Below are positions 1 to 64,000 of a stretch of 64,000 nucleotides of DNA, in pieces. Source of the stretch: Fuerstiella marisgermanici. GTDB taxonomy: Bacteria; Planctomycetota; Planctomycetia; Planctomycetales; Planctomycetaceae. The DNA lies in assembly GCF_001983935.1 (NCBI RefSeq), contig NZ_CP017641.1, positions 4,278,001 through 4,342,000 on the forward strand, read 5' to 3'. A program made the translations under genes and the position numbers. The notes under the pieces were generated by a model. It saw only the letters and a list, made by a program, of their open reading frames with translations. It was not told the DNA's origin and did not search any database. Position 1 is the stretch's first letter. Each line of letters begins with the position of its first letter.

Positions 1-65
1 AGCAATCCTTCTTCGACAAAGTGAAGCACTTTTTCTCCGGCGATGATGATGAGGATGACAGTTAA
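1..65 (+). CDS. dnaJ: DnaJ chaperone, C-terminal end (partial)
   Basis: Only the last 20 codons (phase from base 3, stop TAA at 63-65) are inside the window. They read QSFFDKVKHFFSG and then an acidic DDDEDDS tail. The SFFDxVKxFF pattern matches the extreme C-terminus of DnaJ (E. coli DnaJ ends SFFDGVKKFFDDLTR, from memory). DnaJ is the Hsp40 co-chaperone that delivers substrates to DnaK and stimulates its ATPase. The next gene is grpE, the nucleotide exchange factor of the same cycle, which supports the call. The acidic extension after the motif is unusual. The call rests on a short tail, so confidence is moderate. Confidence 0.7.
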   Translation, partial: QSFFDKVKHFFSGDDDEDDS

Positions 66-219
66 ACCCAGTTCGATTTAGGTTTCGTCCAATGTCTTTT
101 GAGGCGATGGACAGCCCTACCATTGTCTTCGCGGTCAGTTACACAGATCGAAAAATGGTTTCGGATTTCGCCGCATAGATCTGCTTTCCAGGTTTCATCC
201 ATAACCGTGTTCAAAAATC

Positions 220-792
220 ATGAGTACTCCAGAAAACGAAAACACACCAACCGACGCTGACGTGTCTGAAGACGCACCGCAGGAAGCTCCGCCTGAGGAA
301 CAGCTCGATACGTCAACCACGGAACCGGAAGATATGTCGCAGCAACTTCGCAGTGAGAACGCCGACCTGCAGGATCGCCTGTTGCGAACTCAGGCGGAAC
401 TTGAAAACTTCCGTCGCCGCACACAAAAAGAAGCGATCGATGCGATCAAGTATCAGGCGCTGCCGATCATCCGCGACTTCCTGCCGGGCGTTGACAATCT
501 GAATCGCGCCATTGATGCGGCCGAACAGACGGGCGATACGCAAACTCTGATCGACGGCATCAAAATGGTGGCTCAGCAGTTCAAAGATGCTTTGAAGGCT
601 CATTCTGCTGAGCTTATCGATCCGCTGGGAGACGCCTTCGATCCGAATCTGCACGAAGCCCTCAGCCAGGTGCCGTCCGCCGATCACGATCCGATGACCG
701 TACTGCAGGTTGTTGAACCAGGATATCGAATTCACGATCGCGTGATCCGTCCGGCCAAAGTGATCGTTACGAGTGCCCCGCCAGCCGAATAA
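220..792 (+). CDS. grpE: GrpE nucleotide exchange factor for DnaK
   Basis: This 190-residue protein has the normal GrpE layout. An acidic, disordered N-terminus (about 1-35) is followed by a long coiled coil (about 38-80, with LQDRLLRTQAELENFRRR) and a beta-rich head ending in PGYRIHDRVIRPAKVIV, the family's signature region. GrpE is a cytoplasmic homodimer that releases ADP from DnaK. It lies about 150 bases downstream of the dnaJ end on the same strand, so the two are probably a heat-shock unit, although dnaK itself is not in view. The ATG at 220 is the first good start. No heat-shock operator is obvious in the 150-base gap. Confidence 0.96.
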   Translation: MSTPENENTPTDADVSEDAPQEAPPEEQLDTSTTEPEDMSQQLRSENADLQDRLLRTQAELENFRRRTQKEAIDAIKYQALPIIRDFLPGVDNLNRAIDAAEQTGDTQTLIDGIKMVAQQFKDALKAHSAELIDPLGDAFDPNLHEALSQVPSADHDPMTVLQVVEPGYRIHDRVIRPAKVIVTSAPPAE

Positions 793-842
793 CAGTCGGT
801 GCTCGCCTTTTAACATTCCTATTGATCTTCCGGAACAAGCCG

Positions 843-1154
843 ATGCCAACATACGAATACCGCTGCGACGCATGCGAACACGAGTGGGAAGAATTTAAGT
901 CGATCACTGCCAAGCCGACGAAAAAGTGCCCCGAATGTAAAAAGCAGAAGGCAAAACGCATCATCAGTGCGGGCGGCGGCCTGATCTTTAAAGGGTCGGG
1001 TTTCTACCAAACTGACTACCGCAGCGACTCCTATAAAAAGGGTGCTTCCGCAGAGAAGAAAGCGTCCGAATCGAAGGCCTCTGATTCGTCAACGTCGAGC
1101 AGCTCTTCGTCAAAAAAATCGGATTCATCTACAAAATCCGCAGCCAGCGAGTAG
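843..1154 (+). CDS. FmdB-family zinc-ribbon protein
   Basis: Starting at ATG 843 gives MPTYEYRCDACEHEWEEF, the standard beginning of the FmdB/CxxC_CXXC_SSSS family. Two zinc-binding pairs are visible: C8-x2-C11 and C29-x2-C32. A Gly-rich turn and FKGSGFYQTDY follow, also typical of the family. The tail from about residue 58 is Ser/Lys-rich and low in complexity, as is common. The family is named after a putative regulator of formamidase in Methylophilus, but its general function is not established. It lies 50 bases after grpE on the same strand, so co-transcription is plausible. An in-frame upstream start at 822 adds seven residues that do not fit the family. Confidence 0.9.
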   Translation: MPTYEYRCDACEHEWEEFKSITAKPTKKCPECKKQKAKRIISAGGGLIFKGSGFYQTDYRSDSYKKGASAEKKASESKASDSSTSSSSSSKKSDSSTKSAASE

Positions 1155-1421
1155 GTTGCAGGGATTGTTCCGGTGGCTATTGGCGCGTCCTGGTGGTGAT
1201 GGCCGCAATCGTGGCAAGGGAAGCAAGTCACTAGGGTTATCTACGATAGTGCAGGGGTGAATCGCGATCCGGATGGCCGGATTGCTCCGTCCGTTTCGGC
1301 GGTTCACAGCAACCCCTGGAAGAAGTCGTACATCGCTTTGCCGCAACCAACGCGGGTAGGCGAGTGGCTGGCGTGTGTCACTGAAAGACACCGCTAAGCT
1401 TGCCACTTCGGAGCCATCAGG

Positions 1422-2636
1422 ATGCCCTGCACGTTTATTGGCTGTCAGCCGATCTACAAATCAAATCTGGATGTTGCGGCGTACGAAATCCTGTATCGCA
1501 GCGGCACCGATAACGCAGCTTCGTTTGCTGATGGCGACCAGGCCACTGCCGAATTGATTCTCAACACGTTCACCGACATCGGGCTGGACCAGGTTGTGGG
1601 TGAACATCCGGCGTTCATCAACGTCACGCGTAAATTCATCCTCGATCACCACGCGTACACACTGCCCAAAGAACGAGTGGTCCTTGAAGTCCTGGAAGAC
1701 ATTCAGCCGGAACCGGAAATTCTGGAAGCGTTACAGGGACTGTCCGAAAGCGGCTACACGATCGCATTGGACGACTTCGTCTACGCTCCGCACATGCAGC
1801 CTTTGGTCGACCTGGCCAACATTATTAAGGTCGAACTGCCCGCCATTGACGCTGCCGAATTGCCGCGACACGTGGAACTATTAAGACACAGCAACGCTCA
1901 ACTGCTGGCTGAAAAAATCGAAACACACGAAGAATTCGAACGCTGCCGCGAGCTTGGTTTCGACCTATATCAGGGCTACTTTCTTAGCAAACCGAATGTC
2001 GTGACGGGCAAGCGGATTCCGGTAAACCGCATCGCCGCGCTGCAGCTGGTAAACCAGCTGTGCAACCCAACGACACGCACCAGCGATTTGGTTAACACAG
2101 TCGGCTCGGATCCGTCGCTGTGCTACAAGCTCTTAAAATACGTGAATTCAGCGTCCAGCGGACTGACTCGCCACATCGATTCCATCTCTGCCGCCATCAC
2201 GCTAATCGGATTCCGCCGCCTTCGTTCCTTCACAAGCCTGGCATTGCTGGCCAGCGCGTCCAACAACAAACCAATTCAGCTTGTCGCCACAGCACTTACG
2301 CGAGCTCGCATGTGCGAACAGCTTGCCATCGAACGCCGCCACGAACGGCCGGACATGTACTTCATCACCGGGCTGTTTTCGATGTTGGACGCGTTGCTCG
2401 ATCAGCCGATGAATGAAGCTCTACAAGCCGTGCCCCTGGCAGATTCCATTAGCGATGCCATTTTGTCCAACAAAGGCACGCTGGCCGAAGTGCTGAATTG
2501 CGTCCTATGTTACGAACGCGGCGAATGGGAGGGAGTCATCCTGTCAGACGTCGCCTCAGACGTGATTCGATCGGCCTACGCTGACGCCCTGACGTGGGCT
2601 AACCGGTCGGTGGCAACACTCAACCAGATGGCGTGA
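1422..2636 (+). CDS. EAL-HDOD signalling protein (YuxH/CdgJ type)
   Basis: The 404-residue protein combines an N-terminal EAL-type domain (about 1-195) with a C-terminal HDOD domain (about 200-400). In place of the canonical EAL(L)R the protein has EILYR at 22-26. LDDF is present at 116-119, and EKIETHEEFERCRELGFDLYQGY-type residues mark the end of the barrel. EAL domains hydrolyse or bind cyclic di-GMP; HDOD is a metal-independent relative of HD phosphohydrolases found in signalling proteins. EAL-HDOD proteins such as Vibrio CdgJ affect motility. The altered EAL signature makes loss of catalysis likely, so a binding or scaffold role is inferred. It is cytoplasmic, with no membrane segment, and appears to be transcribed alone. 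Confidence 0.9.
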   Translation: MPCTFIGCQPIYKSNLDVAAYEILYRSGTDNAASFADGDQATAELILNTFTDIGLDQVVGEHPAFINVTRKFILDHHAYTLPKERVVLEVLEDIQPEPEILEALQGLSESGYTIALDDFVYAPHMQPLVDLANIIKVELPAIDAAELPRHVELLRHSNAQLLAEKIETHEEFERCRELGFDLYQGYFLSKPNVVTGKRIPVNRIAALQLVNQLCNPTTRTSDLVNTVGSDPSLCYKLLKYVNSASSGLTRHIDSISAAITLIGFRRLRSFTSLALLASASNNKPIQLVATALTRARMCEQLAIERRHERPDMYFITGLFSMLDALLDQPMNEALQAVPLADSISDAILSNKGTLAEVLNCVLCYERGEWEGVILSDVASDVIRSAYADALTWANRSVATLNQMA

Positions 2637-2750
2637 ACTACAAAACGCCGCCTCAAATCGTGTGAAATGCGCGAAAGGCATTTTACCGGCAACAAGCCAG
2701 CACGGCATGCTCCGCGCCGACCGCTTCAAATCGGCCGACAGACGGCTAAA

Positions 2751-3260
2751 ATGCGACGCATGAGAGACGGAGTGGTCGCAGTCGTCTTCGACGCGACAAA
2801 AGAAAATTATCTGCTGGTCAAACGCCGTGACGTTCCTGTCTGGGTGCTGCCGGGTGGCGGCATTGACGACGGGGAAACTCCGGAAGTGTCGGCAGTGCGC
2901 GAAGTTCTCGAAGAAAGCGGCTTTGAAGTCGAAGTTGTCCGGCAGGTGGCCGTCTACACGCCAACCGGTCGCCTCACCAGTGAAACTCATTCGTTCGAAT
3001 GTGCGATCGCCGGCGGTGCCCCGAGCATCAGCGACGAAAGCATGGACGTGAAGTTCTTTCCCGTCGATACCTATCCGCCGCCAGTGTTCGATGTCCATCG
3101 AAACTGGATGAGGGACGCATTGCGGAACGAGCCAGAGATCATCCGGAAGCCTGTCGAAGGACTCGACTGGAAGGGGATTGTGAAGATTCTGGTCAGGCAC
3201 CCAGTCATTGCGATTCGTTACCTGCTTTCCAGAATCGGCATCCGTTGGAATTCGAAGTAA
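2751..3260 (+). CDS. Nudix hydrolase
   Basis: A complete Nudix box G-x5-E-x7-REVLEESGF spans about residues 36-58, preceded by the usual WVLPGGG strand-turn. Nudix enzymes hydrolyse nucleoside diphosphates linked to another moiety; the Glu residues of REVLEES bind the metal. The substrate cannot be told from sequence. I start at ATG 2751 (MRRMRDGVVAVVF); another ATG is at 2760. An ORF extension back to 2667 adds 28 Arg/His/Pro-rich residues with no ribosome-binding site, which I think are not translated. The C-terminal 40 residues (ILVRHPVIAIRYLLSR) are hydrophobic and basic and could sit at a membrane. The next gene begins 5 bases after the stop. Confidence 0.88.
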   Translation: MRRMRDGVVAVVFDATKENYLLVKRRDVPVWVLPGGGIDDGETPEVSAVREVLEESGFEVEVVRQVAVYTPTGRLTSETHSFECAIAGGAPSISDESMDVKFFPVDTYPPPVFDVHRNWMRDALRNEPEIIRKPVEGLDWKGIVKILVRHPVIAIRYLLSRIGIRWNSK

Positions 3261-3265
3261 ACGCC

Positions 3266-4315
3266 ATGACTGCTCGCTACAACATTTCAGAATCCTGGCA
3301 GTGGAATCTGGAGAACGCGCCGGCTCTGACTGCCACCGATACCCACGACGCCGTGCCAGGCAACTGGGCGTGGTGCGGCAAACCAATTCCATCGCCGCTG
3401 GGGATCCCGGCCGGGCCGCTGTTAAACGGCCGTTGGGTGCTGCACTATGCGAACCTGGGATTCGACGTCCTGGTCTACAAGACCGTCCGCAGTGCGGCGC
3501 GTGAATGTTACGACCTGCCGAACCTTGTCCCCGTGGCGACGAAACAGCTAACAGCGCCCGGCGAGCTCTTACCGCAATCCAGCGACATGCTCGGCAGTTG
3601 GGCGGTTTCTTTTGGCATGCCGTCGCAGCTACCGGATGTGTGGCGCAGGGACGTGGAAGAAACTCGCGGTCGACTTGCTTCAGAAAAGCTGCTTGTTGTT
3701 TCGGTCGTGGGAACTCAGAACGAAACGATCACTGATCCGGATGCATCGCTGAATCAACTGGCTGACGACTTCGCTCAATGCGCCAAATGGGCGTTGGAAA
3801 GCGGAGCAGACGGCGTGGAAGCCAACTTTTCGTGTCCGAATGTGTCGACCGCCGACGGGCAACTTTTTCAGCAACCCACAGCGGCAGCCTTTGTCGCACA
3901 ACGAATTCGAACCGCCATTGGCGACGCAAAGCTGGTGCTGAAAATCGGTCGAGTCGCGACAGAAGACGACGCGGCCAAATTACTGAAGCACGTCGGCCCG
4001 TGGATCGACGGACTGGCCATGACAAACTCCGTGGCCGCAAGAGTCACCGGCCCACACGGCCAACTATTGTTCGAAGGCCAGTCGCGAGGAATCTGCGGCG
4101 ACGCGACTCGCGAAACAAGCGTCCAGCAAACGTCGATGTTTCGAAAACTGGCGACCGAAGCAGGGCAGACGCTGGACCTAATCGGCGTCGGCGGAATTTC
4201 GACGGCCGAACACGTGCAGCAGTTTTTACAAGCCGGAGCCAATTCCGTGGCCATCGCCACTGCCGCAATGGTGCAGCCGGAAGTTGGGCTGAAGATTCGC
4301 CAGGCACTAAGCTGA
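3266..4315 (+). CDS. Dihydroorotate dehydrogenase-like FMN flavoprotein
   Basis: The 349-residue TIM barrel carries DHODH-family landmarks: PLGIPAGPLLN (44-54), the FMN-contacting YKTVRS (71-76), NFSCPN (187-192), VLKIGR with Lys 226, an Asn in MTNS (253-254), and the phosphate-binding GVGGIST near 307-313. This family oxidises dihydroorotate to orotate in pyrimidine synthesis or reduces related substrates. The N-terminus is unusual (a Trp-rich stretch, 11-36) and no other pyr gene is nearby, so it may be a paralogue with another substrate. The start at ATG 3266 is 5 bases after the Nudix stop and gives the right N-terminus; the longer upstream frame overlaps the Nudix gene and is rejected. 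Co-transcription with the Nudix gene is likely. Confidence 0.82.
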   Translation: MTARYNISESWQWNLENAPALTATDTHDAVPGNWAWCGKPIPSPLGIPAGPLLNGRWVLHYANLGFDVLVYKTVRSAARECYDLPNLVPVATKQLTAPGELLPQSSDMLGSWAVSFGMPSQLPDVWRRDVEETRGRLASEKLLVVSVVGTQNETITDPDASLNQLADDFAQCAKWALESGADGVEANFSCPNVSTADGQLFQQPTAAAFVAQRIRTAIGDAKLVLKIGRVATEDDAAKLLKHVGPWIDGLAMTNSVAARVTGPHGQLLFEGQSRGICGDATRETSVQQTSMFRKLATEAGQTLDLIGVGGISTAEHVQQFLQAGANSVAIATAAMVQPEVGLKIRQALS

Positions 4316-4326
4316 TTCACGCGAAA

Positions 4327-4380
4327 CACCGCTCGACAACATGTAAGAAATTCAATCGATGAATTGCATGTTTCGCGGTG
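4327..4380 (+). terminator. Long imperfect hairpin after the DHODH-like gene
   Basis: Nested inverted arms are visible: CACCGC (4327-4332) with GCGGTG (4375-4380), then ACATG with CATGT, then AATTC with GAATT around an aatcgat loop. It starts 12 bases after the stop of the plus-strand gene. There is no clear U-tract, so Rho-independent termination is uncertain. Confidence 0.35.
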
Positions 4381-4400
4381 ACGACGGCGCCGGATAGCGA

Positions 4401-4430
4401 AAAAGCTCGGTCCTGAATGGAACCGAGCTT
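4401..4430 (-). terminator. Rho-independent terminator of the rnk-like gene
   Basis: AAGCTCGGT (4403-4411) pairs with ACCGAGCTT (4422-4430). Read on the minus strand, the stem is followed by a U5 run (complement of the A-run at 4400-4404). It lies 58 bases beyond the stop of the minus-strand Rnk-like gene. Confidence 0.7.
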
Positions 4431-4487
4431 CTGTCGACAAGTCTAATTTGGCGAACGTGGCCGTTTAAATTCGGCCGTGCACGCACT

Positions 4488-4904
4488 CTACAGATTCAGC
4501 ACGCCTTCACGTTCGGGCTGGTACTGAAGTTCTTTAAGCTTCATTTCGTGTTCACCGTTGGCGTTCTGCCATCGGATGACTTCGCCGGAACGTCGTCCCA
4601 GAACGGCCATCCCCATCGGGTTCAGAATTGACAACCGGTTGTCGAAGATGTCAGCGTCAACCGGGTACACAAGGTTATAAGTGTCCGTCACATCGAAGTC
4701 CGCATCGTACAGGCACACCGTTGAATTCATTGTCACCACGTCAGGAGGAACGCTTTCGGGAGAAACGATTTCCGCCTGCTCCAGTTCCGCACGAAACGCT
4801 TCCAGTTGAGCGTCCGGCCCAACGGATTGAGTGAGGGCGTTTGTTAGAACGGCCGCCAGTTTTTGTTGATCCAGTGCGGTAATAATTCGTCGATCGGTAG
4901 ACAT
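4488..4904 (-). CDS. rnk: Rnk / GreA-GreB C-terminal domain protein
   Basis: The 138-residue protein has an N-terminal helical part (about 1-45) and a C-terminal FKBP-like GreA/GreB domain (about 60-135). The typical segments are VTMNSTVCLYD, YNLVYPVDAD, LNPMGMAVLGRRSGE and VIRWQNANG. Rnk-type proteins bind RNA polymerase like Gre factors but have a short N-terminal part lacking the long cleavage-stimulating coiled coil. The name comes from regulator of nucleoside diphosphate kinase in E. coli. The start at ATG 4904 (MSTDRRIITALDQ) is preferred; the frame runs back to 5027 but the extra residues are Cys-rich and unlike the family. It is monocistronic with its own terminator. Confidence 0.85.
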   Translation of the reverse strand: MSTDRRIITALDQQKLAAVLTNALTQSVGPDAQLEAFRAELEQAEIVSPESVPPDVVTMNSTVCLYDADFDVTDTYNLVYPVDADIFDNRLSILNPMGMAVLGRRSGEVIRWQNANGEHEMKLKELQYQPEREGVLNL

Positions 4905-5010
4905 TTTCAATTCCTGGTTGGACTTGCGGCACTCAAAAATTAGCGCAGCAAGAGTTGTAAAGGTGACGATAAATTTATTCTGAAGAAGCGTGCGGCATAG
5001 CCCGCATGTG

Positions 5011-5361
5011 TCAACTTGCGCCCGCAAACGTCAACTGCAGCCGACGATTGTCGACTTCCGTTGACACTTCCTGCAGCCGACATTCAGCGTGCGGCGGCAC
5101 GCCAATGCTCAGCAACCGGCCACCCACTTTTAGTGAAACGTGCGTGTGCGAAAACGGACAGTATTCCTCGCGACAATGCTGGATCGCCAGCAGCGTCAAC
5201 TGGACGCCGTAATACGAATGGGCGTCACCAGTCACTAACACTGCGTCGTCGCCTGTTGCCTCAACGGCCACATTGCTGACATGACCGAATGTTCTGCGCT
5301 TCAACTCAGAAGACAGGCGATTCAGCCAGACGTTACGCACGTTCCATTGAACGTCAGACAT
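5011..5361 (-). CDS. Small BON-like domain protein, hypothetical
   Basis: The 116-residue protein contains a stretch resembling a BON fold: a helix (WLNRLSSELKRR), strands VSNVAVEATGDDAVLVTGDAHSYYG, and a helix LTLLAIQHCRE. The V-x-G-x-A-x-SYY pattern recalls planctomycete BON-type small proteins, but I give this as resemblance only. BON domains bind phospholipid or act in periplasmic proteins; no signal peptide is visible here. ATG 5361 has a good AAAGAGGT ribosome-binding site about 6 bases upstream, so I choose it over the TTG at 5427. It is about 105 bases upstream of the rnk-like gene on the same strand. Confidence 0.55.
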   Translation of the reverse strand: MSDVQWNVRNVWLNRLSSELKRRTFGHVSNVAVEATGDDAVLVTGDAHSYYGVQLTLLAIQHCREEYCPFSHTHVSLKVGGRLLSIGVPPHAECRLQEVSTEVDNRRLQLTFAGAS

Positions 5362-5695
5362 TGAGACCTCTTTCAAACTGGCAGGCAGATCGGAATGATG
5401 CAGCTGCGGAGCCAGTCCTTTAAGCAAACTCGATGCCAGTCGAAATGAACTTCCTTGTTTGTTCGAAAAACGCCGCCCGATGGCCGCAGTAGGTTTGCGG
5501 CACCGCTTTCCTTCTGAACTATGAGCGACCGTCAGCGGTAGCGCAATCTACGTTTTGTTGTGGACGGTTCTGGCTGGTGGGAACGGGCCCTCGCAGGACC
5601 AAAACCGATTTCCGCGGCCAAAGGTCAGCGTTAAACGCTGTAGAATCAGAGAACATCATCTTGCCTGGCTGCCAATACGAGGCTAGACTAAAAGC

Positions 5696-6100
5696 ATGTT
5701 CCGAGCCGTCCTCACAATCCTATTCATCTCGAATTTACTGGCCTGTCCGCTGCGCTGCACAACATGCGCTGCTGGCGTTTCCAGTGATGCGGATGCCGTG
5801 GCGCTCACGTGTGAATGCTGCCCTCTGGAACGAGAGACGGACACTTCACCGGATTCACAGGACCAGCCGTGCGACGATTGTTCGTGCGGCAGCTGTCTCT
5901 GTGAAGGTGCGACGCTGGATGCGAAACCGCAACTTGCGGCTGCGGCATCCTGGATCGCGACAGTTGCCCACCGGGTGACCGCGACTGAGCTGCTGGAAGC
6001 TCGCGACACTTATCGACGTTGCGGCAATGATGCAACGTCCGAATCAAGCCCGCATAGCGGACGCGCTGCGCTGATTGCACTTCAGCATTGGCAAATCTAG
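5696..6100 (+). CDS. Secreted Cys-rich small protein, hypothetical
   Basis: The 134-residue product begins with a hydrophobic signal-like segment (MFRAVLTILFISNLLACPL). It then has a Cys-rich acidic region of about 70 residues (C-T-T-C, C-E-C-C, C-D-D-C-S-C-G-S-C-L-C) and an Ala-rich tail. I do not recognise the family. The Cys spacing could bind metal or form disulphides outside the cytoplasm. It is the first gene of a plus-strand run leading into the ABC export genes, which suggests an accessory role, but this is inference. The preceding 330 bases (5362-5695) hold nothing I can identify. Confidence 0.55.
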   Translation: MFRAVLTILFISNLLACPLRCTTCAAGVSSDADAVALTCECCPLERETDTSPDSQDQPCDDCSCGSCLCEGATLDAKPQLAAAASWIATVAHRVTATELLEARDTYRRCGNDATSESSPHSGRAALIALQHWQI

Positions 6101-6309
6101 GTCGCGAAACCGGACCTCTGCCCCGCATCTGCACCTCGTGCAAACGCTTGCCGCTGCGTCTGTTTCCGTTGAACGGTAATGCCGCAACGTCTTGACGCAT
6201 GCAGACTGCTTTGCAAGCTCCCGCGCTTTTTGAAGTTCGCTTCGATCGCTGAAGCTTACCGCGCAAGGTCAACTCCTGCTGACGAACCGCTGCTTGATTT
6301 TTCAACCAC

Positions 6310-7479
6310 GTGGGCCTTCTACTCATGCTGCTTCCCTGGGAATACGGCGTTCGCAATTTGGCCCGCAGGCCGATGCGGACGGCACTAACACTCATTGCCC
6401 TGGCGACGGTCATAATGCTCGTGTTCGTCGTTGTGGGTTTTATTCGAGGACTCGAACGGTCGTTGGCAATCAGCGGCGATGACGATGTCGTATTGGTTTA
6501 CTCAGTGAATTCAGAAGAGAACATTGAAAATTCTTCCATCGCCGCACGAACACCTTCGCTGCTAACGGCGAGTCTGGATGACACATGGAAGCGTTTTGGC
6601 GTAGTGCACGTGTCGCCCGAATTGTATCTCGGCACACGTGTGAAAACGCACGACGCAGTCAGCGGGCTGGGACTGGTGCGCGGCGTCACTCGCACAGCGC
6701 CACTGGTGCGGCGAGGCATCCGATTGGTCGAAGGGGATTGGCCGAGCGCAGGTGAGGTGATGGTCGGCAAGCTGGCAGCAGCCAAGTTAGGCACCACAGC
6801 TGAAGCGATGGCAATTGGCAAGACCCTGGAGTTCGAAGGAGCAATATGGACGATCAGCGGTCTATTCTCAGCCGGCGGCGCAGCGTTTGAATCAGAGGTC
6901 TGGTGCAATCTTGCGGACTTTCAGACCGCAACTAAACGGCAGGACCTGAGTCTCGTAGCAATGCTGATGGCGCCCGGAGCATCACTGGCGGAGGTGTCTT
7001 TGTTCTGCAAAGAAAGAACCGATCTGGAACTGCGAGCACTTCGCGAGACAGATTACTACGCAACACTGCAGCAACATTACAAGCCGGTGCGAGTCCTGGC
7101 ATGGTTTGTGGTCGTGCTGGTATCTGGCGCCGGAATTTTCGCCGGCCTGAACATGATGTACGGCGCGGTGGCGGGGCGAATCCGCGAAATCGCGACTCTA
7201 CAGGCGATTGGTTATCGTCGCCGAGCCATCTTACTAAGTCTTGTTCAGGAGGGCGTATTGCTCGCGGCGGCAGCGTCATTGTTGTCCGGGTTGATCGCAC
7301 TCACGATGCTAAATGGCATGGCGGTGCGATTTACGATGGGAGCTTTCACTTTAGAAATTGACAGCGTCGCAGTCTTAATTGGCTGCGGCGTCGGATTGTT
7401 ACTCGGAGTTTTGGGCGCGGTGCCACCAGCGGTCAAAGCCCATCGCGAATCGGTGGCGGTAAGTTTAAAAGCGGTGTGA
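6310..7479 (+). CDS. FtsX/MacB-type ABC transporter permease (first of two)
   Basis: About 385 residues with the MacB/FtsX topology: one N-terminal membrane helix (about 25-48, [19 protein letters not shown]), a large periplasmic domain (about 50-265), and three C-terminal helices (about 268-290, 315-340, 352-375). The cytoplasmic link carries [19 protein letters not shown], typical of the family. Such permeases work with a LolD/MacB-like ATPase and a HlyD-like adaptor to push substrates out of the periplasm without transporting them across the inner membrane. All partners follow downstream (adaptor at 8114, ATPase at 9694, second permease at 10869). [16 protein letters not shown] at 6325 is an alternative and perhaps better start. 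Confidence 0.9.
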
Positions 7480-7504
7480 CCCGCTGTTTTTTCAGGAGAA
7501 TACA

Positions 7505-8029
7505 ATGAAGACATTTTGCATGCTGACTTTGATGATCACAGTGACAGCTGTTGTTGGCTGTTCAGACGGCAACAACAACGACGCGGCGCCGGTGGCCAAC
7601 GCTGAACCCACCGGAAAGCAGTACATCGCCGCCAGTGAACCGACAGACGCAATGCCCGTCGGTGACGCGCGCGAAGCAGCGGAAGATCAACAGACCGTAA
7701 CGCTGGTCGGCACGATCGGTGGATCTCGCGAACCATTCGTCGATGGCCTCGCCGCCTTCACGATTGTCGACCCAAAAGTCCCATACTGCGCGGCGGAAGA
7801 GGGCTGTCCGACTCCGTGGGACTACTGCTGTACTCAGGACCAAGTGAAGGACAACATCGCTACGGTCAAGATCGTCGATGAAGCCGGAAAGCCAGTCGAA
7901 GATGACGCACGAACGCTGCTGGGCGTGAAGGAACTTTCAACCGTCGTCGTACAGGGTACGGCTCAACGTGATGATGAAGGGAACCTGACAGTCGCGGCGA
8001 ACAAGATATTTGTCCGCGGACCAGAGTAG
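7505..8029 (+). CDS. Lipoprotein with OB-like domain, hypothetical
   Basis: A lipoprotein signal ends at VVGC (Cys 19), followed by a low-complexity linker and a domain of about 110 residues that looks OB-fold-like ([15 protein letters not shown] ... [15 protein letters not shown]). A Cys cluster reads [16 protein letters not shown] in its middle, suggesting metal binding or disulphides. The function is unknown. AGGAG lies about 5 bases before the ATG, a good ribosome-binding site. It sits between the first ABC permease (26-base gap) and the adaptor, so it is probably part of the same operon and may be a periplasmic substrate-facing or sensing component. Confidence 0.7.
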
Positions 8030-8040
8030 AAAGCCGCGAC

Positions 8041-8083
8041 AGCGTCAGCCCCTTCCTGCAAGCGTTTGCGGGACGGGGCTTTG
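8041..8083 (+). terminator. Hairpin between lipoprotein and adaptor genes
   Basis: AGCCCC and GGGGCT form the outer stem, with GCAA and TTGC nested inside. It starts about 20 bases after the lipoprotein stop and is followed by only TTT. It may be a partial terminator or an mRNA-stabilising hairpin inside the operon. Confidence 0.35.
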
Positions 8084-8113
8084 GGGGCGGGACAACGACA
8101 CTGGGATGAATTC

Positions 8114-9670
8114 ATGACTCAACAGCAACTTGACCTTAGCAGGTTGGCACTCGATCGATCGCCAGCCAAATCAAACGCCTCGCCGCGGCGACGTCGTTGG
8201 GTATCGCGGTACGTGCTGCCGCTGGGCATTCTGCTGGGGTTTGTGGCCTTGTTGGTTGCTGCGGCTGGACGCCAGTTGCTTTCACAGAAGTCCGTTACAG
8301 TCGTGCCCGTAATTGTGAAGCGTGGCGAGGTCCAGCAGGCCGGAACAACTTTGTTTCAAGCTGCGGGCTGGATCGAACCACGTCCTACAGCCGTCAGCGT
8401 CGCGGCTCTGGCCCCAGGCGTCGTCGAAGAACTGCTGGTCGTGGAAGGTCAGCTGGTCACAAAAGGGGAACCAATCGCGCGTTTGATTTCCATCGATGCG
8501 GAACTCGCCGTTGAACAGGCCGAAACGACTCTGGCCATTCGCCAGGGAGAACTGCAACGTGCCGAAGCCGAACAAACGGCGGCCCGAATTCGACTAAAGA
8601 ATCCCGTCCATCTGGAAGCGCAAAAAGCGGATGCTGAAAGTCTGCTTGCCAAAGCGACAACCGAACTCGAAAAACTCCCCTTTCTAATCACGGCCGCAAA
8701 AGCCGAGGTTGCGTTCACGCAGCGAAGTCGCGACGGAAAGCAATCGGCCGGTGACGCGGTGGCGGGCGTCATTGTTGACCGCGCAATCAAAGACCACGCG
8801 TCGGCAGTTGCCGAACTGGCCGAATTGCAAAAACGAGGGCCGAACCTGGAGCGCGAAGTGAAAGCTCTTCAGGCGAAAGTCGACGCGGTTCGTCAGCAAC
8901 TCGCATTACTTGTAGAAGAACGCCGTCAGCTGGACGAAGCAACGGCGAAGGTCGCATCTGCGACCGCTCTTCGCGACGAAGCAAAGCTGAACCTGCGCCG
9001 AGCTCAACTGAACCTGGATCGAACTGTCGTCCGCGCACCGATGGAGGGGCGAGTTTTGCGGTTGGTTGCGTCACCGGGAACTCGCGTCATGGGCTTGCAA
9101 CACACTGCCGGGCAAAGTTCCAGTACGGTGGTGCAAATGTACGACCCAGATCGTCTTCAGGTGCGAGCCGATGTTCGGCTTGAGGACGTCCCGATGGTCA
9201 TTCCGGGCGCTCCGGTTGAAATCCAAACCGCGTCTTCCGGAAACGTAATTCTGGGGCGAGTTCTGCAATCCACCAGCTCGGCCAATATCCAAAAGAACAC
9301 GTTGGAAGTGAAAGTCGAACTTCTTCAACCGCCGGCAATGATCAGACCGGAAATGCTGGTGACCGCCACTTTTTTAGCTCCGAAGCTGGAGACAACGTCA
9401 GAGGAACCGACGGAAACTGAACGCCTGTTTGTCCCCGAACAGTTGGTGCAATCGGTCGACGGCACGTCCGGTGTGTGGGTGGCGGATGCCAACGATCAGG
9501 CCGTCTTTCAGACCATCACGACAGGCGGTCAGGCGGCCGAAGGATTGGTGGAAGTCACCAGCGGCCTGAATGCGACGAGCAAACTGATTGTGTCGGGCCG
9601 CGATGGCCTGGAATCCGGTGCCCCCGTTGTTGTCAGCGGCGAAGACCAGTCGATCGGCGTCGGCAATTAA
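8114..9670 (+). CDS. HlyD/MacA-type periplasmic adaptor subunit
   Basis: The 518-residue product has one N-terminal membrane helix (about 34-54, [19 protein letters not shown]) and a lipoyl/barrel-sandwich half ([21 protein letters not shown]). A very long coiled coil (about 130-305) follows, then the second half-lipoyl motif ([19 protein letters not shown]) and beta-barrel domains. This is the order of HlyD/MacA adaptors that bridge an inner-membrane permease to an outer-membrane channel. The start at ATG 8114 ([13 protein letters not shown]) is chosen over 8066 because the extra residues lie in the upstream hairpin. Its ATPase gene follows after 23 bases. No outer-membrane factor is in the window. 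Confidence 0.92.
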
Positions 9671-9693
9671 CGAAAAGGGATGAAATCAAAATC

Positions 9694-10368
9694 ATGGCAT
9701 TAGTCACTTTAACCAACGTCAGCAAAAGCTTTCGCAAGGGCGATGAAACGATCACTCCGTTGGACGACATCAGTCTGGAAATTGACGAGGGCGAGTTCGT
9801 TTCATTGATGGGTCCCAGCGGAACTGGAAAAAGTACGCTGCTGAACCTCGTCAGTGGTATCGACCGTCCGGATTCCGGCACAATCACCGTGGCGGGTACC
9901 GAGGTGACTCGGCTGTCGCGCAGCAAACTCGCGGATTGGCGAGCGGCAAACCTTGGCTACATCTTTCAAACTCACAATTTAATCCCGGTACTGACAGCGT
10001 ACGAAAACGTCGAGCTTCCAACTCTGCTGCTGCCGTTATCGCGAACAGAACGCCGACAGCGAGTAGAACTGGCTCTCGACGCGGTTGGGCTTAGTGATCG
10101 AGCAGACCACTATCCTCGCCAGTTGTCCGGCGGTCAGGAACAGCGAGTCGGAATCGCGCGTTCCATCGTTGTTCATCCGAAAGTCGTCGTGGCCGACGAA
10201 CCGACAGGAAGCCTGGACACCGAAACCAGTGATCAGATTCAGGTGCTACTGCGTCGCCTGAATCAGGAATTGAACATCACGCTGTTGATGGTCACCCACG
10301 ACAGCGACGTAGCGGCGATTGCATCACGCCAGTTGGTGCTGGACCGAGGAAAGTTTGTGGAGGGTTGA
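9694..10368 (+). CDS. LolD/MacB-type ABC transporter ATPase
   Basis: A complete 224-residue ABC ATPase: Walker [10 protein letters not shown] (about 37-45), Q-loop in [12 protein letters not shown], signature [14 protein letters not shown], Walker [13 protein letters not shown], and H-loop in MVTHDSD. The Q-x-x-N-L-I/L-P-x-L-T pattern is typical of the LolD/MacB subgroup that energises FtsX-like permeases. The ATG at 9694 gives [17 protein letters not shown], the standard N-terminus; a longer upstream frame overlaps the adaptor gene and is rejected. It belongs to the operon with the permeases at 6310 and 10869. Confidence 0.95.
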
Positions 10369-10411
10369 AGGTGAAAGGTTTTGGGTTGAGCGTTTAGGTG
10401 CTCGCTTCATC

Positions 10412-10786
10412 ATGGAGATGCAAGTGATGTTTGGTCTTCAGAAGTTAGATGTGTGGGTGAAGGCCGTTGAGTTCGGTGACGAAACGTACCGAGTGACAAA
10501 GCTGTTTCCTGCCGATGAACGGTTTGGATTGACGAATCAGCTACGCCGGGCGGCCGTCTCCATCTCCTCCAACATTGCCGAAGGCAGTGGCCGACAATCC
10601 AACGCAGATTTTGCCCGTTTCCTTCGAATTTCCTACGGCTCACTAATGGAATGTGTATCACAACTACATGTTGCCAGCCGCCAGTCGTGCATTGACGAAG
10701 AGGATTTCAATGCGTTGACCCAGCGGGCCGACCAGATCGCAAGAATGCTTAGCGGACTCAGCAGCAGCCTGAACAAAAAACAATAG
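10412..10786 (+). CDS. Four-helix-bundle protein (S23 / rRNA intervening-sequence family)
   Basis: The 124-residue protein matches the four-helix-bundle family first found in 23S rRNA intervening sequences. It has FGLQKLDVWVKAVEF near the start, LTNQLRRAAVSISSNIAEGSG in helix 2-3, and FLRISYGSLMECVSQLHVA in helix 3-4. The SIxSNIAEG segment is highly characteristic. The molecular function is unknown; structures form pentamers. It lies between the ABC ATPase and the second permease, an odd place, and is followed directly by a 70-base heptad repeat. Both look like an insertion into the transporter operon. ATG 10412 is chosen; ATGs at 10418 and 10427 are alternatives. Confidence 0.9.
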   Translation: MEMQVMFGLQKLDVWVKAVEFGDETYRVTKLFPADERFGLTNQLRRAAVSISSNIAEGSGRQSNADFARFLRISYGSLMECVSQLHVASRQSCIDEEDFNALTQRADQIARMLSGLSSSLNKKQ

Positions 10787-10792
10787 ACCCTT

Positions 10793-10862
10793 CAACACTC
10801 AACACTCAACACTCAACACTGAACACTGAACACTCAACACTGAACACTCAACACTGAACACT
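10793..10862 (+). repeat. Ten tandem heptads (C/G)AACACT
   Basis: Ten perfect 7-base units, CAACACT or GAACACT, run without interruption for 70 bases. The first base alternates between C and G and the other six never change. The array starts 6 bases after the four-helix-bundle stop and ends 6 bases before the ATG of the second ABC permease, so it forms that gene's leader. Confidence 0.97.
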
Positions 10863-10868
10863 CATCCC

Positions 10869-12002
10869 ATGCTCGCCTACATCCTGAAAACTATTACGCG
10901 CCACCGTACTCGCACGCTGCTAACCGTGACCGGAGCGGCCGTGGCTATGTTTGTGTTCTGCTTTGTGGGTTCGGTTCAGGAAGGTCTGCACCGACTGACC
11001 ACGGGAGCCGATGCCGATCGCAGCCTGATCGTCTTCCAGGAAAACCGCTTCTGCCCCACCAGTAGTCGGCTGCCGGAAGACTACTCGCAAAAGATCCGGG
11101 AAATTAGCGGCGTAAAAGACGTGATGCCAATTCAGGTCTGGACAAACAATTGTCGCGCGAGTTTGGATATTGTTGTCTTTAACGGAGCCAACCCGGCCCA
11201 GCTTCAGAAGACTCGTCCGATCCAACTGACTGATGGTTCATGGACTGCATTCAGTTCGCGACGCGACGCGGCCATCGTCGGCCGCAATGTCGCTCAACGG
11301 CGCAACCTGAAAGTAGGCGACCAGTTTTCCATCGGTGACATTTCTGTTCATGTGTCGGGAGTATTTTCGTCCGCGGTACCTTCCGAAGAAAATCTGATTT
11401 ACACAAGCCTTGAGTTCCTGCAGTACACGCGTGGCCTGGATGCCGCCGGATTGGTCACTCAACATGAAGTGTTGCTGACCGCTGATGCCGCGCCTGATGT
11501 TGTCGCGTCGGAAATCGATGAGGCACTGCGATCCGGTCCCGTCACGACAACAACACGCCGCAAAGGCGCGTTCCAGGCCAGCACACTTTCCGACCTTGTC
11601 GACCTGATCGGCTTTGCTCACTGGCTTGGCTACGCCTGCGTGGGGCTGGTGTTGTCACTGGTGGCGACGACCACCGTGATGAGCGTTCAGGATCGCCTTA
11701 AAGAATACGCCGTGCTGCAGACCATCGGTGTGCGACCGATGCGGACCATGCGACTGGTGCTGGCGGAAAGCACAATCCTGTGTGTTATTGGTGGCCTCGT
11801 GGGCACTCTACTGGCAACGGCTGCACTTGCGATCGGTGGTTTTGCCATTGGCGCCGAAGGAGCCACAATCGCCTTTCGTCCCTCGTTAAGCCTGGTGCTG
11901 TCCGGCACGGCTGTTTCGCTAATGGTGGGCATCGCGGCCGGAATCGCTCCGGCGATTCAAGCGGCTACTGTGCCAATCGTTGACGCGTTGCAGCAAACGT
12001 GA
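10869..12002 (+). CDS. FtsX/MacB-type ABC transporter permease (second)
   Basis: The 377-residue product has the same topology as the first permease: a helix at about 16-36 ([19 protein letters not shown]), a periplasmic domain, and three C-terminal helices (about 250-275, 300-325, 340-365). The family link [19 protein letters not shown] is present. Two different FtsX permeases with a single ATPase suggest a heterodimeric transporter. The ATG follows the heptad repeat with no ribosome-binding site of its own (only CATCCC between repeat and start), so translation may depend on the repeat leader or on coupling. It ends the ABC operon. Confidence 0.92.
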
Positions 12003-12048
12003 CGGATCCAAACACGGTGATGCGCTAATCACAGCGAAGTCTGCCGAG

Positions 12049-12534
12049 CTATTCCGGATCGTTCTCTTCAATTCCAGACCGAATCTTCTCCATCAGGCGG
12101 TTAACTTCTTTGAGCTCCGCTCGGGTTAACCCGCCACTGAGCTGTTCGTGCAACTTCAGCAAAGGCTTGTCGATGCGCTTAAGCAACTTCTTTGCTGTTG
12201 GCGTAATTTCTACGTAGACGACTCGCCGGTCTTCTTCACAGCGTCGGCGGCAAACCAGATCCTGCTTTTCCAGCCGGTCGATCAGCCCAGTGATTGCTGG
12301 GACAATTTGCACCATTCGCTCGCCAATTTCCAGACAAGGCAATGGACGCCCTTCGCCACGCAGGATACGTAGGACGTTGTACTGCGATGTCGTAAGTCCG
12401 TATTCGCGAAAGAATCGGCCGAAGCGGTTGTGCAAGAGATCCGAAGTTCGCAGCACGTTCAGGTTCACTTCCTGCTCGAGCAAGTCGAACGGCTCTCTCT
12501 TTTTTAGCTCCCGCTGTAATCTGCTGCCTGTCAT
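12049..12534 (-). CDS. MarR-family transcriptional regulator
   Basis: The 161-residue protein has the MarR winged helix-turn-helix: helix FFREYGLTTSQYNVLRILRGEG, recognition region LEIGERMVQIVPAITGLIDRLEKQDLV, and wing CRRRCEEDRRVVYVEIT. MarR proteins are dimeric repressors, usually relieved by small phenolic or toxic ligands. It is transcribed divergently from the RND adaptor gene, with an inverted repeat in the shared gap, so control of the RND pump and of itself is the natural inference. The C-terminus (LKEVNRLMEKIRSGIEENDPE) is the usual dimerisation helix. Confidence 0.92.
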   Translation of the reverse strand: MTGSRLQRELKKREPFDLLEQEVNLNVLRTSDLLHNRFGRFFREYGLTTSQYNVLRILRGEGRPLPCLEIGERMVQIVPAITGLIDRLEKQDLVCRRRCEEDRRVVYVEITPTAKKLLKRIDKPLLKLHEQLSGGLTRAELKEVNRLMEKIRSGIEENDPE

Positions 12535-12573
12535 CTTGCCTGTTCCTTGATTGGAAGGTACCCTACGTGTAAA

Positions 12574-12591
12574 TAGTTGTCACGTCAATTA
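12574..12591. promoter_or_regulatory. Candidate MarR operator
   Basis: TAGTTG (12574-12579) and CAATTA (12586-12591) form an inverted repeat with a 6-base spacer, matching at 5 of 6 positions. The size and AT-rich ends fit a MarR-type site. It lies in the 120 bases between the marR start and the adaptor coding region. Confidence 0.45.
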
Positions 12592-12654
12592 AATACGAGC
12601 CCTGCCTTGAATCCTTTTTTCTACCATTTCAGCCCGTCAACTGACACCGTTTCT

Positions 12655-14025
12655 GTGTCCACAGCGGTTCGACCGCTTGTTGCCACGCTTCTGTGTGGCT
12701 GCCTAGCCGTAGTGCCGGGCTGCGAAAAAACAGATTCTGCGCCACCACAGATGCCGCCGCCGACCATGACGGTCGCTCAACCGGTACGCAAGCAAATTGT
12801 CGAATGGGATGCATACACCGGTCGGTTGGAACCCGTCGACTTTGTGGAAGTGCGAGCTCGCGTGGGCGGCTATTTGCAGTCAATTCACTTCGACGAAGGA
12901 CAAATCGTAAACAAGGGCGATTTGCTGTTTGTGATTGATGCTCGTCCATTTGTTGCCGAATTAAACAGCGCCGAAGCGGCGCTTAGTCAGTCCAAATCTC
13001 AACTGCAGCAGACGAAAGCCAAACTGCTGGAAGCGAAAGCTCAGCAACAACAATCGGCCGCTCAGTTGCAACTGGCGGAAGCTCGAGTCAAGCGGGCTCG
13101 CAGCCTGGAAGGGCAAAACGCAATCGCACCTGAAGAACTGGATCAGCGAGAAGCAGAATTCCTGCAGGCTCAGGCTGATGTGGCTGCCAGCAAAGCGGCC
13201 GCCAGTTCTGCCGAAGCCGCAATCGCAACCGCGGCGGCCGCCGTCGAATCGGCGGAAGCGGGAGTCGAAGCGGCTCAACTAAACGTCGATTACACCAACA
13301 TCCACGCACCGATCACCGGGCGCATCAGTCGTGAATACGCGAATCAGGGAAACCTGATCAGCGGCGGCACAGCCCAATCAACACTATTAACAACGATTAC
13401 ATCGGTCGAACCTATCTATTGCACCTTCGACGCCAACGAACAGCAGGTGTTGAAGTATGTACGCCTCGCCAAATCCGGCGCACGTAAAAGTAGTCGAGAA
13501 GCCAAGAACCCCGTGTTCCTGGGTCTGGTTGACGAAACAGGGTTCCCTCACCAGGGCCACATGGACTTCGTCGACAACCGGCTTGATGCAAACACCGCCA
13601 GCATGCGAGCTCGTTGCATTTTTCCGAATGAAGACCAACTGTTGCTGGCTGGCATGTTTGCTCGGATTCGCATTCCCGGCAGCGCTGGCTACGAAGCCGT
13701 GCTGATTCCGGATTCCGCAATCGGCACCGATCAATCGTCGCAATTTGTTTACATCGTGGTGGACGGGAAAATCGAACGGCGAGCCATCACACCGGGCCCG
13801 ATTGTGGATGGCTTGCGAGTGATCCGGAAAGGCCTGACCGGCGATGAGTCACTGGTGATTGAAGGCTTGCTGCAGGCTCGACCTGAAATGGAAGTGAAGA
13901 CTAAAGACGGCACGATTGAAGTCGTTGAAGATGGTCTTCCCGACGACTACCAGCCCTTGCCACCGGACGAGTGGATCGAAAAGAGTGACGATGTTCAGCA
14001 GGAAAGTGAAAAGGACGACAAGTAA
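12655..14025 (+). CDS. RND efflux periplasmic adaptor (AcrA/MexA type), lipoprotein
   Basis: An AcrA-like adaptor of about 456 residues. It has a lipoprotein-type signal ending VVPGC, a first half-lipoyl region (VRARVGGYLQSIHFDEGQIVNKGDLLF), an Ala/Gln/Glu-rich coiled-coil hairpin, a second half (YTNIHAPITGRISREYANQGNLI), then beta-barrel and membrane-proximal domains. It links the RND pump encoded next to an outer-membrane channel. The frame is open from a TTG at 12577, but that codon sits inside the candidate MarR operator. GTG 12655 gives a normal lipoprotein signal and is preferred; TTG 12607 is another option. The pump gene begins 58 bases after the stop. Confidence 0.93.
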   Translation: MSTAVRPLVATLLCGCLAVVPGCEKTDSAPPQMPPPTMTVAQPVRKQIVEWDAYTGRLEPVDFVEVRARVGGYLQSIHFDEGQIVNKGDLLFVIDARPFVAELNSAEAALSQSKSQLQQTKAKLLEAKAQQQQSAAQLQLAEARVKRARSLEGQNAIAPEELDQREAEFLQAQADVAASKAAASSAEAAIATAAAAVESAEAGVEAAQLNVDYTNIHAPITGRISREYANQGNLISGGTAQSTLLTTITSVEPIYCTFDANEQQVLKYVRLAKSGARKSSREAKNPVFLGLVDETGFPHQGHMDFVDNRLDANTASMRARCIFPNEDQLLLAGMFARIRIPGSAGYEAVLIPDSAIGTDQSSQFVYIVVDGKIERRAITPGPIVDGLRVIRKGLTGDESLVIEGLLQARPEMEVKTKDGTIEVVEDGLPDDYQPLPPDEWIEKSDDVQQESEKDDK

Positions 14026-14083
14026 CCCCGAAACGCATCCTGACTCAGTCTCCCACCTTTCTAACTCGTAGCTCACTTCCATC

Positions 14084-17000
14084 ATGAAGTTCCCTCACTT
14101 CTTTATCGAACGTCCCATCTTTGCCACAGTGCTTTCGTTTCTGATCGTACTGGTCGGCGGGATCACGTATTTCTCGTTGCCTGTTTCGCAGTACCCGAAC
14201 GTTGCGCCACCCACAATTCTGGTGCGTGCGAGTTATCCGGGAGCAACCCCGCAGGTGATCGCGGACACCGTTGCCACGCCGATTGAGCAGGAAATGAACG
14301 GCGTGGACGACATGCTGTACATGGAATCGTCGTCCAGTGCCGACGGAACCATGCAGCTGACCGTCACCTTCAAACTGGGCACCGACCTCGACGACGCTCA
14401 GGTTCTGGTACAGAACCGAGTGGCCGTCGCCGAATCGCGTTTGCCTGAACAGGTACGGCAGATTGGCGTGACCACGACCAAGCAAATTCCCGACATGCTG
14501 ATGGTCGTGCATTTGAATTCGCCGGATGAAAGCCGCGACGAATTGTACATCAGTAACTTCGCGTACCTGCGAATTCGCGACGCGTTGATGCGGCTGGACG
14601 GTGTCGGCGACATTCGTATCGCTGGCGGTAACGAATACGCGATGCGAGTCTGGCTGGACATCGAAAAGATGACGCACGTGGACCTCACGGCGGGCGACGT
14701 CGTCCAGGCAATTCGTCAGCAGAACGTGCAGGTCGCAGCGGGTGTCATCGGACAGCCCCCAACAGACAAGACGGGCGCGTTTCAACTAAACGTCACAACT
14801 CAGGGACGCTTGCGCGAAACAGATGAATTCGGCGACATCATTGTCAAACGCGGCGAAGACGGTCGCGTGACGCGGCTGGCCGACGTGGCTCGACTGGAAC
14901 TTGGTGCTCAGGACTATTCGCGATTGAGCTACCTTGATGGCAACCCGGCGATTGCTGTGTTGGTCTATCAACGGCCGGGCACAAACGCCGTCGACACAGC
15001 GGCCGAAGTCCAGCAGACGATGGCTGAGATGAGGAAAGACTTTCCGGAAGGCGTCGACTACGAAGTTGCCTACAACCCGACAAAATTCGTGGAAGATTCA
15101 ATCGACGAAGTTTTCAACACGCTGTTAATCACGACAGTCTTCGTGGTCCTCACCGTGTTCATGTTTCTGCACAACTGGCGTCCGACCATCATTCCCGTGG
15201 TCGCCATTCCGATTTCGCTGATCGGAACTTTTGCCTGTATGCAGGGACTTGGCGTGACATTGAATACGCTGTCATTGTTCGGCCTCGTGCTGGCGATTGG
15301 AATCGTGGTGGACGACGCTATTGTCGTTGTGGAAAATGTTGAGAGGCTGATTGCGGAAGGCCTTGCGCCGCGCGAAGCCACGCATAAAGCGATGGACGAA
15401 GTGGGGTCTGCGCTGATAGCGACAACGCTGGTGTTGATCGCCGTGTTCGTCCCGACCGTATTCGTCCCCAGCATCAGCGGGAAGTTCTATCAACAGTTCG
15501 CGTTGACGATTTCGATCTCAACCGCGATTTCGACATTCGTCTCTTTAACGTTGACGCCGGCGTTGTGTGCGTTGCTGCTGAAGCCACCGCGAGAGGCCCG
15601 TCAAACTGAAACCCAATTTTCTCGCTTGCTGTCTGCTCCGGCGAAACTGTTTAATCGTACCTTCGATATTACCAGTTGCATTTACGCCAGCGTCATTTCT
15701 CGGCTGGTGCGTTTTTCGGCCATTGCTCTGATTTTGTACGTCGGACTTTTGGTGTGCACGTGGTACAGCTTTGGAATGGTGCCGACCGGCTTCATTCCTC
15801 AACAGGACCAGGGCTATCTGATTGTTGCGATTCGCCTGCCCGATGGAGCATCGCTGGCGCGAACCGATGAAGTCACAAAAAAAGTAGCGGCGATCGGCAG
15901 CGAAATTGACGGCGTCGCTCATGCCGTCGGAATCGTCGGGCTGTCAGGAGCGACGTTCACGATCAGCCCAAACGCCGCGGTGTCGTTTCTTCCATTAGAA
16001 GATGCCAAAGAACGAGCGGCGCGCGGACGCGGCGCGGACGTCATCGCCGCCGACATGCGTCAAGCGGTGGCCGATATTAATGAAGCTCAGGTCTTCATTA
16101 TTCCGCCGCCACCCGTGCGCGGGATCGGCCGTGGCGGCGGATACAAAATGTATGTCCAGGACCAGGGCGGCGCCGGAACGGCCGTTCTGAACCAAGTAGC
16201 AGACAGCATGGTGGCCCAGGCGAATCAACAGCCAGGCCTGCTGCAGGTGTTTTCGAACTTCCGCATGAGCGTGCCGCAGATCTACGCGGACGTGGATCGC
16301 ACGAAGGCACAGATGCTGGATATTCCGATGAGCAACGTGTTTGAAGCGCTGCAGGTTTATCTGGGTTCGACTTACGTCAACGACTTCAACTTGCTGGGCA
16401 GAACGTACCGCGTGACCGCTCAGGCAGAACCCGAATTTCGTGATGAACCGAGTGACATTCTGCGCTTGCGAACTCGCAGCGCACGAGGCGCGAGCGTGCC
16501 GTTGGGTGCAGTCGTGGAACTTAAACGCATTGCCGGGCCCGACCGTTTGGTGCGATTCAATCTGTATCCGGCGGCCGACCTGAACGGCAGCACGCAACCC
16601 GGTTTCAGCACCGGGCAATCGCTGGAGACGATGGAAAATCTGGCAGCACAAACGCTTCCGCCCGGGTTCGGCTACGCATGGACAGAACTTGCCTATCAGG
16701 AAAAGCAGGCTGGCAACACGATCATGTATCTGTTTCCGCTGGCGGTGCTGTTTGTGTTTTTGGCACTGGCCGCTCAATACGAAAGCTGGCTGCTGCCATT
16801 GGCCATCATTCTGATTGTGCCGCTGTGCCTGTTGTTCGCGATGGTCGGAATCTGGTTCCGTGGTATGGATAACAACATTCTGACTCAGATTGGATTCATC
16901 GTATTAATTGGCCTCGCATGCAAGAACGCCATCCTGATTGTCGAATTCGCCAAGGCGGAAGAAGACAAAGGAAAGGACCGTTTTCAGGCGGCGATTGATG

Positions 17001-17209
17001 CCTGTCGCATGCGACTGCGGCCCATTTTGATGACAGCCTTCTCATTCATTTTAGGCGTGATTCCGCTGCTGGTCGCCACTGGTGCCGGGTTCGAAATGCG
17101 GCGAGTACTGGGGACGGCGGTCTTTAGCGGAATGCTGGGCGTCACCGCCTTCGGACTGTTTCTGACACCAGTCTTTTACGTCGTGCTACGTCGATTCTCG
17201 GCTCGCTAA
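14084..17209 (+). CDS. RND multidrug efflux permease, HAE1 family (AcrB/MexB type)
   Basis: The 1041-residue protein is the usual AcrB length. It starts MKFPHFFIERPIFATVLSFLIVLVGG, as HAE1 pumps do. The proton-relay Asp pair is present in GIVVDDAIVVVENVERL of membrane helix 4. Two large periplasmic loops (about 35-330 and 560-860) are flanked by 12 predicted helices. GFIPQQDQGYLIVAIRLPDGASL and GLACKNAILIVEFAKAEED are further family landmarks. The pump is a proton-driven trimer exporting hydrophobic or amphiphilic compounds. It is co-transcribed with the adaptor and probably controlled by the divergent MarR regulator. The outer-membrane partner is not encoded nearby. Confidence 0.96.
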   Translation: MKFPHFFIERPIFATVLSFLIVLVGGITYFSLPVSQYPNVAPPTILVRASYPGATPQVIADTVATPIEQEMNGVDDMLYMESSSSADGTMQLTVTFKLGTDLDDAQVLVQNRVAVAESRLPEQVRQIGVTTTKQIPDMLMVVHLNSPDESRDELYISNFAYLRIRDALMRLDGVGDIRIAGGNEYAMRVWLDIEKMTHVDLTAGDVVQAIRQQNVQVAAGVIGQPPTDKTGAFQLNVTTQGRLRETDEFGDIIVKRGEDGRVTRLADVARLELGAQDYSRLSYLDGNPAIAVLVYQRPGTNAVDTAAEVQQTMAEMRKDFPEGVDYEVAYNPTKFVEDSIDEVFNTLLITTVFVVLTVFMFLHNWRPTIIPVVAIPISLIGTFACMQGLGVTLNTLSLFGLVLAIGIVVDDAIVVVENVERLIAEGLAPREATHKAMDEVGSALIATTLVLIAVFVPTVFVPSISGKFYQQFALTISISTAISTFVSLTLTPALCALLLKPPREARQTETQFSRLLSAPAKLFNRTFDITSCIYASVISRLVRFSAIALILYVGLLVCTWYSFGMVPTGFIPQQDQGYLIVAIRLPDGASLARTDEVTKKVAAIGSEIDGVAHAVGIVGLSGATFTISPNAAVSFLPLEDAKERAARGRGADVIAADMRQAVADINEAQVFIIPPPPVRGIGRGGGYKMYVQDQGGAGTAVLNQVADSMVAQANQQPGLLQVFSNFRMSVPQIYADVDRTKAQMLDIPMSNVFEALQVYLGSTYVNDFNLLGRTYRVTAQAEPEFRDEPSDILRLRTRSARGASVPLGAVVELKRIAGPDRLVRFNLYPAADLNGSTQPGFSTGQSLETMENLAAQTLPPGFGYAWTELAYQEKQAGNTIMYLFPLAVLFVFLALAAQYESWLLPLAIILIVPLCLLFAMVGIWFRGMDNNILTQIGFIVLIGLACKNAILIVEFAKAEEDKGKDRFQAAIDACRMRLRPILMTAFSFILGVIPLLVATGAGFEMRRVLGTAVFSGMLGVTAFGLFLTPVFYVVLRRFSAR

Positions 17210-17276
17210 AAGTGCGAACCAACAATCGCTACCATTGAGGCAGGAGATGAGGCCATTGTTTCGCGGCGGGGGAACT

Positions 17277-17411
17277 TAGCTGGACAGCGCCACCTTTGGT
17301 CATTGGGGCGTGTTTTGGGTAACCCGAAGCGTAAGCGAGGGATTCGTCGCAACTCGATCCCTCGCTTACACATCGGGTTACCATTCCCACCAACATGGCG
17401 CTGTCCAGTTA
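17277..17411 (+). mobile_element. 135-bp palindromic MITE-like element, copy 1
   Basis: The ends are inverted repeats of 16 bases, TAGCTGGACAGCGCCA (17277-17292) and TGGCGCTGTCCAGTTA (17396-17411), with one mismatch and TA at both borders. Inside lies a strong hairpin: GGTAACCCGA plus GTAAGCGAGGGAT pairs with ATCCCTCGCTTAC plus TCGGGTTACC around a 13-base loop. A second copy of exactly the same length lies inverted at 60014-60148. There is no transposase, so movement in trans by a TA-targeting enzyme is inferred. It sits just upstream of the second RND adaptor gene. Confidence 0.85.
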
Positions 17412-17462
17412 GGCACTCATCGCCTGATCATTCAACCGCTGCACTCAAGTGAGGTCATTGCC

Positions 17463-19196
17463 GTGAATCTATACGTTGTTTCAGGGCCCATCCGCCAGCT
17501 TCTGCTAGCAGGCAGCGCCATTGCAGTTCTGGCCATGGCCGGGTGCAACGGCAAAGGCGAAGCAGAGCCATATGTTCCGGGGCCTCGGCCGGTTTCGGTG
17601 AAAGCACTGGTCAAGCAGTCGGTGCCGCAAGCAATGCTGGCCGCCGCTACGGTGGGATCGTGGAAGACCGAAGAACTGGGCTTTGAAGTCGGTGGTCGCG
17701 TTGAATGGGTGGTGGAACCGAATCAGGAAATCGAGGGCCGTGTCGAAGATGCGGACGGAAATCTGATTGTGGAAGGCACGCCTGTCGCTCGACTGGAAAG
17801 CGAACGCTACCGACTGCAGGTCGAAACGGCGAAGGCCAACATTGTTCAGGCTGAACAAGCGGTAAAAGCGGCGACGATCGAACTTGAAAAAGGTCTGCCC
17901 GCACAAATACGAGCAGCCCAGGCCGACGCCAGTCTCGCGCTAACCCAACTCAATCGCAGCAAACAGTTGTTCGAAAAGAGCGCGGGAACGGAAAGTGACG
18001 TCGATCGCGATGACGCCAGGTATCAGAGTGCCGTGGCCACCGTTGAGCAAATGGATGCCGACCTGAAGAGCAAGGAAGCGGAACTGCAATCGTTGCAGTC
18101 CAGCCTGTTGCAGGCGAAGCAGTCGTTGCGGGACGCTCAACGAAACCTTGATGACTGCACGCTGTATTCTTCGTTTCGAGGTGAAATCGCACACGTGGCC
18201 GTTGTGCCTGGCAGTGTTGTTTCGGCTGGCCAGCCCGTGGCCACCATTCAAATGATGGATCCAATCAAAGTCGAAGTGGAAGTCTCAGCCGAAGATTCGC
18301 GTCGTCTACGCAGTCGCGAGCGTCTGGCCGTCATGGTGTCGAAAGCCGATGGGACAGTTGAAGAGCACGACGGTTTTTTGTACCTGATCGATTCTGTCGC
18401 GGACGCAGCCACGCGCACCTACACAGTGACCGTGCTGGTGTTGAACAAGAAAGAGTCCGCCAAATCGCCGGCCGCGTCGTCTGCACCAGACGCCCCCGCC
18501 ATCGCGACGACGACTCAAACCTGGCGAATGAACCTCAGATTTATCCCCGGTGCCAAAGAGGGGCTCCTGTATGTCGCGGAAGATGCCATTCACACCCAAG
18601 ACGGCAAATCCTGGCTGTGGAAGGTCGAGAACGTAGAAACTCATCAACCGCTTCCGGCAGACAAGCTGCTTAAGGTTTCGAAGCTACCGGTGGAACTCGG
18701 CCCTGCGAAAATTCCTTTTCTGGGCAACTGGATTTTTCAACAGGTCCTGATCGATGACGAATCGTTTGACCCCGACGTCAACATCGTGGCCGGAAAACTA
18801 AACGTACCGACAGGCGAGGCCAGCGACTGGGACGGCGACACGATACGAATCGCAGACGACAGTCAGTGGGAATTGCGGCCGGGTGAGTTGGTGAAAGTCG
18901 ATCTTTCCGGCAGCAGCCTGGAACAGGGCTACTTCGTATCGATGGACGCCATTGTCCGGGAAGGCAACCGTTCGTTTCTGTTTGTTGTCGACGGAACCGA
19001 CGACGCGGCAACCGTCAAACGCACAGAAGTACGGCTGGCAACCAGTGACCAACCCACGGCCACTTCGTCACTACGGCAGGTGGCGCCGCTGGAGGGCGAA
19101 TCGCTGGACGGGCTGCTTTACGTGACCAGCGGAGCTCATTATCTACGCGACGGCGAACCCGTACAGGTTGTCATGAACGGGAAGGCCGCCCAATGA
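17463..19196 (+). CDS. RND periplasmic adaptor lipoprotein (second system)
   Basis: The 577-residue adaptor is longer than typical. A GTG start at 17463 gives a lipoprotein signal ending LAMAGC. The first half-lipoyl segment (GFEVGGRVEWVVEPNQEI) is interrupted by an insertion; then come a coiled coil (about 110-230), the second half (DCTLYSSFRGEIAHVAVVPG), and an enlarged C-terminal barrel region with extra segments (about 330-480). It overlaps the following pump gene by 4 bases (ATGA), showing translational coupling. The frame is also open back to 17310, but that part is the palindromic element, so the longer start is rejected. Confidence 0.9.
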   Translation: MNLYVVSGPIRQLLLAGSAIAVLAMAGCNGKGEAEPYVPGPRPVSVKALVKQSVPQAMLAAATVGSWKTEELGFEVGGRVEWVVEPNQEIEGRVEDADGNLIVEGTPVARLESERYRLQVETAKANIVQAEQAVKAATIELEKGLPAQIRAAQADASLALTQLNRSKQLFEKSAGTESDVDRDDARYQSAVATVEQMDADLKSKEAELQSLQSSLLQAKQSLRDAQRNLDDCTLYSSFRGEIAHVAVVPGSVVSAGQPVATIQMMDPIKVEVEVSAEDSRRLRSRERLAVMVSKADGTVEEHDGFLYLIDSVADAATRTYTVTVLVLNKKESAKSPAASSAPDAPAIATTTQTWRMNLRFIPGAKEGLLYVAEDAIHTQDGKSWLWKVENVETHQPLPADKLLKVSKLPVELGPAKIPFLGNWIFQQVLIDDESFDPDVNIVAGKLNVPTGEASDWDGDTIRIADDSQWELRPGELVKVDLSGSSLEQGYFVSMDAIVREGNRSFLFVVDGTDDAATVKRTEVRLATSDQPTATSSLRQVAPLEGESLDGLLYVTSGAHYLRDGEPVQVVMNGKAAQ

Positions 19197-22100
19197 ATCT
19201 CGCGGCACTCGCCATGCGATACCGGCCCGTGGTGCTGACGTTTGTCGTGCTTATGGTCGGCTGGGGCGCTTTCACGTTTGCGACGATGCCCCGGCGTGAA
19301 GATCCCGAATTTACCATTCGCACGTGCGTTGTCACAACTCAGTGGACGGGAGCTCCCACTGTTAAAGTGGAAGAACTGATCACCGATAAGCTGGAAGAAT
19401 CACTGGACGGCATCGAAGAAGTGGATCACTTGCGGTCGACCACGACCAATGGTCTGTCCGTCATCTACGTGGATCTGGACGATCGTATTCCGCCGGGCGA
19501 CATTCAGAACGTCTGGGACAAAGTCCGCGCGAAGGTCGACCTTGTCAAAATGCCAACCGACAACATCCATCCCATCGTCAACGATGAATTCGGCGACACA
19601 GCCGTGCTGCTGCTGGGTATCCACCAAACGCCGCTCGCTGGTGATGACGCCATCGAAGACGCGCACCGCTATTCGCCGCGAGACCTGGAATTATTTGCTG
19701 ACCGAGTGCGCGACAAAATCCGGTTGCTGGACGGAGTAGCCAAGGTTGAAAAGCACGGCGTCAATGATGAAGCCATCTACATCGAAACGGATCTTGGCAC
19801 CTGGTCACAGGTGGGACTCACCAGCGAAGCACTGAAGCACCTTGTGGACGCTCGAAACATCGTGTCACCAGGTGGCAGCATCGACACGGAAAACGGCAAG
19901 TTCAACGTGAAACCCGGTGGCGAGTTCGATGCTGTTGATGAAATCGAATCCATTGCTGTGGCAGCCGTCCAGACAGGTGATTCGTTAAACAAAGTTCGGC
20001 TGACAGACATTGGCCTCAAAGTGACGCGTGACTACGTGGATCCTCGATCGGTCGTATGCCGGTTTTCTGATGCCAACGGATCTTACCCGGCGGTGATGCT
20101 AAGCGTGACCATGCAGTCCGGGTCGAACATCATCGACGTTTGCGATTTGTGCATGGCTCGAATCGACCAAATGGTCACCGTCGATCAATCTTTGCCTCGC
20201 GACCTGGCCGTCACGCCCGTGTCGAACCAGGCAGACAACGTCAACATGAAGATCAGCGACGTGATCGGTAACGTGGTGTCAGCCATCGTGATCGTGGTCA
20301 TCGTTGTGTTTCTGTTTGTTGGATTAAGAACGTCCCTGGTCATGGCGGCCAACATTCCGATTGTTGTGTTCGGTGCCGTCGGCATCGTCGGGATGCTGGG
20401 CGTGCAGTTAGAACAAATTTCTCTGGCATCGATCATCATCGCGTTGGGCTTGCTGGTCGACAACGCGGTTCAGGTATGCGACCAAACGCGAACAAACTGC
20501 CTGGCCGGTATGACTCCGCGAGACGCCGCCGTCGAAGGCGCAAATACGCTCATGTTCCCGATGCTGTCCGGAACGCTGACCACTGTCGCCGCCTTTCTGC
20601 CGATGTTGTTCGCGCTAAGTGGCGGCGGGGCGGAATACATTTACAGCCTGCCGGTCACTCTGTCGACAACACTGCTGCTAAGCTGGTTTCTGGCGATGAC
20701 GGTTTGTGTGGTGCTGGCAGCTGCGTTTATTCGAGCTCCTAAAAACCCGGATGCCCCCAACGCTCCGCTGCCATGGCTGGGTTACAAAGCTGCGAAACTG
20801 ACGTCGGCGATGTCACAAAAGTTGCGGAAAAAAGATGCGCCTGAAGTTGCCGAAAAGACCAGCGACAACGAACGCGCCGCAGGTCCCAGCGACAACATCT
20901 TCCTTCGTATCTATGGCCTGACAGCAACGGTCGCGTTGAGGATGAAGTGGATCACAGTGCTTGCGGCGGTCGCGTTGCTATTTGCAGTGTTGCGGCTGCC
21001 GGTGAGCACCGAATTTTTCCCTCAGGATCGGCGAGACCAGTTCTATGTGAATGTGCTACTGCCGGAAACTGCCACGATCGAACAAACCGATCAGGTGGTC
21101 CACCACGTGGAAGAAGCAATTCAAAAACTCAGCCCAATCACGTTGCCGGACGGAACGAAAGTAGAACGGCTGCGAGCCATGCGGTCGATGACGGCTCAAG
21201 GCGGAGCTCGCTGGGCGCTGGGCATCAATCCACCTGCGCCCAGCACCAGCGTTTCGGAGATCCTGGTCCGAACGACGGACGGAAATCTGACGCCTCAATT
21301 TGTGGAAGACATCCGAAAGGCTACCAACGACGGTCGCAGCGATCTGGGAATCTCACCCATTCCCGGTGCTCGGATTGTTCCGAAAAAGCTAGCCCTAGGA
21401 CCGCCGGCCGCCCCTGTGGAATTACGAGTGATCGGAGACGGATTTGCCGACGTCGAACAGTTGCGCAAAACGGCCGATCAGGTAAAAGCTCTGATAAAGC
21501 AGCAAGCTGGTACATGGGACATTGCTGATTCCTGGGGCGTCGACGGGTTTCAGTTGCGCATCGATATCGACGACGAAAAAGCGAATCTGGCCGGTGTCAC
21601 GAATGCCGACGTCGCGGACATTTTGACCGCCTATTTTTCCGGACTTAAGCTATCCACATTCCGAGAAGGTGATCACCAGATCCCCGTCTACTTCCGTCTG
21701 GAGCCTCAACAACGCCGCAGCCTAAACGGTGTTGACGCCGCATACGTGGAGGGCGAAAACGGCAAACTCCCGCTAAATTCCATCGCAAAAACCATCACTG
21801 AATGGCAGCCTGCAAAAATTGAACGCCGCGACCTGAATCGCACCATCAACGTGAGCGCAGAGGTGGAAGACGGCGTGTCCGGCAACGATGTCGTGAACGC
21901 CGTGATGGCGTCAGACGAAATGCAGTCGATCATAGCGGCGCTTCCGATCGGCTATCGCATTGAAATCGGTGGTTCGCTGGAAGAGAGCCAGGATTCGTCG
22001 GCGGAAATGCTGATGTCCTTTGCCATCTCTCTGTTGCTGATCGTGTTAATTCTTGTGCTGCAATACAACGGTTGGTCAAAGACGCTTATCATTCTTGCCA

Positions 22101-22600
22101 CACTGCCGCTGGCCATGATTGGGGCATGGTTCGGACTCTGGCTGACCAACAATCCGCTTGGCTTCATGCCTCAACTGGGATTGCTATCGCTGTTCGGCAT
22201 TGTGCTGAACACGGGGATCATTTTTATCGAATTCGCCGACATTCTGATCGCCGAAAAAGCCCGACAACTGCAGGCTGCGGGCACCGCTACGGGACCGATT
22301 CTGGGGCTCACGCGAACTCAATTTCGAGCCTGCCTGTCAGCCGCCGGCAAACAACGCATGCTGCCAATCTTTTTGACGACGGCCACAACGATCGGTGGTC
22401 TAATTCCGCTGGCTCTGTCGGGCGGACCGCTGTGGGAAGGCATGGCCTGGCTGATGGTCTACGGCCTGATCGTGGCAACCTTGCTGACGCTGTACATCGT
22501 GCCTTCGCTGTTCGCGATTATCGTGGAAACCTTCGGCATCAGCCCAATCGAAATGCCAGAAGGCAGTGACTCTGGCGGACAGACCGAGGCCGTCGCGTAA
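19193..22600 (+). CDS. RND efflux permease (second system)
   Basis: At 1135 residues this is longer than HAE1 pumps. It has 12 predicted helices and two periplasmic loops. Helix 4 reads LGLLVDNAVQVCDQTR, with Asp-Asn in place of the Asp-Asp of AcrB, a pattern common in a different RND branch. An Ala/Lys/Glu-rich cytoplasmic insert (about 520-560, KLRKKDAPEVAEKTSDNERA) separates the two halves. GLLSLFGIVLNTGIIFIEFADILI marks helix 10. The substrate is not predictable. Coupling to the upstream adaptor by a 4-base overlap makes the pair a unit. Its position after the HAE1 pair suggests a combined export locus. Confidence 0.94.
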   Translation: MNLAALAMRYRPVVLTFVVLMVGWGAFTFATMPRREDPEFTIRTCVVTTQWTGAPTVKVEELITDKLEESLDGIEEVDHLRSTTTNGLSVIYVDLDDRIPPGDIQNVWDKVRAKVDLVKMPTDNIHPIVNDEFGDTAVLLLGIHQTPLAGDDAIEDAHRYSPRDLELFADRVRDKIRLLDGVAKVEKHGVNDEAIYIETDLGTWSQVGLTSEALKHLVDARNIVSPGGSIDTENGKFNVKPGGEFDAVDEIESIAVAAVQTGDSLNKVRLTDIGLKVTRDYVDPRSVVCRFSDANGSYPAVMLSVTMQSGSNIIDVCDLCMARIDQMVTVDQSLPRDLAVTPVSNQADNVNMKISDVIGNVVSAIVIVVIVVFLFVGLRTSLVMAANIPIVVFGAVGIVGMLGVQLEQISLASIIIALGLLVDNAVQVCDQTRTNCLAGMTPRDAAVEGANTLMFPMLSGTLTTVAAFLPMLFALSGGGAEYIYSLPVTLSTTLLLSWFLAMTVCVVLAAAFIRAPKNPDAPNAPLPWLGYKAAKLTSAMSQKLRKKDAPEVAEKTSDNERAAGPSDNIFLRIYGLTATVALRMKWITVLAAVALLFAVLRLPVSTEFFPQDRRDQFYVNVLLPETATIEQTDQVVHHVEEAIQKLSPITLPDGTKVERLRAMRSMTAQGGARWALGINPPAPSTSVSEILVRTTDGNLTPQFVEDIRKATNDGRSDLGISPIPGARIVPKKLALGPPAAPVELRVIGDGFADVEQLRKTADQVKALIKQQAGTWDIADSWGVDGFQLRIDIDDEKANLAGVTNADVADILTAYFSGLKLSTFREGDHQIPVYFRLEPQQRRSLNGVDAAYVEGENGKLPLNSIAKTITEWQPAKIERRDLNRTINVSAEVEDGVSGNDVVNAVMASDEMQSIIAALPIGYRIEIGGSLEESQDSSAEMLMSFAISLLLIVLILVLQYNGWSKTLIILATLPLAMIGAWFGLWLTNNPLGFMPQLGLLSLFGIVLNTGIIFIEFADILIAEKARQLQAAGTATGPILGLTRTQFRACLSAAGKQRMLPIFLTTATTIGGLIPLALSGGPLWEGMAWLMVYGLIVATLLTLYIVPSLFAIIVETFGISPIEMPEGSDSGGQTEAVA

Positions 22601-22681
22601 ACGACGAGTCGCAGCGAACAGAGCGGTAGATACTGACGACCAGACGGCGATTCACCGCTGGTGACTTACGCCGCTGCGAAG

Positions 22682-22701
22682 CGCCTCGCACATGCGAGGC
22701 G
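22682..22701. terminator. Hairpin between convergent genes
   Basis: CGCCTCGCA and TGCGAGGCG form a perfect 9-base inverted repeat, effectively a 7-base stem with a CACATG loop. It lies between the end of the RND gene (22600) and the end of the minus-strand hydrolase (22719). No U-tract is visible, so it may be a weak bidirectional terminator. Confidence 0.4.
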
Positions 22702-22718
22702 TGGCAGCGAAACCTGAA

Positions 22719-24803
22719 CTATGTCATCAACCCGATGGGCCCTGCCGGCGTGATCTGCTTTAGCTTCTTTGATTTCAACAAGCGATAGCAGTCCGGCAGA
22801 TCGAACGTGTTAAGGATGCCAGGGACCATCGACGACAGTGGCCAGTCGTAGTCTTCTGCCTGAGCCAGATCTGTAAACGACGTGAGCGCATTTTGCAGAG
22901 TGACCTGCGTCACCGTGGGATGCAAAGTCGCGGCGAAGGTGCCCGAGATACTGCCCCAACCGTTGGCGAACAAATGAACCTGTTCGTGGCCAACCGACTT
23001 CAACCAGTTTAGCACAGACAACAGATCGCCCGTTCGTTGTCGGGAATACGAATCATCGAACATGACGCCCTGAATCGCGTACATATAGTCGCATCCGTAG
23101 GCGGAGGCATAAGAATTGGTCTCCGCTGTGTTTGGACGCGATTCGCCGGTGCCACGCACATCAACTGCGTACACCGGTGTGTCTGGGTTGTCGGCGATCA
23201 GTTTAAGAAGCTCTTCATTGTCGCGAAGTTCCGCATCGGCCGAATCGTGCGACACGTACAGAAGCGCTTGTTTGGAATCTCGGGGCGGCCGTGAGTAATG
23301 CCGTTCCGGATACAGGCGATAAACAAAAGCCTGCACGCGAGGTTCCGTTTCCACCACGTACGTCAAAAAATACTTCTCCGGAAAGTCGCGACCGCTGCCG
23401 ATGCGAAGGATGCGATACTTCGGGACCGCATCGGAAAGGCGATCGCCGATCCAGTCGGTCAGAACCGGCATCAACTTTTCGGGAGCCAAGTCGCCTCGCT
23501 GCTTTGCCAGCTTAGCGGCCTTTTCTCGCGTGAAATCCTGAACGGTTTTCGCGCCCATCGTGCTGACCTGTCCGGACTCCGTACACTGAAGTGTCGCGTC
23601 GTCTTCAATGGTCAACTCGGGCTCTGTTCCCGGCCCGTCGGTCCCCGTGACACGATTGAACCAGCCGTACATCGCCTCCCGATTTTCCTGCGTGTAGCCG
23701 TGATACGTTGGTCCAACAAACAAGTTGATGTTGTCTTCGGCGCCCAGCAGTTGATACAGCCGTTTCAAACGACCATAGGCTTCTTCGGTACCACGAACGT
23801 CGAAGAAGTCCTTCTCCTTGGCCAGAATAATAATCGGCTTCGGCGCCAACGCCGCGAGAAAGTCTTCATGATCCAGCCCCATCGACAGCGCTTTCGGAGG
23901 GCATTGCTCCGTGTCGGTCGGCAGTTCATTTTCCAGATTGCGAACCAACGACGCGACGTAACACGACGGCGCCGCCATGCCCCAACGCTGCTCAACACCG
24001 CACATCAGCGTTGTGTCTGTGCCGCCGCCCGAATTTCCGGTGACGCCAATTTGCGTCGGGTCCACTTCGTCGCGAGTTAACAAATAATCCAGAGCCCGCA
24101 CTCCGTCCCACGCGCGCCACATACTGAACGATTCGTCGACGAGAAACTGTTGGTTGCCGGTTTTCAAGTGTTCTCGCACGCCAACTCCAACGTGCGACTT
24201 CAGGTGCTCGTCAACGTATTGCAGGCGTTCGCCCTGGCCGATCGGATCGAAGATCAAACAAACATAGCCCTGCCGCGCGAGGCCCTGCGAAAAACCCTGA
24301 TAGGCTTTTTCAGCTTTGCCGTTATGAGTGTGGCCGCAGGTGCCGACAACGGCCGGTCGACGGCCTTCGACATTGGTAGGGACGTACAGGTTTGCCGTCA
24401 CCGGAAATCCAGGACGGCTTTCGAAGATCACATTTTCAATGCGATAGCCGTCTCGTTTATGGACGCCCGTGACCTTCGCGTTCAGTGGTGTCTTTTCCGG
24501 ATGAGGACCAAGACACGCGCGGATCCGATCCTGGCAGGACGTCACGTACTCTTCAGCATCCGCCTTCGTTTGCAGCGCGGCAAGTCGATCGATGCGCTGC
24601 TTCTGGAAAGCTCGCATGCGGTCGACATAGTATTCCTGCATCATTCGCGGGAAGCGATTGAGCGGTGTTTTCTTCGGAGTCGCTTTCGCTGCCTGAGCGA
24701 CCGCTTGTTCGGTCATCCACAACTGCTGAGCAATCACAGCGCCCATCGCGCTGGCGGTAGATGCCTGAAAAAACGTGCGGCGAGACAAAAGACTGGATGG
24801 CAT
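22719..24803 (-). CDS. Tat-exported alpha/beta hydrolase (acetylxylan-esterase-like), two tandem hydrolase folds
   Basis: About 694 residues. A twin-arginine signal (SRRTFFQAST) precedes a helical stretch with 'RFPRMMQEYYVDRMRAF'. The first hydrolase fold (about 110-390) has nucleophile elbow GVTGNSGGGTD and the strand VCLIFDPIGQGERL, as in acetylxylan-esterase-like/dienelactone-hydrolase-like enzymes. A second fold (about 480-690) has VDVRGTGESRP but FANGWGS where a G-x-S-x-G elbow would be, so that half has probably lost its serine. An exported esterase acting on polysaccharide is inferred. The start at 24803 is chosen because the longer frame to 24881 would bury the Tat signal. Confidence 0.82.
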   Translation of the reverse strand: MPSSLLSRRTFFQASTASAMGAVIAQQLWMTEQAVAQAAKATPKKTPLNRFPRMMQEYYVDRMRAFQKQRIDRLAALQTKADAEEYVTSCQDRIRACLGPHPEKTPLNAKVTGVHKRDGYRIENVIFESRPGFPVTANLYVPTNVEGRRPAVVGTCGHTHNGKAEKAYQGFSQGLARQGYVCLIFDPIGQGERLQYVDEHLKSHVGVGVREHLKTGNQQFLVDESFSMWRAWDGVRALDYLLTRDEVDPTQIGVTGNSGGGTDTTLMCGVEQRWGMAAPSCYVASLVRNLENELPTDTEQCPPKALSMGLDHEDFLAALAPKPIIILAKEKDFFDVRGTEEAYGRLKRLYQLLGAEDNINLFVGPTYHGYTQENREAMYGWFNRVTGTDGPGTEPELTIEDDATLQCTESGQVSTMGAKTVQDFTREKAAKLAKQRGDLAPEKLMPVLTDWIGDRLSDAVPKYRILRIGSGRDFPEKYFLTYVVETEPRVQAFVYRLYPERHYSRPPRDSKQALLYVSHDSADAELRDNEELLKLIADNPDTPVYAVDVRGTGESRPNTAETNSYASAYGCDYMYAIQGVMFDDSYSRQRTGDLLSVLNWLKSVGHEQVHLFANGWGSISGTFAATLHPTVTQVTLQNALTSFTDLAQAEDYDWPLSSMVPGILNTFDLPDCYRLLKSKKLKQITPAGPIGLMT

Positions 24804-24962
24804 GGCGGGTTCCGTGACGTTTGTTGAAAGGATGAAGTGCAGGGGGAGATCGTGGCGGAAGGAGGGCACGATTGTAGGCACGCTCTTCAGCGAAATTCAA
24901 GAAGACGGAAGCTTCAGTGAATTCGGCAGGCTTCGGTCAACGCGTGCCTCGGACCCGAGTCC

Positions 24963-25106
24963 TTCGGTTTGAGCGACGATTCAATTCCGACAAACATGCA
25001 GCACCTAATTGAAAAACAGCGAGCATTTGCCTTCCAACGTCGCCTAACTCCGAAGAAATTTTTGCATGTCGGGACTTGTCTATCCAATCGCCACAACGGA
25101 TACACG
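24963..25106 (+). pseudogene. Decayed copy of the UPF0261 (Tm-1-like) gene start and leader
   Basis: This stretch aligns with about 29191-29338, the leader and first codons of the intact UPF0261 gene. Shared blocks include ATTCCGACAAACATGCAGCA and ATGTCGGGACTTGT. The copy continues as MSGLVYPIATTDT, matching MSGLVYAVATMDT, then diverges. The spacing from the shared GATTC to the ATG is 88 bases here and 90 in the intact copy. No full gene follows; the open frame at 25066 ends by 25308 without further family similarity. The rest of the 510-base gap (24804-25314) holds nothing I can identify. Confidence 0.7.
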
Positions 25107-25314
25107 GGAAGCGCAACAAGCGACATTGTACCCAAATCGATTTAAGTGCCTCGTTCCACTTCGAGGATGCCGCAGGCCGCACTCGATTCACGGCGAGGTT
25201 GTGCATCTCCACGATGCGTTTCACAAATCAGACACATCCGACGGAACGAAAGGAGGTGCCGTTCTCTACATCAAGGTTCAACGTCTGGGGCTGATCACGA
25301 AAAAATAACAGAGG

Positions 25315-26355
25315 CTATTCCAGCAGTTTTGCCACCACCACAATGTGCTGGCCTTTAGGAACCGGAGCCACCCATGCCTGAGCCAGCACGACTCCATCCA
25401 GTGCGGCGACACACGGCCAGGGGTCAAGGTCAATGCGGTCAAAGTCGTGCAGCAGGCCCACTGTATCACCGCGTTTGACGGCGGTTCCGCATTCCACCAG
25501 CGGTTCGTAGTGGCCAGCAAACGGAGCGGCGGTAAAACAGTCTCGGTCGACCATTTCCAACTTCTGCTGAGTGCCCGCGCGATGATGGGCAATCGGTTCG
25601 ATCGTCCCGTGCAGCAGGTCACTATTGATGGCCGCCGCTAAGACGCCCTGACGACCATACTTCACGCCTTCTGGGTTCACGGATCGTCCCCAGCCAAGTT
25701 CGGTCCCCACTGTGATCTTGCCCAGTCGCTCGGCTTCGCTGGGCAGCAGGCCCGGAGTCACATTCTGGTAGACCATCAGCGACGGCGTGCCAAACCAACG
25801 TGCGGTTTGCTCGATCTTTTCGCCCAACACCGGGTCGTCGACCGGGTGGTAATTCGCGCAGATGGAAAACCGAGCGACGTCGCCTCCGGAATGCAGGTCC
25901 AGCACAATGTGCACTCGTGGCCAGATATACGTGCGGACAAACGCTGCAATCCGATGAGTAATTCCGGCCAGTGCCGGCGTGCTTCCAGCCCCGTCGACAA
26001 AAGCTCGATTCAGGTTGACGCCGTCTTCCTGACGACTTTCGCGCGTGCCGGAAAGAAACGCCGCCGGGTTCAGAACGGGAATCAGAATGATCCGCCCGCG
26101 CACGTCGGCGATGTTGATGTCGCGCATCAGGTGCTTTAGCGCCATCGGCCCTTCGTATTCGTTACCGTGATTCGAACCGAAGGACACCAGCCCCAGGCCG
26201 TCCTGAGTTTCAGGGCCGACAAACACGGTCAGCGGCAGCAGATGATCTCCCCAAATGCTGTCATGTTCCAAAGCCACCCAGTAATCCCGGCGGCCCGGTG
26301 AATCCAGGTCCAGTTGTTCAGGACGGACGGTCTTGCGTTCCATAGTTCTTCTCAT
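25315..26355 (-). CDS. M14-family succinylglutamate desuccinylase/aspartoacylase-like deacylase
   Basis: The 346-residue zinc-dependent amidohydrolase has ligands visible as H63 and E66 in GSNHGNEYEG and H155 in LDLHSGGD. The substrate-binding motif GVNLNRAF is at 112-119. A C-terminal beta domain with YEPLVECGTAVKRGDTVG is typical of the AspA/AstE-like branch. These enzymes remove an acyl group from an N-acyl amino acid or related amide. The ATG overlaps the stop of the MFS gene by 3 bases (ATGA), so it is translationally coupled as the last gene of the catabolic operon. It probably acts on a product of the imported compound; the substrate is unknown. Confidence 0.9.
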   Translation of the reverse strand: MRRTMERKTVRPEQLDLDSPGRRDYWVALEHDSIWGDHLLPLTVFVGPETQDGLGLVSFGSNHGNEYEGPMALKHLMRDINIADVRGRIILIPVLNPAAFLSGTRESRQEDGVNLNRAFVDGAGSTPALAGITHRIAAFVRTYIWPRVHIVLDLHSGGDVARFSICANYHPVDDPVLGEKIEQTARWFGTPSLMVYQNVTPGLLPSEAERLGKITVGTELGWGRSVNPEGVKYGRQGVLAAAINSDLLHGTIEPIAHHRAGTQQKLEMVDRDCFTAAPFAGHYEPLVECGTAVKRGDTVGLLHDFDRIDLDPWPCVAALDGVVLAQAWVAPVPKGQHIVVVAKLLE

Positions 26356-27707
26356 TCATCGGTTAAGCGGTCGGTGCAGTCCACCAGCAACCAGCAGGCT
26401 CCGGATGCAAGATACATTCCGGATAACAGCACGAACAGCGGGTTCCAGTCGGTGACAGACATGTCAATCCCGTCGACGACGGACGTCGTGGTAAACCAGT
26501 CCAGCACAACGCCGAACACAATCGGCATGCAGACACCTCCAATGGTACCTGCGGTATTGATAATGCTGAACACGGTCGCACTGAACCGACCTCCAAGATC
26601 CGTACAGGTGCCCCATGTTGTTGGCTGACTCCAGTCACTGAAGAACTTCGCCGCCATCAGCAGCCACGCTCCGGTCACACCATCAGACTGCATCACAACC
26701 AACGCCAACATGGCACAGCCGATGACCTTCCCCACAAAACCAACGCCACTGCGTGCCCAGCGCCGGTTGCCTGTGCGGCGAATGATCGTGTCATTCAACC
26801 AGCCACCGACAATGCCGCCCAGAGCACCGCCAAACAGCGGCAGACTAGCCAGCCAACCGGTCTGTTTGATGTCAAACTGATGAGCGACCAGGAACCATGT
26901 GCCAATCAGCCCCACAAAGACGACGTCTGAGCCAGCATCCAGAAACTGCTGCACCGTGAAGATTCGCAGGCTGCGATTCTGCAACGCCTTGCGCAAAGGT
27001 AGCACGGCACGATGGTCGACAGCAGTCGTTTTGGACACTGCACGACCGGCAATCAATTCTTCCTCGGCGGAATTGACGCGGGGATCGTGCACGGGCGAAT
27101 CGCGGAACAGCGCAAAGAACACAATCGCGTGAACCAGGCCCACCAGCCCGATCAGTGTGACAGATACTTGCCACCGCAGCCCGCAGACTCCCATCAGCAA
27201 CGTGCCCAGAATAATGGGCGACATCGCGCCGCCTGCTCGACCGAACGTCGTCGCGACCCACCCCTGCAGCACGGTTCGATGAGTGGCGGGAAACCACTGC
27301 TGGCTGATTTTTGTCAGAGCGGGGTAGCAGCCCGCTTGAGTCGCTCCGAACACCAGACGCCAGAATCCGAGCAGCATGATGTTGCTGGTATGAGCGATCC
27401 CCGCCACGGCAATGGACCACGCGGCGATGATTCCCGTGAGAAACCGGTGCGGCCCAAAACGATCAACAATGATGCCGCTGGGAATCTGACCGGCCGCGTA
27501 GGTGTAGTAGAACAAAGAAAACAGAACAGCAGCTTGAGTATTCGAAAACGAAAACTCGGTCTGCAACTTCGGGCCGATAATATTCCAGCTGTAGCGGTGC
27601 AGGTACAGCAGGAATGACGTACTGCACGCGAGAGCGAACACAGTCCAGCGAATTTTTGTCGCCGGTAATTCGGATGACTCGGTCGCGGTGTCGCCTGTTG
27701 GTGGCAC
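26352..27707 (-). CDS. MFS transporter (anion:cation symporter-like)
   Basis: The 451-residue protein has 12 predicted membrane helices. The first is WTVFALACSTSFLLYLHRYSWN, and the loop 2-3 motif reads IPSGIIVDRFGPHR (G-x-x-x-D-R-x-G). The RYSWN/SIxGP-like opening resembles the ACS family (hexuronate, galactonate and tartrate transporters). It lies 20 bases after the enolase-superfamily gene and overlaps the M14 gene, so the three form one operon. Uptake of a sugar acid or acylated acid for the dehydratase is inferred. Confidence 0.92.
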   Translation of the reverse strand: MPPTGDTATESSELPATKIRWTVFALACSTSFLLYLHRYSWNIIGPKLQTEFSFSNTQAAVLFSLFYYTYAAGQIPSGIIVDRFGPHRFLTGIIAAWSIAVAGIAHTSNIMLLGFWRLVFGATQAGCYPALTKISQQWFPATHRTVLQGWVATTFGRAGGAMSPIILGTLLMGVCGLRWQVSVTLIGLVGLVHAIVFFALFRDSPVHDPRVNSAEEELIAGRAVSKTTAVDHRAVLPLRKALQNRSLRIFTVQQFLDAGSDVVFVGLIGTWFLVAHQFDIKQTGWLASLPLFGGALGGIVGGWLNDTIIRRTGNRRWARSGVGFVGKVIGCAMLALVVMQSDGVTGAWLLMAAKFFSDWSQPTTWGTCTDLGGRFSATVFSIINTAGTIGGVCMPIVFGVVLDWFTTTSVVDGIDMSVTDWNPLFVLLSGMYLASGACWLLVDCTDRLTDE

Positions 27708-27727
27708 GGGCTGGCTTTCAGAAAACG

Positions 27728-28861
27728 TTACCGGAATTCGATCGGTTCCGGACAGAAGTGCTGCAATCGCTGCGGATCAATCTGAACGCCAAGTCCCGGC
27801 GTTGTCGGAATCTTTAAAGATCCCTCTGCATCCAACTGAAATGGTTCAGTTGTTAACTGATCGATGTAGGCGCACGGAGTCAGGTATTCGACGTGGGAGG
27901 CGTTCGGCAGGAAGGCCGAAATCTGCAGATCGGCGGCCAGGCCAATGGCGGTGTTCCAGCCATGCGGCACCACGGCGACGTTGTGGTCTGCGGCTATCTG
28001 AGCAATCCGACGGAATTCACTGAGGCCTCCGCACTTGGTGACGTCCGGCTGAATGATGTCGACCGCGTGGCGTTCCAGCCAGGGTTGAAAAGCCTGTCGC
28101 CGAGTCAGAACTTCGCCTCCGGAAATCGGGATCGGTGACACGCGGCTCAGTTCCACAAACCCGTCGATATCATCAGGGGGCAGAGCTTCTTCGAACCAGA
28201 CAATGCCATAGTCGGCAAGCATCCTGGCGGTGTTGCGGGCCCAATTTGTTCCATGAGGCCAGAATTGTTCGCTGCCGCCCGCGTCGACCATTAGTTCCAC
28301 ATCGTCGCCCACTGTCTTGCGAGCCGTCCGGACCAGCAACTCATCGAACGCTCGATCACGGCGACCGAACGGACGCCAGCCCATCTTTATGGCTCGAAAA
28401 CCGCGTTCGACCACGCTGTTCAGCGTCACCGCCAGAGCATCGGGTTCGTCAAACAAAATCGATCCGTAGGGCTTGATGCGGTCTCGATAATTGCCGCCCA
28501 ACAAACGTGACACCGGTTGACCGCACGCCTTTCCCATGATGTCCCACAGCGCAATGTCGATGCCGCTGATGGCATGCGTCACACTTCCGCCGCGGCCTTG
28601 CCAAAAGGTGGATTGATGCAGAACTTCAGACACGCGTTCGGGTTCGACCGCGGATTGTCCTTTCAAAAGAGGCCACAACAACTGCACTGCACCGGCCACA
28701 AGCTGACCAGATGTGAAGCAACTTCCGTAGCCGCAGATGTCCTGATCGGTGTGGACAACTACAAGCGTGTGCAGATCTTCCTGCGGTTCATGCCCCTGAG
28801 GCCAGCCACCGTCCACTGTCGCTCCGGTCAGCGGACAGACATCAATGCCAATAATTTTCAC
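27728..28861 (-). CDS. Enolase-superfamily dehydratase/racemase (mandelate racemase-like)
   Basis: The 377-residue protein has an N-terminal capping domain and a C-terminal barrel. Metal ligands are recognisable as D193 (MVDAGG), E224 or E225 (WFEEALPPDD) and E250 (ISGGEVL). H300 (VVPHGWNTAIG) with D273 (IQPDVTKCGG) forms the His-Asp base pair of the mandelate racemase group, and K159 is in AIKMGW. Members dehydrate or racemise sugar acids after taking a proton alpha to the carboxylate. The exact substrate is not clear (rhamnonate and galactarate relatives exist). It is the first gene of the operon with MFS and M14 genes, and its promoter faces the UPF0261 gene. Confidence 0.92.
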   Translation of the reverse strand: MKIIGIDVCPLTGATVDGGWPQGHEPQEDLHTLVVVHTDQDICGYGSCFTSGQLVAGAVQLLWPLLKGQSAVEPERVSEVLHQSTFWQGRGGSVTHAISGIDIALWDIMGKACGQPVSRLLGGNYRDRIKPYGSILFDEPDALAVTLNSVVERGFRAIKMGWRPFGRRDRAFDELLVRTARKTVGDDVELMVDAGGSEQFWPHGTNWARNTARMLADYGIVWFEEALPPDDIDGFVELSRVSPIPISGGEVLTRRQAFQPWLERHAVDIIQPDVTKCGGLSEFRRIAQIAADHNVAVVPHGWNTAIGLAADLQISAFLPNASHVEYLTPCAYIDQLTTEPFQLDAEGSLKIPTTPGLGVQIDPQRLQHFCPEPIEFR

Positions 28862-29297
28862 GGTCTGCCAATTCCTGGAATCAACCTCAAATGACGCGAC
28901 GACGTCGTGCCCAAACCCGCGTTTTTAACCAGCCACTCGGTGGTTGTCGAGTCGCCGAGAAGATCAGAGCGCGCTGGATTGCTCGACGGCCTGAATGTGC
29001 GGAACGGGTTGACGGACCGCTAACGAGTAAGAAACTGTGCGCTGTTCAGGAATCCTTCATCACCGCGACGACGGACGCAAAGTAACGTGCTTGCTTCGGT
29101 CAGGTGCGAGCGTTCCACAATTCCAACGGCATTGAAGTCACACGCGGTCCGGAAGCTGTAACGCTCGAAGTCGGCTGAACGTCATTGATTTCTTCGGATT
29201 GCGTTTCGATTCGATTCCGACAAACATGCAGCACTTACTCGAACAGCTGCGAGCGTTTCCGTTTTCATTGTTACTTAAACTTTGGAGTAATTGTTGT
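28862..29297. other. Divergent intergenic region, dehydratase operon / UPF0261
   Basis: 436 bases without a convincing gene. The right third (about 29191-29297) is the segment duplicated at 24963. A short frame from ATG 29226 begins MQHLLEQLRAF and reads in frame into UPF0261; its codons differ from the duplicate partly by silent changes. I looked for a -24/-12 promoter and found only weak GG-N10-GC matches. Confidence 0.6.
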
Positions 29298-30497
29298 ATG
29301 TCGGGACTTGTTTATGCAGTCGCCACAATGGATACGAAAGGCGAGGAGCTCGCTTATGTCAAAGATTGCCTGGCCGCAGGCGGCGCTGATGTGACGATGG
29401 TCGATGTGGGAACCGCCGGACCACCGACCGTGACTCCCGACGTTTCGCGAAGCCAGGTGGTGGGCGCGGATAGCGGCGGCCAGACGTACACAGATCGAGG
29501 CGAAGCGGTTGCTGCAATGAGTCAGTCGTTGACGTCGTTCCTGCTGCAAGAACATGCAGCAGGACGAGTGGCCGGGGTCATCGGCATTGGAGGCAGCGGT
29601 GGCACGGCGCTCATCTCGGCAGCTATGCGAGCCCTTCCTGTGGGGTTGCCGAAGATGCTGGTATCAACCGTCGCCAGCGGAAACACGGCTCCTTATATCG
29701 ACTGCAGCGACATCACGATGATGTATTCCGTTGTCGACGTGGCCGGATTAAACGTGGTTTCCCGAAAAGTGCTGGCCAATGCGGCTCACGCGATGGCAGG
29801 CATGGTTCAGCATTCGTCGCAGGTGCAACCATCGCGACCGGCTCTGGGCATGACGATGTTCGGCGTGACGACACCGTGCGTCACACGCGTTCGCGAATCA
29901 CTCGAAGCACAGGGCTTCGACGCTCTCGTCTTTCACGCAACCGGCAGCGGTGGCCGAGCGATGGAGAAGCTTGTCGACGGCGGATTGATCGGTGGGATAC
30001 TGGACATCACAACCACTGAAGTGGCTGATGAAATTGCGGGCGGAGTTTTCGCCGCTGGGCCCAAACGCTTCGATACCATTATCGAACGTCAGGTCCCCTG
30101 TGTAATGAGTCTCGGCGCGTGCGACATGGTCAACTTCGGCGCACCGGACACGGTTCCCGAAAAGTACAAGGACCGCTTATTTCATGTCCACAACCAGCAA
30201 GTCACACTGATGCGGACGACGCCGGACGAAAACCGGCAGATCGCAAATTGGATTGCGGACAAGGTGAATCGGTCGACATCCCCGATCACCATCCTGATCC
30301 CCGAAGGCGGCGTTTCGATGCTGGACGCGCCAGGCCAGGCCTTCCACGATCCTGAAGCCAATGCCGCACTGTTTGACGAATTGGAAGCTCGCGTTGAACA
30401 AACCGAGCAACGAAAAATCGTCCGCCTGCCACACCACATCAACGACGATGCCTTTGCAGACAGCCTGGTGGAAACGTTTTTGGGCCTGCAGAAATAG
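29298..30497 (+). CDS. Tm-1-like / UPF0261 nucleotide-binding domain protein
   Basis: The 399-residue protein belongs to UPF0261, the family of the N-terminal half of tomato Tm-1. The diagnostic start is MSGLVYAVATMDTKGEEL. A Gly-rich loop GIGGSGGT (96-103), TVASGNTAPYIDCSDITMMYSVVDVAGLN-type sequence, and the C-terminal HINDDAFADSLVE tail complete it. Crystal work on Tm-1 showed ATP binding by this domain; the natural reaction in bacteria is unknown. ATG 29298 is chosen because family members begin there; an in-frame start at 29199 would add a leader. The partner TIM-barrel domain of Tm-1 is encoded separately at 34306. Confidence 0.92.
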   Translation: MSGLVYAVATMDTKGEELAYVKDCLAAGGADVTMVDVGTAGPPTVTPDVSRSQVVGADSGGQTYTDRGEAVAAMSQSLTSFLLQEHAAGRVAGVIGIGGSGGTALISAAMRALPVGLPKMLVSTVASGNTAPYIDCSDITMMYSVVDVAGLNVVSRKVLANAAHAMAGMVQHSSQVQPSRPALGMTMFGVTTPCVTRVRESLEAQGFDALVFHATGSGGRAMEKLVDGGLIGGILDITTTEVADEIAGGVFAAGPKRFDTIIERQVPCVMSLGACDMVNFGAPDTVPEKYKDRLFHVHNQQVTLMRTTPDENRQIANWIADKVNRSTSPITILIPEGGVSMLDAPGQAFHDPEANAALFDELEARVEQTEQRKIVRLPHHINDDAFADSLVETFLGLQK

Positions 30498-30570
30498 TGG
30501 CGATTTGCCCGCCACAAGCCACTAAGAGCGAATGGCGAGCGCTGTCGCAAATGGTATCGTGAAGGCGGCG

Positions 30571-31014
30571 TCAATCGGTCAGGTCAAACTTAAACTCGTT
30601 CTTCGACTCATCCGGATCAACGGTCGCGGTCAGTCCAGACATAGACGTGTCGCCATACTTGCCCGGTATTGTAGAAGGTTCCGATTTGGCCCCATCTGTG
30701 AAGCCCGGCATTCCAGCGACAGTATCGGGCACGTAGTTCAAAGCCACTTTGTAAGTTCCGACCACAGCACCGTCCCCTGGCTCACGAGTCTGCAGTTCAA
30801 AATTGCCTTCTGCGTCGGTCGTTCCTTCCGCAATCTGACCAGTACCGTCTTGCGGAATAAATGCGACGGAGATCTTTGGCATTGGAGTTCCGTTGTAGCT
30901 GACAACCCCCGAAACCGGTACCGTTTGTGGAGCACCACTCACACCGCCACAGCCAACAATTAGAACCGAGACGCCAGCCAACAGACACAGCTTATTCAAA
31001 CATGCAACTAACAT
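30571..31014 (-). CDS. Transthyretin-like / carboxypeptidase-regulatory-like lipoprotein
   Basis: The 147-residue lipoprotein has signal MLVACLNKLCLLAGVSVLIVG before GCGG and a single Ig/transthyretin-like domain (VSGVVSYNGTPMPKISVAF ... TTDAEGNFELQT). A good ribosome-binding site, GAGGAG, lies 8 bases upstream of ATG 31014. Planctomycetes often place such lipoproteins after DUF1559 genes, as here (DUF1559 at 31183, same strand). The function is unknown; the beta domain may bind a partner in the periplasm. A sister lipoprotein occurs in the mirrored position at 36386. Confidence 0.82.
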   Translation of the reverse strand: MLVACLNKLCLLAGVSVLIVGCGGVSGAPQTVPVSGVVSYNGTPMPKISVAFIPQDGTGQIAEGTTDAEGNFELQTREPGDGAVVGTYKVALNYVPDTVAGMPGFTDGAKSEPSTIPGKYGDTSMSGLTATVDPDESKNEFKFDLTD

Positions 31015-31182
31015 CCGCGTTTCTCCTCTATCAAGATGAATAGCACGATACTTAGAACTCTGACCGTAAAGTGACGAAGCCTGGAAACAAACGTTACCAG
31101 GCTTCGTGTTCACTACGAGACTCACGCATTTCGCGAGGACAGGACTGGAGGGGTCGGGTGGCTAGTACCGACGAAGTGGTGT

Positions 31183-32154
31183 TTAGAATTCACCCAGAAT
31201 TTCGCCAGCGCTGATCGTCGCGGCACCTCGGTAAACGCCGATATCAATATTCTCGCTGACAAACCGAGCGCTGCCATCTCCCATTGTAAACTGGCCACCA
31301 CCAGTATGTTTGCTGGCGAAGGAATAGTTGTTCGGCCAGTCGCCAATGTTCTTTGGCCGTCGCAGAACAGCGTTCAACGGAATCGCGCAAGTAGCGGTGA
31401 CCGCGTTGGGGTTGTACCACCAATTCCACTGGCTCCAGCCGGGCATCGCTTCACCGATGATAAACGTGTTGGTTGTGCCGTCGGTGATGTCTCTCATTCG
31501 AGTTGGAGCGTTGGTGTTTGCCTGATTGGAACACAAGACACCGTTTCCTTCGTTCAGCCCATTGGTGCTGCCGCTGTTTCGGCCACCCAGCGATGAAACA
31601 GGATTCCACGCTGCAATCCCCCATCCCCAGTTGCTTCCTGCACACGCTTTGTAGTTCGTAACCCCCCAGGTGCCTGGAGGATCGACGTTCACATCCGAAC
31701 GGTTCCCAAGACGCCCATTGTTGTTTTCGTTATCAGATGGACACAGGTATCCGGGGATCACCGTATTCGCCGCGACTTGATTTTGAAGAATTGCCGGCGT
31801 CGTCCCCTGCAGTCCCACATTAAAATCAATGCTTTGATAAAGATTGCCCTGGTCAATGAACGGAAGAATCATCTGCAGCCAGCTCTTGCCCGTATTGGCG
31901 ATGGCAGGTCCGCCACCGCCCGCGCCCGGCATCGTCCGCCAGGCATAGTTGATCGGAAAGCAACGAAACGTGTCGTGATAGTTATGAAACGCCAGCCCTA
32001 GCTGTTTCATGTTGTTCTTGCACTGCGTTCGCCGAGCGGCTTCGCGAGCCTGCTGAACGGCTGGCAACAACAGTGCGATCAGGATCGCAATAATGGCGAT
32101 CACCACAAGCAATTCGATCAGCGTGAATCCACGTCTACCTAAGCGATGCAACAT
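31183..32154 (-). CDS. DUF1559 prepilin-like protein (left copy)
   Basis: The 323-residue protein starts [18 protein letters not shown], a type IV prepilin leader with a long hydrophobic helix and the planctomycete [15 protein letters not shown] segment. It ends with the H-x9-DG motif ([12 protein letters not shown]). DUF1559 proteins are large paralogue families in planctomycetes, thought to be surface or pseudopilus-like; a role in substrate binding is only proposed. ATG 32154 is the correct start; the frame runs to 32562 through the sigma-54 regulator gene and is rejected there. It lies 172 bases after the regulator's stop, on the same strand. Confidence 0.93.
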
Positions 32155-32326
32155 TGGCTCGACTCCCCGAAAAAGGACGAATGGCAGAAACGTTCCCGGA
32201 AATTCAAAGAACAACTGCGATCGACGCAACGCTCGATTCAATCGCCGGGCTATGCAGACCGTCTCCAATCGTACCAGGGGAATTGCGGCCTTAGCAAGTA
32301 ATCGGGAAAACAGGTGTAGGACAACC

Positions 32327-34150
32327 CTACCTGTCGCGCGAAGAATTCTCGGCTTCTCGAAGCCAGCGATATAGCGTTCGGCGCGTGACCTGCAGATCCT
32401 TGGCGGCCTGCGATTTGTTGCCACGCGCTTTTTGCACTGCGGTGACAGCTCGCTGATGGTTGTGCGAAGGTGAAAGGTGGCGCGTTGCTGACTTTGTTCG
32501 ATCCTCGGACCATGGTTCGAAAGACCAGCCTGCCAAAGTGCTGCCGTCTTCCAGAATCGCACAGCGGTGAATCACCTGTTCCAGCTCGCGAACATTGCCC
32601 GGCCAGTCATGCTGCATTAGCTTCCGTTCGAAGTCTGCCGACAGGCCGGTAATGTCGCGGTTCAAGCGTCCGCGCAGGTCCGACAGTATCGCTTCGACCA
32701 GCAACGGCATGTCTTCCGGCCGTTCGCTAAGTCTCGGCAGCTGAATGTTGATTGCACACAGCCGATAGAACAGGTCACTGCGGAACTCGCCCGCCTCAAC
32801 AAGAGAACTCAACGGACGATTGGATGCCGTCAATATTCTGACGTCGACAGGAACAGTTAATTCCCCGCCCACTCGAGTGACTTCGCGCTGCTGCAGAACT
32901 CGTAACAACGCGACCTGCCCGCGTGTGCTGAGGTCCGCAATCTCATCCAGAAACAAGGTGCCACCGTGAGCCAGTTCGAACTTTCCTGGCCGCTGTCGTT
33001 CTGCTCCCGTGAACGCGCCTCGTTCGTGCCCGAACAGTTCGCTTTCCAGCAGCGTGTCGGGAATCGCTCCGCAGTTAAGCGTCACAAACGGATGGTTAGC
33101 TCGGGGACTGAGTCGATGCAGCAGTCCCGCAACCAACTCCTTGCCCGTTCCGGATTCTCCTTCAATGCAGACGGTCACATCCTGAGCGGCCACTCGTTGT
33201 ACAACATCAAACACGCGTAACATCGCGGGGCTGCCACCGATAATTCCGCCGAATGCACCTGGTGCGTCACTCCGGTGCCGCATGGCCATTCCCTTAAACC
33301 GTCGCAACGTTGCATTCACGATGTCGCGCACTGGAAGCCGTTCGAAGACAGACCCGCCAGCGAACCCCTGAATGGAACTGTGTCGCAAGACTTCGTTTAA
33401 GTCCTCGGGCGTGACGATGGGGCCACCGAACGCCAGCTTCACGCAGTTTGGCCGACTAACTGCAGCTTCGGAAAGTTGGTTCAATCGAGCGATCGCCTGA
33501 TGCAGCTCATCGTGTTTCGTGCGCACGTCGCCGCTCGCACGAGTCAGGCCGATGTCCAGGATCAGAGCATCGACGTCCGCGCGCATGAAGTGTTCGACCT
33601 CCGTGGTACCCAACGCAAAACCGAATGCGACCAGCCCGAGCTCCTTCGCCATAGACAGCATCTCAGCTTCGCTCGCGGCCCCCAGCCCCTCAGCTTCCAA
33701 AGCCTGGCGGAACTGACCGTCTATGAATCCGACGGCGGGCCAGTTAACGACCCCCGCCACACCCATTTTCTTCAAACGTCGCAGCCGCGATTCCAATGGC
33801 TCCGATGGGTCCGACGCGAGAACGCCCGCGACCACCGGTAGTCCAGCCGCGCGAGGCAGGACATGCCGCTGCAGCAGAGCTTCGGTCTGAGCGTTAGCGT
33901 TTCCGAACGGCAGGAAGGAAGCGAGCGAGCCGGTGCCCTGAGTTCGGTAGGTGCCAGCATTCAAAACCATGAGCGCATCAGCACCCGATTCCACGGCACA
34001 GCGCGCGACGAGTCCGGAACCCGGCACAACCATCAGAAGTGGACGTTCCGTGAAGGCGCCAGCCAGAGTTCGGCGCAGTGCCTGAGCCTCTTGAGAAGCT
34101 TCGATTGTGGATACCTGTGTCACACGCCAAGTATACACTCGGGTAACCAC
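32327..34150 (-). CDS. Sigma-54 activator with N-terminal PEP-hydrolase-type TIM-barrel sensor
   Basis: About 607 residues in three parts. Residues 20-290 are a TIM barrel of the phosphoenolpyruvate-hydrolase/Tm-1 C-terminal family, clearly homologous to the protein at 34306. Residues 300-530 are the AAA+ sigma-54 domain: Walker A GESGTGKE (331-338), GAFTGA loop (378-383), Walker [10 protein letters not shown]. Residues 565-605 form a Fis-type helix-turn-helix ([20 protein letters not shown]). Two His of the enzyme barrel (H182, H225 there) are D199 and F241 here, so a ligand-sensing rather than catalytic barrel is inferred. The start is uncertain: GTG 34150, or GTG 34138 or 34123. It is divergent from its likely target. 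Confidence 0.92.
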
Positions 34151-34184
34151 GACACAAGCCGAACTTCCTTAGGACTCGCCAGTT

Positions 34185-34214
34185 AGTTGCATAACGTGAT
34201 ACAGTTAAACAACT
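34185..34214. promoter_or_regulatory. Candidate enhancer (UAS) for the sigma-54 activator
   Basis: AGTTGCATAAC and GTTAAACAACT form an inverted repeat matching at 9 of 11 positions around an 8-base spacer. It lies in the gap between the divergent regulator and TIM-barrel genes, about 30 bases upstream of the -24 element. Confidence 0.45.
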
Positions 34215-34244
34215 TATGTTTCATTTTGCGTGGTCGCAAACTTG

Positions 34245-34260
34245 TGGCACACAACATGCA
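34245..34260 (+). promoter_or_regulatory. Sigma-54 (-24/-12) promoter
   Basis: TGGCACACAACATGCA matches the RpoN consensus TGGCACRNNNNTTGCW at every defined position except one T. GG and GC have the required 10-base spacing. Transcription would start near 34272, about 34 bases before the ATG of the TIM-barrel gene and directly downstream of its activator gene. Confidence 0.85.
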
Positions 34261-34305
34261 AAGTGCAGTCCCGCCAATCAGTCACTATCCACACAGGTTT
34301 TTTCA

Positions 34306-35190
34306 ATGCAACATCAACGCCAGACCCTGTTGAACAAATTTCGCGCAAAAGTAGAGGCGCAGCAACCGATCGTCGGTGCCGGTGCAGGGACCGGACTGTC
34401 GGCGAAGTGCGCCGAGCAGGGCGGAGTGGACCTGATCGTAATTTACAATTCCGGACGCTTTCGCATGGCCGGTCGAGGCTCTCTTGCGGGCCTGATGGCT
34501 TACGGAAATGCGAATGAGATCGTCCGTGAGATGGCTCCGGAAGTATTGACCGCCGTCGAACATACGCCTGTCCTGGCAGGCGTGTGCGGCACAGACCCTT
34601 TTCTGCTTCGCGACCGTTTTCTTCAGGATCTGAAGGGGCTTGGATTCGCCGGCATTCAGAACTTCCCAACCGTCGGTCTGATTGATGGAGTCTTTCGAGC
34701 CAATCTCGAAGAGACCGGAATGAGCTTCAGCCTTGAGATCGATCTCATCGCGGCAGCCAATGAACTCGATCTCCTGACGACTCCATACGCCTTCGACCCA
34801 AAGCAGGCCGGCTTGATGACTGAGGCGGGTGCGGATGTGGTTGTGGCGCACATGGGACTAACCACGACCGGCATGATTGGTGCCCAGACAGCGCGAACGC
34901 TGGATGCGTGCGTCGATGAAGTCCGCGCGATTGCTGAAGCGTGCCGAGAAGTCCGCGAAGACGTATTTGTGCTTTGCCACGGCGGCCCAATCGCATCTCC
35001 GGAAGACGCCCAATACATCCTGGAACGTATTCCTGAAGTCGATGGTTTTTACGGTGCCAGTTCAATGGAACGGCTACCGACTGAAACAGCAATCACGGAA
35101 CAGGTCAAAGAGTTCACAGAATTGAAGCTGGGTGGCGCAAGCGATCCGCGAGCAACAAACGCACTCGGCAATGGCGCGAAGGTGTCGTAG
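34306..35190 (+). CDS. PEP-hydrolase family TIM barrel (Tm-1 C-terminal domain homologue)
   Basis: The 294-residue protein is full length for the TIM-barrel signal-transduction/phosphoenolpyruvate hydrolase family. Landmarks are [51 protein letters not shown] and [16 protein letters not shown]. His residues at 182 and 225 lie at strand ends of the barrel and may be catalytic. The true reaction is not well established; the family name comes from a reported phosphoenolpyruvate hydrolase. The ATG at 34306 is chosen because an earlier ATG at 34216 lies upstream of the sigma-54 promoter. In Tm-1 this domain is fused to UPF0261, here encoded at 29298. Confidence 0.92.
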
Positions 35191-35390
35191 TCACAGCCGC
35201 CCGGCTTGTGACCAATGTCGTATGCGCGGGCTCAAAACCCAACCTTGAATTTACAACTGGATTGCCAACGCTGATCCGTGGGCAGATCGCCTTGAAATGC
35301 CGCAACATGGCACCCCCTGATGTCCAGGGAATCACGCTCGGTCTTCTGGTTTTAACGTTTTTCGTTTTGTCTTTTAAAAAGGAAACTCAG

Positions 35391-36383
35391 ATGCGGTGCA
35401 AACCCAAAAAGTCTCGAGGTTTTACTCTTATCGAGTTGTTAGTCGTGATTGCGATCATCGCGATCCTCATTGCGTTGTTATTGCCCGCCGTACAGCAGGC
35501 ACGCGAAGCGGCTCGCCGAACTCAGTGCAAGAATAATCTGAAGCAGCTTGCCCTGGCGCTGCACAACTACGAAAGCACACACAGTGTGTTTCCGATGGGG
35601 TGGGGACACCACATCGAAAACAGACTGGTGGGAACAGGTCGAGGCAATTGCTTCAATACGAACCACGGCACTGGCAATCGCATTGGCCGTAGCCCGTGGA
35701 CTGTCATGATTTTGCCTTTCATCGAAATGAATGCGCTCTATCAACAGTACGATGCCAACTATGCGATCAACTGGGCGTTGAACGCAAGCTGGGCCGGTGG
35801 TCGAGAAAACGAAGACGTGTGGCTGGCCCCCGTCGTCGCGTTCCGGTGTCCTTCTGACCCTCGAAACTCCAGCCAGGACAACCTCTTGAACTACATGGGG
35901 GTTTCCGGCGGCGGTGAATACACGTGCTGGAATCTCGGTGACCTGGACAGCATTAACGTCCGCGGGTTGGACAATGACGGGATCCTCTACCTGGGTTCCA
36001 GAACTAAGATTGGCCACATCACGGATGGCACGTCCAACACTTTCATGGTCGGTGAAACAAAGTACCCACGTTCACTCGGTCGTGACCCCGGCGGCGACAA
36101 CTATTTAGGTTGGGCGTCGGCCGGCATGGCGTGGAACTCAGTTCCACAAACAGCCATCTGTGCAACCGCTCGCGACCAAATCAACACGTTTTATCCGTCG
36201 ATGGCGCCCGGCAACACACCGTCGCACGCTCATATGCAGCGTGTATTCGGTAGTGAACACATTGGTGGTTGCCACTTCGCGATGGCTGATGGTTCCGTGC
36301 ACTTCGCCTCAGAAAACATGGACCTCACCATCTATCACAACCTCGGAATGCGAAACGACGGTCAAGTCATTGGAGAATGGTAA
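35391..36383 (+). CDS. DUF1559 prepilin-like protein (right copy)
   Basis: The 330-residue protein begins [19 protein letters not shown], followed by the [15 protein letters not shown] segment, and ends with a family tail reading HIGGCHFAMADG. AAAAAGGAAA lies upstream of ATG 35391 as a weak ribosome-binding site. The frame extends back to 35208 but the leader must start at 35391. It follows the TIM-barrel gene by 200 bases on the same strand and is followed by a lipoprotein gene, repeating in mirror image the order on the other side of the sigma-54 promoter. Export through type IV pilus-like machinery with leader cleavage after Gly is inferred. Confidence 0.93.
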   Translation: MRCKPKKSRGFTLIELLVVIAIIAILIALLLPAVQQAREAARRTQCKNNLKQLALALHNYESTHSVFPMGWGHHIENRLVGTGRGNCFNTNHGTGNRIGRSPWTVMILPFIEMNALYQQYDANYAINWALNASWAGGRENEDVWLAPVVAFRCPSDPRNSSQDNLLNYMGVSGGGEYTCWNLGDLDSINVRGLDNDGILYLGSRTKIGHITDGTSNTFMVGETKYPRSLGRDPGGDNYLGWASAGMAWNSVPQTAICATARDQINTFYPSMAPGNTPSHAHMQRVFGSEHIGGCHFAMADGSVHFASENMDLTIYHNLGMRNDGQVIGEW

Positions 36384-36385
36384 TC

Positions 36386-36805
36386 GTGAACTTTAAAGTA
36401 ACAGCAATGTCAGTACGTCATGCACACGTGGGACTTGTCGCAGCAATCGTGCTCGGCATGTTCTCCGGGTGCGGAGGACCGGACGGCCCCGAGCGTGCGG
36501 AAATTCACGGACGGGTGACCTTTAACGGCGAGCCCGTGCCTGTCGGCCAAATCGAATATCGACCGAACGTTGAAAAAGGCGGCTCCGGACCACAGTCGCT
36601 GCTCTTCATCAAGGACGGATACTACGAATCAGCTGGAAAGGGTCCCGTTTTGGGCCCCCACACAGTTAAGATCACAGGCTACACCGGCATTCCAAAGCCG
36701 TTTCTGGATCAGGGCGAAGAGCTGTTCCCCACCCACAAGGATGAGGTCGAAATCACTTCTGGAGACCAGGAAGTTAATTACGACTTCCCGATCGCCGGCG
36801 AGTGA
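36386..36805 (+). CDS. Transthyretin-like lipoprotein (right copy)
   Basis: A lipoprotein of about 139 residues: signal LVAAIVLGMFS before GCGG, then a beta domain (IHGRVTFNGEPVPVGQIEY ... GPHTVKITGYTGIP). Its layout matches the lipoprotein at 30571, which has VSGVVSYNGTPMP at the same place. The start is uncertain: GTG 36386 with GGAG about 10 bases upstream is chosen; ATG 36377 overlaps the DUF1559 stop and ATG 36407 is also possible. It is almost certainly co-transcribed with the DUF1559 gene. The function is unknown. Confidence 0.78.
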   Translation: MNFKVTAMSVRHAHVGLVAAIVLGMFSGCGGPDGPERAEIHGRVTFNGEPVPVGQIEYRPNVEKGGSGPQSLLFIKDGYYESAGKGPVLGPHTVKITGYTGIPKPFLDQGEELFPTHKDEVEITSGDQEVNYDFPIAGE

Positions 36806-36958
36806 ACATCGCAACCATTTTAGCGGCACACAGTTTTCCAGCCGTTTTGACACTGGCCACGGTCCTTCACAACCGTGCCTAGTGCGTTGGCAAGCGTAAA
36901 ACTCGGGGTTGGCAACTTGGTGTGTTGCTGAGACACTTCCGATACAAGGAGGTGACTC

Positions 36959-37402
36959 ATGAACAAGAAGTATATCGTTCGGCTGAGCGAGGAAGAACGG
37001 CAGACGTGCCGAGATGTGATTAAGAAGCTCACGGGGACTTCGCAGAAAGTTCGTCGCGCTCAGATTCTCCTGAAGGCAGACGCAGATGGTCCTGCCTGGA
37101 CGGATGAGAAGATTGCTGATGCTTTCAATTGCAGAGTGCAGACCGTCGAGAACATCCGCAAACGTCTTGTGACGGAAGGATTCGAGCGTGCGTTCGAAAG
37201 AAAGAAACGGGAAACACCGCCGACTCCACCGCTGCTCGACGGAAAAGGCGAAGCGAAACTGATTTCAATGCGACTTGGTAACCCGCCCGCCGGTTATGGA
37301 AAGTGGACGCTTCGATTGCTGGCGGACGAACTGGTGGCTCTTGAGGTTGTCGATTCGATCAGTCGCGAAACGGTCCGCAAGACGCTTAAAAAAACGGGAT
37401 GA
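36959..37402 (+). CDS. IS630 transposase, N-terminal part (orfA)
   Basis: The 147-residue frame carries the helix-turn-helix DNA-binding half of an IS630 transposase (ADAFNCRVQTVENIRKRLV, then ISRETVRKTLKK). AAGGAGGTGA lies just before the ATG, an unusually perfect ribosome-binding site for this window. It ends at a TGA overlapping the ATG of orfB by 4 bases. A run of seven A (37388-37394) precedes the stop. A -1 shift there reads LKKNGMTKRM, which matches the unbroken sequence of relatives, so frameshifting or transcript slippage making a fused enzyme is likely. Confidence 0.9.
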   Translation: MNKKYIVRLSEEERQTCRDVIKKLTGTSQKVRRAQILLKADADGPAWTDEKIADAFNCRVQTVENIRKRLVTEGFERAFERKKRETPPTPPLLDGKGEAKLISMRLGNPPAGYGKWTLRLLADELVALEVVDSISRETVRKTLKKTG

Positions 37403-38094
37403 CGAAGCGGATGATTGAGTACTGGGTGATTCCACCGGAAGCGGACGCAGAGTTCGTTGCCAACATGGAAGAAGTTCTGGACGTGTACGAACGGCGTTAT
37501 GATCCGAACTATCCTGTGGTTTGCATGGATGAGCAACCGGTTCAGTTACTCAAAGAAACGCGTGTTCCCATCAAAGCGACGAAAACTCATGGCAAGCGTG
37601 TTGACTATGAGTACGAACGTAACGGCACAGCCAGCATTTTTATGTTTGCTGAGCCGCTGGCAGGATATCGGCAGGCCACCGCACGTCCCCAGCGCACGAA
37701 AGTTGACTGGGCTTTGGAAGTGGCGAATCTGCTCGACACCCGATATGCGGACTGCGAATGGATCACATTGGTGATGGACAATCTGAACACACATACGAAA
37801 GGTGCGTTCTACGAAGCATTCCCGCCCGAGCAGGCGCGAAGTTACATTCAACGAATCGAGTTCTGTTACACACCGAAGCACGGCAGCTGGCTCAACGTCG
37901 CTGAGTGCGAACTAAGTTGCATGAGCAGTCAGTGTCTCAATGGTCGCAGGATCGGCGACCTGGAGATCCTTCAATCCGAAATCGGCGCGTGGTCACAGAA
38001 GACGACCGCCAAACAGCGGGATGTCGACTGGCAATACAAAATCGACGACGCACGCCAAAAACTAAAACGACTCTACCCAATTATTAAGACTTGA
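37399..38094 (+). CDS. IS630 transposase, DDE catalytic part (orfB)
   Basis: The 231-residue frame has the complete DDE triad of IS630 transposases: Asp in VVCMDEQPVQLL, Asp in TLVMDNLNTHTK, and Glu in GSWLNVAECELS. The last of these lies in the usual W-L-N-x-x-E context. The C-terminus (QYKIDDARQKLKRLYP) is typical. Alone it lacks the DNA-binding half, so activity should need fusion with orfA through the A7 run, or coupling at the ATGA overlap. No damage is visible. Confidence 0.92.
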   Translation: MTKRMIEYWVIPPEADAEFVANMEEVLDVYERRYDPNYPVVCMDEQPVQLLKETRVPIKATKTHGKRVDYEYERNGTASIFMFAEPLAGYRQATARPQRTKVDWALEVANLLDTRYADCEWITLVMDNLNTHTKGAFYEAFPPEQARSYIQRIEFCYTPKHGSWLNVAECELSCMSSQCLNGRRIGDLEILQSEIGAWSQKTTAKQRDVDWQYKIDDARQKLKRLYPIIKT

Positions 38095-38272
38095 CCACGC
38101 ACTAGCGCCAAAGCGGCTGGTGTGCTATGGTCGATCAGGCCGCGTAGCCCGTTGAAGCGATTGCGGCGAAATCATCCACTCCATCTGCATCTGCATCTGC
38201 GTCGTTCGCATTGTCGAACGTTGTCACCCGCCCGTTTCTGCTAAAAGTAACTTCGCTGAGGACTTATTCGCC

Positions 38273-39196
38273 ATGCGGCTCATCATCTTTCTATGTGCGT
38301 CCATCGCGTGCCAAAATGTGTTTGCTCAGGCGACTCCCAGCGTGAAGTCGTCACCGGCCAGCAAGACGAACTCTGCAGCCGCAGAGCTGTTTGCCGATGA
38401 AAATCTGACGGCATGGCTTGTGATCTTTACGGATGCGAAGAAACGCACTCCTGAGCAACGTGCGAAGATGGTGGCGGATCTGGGCTTCAAGAAAGTCGGA
38501 TTCGAAGCGTTCGAAAAGTACGTTCCGATTCTTGATGAGCAGATGGAAGAAAATGAAAAGCACGGATTGGAAACCACCTCTGTCTATTTCGTGATGAAGA
38601 CAGAAACACCAAGTGAAGAACCTCACGTAAAAGCCATTTTTGATGTTCTGAAGAAGCGAAAGGCCACGCCGGAAATTTGGGCCATGTTCCCGCGAGGCGC
38701 ATTCAACGATGCGCCGCAGGAGCAACGGGTCGAAAAGATGATCGTGGCCTTTAGTGAACTTGCCGAACACTGCAAAGCCGCAGGCTGCAAACTGGCTCTT
38801 TACAACTACGGATCATGGTTTGGAGCGGTCGACGTACAGCTGGCCATTATCGACGGCGTCAAGGAACGCACGGGCATCAAGATCGGCACAGTGTTGAACT
38901 TCCACCGAGGTCACCAGCACATGCCTGACTTCCCGGAAGCTCTTCAAAAGATGCTGCCTCACCTGGTGATGGTGAACCTGAACGGCATGAACCAAAAGGA
39001 CGCCGGTAAGACCGGCGGCGGCGCCAAAATCCTGCCACTCGGCGACGGCGACGCGGAATTGACGATGATGCGTCAATTGGCTGAATCCGGATATCGTGGC
39101 CCCATTGGAATCATTGACCACCAGAGCGGTGTTGACGCGGAAGTGCAGCTGAAGGCGAACCTGAAAGGCCTGGAAGAGCTTCGCAAGAAGCTGTGA
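38273..39196 (+). CDS. Secreted sugar phosphate isomerase/epimerase-like TIM barrel
   Basis: The 307-residue protein has a signal peptide (MRLIIFLCASIACQNVFAQ) and a xylose-isomerase-like barrel. FKKVGFEAFEKYVP, LALYNYGSWFG, GTVLNFHRGHQH, VNLNGMN and PIGIIDHQSG are strand ends carrying the His, Asn and Asp that would bind a metal. Planctomycetes have many exported members of this family; substrates are mostly unknown. It is not obviously in an operon. The 168 bases before it contain a short CATCTG triplicate near 38182 and nothing else of note. Confidence 0.82.
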   Translation: MRLIIFLCASIACQNVFAQATPSVKSSPASKTNSAAAELFADENLTAWLVIFTDAKKRTPEQRAKMVADLGFKKVGFEAFEKYVPILDEQMEENEKHGLETTSVYFVMKTETPSEEPHVKAIFDVLKKRKATPEIWAMFPRGAFNDAPQEQRVEKMIVAFSELAEHCKAAGCKLALYNYGSWFGAVDVQLAIIDGVKERTGIKIGTVLNFHRGHQHMPDFPEALQKMLPHLVMVNLNGMNQKDAGKTGGGAKILPLGDGDAELTMMRQLAESGYRGPIGIIDHQSGVDAEVQLKANLKGLEELRKKL

Positions 39197-39247
39197 CCAT
39201 CTGCTTCGCTGGAAACGCGGCAGTCACGGCATAACCGCACAGCAAGG

Positions 39248-40792
39248 TCACGTCGTTCGGCGCCGCCCGGACGCTTCTGTCCACGACCGTAACCGACTCG
39301 CAAGGTCTTCGGTAAGTGCATCAGCCGAGCAGCGCCAGGTCCAGTTGCCTTGTGCTTCGCCTGGTGTATTGATTCTCGCTTCGCTGCCGAGCCCCAGTAT
39401 GTCCTGCATCGGGAGGATGGCTGTATCGGCTGCCGAATTTAAGACGGAACGGACGAGTTCGACATGGACGCTGTCGGGGTCTCCGGACAGAAACCGATTG
39501 AGTATTGCGTCTGTGCCGTCCTGCTTACGTTTTGCGTACCACCCCATCACGGTGTCGTTATCGTGAGTGCCCGAATAGCCGACGCTGTGGTCGGGCCATG
39601 CGTCGGGCCGATGATAGGGGTCGCTGTCGTCTTCGTAGCCGAACTGCAGGACTCGCATACCAGGAAAGCCGAGTCGGTCGCGAAGCCAGTGAACTTCGTC
39701 GGTGATTAACCCAAGATCTTCCGCCACGATTGGAAGGTCCCCCAGCGCCGCGCGGGCAGCTTCAAACGGAGCGTCACGGGGGCCGGTGATCCATTGACCG
39801 GCGATCGCATTTTCAGCGTTGGCTGGAATTTCCCAGTAGGATTCGAAGCCGCGGAAATGATCGATTCGCAGGATGTCGAAAAATTCGAATGCCTGACGAA
39901 AACGCCGAATCCACCATTCGTAACCGGAATCTCCGATGCGATCCCAGCGGTAAAGCGGGTTCCCCCACATTTGACCAGTCGCGCTGAAATAGTCCGGCGG
40001 CACTCCGGCAACAACCGTCGGACGCCCTGCATCGTCGAGCATAAACAAGTGCTGATCCGTCCAGACATCCACACTTTCGTACGCCACGAAAATCGGCATA
40101 TCGCCATAGATCTGCACATCGCGTTCATGCGCGTAAGACTTCAACTTGCTCCACTGATCTGCGAAGACAAACTGCTGGAACTTTGCAAATTCGATTTCAT
40201 CGGCGAGCTTGCTGTCGACGTCGGCCAATGCAGCGGGCGTTCGGCGAATCAGTTCCGCGTCCCACTTCGACCAGTCAGGATCACCAAAGTCGTGTGAGAA
40301 GGCGTCGAACCGAGCAAAGTCGATCAACCATGCCTGATTGCGTTCGCAGAAGTCCGCATACTGCAAATTGCGGGCATGATTTTGCTGCTGCCGAAACGTA
40401 TTGAAGGCCAGCTTCAACAACGGCAGCTTTGTCGCCCGCGCCAAGTCGTAGTGGACTCGATCCTTGCAGGTGTCTTGTGGAACGGCAGCGTCCGCTAATT
40501 GTTGCGGCGTCAAAAGACCGTCGGCGACCAGCAAGTCGCAGCTAATCAGCAGTGGGTTACCGGCGAACGCTGAATAACTACTGTACGGCGAATCTCCCAG
40601 CGCCGGCGGCCCAAGTGGTAACAGCTGCCAAATGGTCTGCCCGGCCGACTGCAGAAAGTCCACGAAGCGATATGCACTGGCACCTAAATCGCCAATGACC
40701 GTGCTGGCATCCGAAGCACCAGCCGATGACGAAGGCTCAGCGGGCAGGCTGAATACCGGCAGCAGTACGCCGGAAGAACGTGGAAATCTCAT
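39248..40792 (-). CDS. malQ: 4-alpha-glucanotransferase (GH77, amylomaltase)
   Basis: The 514-residue protein is the normal amylomaltase length. Family motifs include QLLPLGPPALGDSPYSSYSA near the start, IYGDMPIFVAYESVDVW, LRIDHFRGFESYWEIP with the nucleophile Asp, IVAEDLGLIT with the acid Glu, and GTHDNDTVMGW. MalQ transfers alpha-1,4-glucan segments between chains, releasing glucose. The gene starts 13 bases after the glycogen phosphorylase stop, so the two form a glycogen or maltodextrin breakdown operon. There is no signal peptide, so it is cytoplasmic. Confidence 0.96.
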   Translation of the reverse strand: MRFPRSSGVLLPVFSLPAEPSSSAGASDASTVIGDLGASAYRFVDFLQSAGQTIWQLLPLGPPALGDSPYSSYSAFAGNPLLISCDLLVADGLLTPQQLADAAVPQDTCKDRVHYDLARATKLPLLKLAFNTFRQQQNHARNLQYADFCERNQAWLIDFARFDAFSHDFGDPDWSKWDAELIRRTPAALADVDSKLADEIEFAKFQQFVFADQWSKLKSYAHERDVQIYGDMPIFVAYESVDVWTDQHLFMLDDAGRPTVVAGVPPDYFSATGQMWGNPLYRWDRIGDSGYEWWIRRFRQAFEFFDILRIDHFRGFESYWEIPANAENAIAGQWITGPRDAPFEAARAALGDLPIVAEDLGLITDEVHWLRDRLGFPGMRVLQFGYEDDSDPYHRPDAWPDHSVGYSGTHDNDTVMGWYAKRKQDGTDAILNRFLSGDPDSVHVELVRSVLNSAADTAILPMQDILGLGSEARINTPGEAQGNWTWRCSADALTEDLASRLRSWTEASGRRRTT

Positions 40793-40805
40793 ACGATGGC
40801 TTCAG

Positions 40806-43286
40806 CTAATTCAATGGCTTCACGTTCCAGATCTCGTCTGCATACTGCTGAATTGTGCGGTCGCTGGAGAACCAGCCGCTGGCCGCCGTATTCAGGATAC
40901 TCATGCGATTCCAATCCTGCTGATCGGTGTACGCTTTGTTCACGGCCTTTTGTGCGTCGATGAAGCTGCGGAAGTCTGCGATGGTGACCCATGGGTCGTG
41001 GGGGTTCCGCAGTCCCGACGTCAGAACGCTAAAGATGCCTGGTTCCGTCGGATTAAAGTGGCCGCCTTCCAGCAAAGTCAGCACTCGTTCAACATCCGCG
41101 TCGCCCGCAATAATCGCATTCGGGTCATAAGCTTGGCGTGTCTTTGCGACTTCGGCGGCCGTCTGACCGAACAGGAAAAAGTTCTCTTTGCCAACCTGCT
41201 CGCGAATTTCGATGTTCGCTCCGTCCAGCGCACCGATCGTTAACGCTCCATTCATCATGAACTTCATGTTGCCGGTGCCGGACGCTTCTTTTCCGGCCGT
41301 CGAAATCTGTTCAGACAGTTCAGTGGCCGGGCAGATCACTTCCATTGCAGAAACCCGGTAGTTTGGCAGGAACACCAACTTCAACAGTTCGTTGGCTTTG
41401 GGTTCATTATTCACGACGTTGGCAACATCGTTGATCAGCTTGATAATCAACTTCGCAATGTGATAGCCAGGAGCGGCCTTGCCACCGATCAGGACGCAGC
41501 GAGGCACCATGTCTGCCGTATCGCCCTGGCAGATGCGGTCGTACAAATGAATGACATGCAGCACGTTCAACAACTGCCGCTTGTATTCGTGAATTCGCTT
41601 CACCTGCACGTCAAACAATGCGTCCAGACCAAAATGGACTCCGGTACGCTGTGCGACATAGTCGATCAGAGCCGACTTATTGTGGCGTTTGACGGCCTGC
41701 CAGCGAGTTCGAAACGAAGCGTCTTCGGCGTATGGTGCGAGGTCCGAAATCTTCTCCAGATCCGTTTGCCAGTCGCTTCCGATGGTTTCAGTCACAAGGT
41801 CACGCAGGCCCGGATTGCAGTGGCTAAGCCAGCGTCGTTGAGTGACTCCGTTGGTCTTGTTGTTGAACTTTTTCGGCCACAGTTTGTAGAAGTCGGCAAA
41901 CAGGCCGGACTTCAACAATTCGGTGTGCAGCCCAGCCACGCCGTTCACAGAAAAGCTACCGACGATGGCCAGGTAGGCCATGCGCACATGAGGATCGTGG
42001 CCACCGTCGATCAGAGACATGCGACCGTAGAGTTCCGGCTGGTTTGGAAACTTCTGCGCCAGTTCCTTCATAAAGCGAGCGTCAATTTCGCGGATGATAT
42101 CCATCAGCCGTGGCAGCAGGCGGCCGTACAAAGACACCGACCAGCGTTCCAAAGCTTCCGGCAGCAATGTGTGATTGGTGTACGCCATGCAGCTTGTCGT
42201 GATCTTCCAGGCCTTGTCCCAACCCAAACCGTATTCGTCCATCAGCAGCCGCATCAACTCAGGAACGGCACAAGCGGGGTGAGTATCGTTTAGCTGAAAA
42301 CAATTCCGCTCACCGAAGTTCGTGAAATCTTTGCCGTACTGAGCCACCCAGTTATGAAGGACGTCCTGCAGGCTGGCAGAGACCAGAAAGTACTGTTGCT
42401 TCAGACGCAGCTCTTTGCCGTTTTCGCTGGAATCGTTGGGGTACAACACCATCGAAATCTGTTCGGCCAGATTCTTCTGAGCGACAGCTTCGGAGTAGCC
42501 GCCGGCGTTGAATTCTTCCAGGTTGAATTCAGCCGTAGCCGACGATTTCCAAAGCCGAAGCGTGTTGACGGTCCCGTTACGAAAGCCTGGGATCGGCATG
42601 TCATACGGGACAGCCAGAACGTCATAGCTATTCGCCCAGCTTCCGTATGGCTCTCCGTTGGCGTCCACTCCGTATTCTGTGTTGCCGTAAAAGTGAATGC
42701 GCCGCGAATCTTCGGGTCGCGCCAGTTCCCATGGATTGCCACCACGCAGCCAGTGATCGGGATCTTCAACCTGCCGACCGTTTTCGATCCGCTGATTAAA
42801 CATTCCGTATTCGTAGCGAATTCCATAACCCACGACGGGCAGCTTCAGGTTGGCACAGCTGTCCAGAAAACAGGCAGCCAGTCGACCGAGTCCGCCGTTG
42901 CCCAAACCGGCGTCATGTTCCTGTTCGGCCGCTTCTTCCAGTGTTGTTCCGTAAGACTGCAGTGCATCACGAACAGAATCTTCCAGGTCGAGATTCAGAA
43001 TGGCATTGGTCAGCGAGCGGCCGATCAGAAACTCAAGCGACAGGTAGTAGACACGTTTCCGCTCGGTGCCGTCCATTTTCTCCTGGGTATCGTTCCATTG
43101 AGCGATCAAACGGTCGCGCACGGAAATCGCCAGAGCTCGGTACAGATACTCCTTATTGACTTCTTCGTGATGATGTCCCAGCGTGAAGTTCAGGTGACGG
43201 TAAATTTCCTGATCGACTGGGCCAAGACCAGCTTCAGTGTTCGACATGTCGGTATGAGCCTGCGTTTTCGGGGATGAGTTGGGCAT
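40806..43286 (-). CDS. glgP: Glycogen/starch/maltodextrin phosphorylase
   Basis: The 826-residue protein has the GT35 phosphorylase pattern. Segments visible are GNGGLGRLAACFLDS, YEYGMFNQRIENG, QLNDTHPA, RIHEYKRQLLNVLH, and EASGTGNMKFMMNG, whose Lys binds pyridoxal phosphate. It releases glucose 1-phosphate from alpha-1,4-glucans. The length and close order with malQ fit the bacterial GlgP/MalP type. ATG 43286 is the first start; ATG 43247 (MSNTEAGLG) is an alternative. It is the first gene of the two-gene operon. Confidence 0.97.
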   Translation of the reverse strand: MPNSSPKTQAHTDMSNTEAGLGPVDQEIYRHLNFTLGHHHEEVNKEYLYRALAISVRDRLIAQWNDTQEKMDGTERKRVYYLSLEFLIGRSLTNAILNLDLEDSVRDALQSYGTTLEEAAEQEHDAGLGNGGLGRLAACFLDSCANLKLPVVGYGIRYEYGMFNQRIENGRQVEDPDHWLRGGNPWELARPEDSRRIHFYGNTEYGVDANGEPYGSWANSYDVLAVPYDMPIPGFRNGTVNTLRLWKSSATAEFNLEEFNAGGYSEAVAQKNLAEQISMVLYPNDSSENGKELRLKQQYFLVSASLQDVLHNWVAQYGKDFTNFGERNCFQLNDTHPACAVPELMRLLMDEYGLGWDKAWKITTSCMAYTNHTLLPEALERWSVSLYGRLLPRLMDIIREIDARFMKELAQKFPNQPELYGRMSLIDGGHDPHVRMAYLAIVGSFSVNGVAGLHTELLKSGLFADFYKLWPKKFNNKTNGVTQRRWLSHCNPGLRDLVTETIGSDWQTDLEKISDLAPYAEDASFRTRWQAVKRHNKSALIDYVAQRTGVHFGLDALFDVQVKRIHEYKRQLLNVLHVIHLYDRICQGDTADMVPRCVLIGGKAAPGYHIAKLIIKLINDVANVVNNEPKANELLKLVFLPNYRVSAMEVICPATELSEQISTAGKEASGTGNMKFMMNGALTIGALDGANIEIREQVGKENFFLFGQTAAEVAKTRQAYDPNAIIAGDADVERVLTLLEGGHFNPTEPGIFSVLTSGLRNPHDPWVTIADFRSFIDAQKAVNKAYTDQQDWNRMSILNTAASGWFSSDRTIQQYADEIWNVKPLN

Positions 43287-43426
43287 ATCGAGCGTTTTGT
43301 TTGTAGTGAGAAGACGTGGCGATCCGAGGCGAAAAATAGCAGGTTTCCCCCGACTCTAAAACGCCAGGCTGTACTGCATCGGCTGCCAAATCCCGCGTTT
43401 CCCGCGAATAGGGTTTTCAATGAACG

Positions 43427-43460
43427 AAAAAAGCCACTCGAAGATTGCTCTTCGAGTGGC
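43427..43460 (-). terminator. Rho-independent terminator of the vWA/Tad operon
   Basis: A perfect 12-base stem, GCCACTCGAAGA (43433-43444) with TCTTCGAGTGGC (43449-43460), has a TTGC loop. On the minus strand it is followed by U6 (A-run 43427-43432). It lies 219 bases beyond the stop of the vWA protein. Apart from this hairpin I see nothing in the gap 43287-43679. Confidence 0.9.
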
Positions 43461-43679
43461 CAGCGGGAATCGTGTTGCGAATCCTCAGGTGCGGTGCTGT
43501 CGATCCACGCGCGGTTTAGATGTCCAGCGTCAGACGGGTGAGCCGAATACTCGCATACCCGACCTTCCGCTTCCGTTCTACAGCGAATTTCGCTGACTTA
43601 TGGCCGCAGAAAAAGCGGTTCGGACTATGAATGCTGCATCACACGAGCCCGAACCGTCCACAACAAAAGGGAAACTGTT

Positions 43680-45791
43680 CTAGTCGCCATCGATCAACAA
43701 TCGAGCCGGTGGAACTCGACCAGCCAGCACGGCAAAGGCCGCTTCCAGTTGAGATTCCATTTCAGCGTTGGAAGTGCCTGACGCAATATGAACATACTCG
43801 CCGCCGGTCAGCGAAGCGATTGCCGACATCAACGTCGTGTCCGCTCCGTCACCCACAGAAATCGTGTGGATGATGTATCCGGCGTCGTACGCTTCTTTGG
43901 CCCGCACAAAGGTGTGCATGGCAGCTTTCCAGTTTCCATCACCGTTTCCGCCGCCGTCGTAGCTGCTGTCAAAGACGACATCCGCTGTTCCGTCGCCGTC
44001 GAAGTCTGTGATGTCGTTCCAGCTCCAGCCGTTTGGCAGGTCGTCCGAATCCCAGCCATTCGGATACTGGTTGGACTGACCGTCGGTCATCAGCAGAATG
44101 GCTTTTTGAGCACCATACCGGCTTTGATCGTCCAACAGACTTTTTGCATCTTCGAGGGCGTAGCCGATACCGGTGGAGTTGTTGTAGTGAGCCGCCTGCT
44201 TGTGACGTTGGATCGTATCGATGTCCATCACTTCTTCGGTCAGGTGGTTGTCACCCAGGTCCACAGTGACACCGGCACCGTCGTCCCAGAGTCCTGTTTC
44301 GATGCGAGCGTTCGTTGCGTACGTCACGAGGCCCAGGTGGTCGCCGTATCCCAGGTTATCAAGGAACGTTGCCAACATAGTGACTCCTTCTTTCATCGCA
44401 TGATGCGGATAGATCGGAGCTCGCCACAGGTCTTCTGACTGGTTGTTTCGTGTCTTTTTATCAATCAGATAGTGCATCAGCGTTCGGTATCCGTATTTCT
44501 TTTCGTAGCCCCAGGTGCTGAGGTTATTCTTGGTGAATTTGATGTAGTCTTTCCACATCGCTTCGCTTTCTTGTTTCGTCGGCTTTCCTTTCAAAGTCCC
44601 ATTCCCATCTTTTCCTTCCTGTGGAAACGGAACATACGATTCTTCAGTTTCGTCGCCAGTGATCACGATCCATTCAGCGTCATTGCCGTAGCCGCCCATC
44701 GAACTAACGTTTGAGGTCTTCGGGCCGAATTGCCATCCACCCTCATTTTCAAAGTCCCAGAGCGTAACGGTAAACCCCTGGGGAACCTTAAAAGAATTGA
44801 TGTCGTCATCAATGTTGCCCCCCATGGTATTCAGGTTGTAGGTTCCAGGGCCAAGTTCGACCAACAGCGAGCTGTAATTATCGTAGTCATAGAACCTGAC
44901 GAAATCTGTACTGTTGTCGCTGTCATTGTCAGCGTTGCTGTTTGAGCCATCATCATTTCCGTAACTGCCGTCGAGGTGTAGCTGATCAAAGATGGTGTCG
45001 GTGTCGCCGCTGGAAATGGACACTCCTTCATAGCTGTTGATGGCGCCAAATCCTTCCGTCGGAAACTTCTTAGTGAGCGTGTCATCACTGAAACGCACAT
45101 CTGAAGCCACCAGAGCGTCCCAGATATCATCCAGCCCGTCTTCAACAGCCGTTTGACCAAGTCGGTTTACAGTTTGTGACCGGAAAATGCTGTCGAACAT
45201 CATCGATCCGGAATAGTCCAAAACAGCAACCATGTCGCGCGATTCAATAAACGCAGATGCATCCGCAGAGATCGCCTGAGCACGTTCGCCGGTGACGGGT
45301 GCGAAGATCAGCGGCAGCTTGGCGTCCGCCGCGGTCGGATCCGAGTTGGTTTTACGGATCTGTACCTTGACCAGGTTATACGGCGGCGTCCCCCACGTTT
45401 CCGTAAAGTTCACGCCGTCCTGAGCCAACACTCGCGTCCCCAGAATCACGTCCTGAGTTTTGTCGACGTAGAAGCCGTTCATACTGACGATTTCTTCTGC
45501 CATGTTTCGAGCAGCCGTGGCGGCCGCCGCCTGAACCTCGCCGGGATCATCAACGCCATCGAGTCCTGCCTGTCGAATGGCCACGACAATTTCCTGCACA
45601 GCCGCCAAAGCGGCCGCATCAGCGGTCGACTGCATGCGAGTCTTGGTGACGGTGATCATCCCCAGATCCACCGACATTCCGACAAAAGTCATCGCTCCCA
45701 TCAATGCAATGATGGCGAGCACAAAGAACACGCCTTTACGGCGTTCCTCATTCAAACGCACAACGGCGTCATGGATTCGTGAATGTTTCAT
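43680..45791 (-). CDS. TadG-like protein with von Willebrand factor A domain
   Basis: The 703-residue protein has a TadG-type N-terminus: a basic stretch (RRKG) and one membrane helix (about 21-42), then VDLGMITVTKTRMQSTADAAALAAVQE, characteristic of this family. A vWA domain follows, with the MIDAS start D192-x-SGS (VLDYSGSMM) and LLMTDGQSNQ. A large acidic, Asp/Asn-rich insertion (about 260-420) splits it. Such proteins sit at the outer face of the cell and belong to tight-adherence pilus loci. It follows two TadE genes on the same strand, and a terminator lies downstream. The rest of a Tad system is absent from the window. Confidence 0.88.
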   Translation of the reverse strand: MKHSRIHDAVVRLNEERRKGVFFVLAIIALMGAMTFVGMSVDLGMITVTKTRMQSTADAAALAAVQEIVVAIRQAGLDGVDDPGEVQAAAATAARNMAEEIVSMNGFYVDKTQDVILGTRVLAQDGVNFTETWGTPPYNLVKVQIRKTNSDPTAADAKLPLIFAPVTGERAQAISADASAFIESRDMVAVLDYSGSMMFDSIFRSQTVNRLGQTAVEDGLDDIWDALVASDVRFSDDTLTKKFPTEGFGAINSYEGVSISSGDTDTIFDQLHLDGSYGNDDGSNSNADNDSDNSTDFVRFYDYDNYSSLLVELGPGTYNLNTMGGNIDDDINSFKVPQGFTVTLWDFENEGGWQFGPKTSNVSSMGGYGNDAEWIVITGDETEESYVPFPQEGKDGNGTLKGKPTKQESEAMWKDYIKFTKNNLSTWGYEKKYGYRTLMHYLIDKKTRNNQSEDLWRAPIYPHHAMKEGVTMLATFLDNLGYGDHLGLVTYATNARIETGLWDDGAGVTVDLGDNHLTEEVMDIDTIQRHKQAAHYNNSTGIGYALEDAKSLLDDQSRYGAQKAILLMTDGQSNQYPNGWDSDDLPNGWSWNDITDFDGDGTADVVFDSSYDGGGNGDGNWKAAMHTFVRAKEAYDAGYIIHTISVGDGADTTLMSAIASLTGGEYVHIASGTSNAEMESQLEAAFAVLAGRVPPARLLIDGD

Positions 45792-45905
45792 AGTTTCCTC
45801 TCACACGGTCGGGTCAAAGTTGTATTGGTGCGGCATAGGATCGAAGCATGTTCCCCTGACGTAAAAAATGCTGCTTCGAACAAGTTTTACGTTCCCAGGA
45901 CCTGG

Positions 45906-46445
45906 CTAATGAGCCAGCCCTGCCCCCATGCCGGCTCGCATGATCAATCTTGCGTTCACGTTGGAACCACCCAAATAGCGATTGGGCCAAAGACTGATTT
46001 GAGAATACGGCAACGACAGTTCGATTTTGATTAGCTTAAGATTGTTGTCAGGGTCGGTCAGGTCGAAGTTTTCTCCCTCGTCGTCTCCATCCGCATGGAT
46101 CACGCTGACGGTCAACTGGTCACCAGGAAGTCCAGATGCCGTCACAAAGTTTCTGAGGTCTCGCACCAATTTCGCGTTGGGTGTGTCGTCATCAGCCACG
46201 ATATAACGCCAGTCCATGCTGGCCAGGCGGCCGGCTTCGCGGACGGCTGACTGCATGATCGTGCTGGCTCGCAAAGCTGTTCCCATTTCAATGGTGCCCA
46301 GCACCAAAACCAGCAGCATGGGCGTGACAACGGCGGCTTCCAGAGCTGCAACACCGCGACGCTTTTCGCCGCAACGTCCGACACCACGACGTTTTTCGTC
46401 GTGGTGGGCTCGAGCTGAATTACTTATTAGTCGTTTACCGATCAT
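45906..46445 (-). CDS. TadE-like pseudopilin (first)
   Basis: The 179-residue protein has a basic N-terminus and RRGVAALEAAVVTPMLLVLVLGTIEMG, the TadE signature with Glu at position 5 of the mature helix. A periplasmic domain of about 110 residues follows. TadE proteins are prepilin-like minor components of Flp/Tad pili. It lies 8 bases after the second TadE gene and 114 bases before the vWA gene, on the same strand. The N-terminal 30 residues repeat EKRRGV twice, so the true start may be internal. Confidence 0.86.
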   Translation of the reverse strand: MIGKRLISNSARAHHDEKRRGVGRCGEKRRGVAALEAAVVTPMLLVLVLGTIEMGTALRASTIMQSAVREAGRLASMDWRYIVADDDTPNAKLVRDLRNFVTASGLPGDQLTVSVIHADGDDEGENFDLTDPDNNLKLIKIELSLPYSQISLWPNRYLGGSNVNARLIMRAGMGAGLAH

Positions 46446-46453
46446 CGCCTTGC

Positions 46454-46948
46454 CTATTCCTTTCTCATCACGGACTGGCCGTACAGGTTCAGGCCACGGA
46501 CCCAGCGAGGGCCCAGAATGCCAATCTGGTGATACGGCACCTGAACGCGAACCAGAAACAGACTGCGAGGTTCCAGATCTTCAATGTTGACGTCAGGCAG
46601 GTCGTCGTACGAAATGTCGCCAGCATCCAGTGCGACATCATCAAACGAGCTACCGTCCTTCACCCAGATTTTGACGTCGTCAAGGTCGGCATTGATGGCG
46701 GCGCCCAGAATATCCTTGGCCGTTTTCTTGACGTCGGCCGTCGTGCTGCCATCACCGACTCCCAGGCGAGCGGCTCGGCGAGCGGCCGAATTCATCGTGT
46801 GAATGGTCATAAAGCAGTGACCAAATTCGATGAACGCAAACAGCAGCAGAAAGAAGATCGGCAGCACGACGGCTGTCTCCACGAGGGCTGTGCCCCGGCG
46901 GTTTTCAGCGTCGGCAGTCGAATGTATTTTGCGGGTGATGAGCCGCAT
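46454..46948 (-). CDS. TadE-like pseudopilin (second)
   Basis: The 164-residue protein has NRRGTALVETAVVLPIFFLLLFAFIEFG, a TadE membrane segment, followed by TMNSAARRAARLGVGDG and a beta-rich periplasmic part. ATG 46948 is chosen; the frame extends to 47221 but those residues are Cys-rich and unlike the family. It is the first gene of the three-gene TadE-TadE-vWA run. The gap 46949-47434 contains its promoter region and the terminator at 47361, and nothing else I can identify. Confidence 0.87.
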   Translation of the reverse strand: MRLITRKIHSTADAENRRGTALVETAVVLPIFFLLLFAFIEFGHCFMTIHTMNSAARRAARLGVGDGSTTADVKKTAKDILGAAINADLDDVKIWVKDGSSFDDVALDAGDISYDDLPDVNIEDLEPRSLFLVRVQVPYHQIGILGPRWVRGLNLYGQSVMRKE

Positions 46949-47360
46949 GGCTCGGGTCCTTAGGCGTGCGTCAGTGTTTATGTTCGCGACAATCGCCCGA
47001 TCGAAATTCGGACAGTATCGCACACCTGAAGCATAGGACCGCGAATTTGGGATGCAGGGCGAACGTATCTGAAGCGACGTCAGATGACACGTTCGCGTTG
47101 CCGGACGGCAACATCGGTTGTTGCCAAAATGCAACACGAACCAATGGGTCTGCGAGAATTCTGACTTCGCGAGGCATTCCGACATCATTTGACGCCGCGA
47201 AAGCACGCAAATGGCCGTCAATTTCGTCTCCGGCCGGTCAAACCAGTGCCGGACAGAACGCTGACGACAATTGGAACGGCGGAAGCGATTGTGACGATTC
47301 GAAGACGCACTTTTCCGCCAAATTCACCCGCCAGAGCCGTAGCAATCCGGCGCAACAAGA

Positions 47361-47393
47361 AAGAGCACCGGGAATATGCTTCCCGGTGCTCTT
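47361..47393 (-). terminator. Terminator of the poly-Gly lipoprotein gene
   Basis: A perfect 14-base stem, AAGAGCACCGGGAA with TTCCCGGTGCTCTT, has a 5-base TATGC loop. On the minus strand it is followed by UUUCUUGUU. It lies 42 bases beyond the stop of the gene at 47435. Confidence 0.85.
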
Positions 47394-47434
47394 CGTATTG
47401 TTATCGCAGATTCTGTCAGGCAGTGAACCGAATA

Positions 47435-48154
47435 CTATGGTCCGCCAGGTGTTGCTCCACCACCACCGCCGCCGCCGCCACCACCACCACCACCAGCTGC
47501 ACTAATGCGAGGGGTTGGCAGGCTTTGGTTATACAAATCGTTGATCGCCTGCACTTCGCTGGCCGGGCGACTATAGTCACGTCCTTTGCGAAGCGTCACA
47601 GGAATCGATTCTGTTCCACCTGTGATTTGAGCCACCATTTGCTGTACGTTTGATACTCGCACATTGTCGATGTCGGCGTTGTAGCTGGACTGCACAAAGA
47701 CAGTGCGATGCGCATTTGGTGTGATTTCCATGATGTCCACTAACTGCAGTTCGCCAGGCACGTTCAGCGATTGATCTGAATCGAAGTGGCGATCATACAG
47801 CGTCGTACCTTCCTGCCAGCCATTGTTCAGCTGGGAATTGACGATGCTGCGAACGTAGTCACGTTCCTGGCACACGTATGGCAAGGGCCAATAGTGAGCC
47901 GAGTGGTACGTGTGGCTGAATTGCTGCGGCGGCACAGTGGGCCGAGGCTGCACAGGCCACATCTTGCCCTTCTTGCATTTCTGGCGCACCCCCGGCGGCA
48001 GCATGGCCTGTTGAGACCACCAGTCTGCCGAGCCCGCGTGCGAATCGCACTGAGCCTCTTCAGAGCCAACCAGATCAGCAAGTGGGCCCGTGGCACATCC
48101 ACTGACTGTCCCCAGAATTAGTGCGGCGATAACGCGGCGGCCGGAAGTCCTCAT
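47435..48154 (-). CDS. Lipoprotein with poly-Gly tail next to Tad genes
   Basis: The 239-residue lipoprotein has signal MRTSGRRVIAALILGTVSG before Cys. A region with Cys and Pro-rich motifs follows (QKCKKGKMWPVQPRPTVPPQQ, YHSAHYWPLPYVCQERDYVR), then a beta-rich domain with VRVSNVQQMVAQITGG. It ends in a run of 13 Gly and ATPGGP. I do not recognise the family by name, but a gene of this kind upstream of TadE/vWA genes suggests a pilus accessory or secretin-linked role, by inference. The Gly run is encoded by GGT/GGC repeats and could vary in length. It has its own terminator. Confidence 0.75.
   Translation of the reverse strand: MRTSGRRVIAALILGTVSGCATGPLADLVGSEEAQCDSHAGSADWWSQQAMLPPGVRQKCKKGKMWPVQPRPTVPPQQFSHTYHSAHYWPLPYVCQERDYVRSIVNSQLNNGWQEGTTLYDRHFDSDQSLNVPGELQLVDIMEITPNAHRTVFVQSSYNADIDNVRVSNVQQMVAQITGGTESIPVTLRKGRDYSRPASEVQAINDLYNQSLPTPRISAAGGGGGGGGGGGGGATPGGP
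47460..47498. repeat. CCR trinucleotide repeat encoding poly-Gly
   Basis: About thirteen in-frame CCA/CCG triplets (plus strand) run without interruption and encode the Gly tail of the minus-strand lipoprotein. Such arrays can change length by slippage without breaking the frame. Confidence 0.85.
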
Positions 48155-48482
48155 GGCCTATCCCATCCTTAGATTTGTTGGCGATCATTCCGACGCAGAC
48201 AAATGACGCTTCACAAATTTGCCGCAAGCAGCGACGCTTCGTGATGCATTCTTACGTCCGGTCATCATACTTCTTCGGACGTCGGCCCCTACGGCTAACC
48301 CGCAATCATGACGTTTCGAAAAATCACTTGCCTTCCAGCTTGTGCCGCCATTAACTCTGACGACAATTTGCCTGTCCTGCCCAATACGCACGACCGGCCC
48401 CTAAGGCATTCACGTAAGCTTCAGCCCAGACAATCATTCATAAACCGGCATTTTCCGCCGCTTCTTTTAAGTCTCCCTGACA

Positions 48483-49064
48483 ATGATCTTTCTTCTCGAT
48501 AACTACGATTCGTTCACCTACAACCTCGTGCAACGAATCGGCGAAATCGATCCATCAATCGAAATCCGCGTTGAGCGAAATGATCAGACGTCGATCGATG
48601 CGATCGAAGAACTGCAGCCTGAACGCATCATTATTTCGCCAGGCCCCTGCACGCCTTCCGATGCCGGGATTTCCCGAGACGTCATTCGCCACTTCGGACC
48701 AAAGCTACCCGTGCTGGGAGTCTGTCTCGGGCACCAAAGCCTGGCAGACGTGTACGGCGCAAAGGTCGTGCGAGCCGAACGGCTGATGCACGGCAAGACG
48801 TCTGAGATCGAACACGACGGGACCGGAATCTTTACCGGCCTGCCGAACCCGTTCACGGCCACTCGATATCACAGCCTCATCGTGCCGCGAGAAACCATTC
48901 CTGATTGCCTGCACGTGACTGCGTGGGTGAACGACGAAAGTCACGGCTATGAAGTGATGGGCCTGCAGCACAAAGAATTCCCCGTCCATGGCGTGCAGTT
49001 TCATCCGGAAAGTTTCCTCACCGAAAAGGGCTTCGACCTGCTTCGCAACTTTCTGACGGTGTGA
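48483..49064 (+). CDS. trpG: Anthranilate / aminodeoxychorismate synthase component II
   Basis: The 193-residue class I glutamine amidotransferase starts [21 protein letters not shown]. It has the oxyanion strand [13 protein letters not shown], the nucleophile Cys in [14 protein letters not shown], and the His-Glu pair in GVQFHPES. It releases ammonia from glutamine for anthranilate (tryptophan) or 4-amino-4-deoxychorismate (folate) synthesis; one subunit often serves both. The component I gene is not adjacent. The 328-base gap before it (48155-48482) separates it from the divergent lipoprotein and shows no feature I can name. Confidence 0.95.
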
Positions 49065-49104
49065 GCTGACTGCCCCGCGTTCGTGAGACCAAGCCACTCA
49101 GCGG

Positions 49105-51636
49105 CTAATGGTCTTGCTGATCTGCCGCGACAACTTCGCGCGGCAGCAGCAGAGTTTCCAGGCTGGTCGCCAGGTACGGTGGCACCGTCATCAGCATCCG
49201 GCTGCCTCGTGAATCCACGAACTTCCACAGCGCGCCGTCCTGGCCTTCCGGCACGTTGACGCTGAAATATCCTGCGGCGTCCAGTGTGCCGAAGTCGAAC
49301 TGCAGATTGCCTGCCCCATCAACCAAGCGTCCGCGGGTGCTGTCACTGTATCCGCCCACAATTGATGTCCCTTCGGGAACGTAGAAGTACAGGTCCCAGC
49401 GGCCGCCCAGACGCATAGGTTCGTCTAAAGTCGAACGCACGGTCATCGGCAGATCGTCGGGCCAGACGACCTGAGTCATGTCGCTCCCGTCATTCCATTC
49501 GAGGCGGTGCAGGCCCTGATGCGGACTGCGCAGAACCACCGAACGTGGCTCCCCATCCGGAGGTACGCTGTCGTCCGTGGCGACCGCTTCCAGACGGACC
49601 TCCTGATCAGAATGCAACGCAAACCGAACTGGCCCGCGGTCTCGGTAGTGAGCGATCAAACCGCCGGTGACCTGCAGCGTGATCTCGCGGGCGTCCTTCG
49701 GAAGCCACGTGAACACCTGCTGCCGACCTCGATTGCGATTGTCGTATCGACCGGGTTTGACGGGAGCGAGGCCGAGTCTCGTTGCTGGAACAAGATCCGC
49801 ACTGAACACCCTGGCATCGAAATTCAAAACGGTCGGCTGATTCGCGGCGATGCCGGCTTCCAGAATGTCGCGAAGTTCCGCGTCGTCGAATGGCCGACTA
49901 CTCTTCCACGGATTATCCGCTTCCGGCACGCTGTAGTTGGCCTGTTCGGGCACCGTCACAGAACGATCGCGAAACCGATCTCGATGGCACAAAGCGACCG
50001 TCGACAGCAACATGCGATCTCGAATGCGATACGCGTGTCGCCACACCTGTTCGAACAACCGCTGGCGATCCTTGCCGGAAGCCGCTCGATATTCGCCGTA
50101 CAATTCCAAATACCGGACATACAAGACCAAGTCGTTCAGTCGAGCCAGCACGCGTTCGTCGGTTGTGGCTGTCGTGGCTTCCTGAAGTTGCCGGTAGAGC
50201 CGAGCGACAACATCTTCATGAGACCGTACGGAATCGTGATCGAGATTCAGCAGGCGATAGAATTCCCGCATCGGTTCATGGGCCGTCGCGAAGGCCTTAC
50301 TCAGGAAGTCGTCGATCAATGCATCCACCCGTTCGGCATTTTCGACATCCCACAGCAGTTGCGGAGTGAGCCAATAGCCGAGTCCGTTGGCGCCCCAGCT
50401 GTCCATGTTCTCCGAATTCATAAATCGAGCACCGTGTTCGTAGAACCACGGGATCGTGCGAGTCAGGTAATCGATTTGCCCACCGCGAGCTCGTCGCGGC
50501 GCGTCGTGACTCCACGCAAACACATCGTGATAATCGCGAATGCCAAGGACGGCTTCCTGGCTCTGCCAGCCAGACACCAGTTCTTCCACCGTATAGCCGC
50601 CGCGAATAAAGGATGTCGCCACGCTGATCACAACGCGGGGATGAGCCTTGATGTTTGGCGGCGGACTGTGATCGTTGTACGCATACATGCCCACATATTT
50701 GGGTCCGAGTTCCAACTTGTTAATGGCGTCAGCCGCTTCGTTCGCCAGCGTCAACGCACGATCGCTGGGACTACCCATCGCTGCGCACGCGTCGCATTCG
50801 CACCACCCGCCGCCGTCTGACGGGTCCATCGAAATGCTGTCCTGTGTAGGTTTGGCCTTTATCTGAGCCACCGCGTCAGCCACAACAAGTTTTCGCAGTC
50901 CCGGATTACTAACGCAGAACTTCGCGTCGCCGCCCGTCGGTCTTTCGTCACCAACCAGTGCGAAGTATTCCGGGTGTTCGGCAAACGCCTGTTTGTTGCG
51001 ACGACGAATGCCACCATAAGCGTGCCCAGTGTTTAGGACGAACGACGAATTCATCCGATTGCGTTTCTGCCATCGCCTGACCAGTTCGCGATCAGACCAC
51101 GGAGCACCCCGCGGCGCCTGGCGCGTGATGTAATCGGGGCGCACAGTCGTATTCAACGCCACATCGATCGTCGCCTTTTGCGGTACGACTTCCCACGTGT
51201 CGGTAAGAAAAAACAGGCGATACCCCTGTCGATGCAGGAGGTCCCACACGGCACATTCCACAGCCGCCGGCGTTGTACCAATCAAATACAGACTCTTATC
51301 GAAGGTCCTCAACAGGAACTGATCGCGTTGATCAGCGTTCAAATCGAATGCCGTGTCGAAGGGCAGTTGCGGAAAGTCAGACAGCGTCCCGACAAAGATT
51401 GCCGCTTCCACAGGTTCTGTGCGAAGCTGGAACGATCCGCCGCTGATACGAGACAACGTGTCCGCCAGCTCCTGAGCCGCGACACGAACCTCGCCTGCCG
51501 CGTCCGGCGACACAGCAATGGGCAACTGAGCCTGACCATTAACGGCGACGCTCACGCGAACCGCATCCGCAGCAGCGTGTGGTCCGGACAAGCAAACGGC
51601 CGCAAAAAAAGCGAATATTAACGTCAGTCGTTGCAT
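49105..51636 (-). CDS. Secreted DUF4838 protein (glycoside-hydrolase-like)
   Basis: About 843 residues. A signal peptide (MQRLTLIFAFFAAVCLSG) is followed by an alpha-glucuronidase-N-like domain (AAQELADTLSRISGG ... AIFVGTLSD). A DUF4838 barrel region follows with FALVGDERPTGG, DSISMDPSDGGGWCECDAC and YNDHSPPP, and then C-terminal beta domains. The role is inferred as carbohydrate processing at the cell surface. ATG 51636 gives the signal peptide; the frame to 51837 adds residues without one. It is convergent with trpG (40-base gap). Confidence 0.85.
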   Translation of the reverse strand: MQRLTLIFAFFAAVCLSGPHAAADAVRVSVAVNGQAQLPIAVSPDAAGEVRVAAQELADTLSRISGGSFQLRTEPVEAAIFVGTLSDFPQLPFDTAFDLNADQRDQFLLRTFDKSLYLIGTTPAAVECAVWDLLHRQGYRLFFLTDTWEVVPQKATIDVALNTTVRPDYITRQAPRGAPWSDRELVRRWQKRNRMNSSFVLNTGHAYGGIRRRNKQAFAEHPEYFALVGDERPTGGDAKFCVSNPGLRKLVVADAVAQIKAKPTQDSISMDPSDGGGWCECDACAAMGSPSDRALTLANEAADAINKLELGPKYVGMYAYNDHSPPPNIKAHPRVVISVATSFIRGGYTVEELVSGWQSQEAVLGIRDYHDVFAWSHDAPRRARGGQIDYLTRTIPWFYEHGARFMNSENMDSWGANGLGYWLTPQLLWDVENAERVDALIDDFLSKAFATAHEPMREFYRLLNLDHDSVRSHEDVVARLYRQLQEATTATTDERVLARLNDLVLYVRYLELYGEYRAASGKDRQRLFEQVWRHAYRIRDRMLLSTVALCHRDRFRDRSVTVPEQANYSVPEADNPWKSSRPFDDAELRDILEAGIAANQPTVLNFDARVFSADLVPATRLGLAPVKPGRYDNRNRGRQQVFTWLPKDAREITLQVTGGLIAHYRDRGPVRFALHSDQEVRLEAVATDDSVPPDGEPRSVVLRSPHQGLHRLEWNDGSDMTQVVWPDDLPMTVRSTLDEPMRLGGRWDLYFYVPEGTSIVGGYSDSTRGRLVDGAGNLQFDFGTLDAAGYFSVNVPEGQDGALWKFVDSRGSRMLMTVPPYLATSLETLLLPREVVAADQQDH

Positions 51637-51848
51637 GGTACGTAGCTGCCAGGGTGAAGAGTGTTCGTCACAATTGCGAGCGTACCATTCTGACGGTAGC
51701 AGAGTGCGGTGACCAGCGCCACGTAGCTTTGGAAATCTTGGTGTGATCGAAAATTCAACAGCGCGAGTCAGCCAACGTGTGCTGCTCGGATGATCCAGTC
51801 GGGTTGAGGCCTGGACGTGGCTTAGCCACCGCAGCAACCGGCCATGCT

Positions 51849-52940
51849 TTAACCTGGTTCTGCAGCAGTGCTCACATCAACGTTCCCGTCATATCGATGA
51901 ACACTTGCCACGATTTGTTCTTCGAATCCGTAAATCTCTTCCAAGCGATCAATCGGGTTCCGAGTCTCATTCTTGTCGGCGTCGAACATGCCCAGGTACT
52001 TCTTAGAACCATTGAAATGCAATCGGCAAATTGGTTTCCTGTTGTTGTCGTCGAGCAGAACCCCACAGTAGCTCTTCGTGTCCCGCATTACGACACGTTT
52101 GATGGGAATATGTTTTGCGAGGATTGCTCGAACAATGTGAAATCCCTCAACCTCTTCTGCCGTTGTATCGATCCCATCATCAGGGCCGGCGGGGTCTGAC
52201 GTTTCAGAGCGTTCCGCTTCAGCGTCAACACCCTGCAAGGCAGACTTGAGTCGATTGCTCAGTCGCTCGTTGATTAAGTCCCGAAAAGCTGACTTCACAA
52301 GTGGCCTGAATTGCTCGCAGACGCCTGCTGTGAACCTACCTTCATAGATTTGCGACGTTAGGTGTCTCACCAAATCGTCTGATGGCGATTCAACCTCAGC
52401 GGCAAGGACTGCACTGAGCTGTTGTGTGAACTTCAGCTCAGTTGCGTTCGCGAGAATGTTCTCCAAGTTGAAAACTGACTTCGCAAACTTGCTAAGTTCC
52501 GCAACATCGCGGGCGTCGAAGTCGTCCAAGTCAAACTTAAAGAACGCCTTCGTGTCCATCTTGTTGGGTGAATCGAGATCAGTATAGAACCAAAAGTGTT
52601 GGCCGTTGGTGAGCACAGCAAACCGTGCAGCAGTTACTCCGAAGTAGCGGTAGAGTTGTGACGCATGTTTGAAGTCGAGCTTGGTGTTGATGCCTTTGCA
52701 CTCAAGAAGAATCGTTGGCTCACCGCCAATAACAATTGCGTAGTCTACCTTCTCGCCCTTCTTTACGCCGACGTCGGCTGTGAATTCGGGGATCACCTCG
52801 GTCGGGTCGAATACGTTGTACCCGAGCGCATTGATGATTGGCATAATCACGGCATTCTTAGTCGCTTCTTCTGTTCCAAGGAGTTCCCGCTGGGACTCCA
52901 AGCGTGAAGAAAGCCGCGTAAGCGTATCGAACAGTTCCAT
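51849..52940 (-). CDS. HsdR-N-like PD-(D/E)XK nuclease domain protein, orphan
   Basis: The 363-residue protein has an N-terminal restriction-type nuclease fold. Helices (LESQRELLGTEEATKNAVIMPIINALGYNVFDP) precede EFTADVGVKKGEKVDYAIVI and ILLECKG, giving the D-x(n)-E-x-K core; AVLTNGQHFWFYTDL follows, as in the type I HsdR N-terminal family. A middle helical region and a C-terminal part (CRLHFNGSKKYLGMF ... NPIDRLEEIY) complete it. There is no helicase, methylase or specificity subunit next to it. ATG 52940 (MELFDTLTRL) is preferred. It may be an orphan nuclease or a defence-related protein. Confidence 0.82.
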   Translation of the reverse strand: MELFDTLTRLSSRLESQRELLGTEEATKNAVIMPIINALGYNVFDPTEVIPEFTADVGVKKGEKVDYAIVIGGEPTILLECKGINTKLDFKHASQLYRYFGVTAARFAVLTNGQHFWFYTDLDSPNKMDTKAFFKFDLDDFDARDVAELSKFAKSVFNLENILANATELKFTQQLSAVLAAEVESPSDDLVRHLTSQIYEGRFTAGVCEQFRPLVKSAFRDLINERLSNRLKSALQGVDAEAERSETSDPAGPDDGIDTTAEEVEGFHIVRAILAKHIPIKRVVMRDTKSYCGVLLDDNNRKPICRLHFNGSKKYLGMFDADKNETRNPIDRLEEIYGFEEQIVASVHRYDGNVDVSTAAEPG

Positions 52941-53406
52941 TACCCTATTCCCAAACCAGATAAGATGACATTGCAATTTGATCGAAGTGTATAGCGGCTT
53001 ATTTCATTGTTTGCAAATTTAATGCGCCACATTTCCACCAGCCACTTCTCTTGCTCGTCCGGCACATTTCTCGTTTAGACGCTCAAGGACCGCAGCGACG
53101 ACGCTACCGCGTGACATATCTAGCGCGCAGACACGGAACCACGGTCAACAGGTAGTAGCGAGGACGGTGCCGAGATAGGTGTCTATCCACATAGCTCAAG
53201 ACACAGATTAACTGTCACAATATGTAAAGACTTGTGAACATCTGTGGCCATGTCTCATGCTCCGTACATTCGTGGCGCGGAGATTCCACGTCCGTCCTTC
53301 ACAATCCGGACAAACGGCGATTAGTGTCCAGCCCGCGTTCTAACAAAAACGCTTTGTTGGCCGTACCGAACATCCGTCAGCGCAGCAAACTCTCAGACGC
53401 TCTCCT
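52941..53406. other. Gene-free gap, 466 bases
   Basis: No frame with coding character or recognisable motif was found. The sequence appears somewhat richer in A and T than its neighbours, particularly from 52965 to 53040 and 53180 to 53235. It holds the promoter of the nuclease gene. Confidence 0.5.
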
Positions 53407-54816
53407 CTATTCCGCTTGCGGGTCATGGATTTCTTCCATTCGCTTAAGCAGCTTCGAGTGCAGTTGCTTGACGATGGCTTGATTCGCCGGCTCGTCGATC
53501 ACGTTGGTCGTTTCTTCCGGGTCTGTTGTCAGGTGGTAGAGTTCGTCGCGTTCTGGATGCATAAAATCGCGAACAAGTTTCCATTCCGGCGTTCGCAGAC
53601 AGCGCATGTGAGTTCTCGTCTGGTGCTTGGTCGAATACTGTGCGAACACTTCCTCATCCCAGTCCTTCGCCTTGCCGGTCAGCAGTGGCTTTAGGTCTCG
53701 ACCTCGCAACACGCTGTCTTGCGGCGCTTTAGCGTTTGCGATGCCGATCATGGTGGGGAACCAGTCCAGTTGCGTGATGCATGTTTTCACCGTGGAACCC
53801 GGCTTGGTGACACCCGGCCAACGAATCGCTGTGGGCACCTTTAGCGACGCGTCGTACATGTTGGGCCGCTGGCCTTTGGGTATGTTCTTCGTGCCAGCGG
53901 GCAGAGCATCCTTTTTCAGTATCCAGTGACCGTTGCCTTTGTGCCAAATACCGTTGTGGCCCATGTTGTAACCGTGATCGGATGTGAAGACGACAACCGT
54001 GTCGTCCGCCAGCTTCAGATCATCAACCGTCTGCAACAGGCGGCCCACGTTGCGATCGACGCCTCGCACGCTGGCAAGATATTCACGCGTCATTCTGGCA
54101 AGACGCTGTTTGTCCAGCCCCGGGTAATCGGGATGCGGGAAGTCTGGCTTCAGGTTCTCAAACGGAGCCCAGTCTTCCGGAGCCACAGGCAACCAGCGTG
54201 CATGGGGAGCTCGAAAGTGCAGCACCAACAGAAACGGTTTGTCGGTCGGGCGGTCGTTGAGGAATTCAATCGCATGGTCGGCCAGGATGTCGGTCGTCAG
54301 GCCTTTAAACTTCTGGTCGCTTCCGTCCTTTTCCAGCGTGGGATTGTCAGGAGACCACCCGCCCCCTCGATGCCCCATAAAATAATCGAATCCTGTTTGC
54401 GTGGGATGATGGTGGTCCAACAGCCCGAGATGCCATTTTCCGACAAGACCAGTGTGATAGCCCGCGTTGTGAACCGCTTCGTACCATGTGGACGTGGCCG
54501 GATCGAGACCATGCTCCGGCTCAACTTTCGGATTCAGCCAGTCTGTGATCCCGACTTCGGAACCGTATAAACTGGTGGCGAGGGACGCTCGCGACGGGCT
54601 GCAAACCGGCGTGACGACAAACGTATTCGGTAGATACGTGCCCTGCTTGAACAGCTTATCCAGATGCGGCGTATCCGCGTGCGTAGCTCCTTCGAAGGCA
54701 CCAGTCGCCCAGGGAGCCTGGTCGTCGGTCATGATGAACAGAATATTTTTGCGAGGTTCGTCGGCGACGACGAAGGAACTGGCTAAAGCCAAACAGACCA
54801 GGACGAAGATTTTCAT
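53407..54816 (-). CDS. Secreted sulfatase (formylglycine-dependent)
   Basis: The 469-residue protein has a signal peptide (MKIFVLVCLALASSFVVA), then NILFIMTDDQ with the metal-binding DD (31-32). The active-site motif C72-S-P-S-R76 is present, whose Cys is converted to formylglycine by FGE. GYHTGLVGKWHLG and VVVFTSDHGYNMG are further family motifs. It is full length for the arylsulfatase/choline-sulfatase family. Planctomycetes carry many sulfatases for sulfated polysaccharides; the substrate here is unknown. ATG 54816 is chosen over the longer frame to 54942 because it gives the signal peptide. Confidence 0.94.
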   Translation of the reverse strand: MKIFVLVCLALASSFVVADEPRKNILFIMTDDQAPWATGAFEGATHADTPHLDKLFKQGTYLPNTFVVTPVCSPSRASLATSLYGSEVGITDWLNPKVEPEHGLDPATSTWYEAVHNAGYHTGLVGKWHLGLLDHHHPTQTGFDYFMGHRGGGWSPDNPTLEKDGSDQKFKGLTTDILADHAIEFLNDRPTDKPFLLVLHFRAPHARWLPVAPEDWAPFENLKPDFPHPDYPGLDKQRLARMTREYLASVRGVDRNVGRLLQTVDDLKLADDTVVVFTSDHGYNMGHNGIWHKGNGHWILKKDALPAGTKNIPKGQRPNMYDASLKVPTAIRWPGVTKPGSTVKTCITQLDWFPTMIGIANAKAPQDSVLRGRDLKPLLTGKAKDWDEEVFAQYSTKHQTRTHMRCLRTPEWKLVRDFMHPERDELYHLTTDPEETTNVIDEPANQAIVKQLHSKLLKRMEEIHDPQAE

Positions 54817-54985
54817 GTCAGTACTTCCTTTGTTACGTTCCCATGGACGTTGGTAAGACGGCGATCGAGACCGTTGTGATACCTTGTCAGTTATTCGTGA
54901 TCGAAGCCGAGCAGCTGCAGAACTACCGCATAGCAGTCTCACACCGTTGTGGGATTGATGGCGAATTGGGCATGCGGAAGTTTCG

Positions 54986-56212
54986 TTACGTGTCCTCCAG
55001 AATTCGCTGCGTCTTTCGCAATCGCTTTCGACGTGCTTTCTGGTTGAGCCGTTTCATGAGCCATAACCCACTGAGCGTCATACCGGCGACGGCAGCCATC
55101 AGACAAATTGCGAATACGTAACCGTACTTCCATTTTGTTTCCGGCATGTTCATGGCGGAAACACCAGGGTCGAAGTTCATGCCGTACACGCCCGCAATAA
55201 AACTCAACGGGATAAACACGCTGGCCATCACGGTTAACAGCTTCATCGTTTCGTTTTGATTGAAGCTAATGTCGGCAAAACAATAGTCTCGCAGGTCCGC
55301 CGCCAATTCGCGCGTTGTGTCGGTCGCGTGCAGTACCTGCGACACGTGATCCGAACAGTCTCGCAAATACACATGCGTGCCTTCGGTCATTTGAGTCGTG
55401 TCGCGCATCAGAATCGAAATCACTTCCTGATGCGGCGTCACAACGCCCTGAATCATGAACAGGATCGTTCGCAAGCGTTGCAGCACCGCTACGGAATCGA
55501 CAGACGGTTCTCGCGACAACTGCTGTTCGACCGCGTCCAACCGCTCAGAAATTTTTGCCAGCACCGGAAAGTAGGCGTCTATCACGGCGTCAAGAATCGC
55601 GTACACAAGATAGTCGTGTCCACGCTCACGAATTCGACCGTGTTTGTTTCTGATACGATTACGCACGGGTTCCAGGCAGTCGCCCGAGCGTTCCTGAAAC
55701 GTGATCACAGCGTGACCGCAGACCACGATGCCAATCTGTTCGGTATCGAAGCCACCCACGATTTCAGGCATCCTCGCCACAATAAAAAGCTGATCGTCGT
55801 AGCTCTCAACCTTGGCTCGTTGATGAGGATTGACGATGTCTTCCACCGCCAGGCGATGAATACCAAAGATTTCCCCCACCTGTTTGATCACTTCCGTATC
55901 ACGCAGGCCATCAACGTTGACCCAAGTGATCGACGATCGTGCGGCGAATTCGCTGACGTCGGTGGCTTTGCGAATTTCCACTTCTTCAAGTGTGTCGGCG
56001 TCGTATTGAATGACTCGAATCCGCACCGGCATCGCGTTCGGGTCACTACTGAATTCGCCCGGCACCGCCCCCGGAAGCTTACGTCGAGCAAGGTCGATAA
56101 GCTGGGTGGCGATCCATCCTGGCCCATGAGCTTCCTTCGCGGCAGCACCGTCCGCACCGACAAGTTCCGCGGCCATCGTTGTTGCGGCATTTTCAGTCAC
56201 AGTTTGATCCAT
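54986..56212 (-). CDS. corA: CorA-family magnesium/cobalt transporter
   Basis: A CorA protein of about 408 residues. It has a large cytoplasmic N-terminal domain (VEDIVNPHQRAKVESYDDQLFIVARM), long helices (LLTVMASVFIPLSFIAGVYGMNF), the GMN signature before the second membrane helix, and a C-terminal basic tail (RLNQKARRKRLRKTQ). The first 80 residues are an extension without clear homology. It forms a pentameric channel for divalent cations. The start at ATG 56212 still overlaps the upstream receiver-like gene by 20 bases; ATG 56239 overlaps it by 47. Close coupling of the two is therefore certain on the DNA. Confidence 0.93.
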   Translation of the reverse strand: MDQTVTENAATTMAAELVGADGAAAKEAHGPGWIATQLIDLARRKLPGAVPGEFSSDPNAMPVRIRVIQYDADTLEEVEIRKATDVSEFAARSSITWVNVDGLRDTEVIKQVGEIFGIHRLAVEDIVNPHQRAKVESYDDQLFIVARMPEIVGGFDTEQIGIVVCGHAVITFQERSGDCLEPVRNRIRNKHGRIRERGHDYLVYAILDAVIDAYFPVLAKISERLDAVEQQLSREPSVDSVAVLQRLRTILFMIQGVVTPHQEVISILMRDTTQMTEGTHVYLRDCSDHVSQVLHATDTTRELAADLRDYCFADISFNQNETMKLLTVMASVFIPLSFIAGVYGMNFDPGVSAMNMPETKWKYGYVFAICLMAAVAGMTLSGLWLMKRLNQKARRKRLRKTQRILEDT

Positions 56213-56603
56213 TCGATTGATTCTGAGTGGTGGCCGCAAAGTCCGCGATCATTTGGCCGGCCCCCGCCGAAAATGCCCCGCGACTCATCACACGCCCCAA
56301 TCCGGCTTGCTGAGCGGCCTGCAGCTTCTGTGCGTGAACGTGAGGTCCGTAGGCGACGGCCGTTTTACGGACATCATCCGGCAGTCGGCTTGCGAGGTCG
56401 GCTACGTCTAGCCCTGCCAGGCCGAGATCAACGAGCAACAGTACGTTTGTTTGTTCCTTCAGCAGATTTTCGACGTCTGCTGGTGTCGAGGCCGAACGAA
56501 ATTCGCAACCGGAGGTCGCCGCATGACCGCTGACAGTACTGCTGAGCATCAGGTCGCTGGCAAGCAGGACGACGGTTCCGGGCGTTGGAGGGCTATCAGT
56601 CAC
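56193..56603 (-). CDS. Receiver-like domain protein, hypothetical
   Basis: The 136-residue protein resembles a response-regulator receiver fold. It has a first strand VVLLASDLMLS, helix TPADVENLLKEQ, strand NVLLLVDLGLAGL with an Asp at the phosphoacceptor position, and strand TAVAYGPHVHAQKLQAAQQAGLGRVMSRG. The acidic pair of strand 1 is replaced by S-D, and the strand 5 Lys appears to be absent, so phosphorylation may be lost. It overlaps corA, which suggests translational coupling, perhaps with a regulatory or structural link to magnesium transport. The family is not certain. Confidence 0.62.
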   Translation of the reverse strand: MTDSPPTPGTVVLLASDLMLSSTVSGHAATSGCEFRSASTPADVENLLKEQTNVLLLVDLGLAGLDVADLASRLPDDVRKTAVAYGPHVHAQKLQAAQQAGLGRVMSRGAFSAGAGQMIADFAATTQNQSNGSNCD

Positions 56604-56781
56604 AGTGGCTTTCGTATTTCAAACAGATCCGGTCAACCACCCGTTTTATCGGAACGCGGTTAAACCAATGAATTCTTAAACTCACTCGTTACACTTGATG
56701 ACTACAACTAACAGTATGACTAGGATTATGCGAACACTTCGGCCGTGGGCCGCTTGTCGAATTGCTTCAGGAAAAGAAACG

Positions 56782-57498
56782 ATGATGAAAACTGTGTGTC
56801 AAATGGTTGTTCTCGCGACCGTCGTAGCGTCCTTCGCATCCGTTCAGGCGGAAGACGCCTGGACAACGTTGTTCGATGGAAAATCATTGGACGGCTGGTC
56901 AATGGCGGCTCATGGAAAAGCCGAGTACAGCGTAAAAGACGGCACCATCTATGGCAAGACGGTCGAAGGCAGTCCAAACAGCTTTCTGAAGTCGGACAAC
57001 GAATATGGAGACTTCGAACTTCAATTCGAAGTGAAGGTCCACGACAGCCTGAACTCCGGGTGCCAAATTCGATCGCGTGAAAAAACGGAAGCCGACCTGG
57101 ACGAAGAAGAAAAACGAACCGGCAAGCGTCCGAGTGGCGGTAACGGCATCGGCCGCTTTCACGGACCTCAGGTTGAAATCGAGGCGGGCCCCGGTCAGGC
57201 GGGCTACATCTATGCCGAAGCCACAGGTCGTGGCTGGGTGTCAGAACCACCCAAAGATCCGTCGCATTCGCACAAACACATGAAGAACGGCGAATGGAAC
57301 AAGTTTCGAATTGTGGCGAAGGGGCCTCGACTTCAAACATGGATCAACGGCGAACCAGTCGGTGACCTGACACACAAAGAACTGTATGAGACTCATCCGA
57401 AAGGCCACATTGGTCTTCAGGTTCACGGCATCGCCAAAGGCACTGGCCCATTTGATGTGGCCTGGCGAAACATTCGGATTAAAGAGTTGAAGAACTGA
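56782..57498 (+). CDS. Secreted DUF1080 protein (3-keto-disaccharide hydrolase-like)
   Basis: The 238-residue protein has a signal peptide (MMKTVCQMVVLATVVASFASVQA) and a single DUF1080 concanavalin-like beta domain. WTTLFDGKSLDGWS at the start and GYIYAEATGRGW, KFRIVAKGPRLQTWINGEPVGD and HIGLQVHG further on are typical. The family includes glucan- and disaccharide-related hydrolases, but most planctomycete copies are uncharacterised. ATG 56782 is chosen; the ORF from 56695 has no signal peptide at its start. It is transcribed alone. The 178 bases upstream hold no clear promoter. Confidence 0.88.
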   Translation: MMKTVCQMVVLATVVASFASVQAEDAWTTLFDGKSLDGWSMAAHGKAEYSVKDGTIYGKTVEGSPNSFLKSDNEYGDFELQFEVKVHDSLNSGCQIRSREKTEADLDEEEKRTGKRPSGGNGIGRFHGPQVEIEAGPGQAGYIYAEATGRGWVSEPPKDPSHSHKHMKNGEWNKFRIVAKGPRLQTWINGEPVGDLTHKELYETHPKGHIGLQVHGIAKGTGPFDVAWRNIRIKELKN

Positions 57499-57609
57499 GC
57501 TTCGGAGATTCCTGTTCCAATACGGCGGCCACGATTGGGTGGCCACCGCGTTGTATGCAACCCAACCGAAATCGCCTGGCTCTGCCCGTTAATTGATGAG
57601 CGGCAACGC

Positions 57610-57645
57610 GCTAGCCGCCGGTGGAACGAAAAACCCGCGGCTAGC
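57610..57645. repeat. REP-like hairpin
   Basis: GCTAGCCGC (57610-57618) and GCGGCTAGC (57637-57645) are perfect inverted arms around an 18-base loop. The following GCAGCTTGCGGCTCACG partly repeats the arm. It lies in the gap between the DUF1080 gene and the membrane protein gene. Confidence 0.6.
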
Positions 57646-57680
57646 AGCTTGCGGCTCACGAGTTCCTTGCCAAACTTCGA

Positions 57681-59249
57681 ATGACGGCACAGAGCCTGGC
57701 CTTTCCGCAACCTATGTCACAACAGATCACAACACTGCTGTCGCCCGTTAAACGTCGATTACGTTGGCGCAATATTCATTCGCGCACTGCGATCGGGGCT
57801 GCTGTGAGCGGCGCGTTGTGTCTGTTGCTGGGTTTTCTGCGCATTACTATTGACTGGCCAGAGACAACAGCACCGCAAACCGCTGGACTATTCGCGATCG
57901 TATTCTGCAGCGGGATCCTACTGGGAGCGGTCTGGGGCATTGTCGAACGGCTGGGCTGGAAGTTAGCGGCGGCAGAAGTCGATCAGCACTACGGCTGGAA
58001 AGATCGAACGACAACCGCTCTACAGCTAAGTGGCAATACTTCAGCACCGTTGGCGAGACTGCAGGTCGCAGACGCGGTCAATCATCTTCAAACGGTGAAT
58101 TCCGTTGAGGTTGTACCTTTGCAAATGCCCCGCGCCATACTTTGGGCTGCTGGCTGTGCAGTCGTGGCCATCGGGACCGTGCTACTGCCGAACGCGAACC
58201 AACCACTGAAGGCTGCGGTGACCGTACGTTCTGCCAGCGTGAAAGAAGCCGCAACGGAAATCCGTGACCGCATTGATGAAATCGACCAACTCGCCGAAGA
58301 ATCGGGTCTGCAACCGCTGAAGGATCTGGTCGTCCGATTGAAACGCGACCTGACGAAGCTGGATCAGCCGGACGCTGAAGTTCGCGAATCGCTAAAAACC
58401 ATGTCTGCCATGCAGCAGAAAATGCAGTCTATGATGTCAGAATTGAACATCGAAGCCATGGATGCGTCGCTCGCCGATGTGGCCGACGCATTGGACACTG
58501 CCAGTGCATTCAAACCTGCGGCGAATTCGTTGAAACAGCAAGCTCTGGCCAAGGCGGCGGACGCTCTGCAAAACGTCGACGCCGAGAATATTGACCGGAC
58601 AGAATCGCGTCCGACAGCAGAAAAACTTTCCGATGCGGCGTTGTCGGCAAAAGAGAAGGGGCTGAAAAAGCTAAGCGAATCACTGGACGAACTGGCCGAA
58701 TCGGTGAAAGCTGGCGATGCCGCAAAAACGGCTGAAGCTTCAGAGAAACTGGCCACAAAAATCAAGACGCATGACCTGGCCAAGAGCATGAATCAGATGC
58801 TCAAAAGGAAATCCGACCAGCTGGCCGCAGCCAAAACGAAGTTCGCAGCCAACAGCAATAGCGAAGGCAACGGCGCGGCAGCGGATGCTACCGGGCTGAA
58901 CCTGGTCAAAGGCAAATCCGATAGCCAAAGCGGCGCGGCAAGTCGCAAGGCCGGGGCGAAGGCGGCTGGCAATATTGATGGTGAGAAGACTCGATTGGAC
59001 GGCCAAAAGCAGATGGCGCGGCTGACGGGACAACTCACGGAAGCAGGCGATTCAGACAAAGAAACGATCGCCGGAGAAGCCAGCGAACAACAGGCGCAGC
59101 GGTTGGCTCAGGAAGCCTTCACAAAGTATCAGAAGATGTCGGAAGCCGTGCTGGAACACGAATCCATCCCGCCCGGGCATCGGCAGACCATTCGCAAATA
59201 TTTCGAACTGATCCGTCCGGAACCCGGGGCGGATGAATCCGCTCGTTAA
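57681..59249 (+). CDS. Membrane protein with long coiled coil, hypothetical
   Basis: The 522-residue protein has a helical membrane region with segments near 38-57 (AIGAAVSGALCLLLGFL), 67-86 (AGLFAIVFCSGILLGAVWG) and 150-170 (AILWAAGCAVVAIGTVLL). A long Ala/Glu/Lys-rich helical region, probably coiled coil, extends from about 175 to 520. I do not recognise the family; the layout resembles planctomycete proteins found with MoxR/DUF58 genes, but none is here. The start may be ATG 57714 (MSQQITTLLSP) instead of 57681. The function is unknown. Confidence 0.8.
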   Translation: MTAQSLAFPQPMSQQITTLLSPVKRRLRWRNIHSRTAIGAAVSGALCLLLGFLRITIDWPETTAPQTAGLFAIVFCSGILLGAVWGIVERLGWKLAAAEVDQHYGWKDRTTTALQLSGNTSAPLARLQVADAVNHLQTVNSVEVVPLQMPRAILWAAGCAVVAIGTVLLPNANQPLKAAVTVRSASVKEAATEIRDRIDEIDQLAEESGLQPLKDLVVRLKRDLTKLDQPDAEVRESLKTMSAMQQKMQSMMSELNIEAMDASLADVADALDTASAFKPAANSLKQQALAKAADALQNVDAENIDRTESRPTAEKLSDAALSAKEKGLKKLSESLDELAESVKAGDAAKTAEASEKLATKIKTHDLAKSMNQMLKRKSDQLAAAKTKFAANSNSEGNGAAADATGLNLVKGKSDSQSGAASRKAGAKAAGNIDGEKTRLDGQKQMARLTGQLTEAGDSDKETIAGEASEQQAQRLAQEAFTKYQKMSEAVLEHESIPPGHRQTIRKYFELIRPEPGADESAR

Positions 59250-59386
59250 AGCCGCCGTTACTTTAATCGCTCACGCCCGCCGTCGGATGTACGTTGAACA
59301 ATCGAGTGCTAAAATGAAGTCTGCAGCATGGTTGCTGTTTGCTCACCAATCCGTTTGTCCCCCGAAGAAAAAGCTGAGAGCTCAAA

Positions 59387-60016
59387 ATGCCGTTTGTCAG
59401 TCCTGTTGCCGAAGCTGATGCCGTTGACAAAGCCGTGCATGCATTTTCTCGAATCAAGGAGGTTCTTGGTGTTGAAGAAGTGCCTGAGATCTTCCGCTAC
59501 ATGGCGAACGTGCCTGCCTTCGTTCACGACTTCTTCATGAACTTTCGCAACTTCGTCCTGTCTGAAGGCAAGCTCGGTGAGAAACGCAAACTGCTGATCG
59601 CCTTCGCCGTGGCAGGGCAGGCGGGATCTCAAACATGGATCTCGTTCCTGAAAGAGTTCGCGGAATCGAAGAACGTTTCTCAACAGGAATTGACGGAAGC
59701 ATTGGCCGTCGGCTCAACCAATTCCATGTACAACGTGTTGTTCAAGTTCCGGGACATCAGCGGCAGCGACGTGTTTGAAGGCATGGGCGTGGGGCTGCGA
59801 GCTCACACGTTTCAGAATACGTCGCTGGACGAAGAAACCGTCGAGCTCATCAACCTGGCTCTCAGCGACATCAACGCCTGCAAACCCTGCACGTCAGCTC
59901 ACGTGGCCAAAGCGCGAGCTCTGGACGTCGCGGACGAAGCCGTTTACGAAGCGATCCAGTGCGCAGCGACAATGATCGCCGGCACGCAGTTTCTGCGATC
60001 CATCGGCGTAAACTAG
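59387..60016 (+). CDS. AhpD-like carboxymuconolactone decarboxylase family protein
   Basis: The 209-residue protein is a double-length AhpD/CMD fold. The second half carries the redox motif C-x2-C-x3-H (INACKPCTSAH) of alkylhydroperoxidase AhpD. The first half (LLIAFAVAGQAGSQTWISF) keeps the helical pattern but no CxxC. AhpD reduces AhpC or other partners and helps with peroxide defence. The TAG stop (60014-60016) coincides with the left border of a palindromic element, so the last codon context was set by that insertion. It is downstream of the coiled-coil protein by 137 bases. Confidence 0.88.
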   Translation: MPFVSPVAEADAVDKAVHAFSRIKEVLGVEEVPEIFRYMANVPAFVHDFFMNFRNFVLSEGKLGEKRKLLIAFAVAGQAGSQTWISFLKEFAESKNVSQQELTEALAVGSTNSMYNVLFKFRDISGSDVFEGMGVGLRAHTFQNTSLDEETVELINLALSDINACKPCTSAHVAKARALDVADEAVYEAIQCAATMIAGTQFLRSIGVN

Positions 60017-60148
60017 CTGGACAGCGCCATGTTGGTGCGAATGGTAACCCGAAGTGTAAGCAAGGGATCGTGTTGCGACGAATACCTCGCTTATACTTCG
60101 GGTTACCAAAAACACGGCCCAGTGCCCAAAGGTGGAGCTGTCCAGCTA
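60014..60148 (-). mobile_element. 135-bp palindromic MITE-like element, copy 2
   Basis: It is exactly the length of copy 1 (17277-17411), in the opposite orientation and highly similar. It starts TAGCTGGACAGCGCCA and ends AGCTGTCCAGCTA, with TA at both borders. The inner arms GGTAACCCGAAGTGTAAGC and CGCTTATACTTCGGGTTACC pair around the loop, but with more mismatches than in copy 1. Its first TAG is the stop codon of the AhpD-like gene. The remaining gap to 60358 shows only a direct CTGTAGGATCTACAG palindrome near 60279. Confidence 0.85.
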
Positions 60149-60358
60149 GTCACATGTCAGCCAAGTCTTGACGCAGTGTGCCACTGGGCACACATCAATT
60201 CTTGACAGACATGGCACGGATCGCCGCTGACAGCAAGCACGAAACGCCTGTTCCTCGGCCCCAAGTCAGCGAGATTCACTGTAGGATCTACAGTGAGACC
60301 TCTTACAACGCATCGCGAGTGAGCATAAACGTTGCGTGCATACTCGCCGCATCGCTCG

Positions 60359-63300
60359 CTATTTCTTCTTCGCACGTTCTGTGGCTCGGATCAGCGGCGG
60401 ACGTTCTTCCGCTTTCCAGTCTTTGATCTCCTGCTGCAACACCTTCACAGCCCTGTTCAGCTGACGATCTCTCCCCGACGGAATTTCTGTGGGCTTCGGC
60501 CAGACTATGACATCCGGCACCGCGCCGTTTAGTTCCATGTCTTCACCGGTGGCTTTGACATACCAGCCTCGAAACGGCAGCCGGATCGCTCCCACATCCA
60601 TGACTCGGCGAATCCCCGTGCTAATCACGCCGCCAGCCGTAGGAACGCCCACCAGTTTGCCGCGCCCCAGATTCTTGATCGCATGGCTGAAGATTTCGGC
60701 GTTGCTGTAACTGTTCTGATTGCACATCACCACAATTGGTTTATTCCACGTCGCGTACACCATACGGCTTTGCGGATAACCGGTTCCGCCCCCGCGAGGG
60801 ATCGTAATCGCGTGCTGAGGTTGCGTGAGCGCCGTGAGAAGGTGGTCAGTGGTTGAGCCGCCACCGTTGTCGCGGACATCAATAATGATTCCGTCCTTGC
60901 CGTAGCCGACGTCGTAAAGCTCTCGTTCGAAGTCCAGAAAGCTGGTCCAGTTCATCCCCTGAATATGCAGATAGCCGATGTTGTCCGCCTTCTTCGCCAC
61001 GAGTTTGCGGTTATCGTCCTGCCACTTCAGATACAACAGCGAACGCACGAGGCTGTAGCTGGTAGGCCGCAGCGTGACGTCGCGAGTCGCGCCATTCTTT
61101 CCGGCCGCCTTGACCTTTAACGCGATGTCTCGATCAAGCGGCCCATTCAGCACTCTGGTCAAATCGAAGGCGGGATCCACTGCTGTTCCGTCGATCGCCA
61201 GTATGACCTCACCAGGCTCGATCCGGCTGGAATCGTCGGTCGCCGGACCTTCAGGAATGACATCTTTGACCTTCAACCCCGGCCCCTTGAATTTGCTGTC
61301 AAAGCGAACGCCAAGGTGTGAGGTCGTTGGGCGCCAGTCATCTCCGCCTTTCAGTTCCGGGGTCAGTGATTCGCCAGGGTAGAAGCCAAGATGCGAACCG
61401 TTCAGTTCTCCCAGCATCAACTGGATGACTCGTGCCAGGGAACTTAAATCGCCCGCCGCTGCGGCCGCCGCACCGTACTTGCGGCGAATTTGATTCCAGT
61501 TGTGGTTGCCGTAATTGTCGTCGTACCACCAGTCACGCATGATCCGCCATGCGGTATCGAAGCCCGCCTGCAAACGAGCCGTCCGGCTTAGTTCCTGCCG
61601 CGCGTTGAAGGTGTACTTCTTTGCTTCACCGGAAAGCGGCTGAAGTCCGGGGATGCCGGATGACAGCCACAGCATGCGATCGGGCGACTTCAGCCAGCCC
61701 TTGATGCTGCCCGTGTCTTTGGTGATTTTCTTCGGAGTTAGCTTGTCTGGAAATTCGACAGAATACGTTCCCGCAGCGCCGCCAACGCTGCCTGAAAAGA
61801 TTAGCTTCTTGCCGTCCGGAGACCAGCCGAGCACCTTCTCGCCCGCGTTGGCGTTTGAGATGCGTTTTAAGCGACGATGAATATCTTTGAAGTCGATGCG
61901 GACGACGGGAACGCGGCGTTCGGCCGATTCTTTCAGCTTGTCTTTGGCCTCCGGCTTCTCGGGTTTGTCGCCATCGGTTTCGCTGTTCTTTTCTGTTTCG
62001 TTCTCTGACTTCGAATCCGGTTTCGGTTTGTCTTTAAGAAGCGTCTCGCGGGATTTCTCAAGCGCTTTCAGAGCCTTCTGTAGCTTGCGATCGCGCGTGT
62101 CGGTGTCTGCGTCTTCTTCAGTCAGCCACACGTAATAGATATCAACTTCGTCGTCGGCTCGACGACCGGTGAAAGCGATCAGCTTGCCATCCGACGACCA
62201 GCGAGGGCCCGATTCGTCGTCCGGATGCCGGGAGATGTTGACGGGGTCGGAAGATTGATCCACCGGGGCAATCCAAATGTCGGTGTTGAAGTTATCGTCC
62301 GTTTTGTCGTACACGATCCACTGACCGTCGGGCGAGAAATCGTAGTCCGGAGCCGTGAACGATTTCACCAATCGAGTGGCCTCACCCGTTTCCAGATTGC
62401 GAATCCACAAGTCGCCTCGTTCACGAATGTAGGCCAGTGACTTACCATCAGGGCTGGCCTGCAGATCGGATTCCAGAGCCGCGTCTTCCGTCAACCACCT
62501 CGTCGAGAAGTCCTGATTCTGCCACCAATATTTGGAATCGTCCGTGCGCTGGATTTTGCAGATATCAGGTTCGCCATCCTTCCAGCTCACACAAACAATC
62601 GCGTCCCCATCGTTGATGAAGATCGGATCGGACTCAAATTCAGACGTGTGAGTGACTTGCACGGGTTCACACAGTTCAGTTTCCATAACCCACAAGTCAC
62701 CACCGGAAATAAACGCGACTTCGAGGCCGTCATCACTAAACGTGGCGTCGGTGGCTTCTTTTAGAGTTCGGCGATGAATGTCGTCGGCGAGGTCTTCCCG
62801 AGATACGGTGATCTTGATCGCCTGTGGCGGAGCGTCCTTCTTCGGCTTCCACCGGTACAGATTGAACAGGTGTGAAAACACGATCGTGCTTCCATCGGCA
62901 GAAATCGTCGGATCGGTGACGAGGTCGTCATCGAAGTGCGTCATCTGCTGCGACTTCTTCGATTGCATGTCATAGTGCCAAAGGTTACGAGCTCCGTTTT
63001 CCGCTTTCTGCGACCCGCAGTAGTAAAAGCCTTCACCGTCCGGTTGCCAGACGGGCGAAAAACACCCGGTCGGCAGGTCGAGTAACTTCGAAAACTTTTC
63101 CTCGCGAAGGTCGTAGTGCCACACCTGAGCCGACCGAGACCCTTTGTAACCCTTCCGCCACCAACGTTCACCTTCGCGCACAAACAACATGCCCGAACCA
63201 TCGGGGCTAATTTGTCCCGCCGTGCCGTAACCGTTAAACAGATGTTGCTCCGTAGACCGTTCAGCCGCGTCGATTTTCATGAACCGCTGGCTGTACTTCC

Positions 63301-63694
63301 AATAGTGATCGCGGCTACCAAGCGTCAACAGAGAAGCCCCGTCCGGGTACCAGCCCTGCAGCGAAAACCCTTCGGTGTGATGCGTTAACTGCTGCGGCGC
63401 CAGATCTCCTCGCTTCATCACAAAGACCTGACGACTGCCGGTGCGATCGCTGACAAACGCAATTCGCTTTCCGTCGGGCGAAAAGTGCGGCTCCTGTTCA
63501 GCGGCCGGGTGATGAGTCACTCGCGATGCCTGTCCGCCTTTGGTCGGCACCTGCCAAATGTCGCCGCGATGGACGAACAGCAGCGTTTTGCCGTCCGGTG
63601 AGAGGTCGGGATCCGTCAGAAGTTGCAGGTGGTCGGCGGCCGTCGTCGTCGTGATAGATACGCAGGTGGCCAACAGCAGAAGAAGACTTCGCAT
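60359..63694 (-). CDS. Tricorn-like S41 protease with beta-propeller and PDZ
   Basis: The 1111-residue protein has a signal peptide (MRSLLLLLATCVSITTTTAA) and repeated TolB/WD-like blades (DPDLSPDGKTLLFVHRGDIW, FSPDGKRIAFVSDRTG). A Lys/Glu-rich linker lies near 540-580, followed by a PDZ domain (GLKVKDVIPEGPATDD) and the C-terminal S41 domain with NSYSNAEIFSHAIKN. The Ser after Tyr there fits the tricorn/C-terminal-processing protease nucleophile. Tricorn-type enzymes degrade peptides; exported planctomycete copies may act in the periplasm. It ends at 60359. There is no obvious operon partner. Confidence 0.93.
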   Translation of the reverse strand: MRSLLLLLATCVSITTTTAADHLQLLTDPDLSPDGKTLLFVHRGDIWQVPTKGGQASRVTHHPAAEQEPHFSPDGKRIAFVSDRTGSRQVFVMKRGDLAPQQLTHHTEGFSLQGWYPDGASLLTLGSRDHYWKYSQRFMKIDAAERSTEQHLFNGYGTAGQISPDGSGMLFVREGERWWRKGYKGSRSAQVWHYDLREEKFSKLLDLPTGCFSPVWQPDGEGFYYCGSQKAENGARNLWHYDMQSKKSQQMTHFDDDLVTDPTISADGSTIVFSHLFNLYRWKPKKDAPPQAIKITVSREDLADDIHRRTLKEATDATFSDDGLEVAFISGGDLWVMETELCEPVQVTHTSEFESDPIFINDGDAIVCVSWKDGEPDICKIQRTDDSKYWWQNQDFSTRWLTEDAALESDLQASPDGKSLAYIRERGDLWIRNLETGEATRLVKSFTAPDYDFSPDGQWIVYDKTDDNFNTDIWIAPVDQSSDPVNISRHPDDESGPRWSSDGKLIAFTGRRADDEVDIYYVWLTEEDADTDTRDRKLQKALKALEKSRETLLKDKPKPDSKSENETEKNSETDGDKPEKPEAKDKLKESAERRVPVVRIDFKDIHRRLKRISNANAGEKVLGWSPDGKKLIFSGSVGGAAGTYSVEFPDKLTPKKITKDTGSIKGWLKSPDRMLWLSSGIPGLQPLSGEAKKYTFNARQELSRTARLQAGFDTAWRIMRDWWYDDNYGNHNWNQIRRKYGAAAAAAGDLSSLARVIQLMLGELNGSHLGFYPGESLTPELKGGDDWRPTTSHLGVRFDSKFKGPGLKVKDVIPEGPATDDSSRIEPGEVILAIDGTAVDPAFDLTRVLNGPLDRDIALKVKAAGKNGATRDVTLRPTSYSLVRSLLYLKWQDDNRKLVAKKADNIGYLHIQGMNWTSFLDFERELYDVGYGKDGIIIDVRDNGGGSTTDHLLTALTQPQHAITIPRGGGTGYPQSRMVYATWNKPIVVMCNQNSYSNAEIFSHAIKNLGRGKLVGVPTAGGVISTGIRRVMDVGAIRLPFRGWYVKATGEDMELNGAVPDVIVWPKPTEIPSGRDRQLNRAVKVLQQEIKDWKAEERPPLIRATERAKKK

Positions 63695-64000
63695 GGAGCA
63701 TTCGCCGTTTGTACGAGTATGCCGGGTGGGACAACAGGAAAGTTATCCTAGCGGCTCAGCAGCGGCAAATGCGAAAGAAAAACGTGACGCGTGCCCGTCC
63801 TCGGTCTCGCTTCGCTCGATCGGCTCTCACAACAAGTTGAGATCGTGCGGAGCAATGTTTTGGAAAGGCCTGATGCACGGACCAAAAACCAGAACGGTTC
63901 GCCAATTTGCGAACGCGACAGTTTGTTGCGTTGCAGGATGCGATTGGCCCGGCAGGGCCGAAGCACCTAGCCGTCGGCGTGAGCCGACGGAATGCGACAA
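63695..64000. other. Right end of window, no gene identified
   Basis: This 306-base stretch upstream of the tricorn-like gene shows no convincing coding frame; a 72-residue minus-strand frame (63748-63966) has no recognisable features. Near the edge a hairpin is present at 63971-63990: CCGTCGGC and GCCGACGG with a GTGA loop. Confidence 0.5.
63971..63990. repeat. REP-like hairpin at window end
   Basis: CCGTCGGC and GCCGACGG are perfect 8-base arms with a GTGA loop. The sequence style (GC-rich arms around GTGA) resembles dispersed hairpins I have seen in planctomycete genomes, from memory only. Confidence 0.5.

Follow-up and report, generated by a model that had tools for sequence, protein, structure and literature searches.

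The two halves of a Tm-1-like protein in Fuerstiella marisgermanici probably belong to a regulator-enzyme module, a PF09370/UPF0261 pair controlled by a sigma-54 activator whose sensor is an old PF09370 domain. The genes lie in the window, by which we mean the whole 64-kb stretch of DNA that was analyzed. The PF09370 TIM-barrel (TIM) protein and the UPF0261 protein would jointly process one metabolite, as the fusion of the two in plants suggests. Once a ligand was bound by the sensor, the activator's AAA+ domain would power transcription by sigma-54 RNA polymerase from a -24/-12 promoter that lies between the divergently transcribed genes.

The two Tm-1 halves and the activator

The UPF0261 gene (29298..30497, plus strand), the only one in the whole genome, encodes the N-terminal half of Tm-1. 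In a profile search, its product matched both the N-terminal and the C-terminal profile, PF06792 (E = 2e-61) and PF23189 (E = 5e-95), and gave no match to PF09370. Its best solved relative is the tomato Tm-1 structure 3wry (E = 4.1e-112). The C-terminal half is encoded at 34306..35190 (plus strand) as a PF09370 "PEP hydrolase-like" TIM-barrel protein, which we presume to be the enzyme. It scored 427.3 bits against PF09370 (E = 2.6e-128; curated cutoff, 33.8 bits) and matched structure 2p10 by sequence (E = 1.9e-110), and its predicted model (pTM 0.81) has the 2p10-type TIM barrel fold (TMt 0.86 to 0.87). Thus, the first-pass annotation was right that the Tm-1 halves are separate genes, here about 3.8 kb apart and not one chain. 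An in-frame UPF0261-TIM fusion that seemed to occur at locus L046 was rejected, as the two alignments lay in different frames.

The activator gene lies between the two halves, as had been said. UPF0261 and the activator are further separated by two genes that the annotation had passed over (within 30571-32562, minus strand), one DUF1559 pseudopilin-like and the other small and lipoprotein-like. The activator's open reading frame spans 32327-34150 on the minus strand (607 amino acids), head-to-head with the TIM gene, and a GTG at 34123 is likelier to be the start than the opening of the frame at 34150, giving a gene at 32327..34123. The product is a sigma-54 enhancer-binding protein, with an AAA+ domain (Sigma54_activat, PF00158, 2.4e-67; AAA_lid_14, PF25601), a Fis-type helix-turn-helix (HTH_8, PF02954, 8.1e-7), the Walker A motif GESGTGK, and GAFTGA. 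Its sensor is a PF09370 domain (33290..34051, minus strand; residues 34-287 of the 607-residue frame). Failure of a profile match had been named beforehand as a refuting outcome for the sensor, and the domain matched PF09370 at 5.6e-75 and 252.4 bits against the same cutoff of 33.8 bits. Moreover, the full-length model fits 2p10_E with a TMt of 0.83 over 268 alignment columns and 35% identity over the matched part. Sensor and enzyme share 32% identity over 280 positions (E = 4e-43), as well as the sequence blocks quoted in the annotation, and its view that they are paralogues holds. A third member of the TIM family had been claimed as well, but the locus has two PF09370 domains, since the UPF0261 protein has no PF09370 match; in the whole genome, only the TIM gene and the activator gene contain one.

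Recurrence and promoter sites

The arrangement is not peculiar to this genome, which was the other outcome that the annotation had named as refuting. A PF09370 partner gene lies no more than about 6 kb from the activator in 22/22 informative class-I regulator loci, and UPF0261 is present in 19 of the 22; the count excludes L043, L058, and L060 (same record as, or near copies of, L035, L036, and L059) and L062, at a contig end. These loci span Planctomycetota, Verrucomicrobiota, Fibrobacterota, and Desulfovibrionaceae. An exact GAFTGA is carried by 17 of the 22 activators; the motif reads GAFTDA/GAFTSA in L034 and L061, and a string pattern search found no counterpart in the three Fibrobacterota activators. 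Six further regulator loci are more remote: at L104, neither a TIM nor a UPF0261 gene was found in the 16 kb around the activator, at L103 and L106, the sole partner is a small and divergent PF09370 gene, and the L105 contig is too short to judge. Within the family, a complete activator is found in only 5 of 64 genomes with PF09370, that of the window included, and a broken one in 1. We conclude that the activator is an optional add-on to PF09370 genes.

Genes for ThuA, dehydrogenase, Gfo/Idh, xylose-isomerase-like, and cupin proteins recur at the relatives' loci, with modest statistics uncorrected for kinship of loci. The neighbor test left out L047, which is the locus of Singulisphaera acidiphila DSM 18658. 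In one TIM-anchored count, the top TIM match in L051-L053 was the domain within the activator, and this served as the anchor; all three loci were scored as negative. Sixteen plasmid neighborhoods had no pathway in common, as judged from PLSDB gene tables that are incomplete. A purine/ureide link, hinted at by HpxZ and AllG, was seen at only one locus, in Azospirillum.

A candidate sigma-54 -24/-12 promoter element, TGGCACACAACATGCA (34245..34260, plus strand), lies 61 bp before the TIM start and matches 11/12 consensus positions, one of three sites that score at least 11 when both strands of the window are scanned. Sigma-54 itself is encoded in the genome (PF04552, 3.2e-63), so that, from sequence, both a predicted target and its sigma factor are present. 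The element faces the TIM gene and not UPF0261, upstream of which no -24/-12 site was found in the window or in L033. The target here would be the TIM gene through this element; elsewhere, it would be an apparent operon of UPF0261 and TIM, often with cupin, ThuA, dehydrogenase, Gfo/Idh, or xylose-isomerase-like genes.

Such sites are enriched at regulator loci. In a first test of 300 bp upstream, they were found in 15/22 regulator loci versus 1/40 loci without the regulator (Fisher 2.5e-8, uncorrected for kinship; L024 and L041 are the same place, leaving 39 distinct controls, and for three of the 22, L051-L053, the region scored precedes the activator's own gene). A second control set gave 14/21 versus 2/40 over 300 bp (4.6e-7, likewise uncorrected) and 18/21 versus 6/40 over 600 bp. 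That test omitted L051-L053 and, because the activator sits between UPF0261 and TIM in the window and in L033, took the TIM gene instead of UPF0261 as the scoring point for these two. Only 3/22 of the first regions reached a score of 9 when read in reverse orientation. A site scoring 9 was missing from 7 of the 22 loci of the first test, L032 of the same family among them. L100, which was outside the first test, scores 11; L059 scores 12 before UPF0261; and L099 scores 11 when ThuA is taken as the head gene.

Where the activator might bind is suggested by two candidate half-sites, GTATCCAC (34107..34114, minus strand), within the 5' end of the activator gene close to its start, and GTATACAC (34131..34138, plus strand), instances of a motif that was picked by eye and tested post hoc. 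At least two GTATACAC-like sites occur in 6/22 regulator loci versus 0/40 others by that post hoc test. An unbiased k-mer search gave nothing beyond shuffles, and an unbiased dyad search gave GTATA-N4-TATAC in 3/22 regions versus a 95% point of 2 in mononucleotide shuffles.

The sensor, neighboring genes, and rival explanations

Since the class-I sensors group together in a single clade that excludes the enzymes (support 99/99 and 97/65), the split between sensor and enzyme is, as judged from the trees, an old one, and the sensors are not local duplicates. The trees exclude L036's split activator, L041, identical domains, and nine loci. A recent local duplication of the enzyme was rejected on this ground, and the proposed loan of the enzyme's fold to its regulator is not supported as a local event. 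A first tree suggested that the barrel was captured twice, by class I and by the rhizobial class II, with 98/86 support joining class II to the enzymes. This reading was not upheld, because a single branch (100/95; flagged for long branches) separated all 22 regulators from the rest once long rows were removed and the enzymes were thinned to 30.

The pocket of the sensor differs from that of the enzyme in a consistent way. Y47, Q118, F120, H225, and Y249, each at least 97% conserved in 68 enzymes, are gone from 21/21 sensors, and K34 and Y161 are each retained in 1/21. In the enzyme model, the five lost residues and G26 lie at or beside the C-terminal ends of barrel strands. The sensors keep G226, G227, G250, S252, E255, and R256, among them the residues of a GG/G-S cradle. 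In barrels of this type, a glycine/serine cradle is usually where phosphate or carboxylate is bound. The sensor is probably a pseudo-enzyme, that is, a disabled copy of the TIM barrel. Because polar strand-end residues are lost and the cradle kept, the likeliest ligand of the sensor is the substrate or product of the enzyme, or a near analogue of either, bound without turnover.

Alternatively, the sensor might bind no metabolite and instead dock on the TIM enzyme or UPF0261 in mixed barrel oligomers, such that these proteins keep the activator inactive and free it when they are busy or scarce. Sensor and enzyme distances do covary across 18 loci (r = 0.64; permutation p = 2e-4, uncorrected for kinship), as expected of contact or of shared inheritance, and the sensors retain the fold despite losing residues of the active-site type. 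Coinheritance explains the covariation equally well, however, and contact alone would not need the retained G226, G227, G250, and S252. Docking is therefore unlikely compared with ligand sensing.

Another reading to which we give little weight is that the locus is eroding. Downstream of the TIM gene lie a DUF1559 pseudopilin-like gene (35208..36383, plus strand; PF07596, 2.8e-54), in the same order in L033 and L035, and a small gene (36377..36805, plus strand) that has no Pfam match, is lipoprotein-like by eye, and is related to genes at the equivalent position of L033 and L035 (40% and 42% identity). A transposase pair follows (36959..38094, plus strand; HTH_32/HTH_23, DDE_3), which we take to be IS630-like, and it occupies the place of a large gene in L033 (1,151 amino acids) and L035 (1,137 amino acids, dehydrogenase-like). 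Next is a xylose-isomerase-like TIM barrel gene (38273..39196, plus strand; PF01261, 7.8e-8), possibly an operon remnant, whose product is 64% identical to the L033 and L035 copies that come after the large gene. A former TIM-DUF1559-lipoprotein-large protein-isomerase operon might thus have lost its large member around the insertion, and the pathway under the regulator may be defunct. In keeping with loss, no protein of the genome matches the L035 large protein over its full length (best match, 37% over 324 residues), and in the window UPF0261 and TIM do not share an operon. The UPF0261, TIM, and activator frames are intact with their motifs, however, as is the promoter site.

A sugar-acid-type operon (25315-28861; AstE-like, MFS, and enolase-superfamily genes) is divergent to UPF0261, and models for a D-galactonate transporter and a galactonate dehydratase are among the best NCBIfam matches of its products, all of which fall below curated cutoffs. 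That this operon is the true target, with TIM and UPF0261 mere neighbors, is very improbable: its genes have no match in the searched flanks of the relatives' loci (mostly about 8 to 10 kb), and no -24/-12 site scoring at least 6 toward it occurs in 28862-29297. With UPF0261 also lacking such a site, the operon was rejected as target and as the clue to substrate that the first-pass annotation had seen in it. Finally, it is scarcely credible that the sensor is still a working, bifunctional trigger enzyme, for although the fold and 35 strongly conserved positions are common to both, H225 is F or Y and Y47 is L in 21/21 sensors and Q118 is present in 0/21.

Substrate and comparison with known systems

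In tomato, a member of the widespread PF09370/UPF0261 family became a gene for virus resistance; this does not imply an antiviral role for the window's genes. Literature searches found no reaction for UPF0261 or PF09370 proteins. An apparently dead copy of an enzyme acting on the enzyme's own promoter would offer a practical route to the family's substrate by way of the sensor's ligands. We tentatively suggest that the sensor pocket is a frozen copy of the enzyme active site, such that the activator ligand would identify the PF09370/UPF0261 substrate, plant Tm-1 included; the neighbors may point to an intracellular step after sugar oxidation by secreted dehydrogenases and ThuA/Gfo-Idh/xylose-isomerase-like enzymes.

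According to PMC5028733, UPF0261 and PF09370 proteins are found in bacteria, archaea, fungi, and plants, and the bacterial Tm-1 halves are already described there as separate yet cooccurring. Tomato Tm-1 and its plant relatives share both domains with the window's genes but fuse them, whereas the window has separate genes, as is general in bacteria according to that paper. Mll9387 of Mesorhizobium loti (2p10), which the enzyme and the activator model both resemble, is titled a putative phosphonopyruvate hydrolase; the hydrolase name rests on the structure title, and literature searches on 2p10 and on PEP or phosphonopyruvate hydrolysis found no assay paper.

Nor is the architecture of the activator new: PMC5167734 describes PF09370 (TIM-br_sig_trns) as an N-terminal domain of sigma-54 activators, the same arrangement as in the window. 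A search of open-license papers did not find PF09370 activators linked to TIM/UPF0261 genes, -24/-12 sites, or active-site residue loss. Published wording on the domain is presumably Pfam's own. What we add is the recurrence of partner genes, the -24/-12 enrichment, the old sensor clade with its residue losses, and the neighbor set. The rhizobial and Azospirillum regulators L070 (pNGR234a) and L064 likewise join a PF09370 sensor to AAA+ and HTH_8 domains near UPF0261/TIM genes. Unlike the window activator, they match AAA+ much more weakly (2.8e-21 and 1.1e-14) and no GAFTGA-like string was found in them, and thus they are possibly not sigma-54 activators.

Regulators derived from enzyme folds include ROK repressors, related to sugar kinases, MocR-GabR, related to aminotransferases, and BzdR, related to shikimate kinase. 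Like these, the window activator appears to reuse an enzyme fold as its sensor, with a different fold and a different output domain, and it is a clear candidate example of a pseudo-enzyme serving as the sensor of a sigma-54 activator.

Gene content and recurrence of the module

The genome of Fuerstiella marisgermanici is a single contig of 8.92 Mb, of which the window takes bases 4278001-4342000, and the three genes singled out in the first-pass annotation are all real. UPF0261 (29298-30497, plus strand) and a stand-alone PF09370 TIM-barrel protein (34306-35190, plus strand) match their profiles, as does the sigma-54 activator encoded on the minus strand between them, which carries PF09370 as its N-terminal sensor. 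UPF0261 and the activator are also separated by two more genes, one DUF1559 and one small and lipoprotein-like. The activator has a Walker A sequence (GESGTGK), GAFTGA and a Fis-type HTH, and sigma-54 has one match in the genome. The PF09370 domains of the sensor and of the stand-alone protein, which we presume to be an enzyme, share 32% identity across 280 positions, and the genome has no others. The UPF0261 protein did not match PF09370, and thus the sensor is the second member of the TIM-barrel family here, not the third, as had been proposed.

Among 100 sampled genomes of the family, PF09370 was found in 64 and PF06792 in 66, and UPF0261 was present in 64/64 PF09370 genomes versus 2/36 of the remainder. 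Similarly, excerpts of PMC5028733 report UPF0261 in 491 of 504 bacterial genomes that have a TIM-barrel gene. A complete activator was present in 5 of the 64 PF09370 family genomes, the window's among them. In a sixth (G021), the activator is split over two frames (L036, 14035-15890; record shared with L058) while TIM and UPF0261 are intact, and the split could be a sequencing error. Scanning named species genomes with a sensor-domain alignment gave 20 loci from Planctomycetota, Verrucomicrobiota, Fibrobacterota, Desulfovibrionaceae and one Myxococcota. With the window and five family loci added, duplicates (L043, L058 and L060) removed and L062 left out because it is cut at a contig end, 22 loci of regulator class I were informative. 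A canonical TIM gene lies no more than about 6 kb from the activator in 19/22, and a divergent gene with a confirmed PF09370 match replaces it at the three Fibrobacterota loci. UPF0261 is on the stretch in 19/22 (missing from L045, L047 and L061; about 8 kb away in L035). Activator and first module gene are arranged head-to-head in 19/22; in Fibrobacterota the two run in the same direction.

Eight further activator loci were fetched from a phylum sample, six of them new (L101 is L056 and L102 is L055); other activator rows were left out, as their coordinates match loci already in the set. TIM and UPF0261 are both present at L099 and L100, L103 and L106 have a small PF09370 gene only, L104 has neither TIM nor UPF0261 within the 16 kb fetched, and the L105 activator locus is on a contig 5 kb long. 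The activators of L103-L106 are just 35-37% identical to the window's. We conclude that this regulator-enzyme pair, whose architecture was known, is conserved as a module yet optional. In several lineages, a small, very divergent further PF09370 protein adjoins the regulator or UPF0261 (L051, 10753-11763; L052, 3484-4323; L053, 11086-11883; L059, 7111-7869; L064, 5239-5868; L070, 7049-7639).

Promoter sites and neighboring genes

Upstream regions were scored against the -24/-12 consensus TGGCAYRNNNNTTGCW over 12 informative positions with GG and GC obligatory and a threshold of 9/12. Within 300 bp upstream of the head gene, 15/22 regulator loci had a site of at least 9, versus 1/40 rows (39 separate places) taken from family genomes that lack a regulator at the locus (Fisher 2.5e-8, kinship ignored); three of the 22 regions, from Fibrobacterota, lie upstream of the activator itself. 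Mononucleotide-shuffled versions of the scored regions reached 9 in 12% of cases, and 3/22 regions did so in reverse orientation. Against a second set of 40 control loci, drawn from the family and wider phylum, the count was 14/21 versus 2/40 at 300 bp (p 4.6e-7) and 18/21 versus 6/40 at 600 bp (p 8.8e-8), kinship again ignored. Within the family, the window and L033-L036 reached 9, and L032 had no such site in 300 bp. The candidate site in the window, TGGCACACAACATGCA (34245-34260), precedes the TIM start by 61 bp. Counting both strands, three sites in the 64 kb score at least 11, this one included; no site was found upstream of the window's UPF0261. Two loci were scored once the rule had been set: L100 gave 11 in the region before UPF0261, and L099 gave only 5 there and 11 before a ThuA-like head gene. 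A cupin gene stands ahead of UPF0261 in L054-L057 (from ORFs, with Pfam matches at L054 and L057), where the sites score 9, 10, 9 and 10 at distances of 448-504 bp upstream of UPF0261; these head-gene corrections, like that for L099, were made after the data were seen. A 10/12 site persists upstream of UPF0261 in L036 despite the split activator. Moreover, a locus without a PF09370 activator (L079/L135, genome G066) has an 11/12 site 144 bp before the UPF0261 gene of a UPF0261-TIM pair, where a different sigma-54 activator may have taken over.

The motif GTATACAC, chosen post hoc, occurs in at least two copies at 6/22 regulator loci versus 0/40, which makes it a candidate binding site of the activator. 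No k-mer exceeded dinucleotide shuffles in an unbiased search.

The adjacent sugar-acid-type operon had been offered as a clue to the module. Its AstE-like, MFS and enolase-superfamily genes (25315-28861), however, had no match in the flanks searched at relatives' loci (8-10 kb in most cases, less where a contig ends) and thus carry little information on the module. Recurring neighbors were instead ThuA (by Pfam in L034, L036, L044, L049 and L061), glucose/sorbosone dehydrogenase or DUF7133, Gfo/Idh/MocA, xylose-isomerase-like and cupin genes. Neighbors were counted within 8 kb on the TIM strand, excluding queries from the same locus or a near copy; the queries came from regulator loci, which biases the counts toward those loci, and neither kinship nor the number of tests was corrected for. 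Any of ThuA, dehydrogenase, xylose-isomerase-like or Gfo/Idh was present at 15/23 regulator loci versus 9/40 regulator-free loci (Fisher 0.001, uncorrected for kinship). Individually and uncorrected for multiple tests, ThuA gave 8/23 versus 5/40 (p 0.04), xylose-isomerase-like 3/23 versus 0/40 (p 0.045) and Gfo/Idh 6/23 versus 3/40 (p 0.051); the dehydrogenase was not significant (5/23 versus 5/40, p 0.27). The window's sole counted neighbor is a xylose-isomerase-like gene (38273), 64% identical to the L033 and L035 copies. Inside the apparent TIM operon, two overlapping transposase ORFs (36959-38094; HTH_32 and DDE_3, an IS630-like arrangement) occupy the place of a large gene in L033 and L035, and no full-length relative of the large L035 protein was found in the window's genome. 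Sixteen plasmid regions with a TIM gene, from other bacteria and an archaeon, have annotated UPF0261 (Tm-1-like) in 14. Their TIM genes adjoin varied transporters, several also TetR, GntR or IclR regulators, and thus no single pathway is indicated. On a Pectobacterium plasmid, a UPF0261-TIM pair sits among conjugation genes and has a TetR-type regulator to itself (L095, 6697-8777), an arrangement suggesting that the pair is a self-contained working unit.

Sensor phylogeny and residue losses

A tree of 99 domains puts the 21 class-I sensors into a single group (99/99) and 68 enzymes into a second (97/65); the split between regulator and enzyme is therefore old. Two rhizobial/Azospirillum (class II) regulators grouped with the enzymes in the first tree (98/86); once long rows were removed, a single branch (100/95, subject to a long-branch warning) separated all 22 regulators used from the rest, and we therefore do not claim a second capture of the barrel by class II. 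Across 18 loci, the distances among sensors are correlated with those among enzymes (r 0.64, permutation p 2e-4), as expected of partners inherited together.

Of the positions conserved to at least 97% across the 68 enzymes, 25 survive in no more than 10% of the 21 sensors. Among these, Y47 is L, F120 is W and H225 is F or Y in 21/21 sensors, Q118 and Y249 are each kept in 0/21, and K34 and Y161 are each kept in 1/21. Thirty-five positions are kept in enzymes and sensors alike, including G226, G227, G250, S252, E255 and R256. TIM-barrel active sites lie at the C-terminal ends of the strands. By the strand limits of the enzyme model (pTM 0.81; strands of at least three residues at 22-27, 43-46, 89-93, 116-119, 178-182, 221-225 and 247-249), G26, Y47, Q118, F120, H225 and Y249 are at or adjoining such ends. 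A model of the full-length activator matches 2p10, the Mesorhizobium loti Mll9387 structure (TMt 0.83), with domain placement uncertain (pTM 0.51). We read the sensor as a pseudo-enzyme that, we infer, binds a ligand.

Exact GAFTGA is present in 17/22 class-I activators, the broken L036 counted, with GAFTDA in L034 and GAFTSA in L061. A pattern search found no GAFTGA-like string in the L051-L053 activators, and that of L051 matches PF00158 strongly even so. The class-II regulators of Azospirillum (L064, 5850-7631) and pNGR234a (L070, 11631-13460) combine a PF09370 sensor, in which H225 is E and Y161 is retained, with a weakly matching AAA+ domain; a GAFTGA-like string was found in neither. Possibly, they are activators that no longer use sigma-54; the former is annotated merely as a "phosphoenolpyruvate hydrolase family protein."

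Relation to known systems

The first-pass observation was borne out, and its interpretation held in part only. In the open-licence literature, we found no paper on the family's reaction or on the regulator's targets or ligand: PF09370, phosphoenolpyruvate hydrolase and UPF0261 are absent as terms from PMC12316311, and excerpts of PMC3162934, PMC6867892 and PMC8508112 give no function. An excerpt of PMC6867892 lists a fungal UPF0261 gene among brown-rot-specific late-upregulated genes, with glucosidases and glyoxylate-cycle genes, a possible hint at the family's role in fungi. The chief value of the module is as a route to the substrate of the enzyme. PF09370 as the N-terminal domain of sigma-54 activators was already described (PMC5167734), as were the bacterial separation, co-occurrence and coevolution of the two Tm-1 halves (PMC5028733). 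New here is the evidence for the module's wiring and for a pseudo-enzyme sensor.
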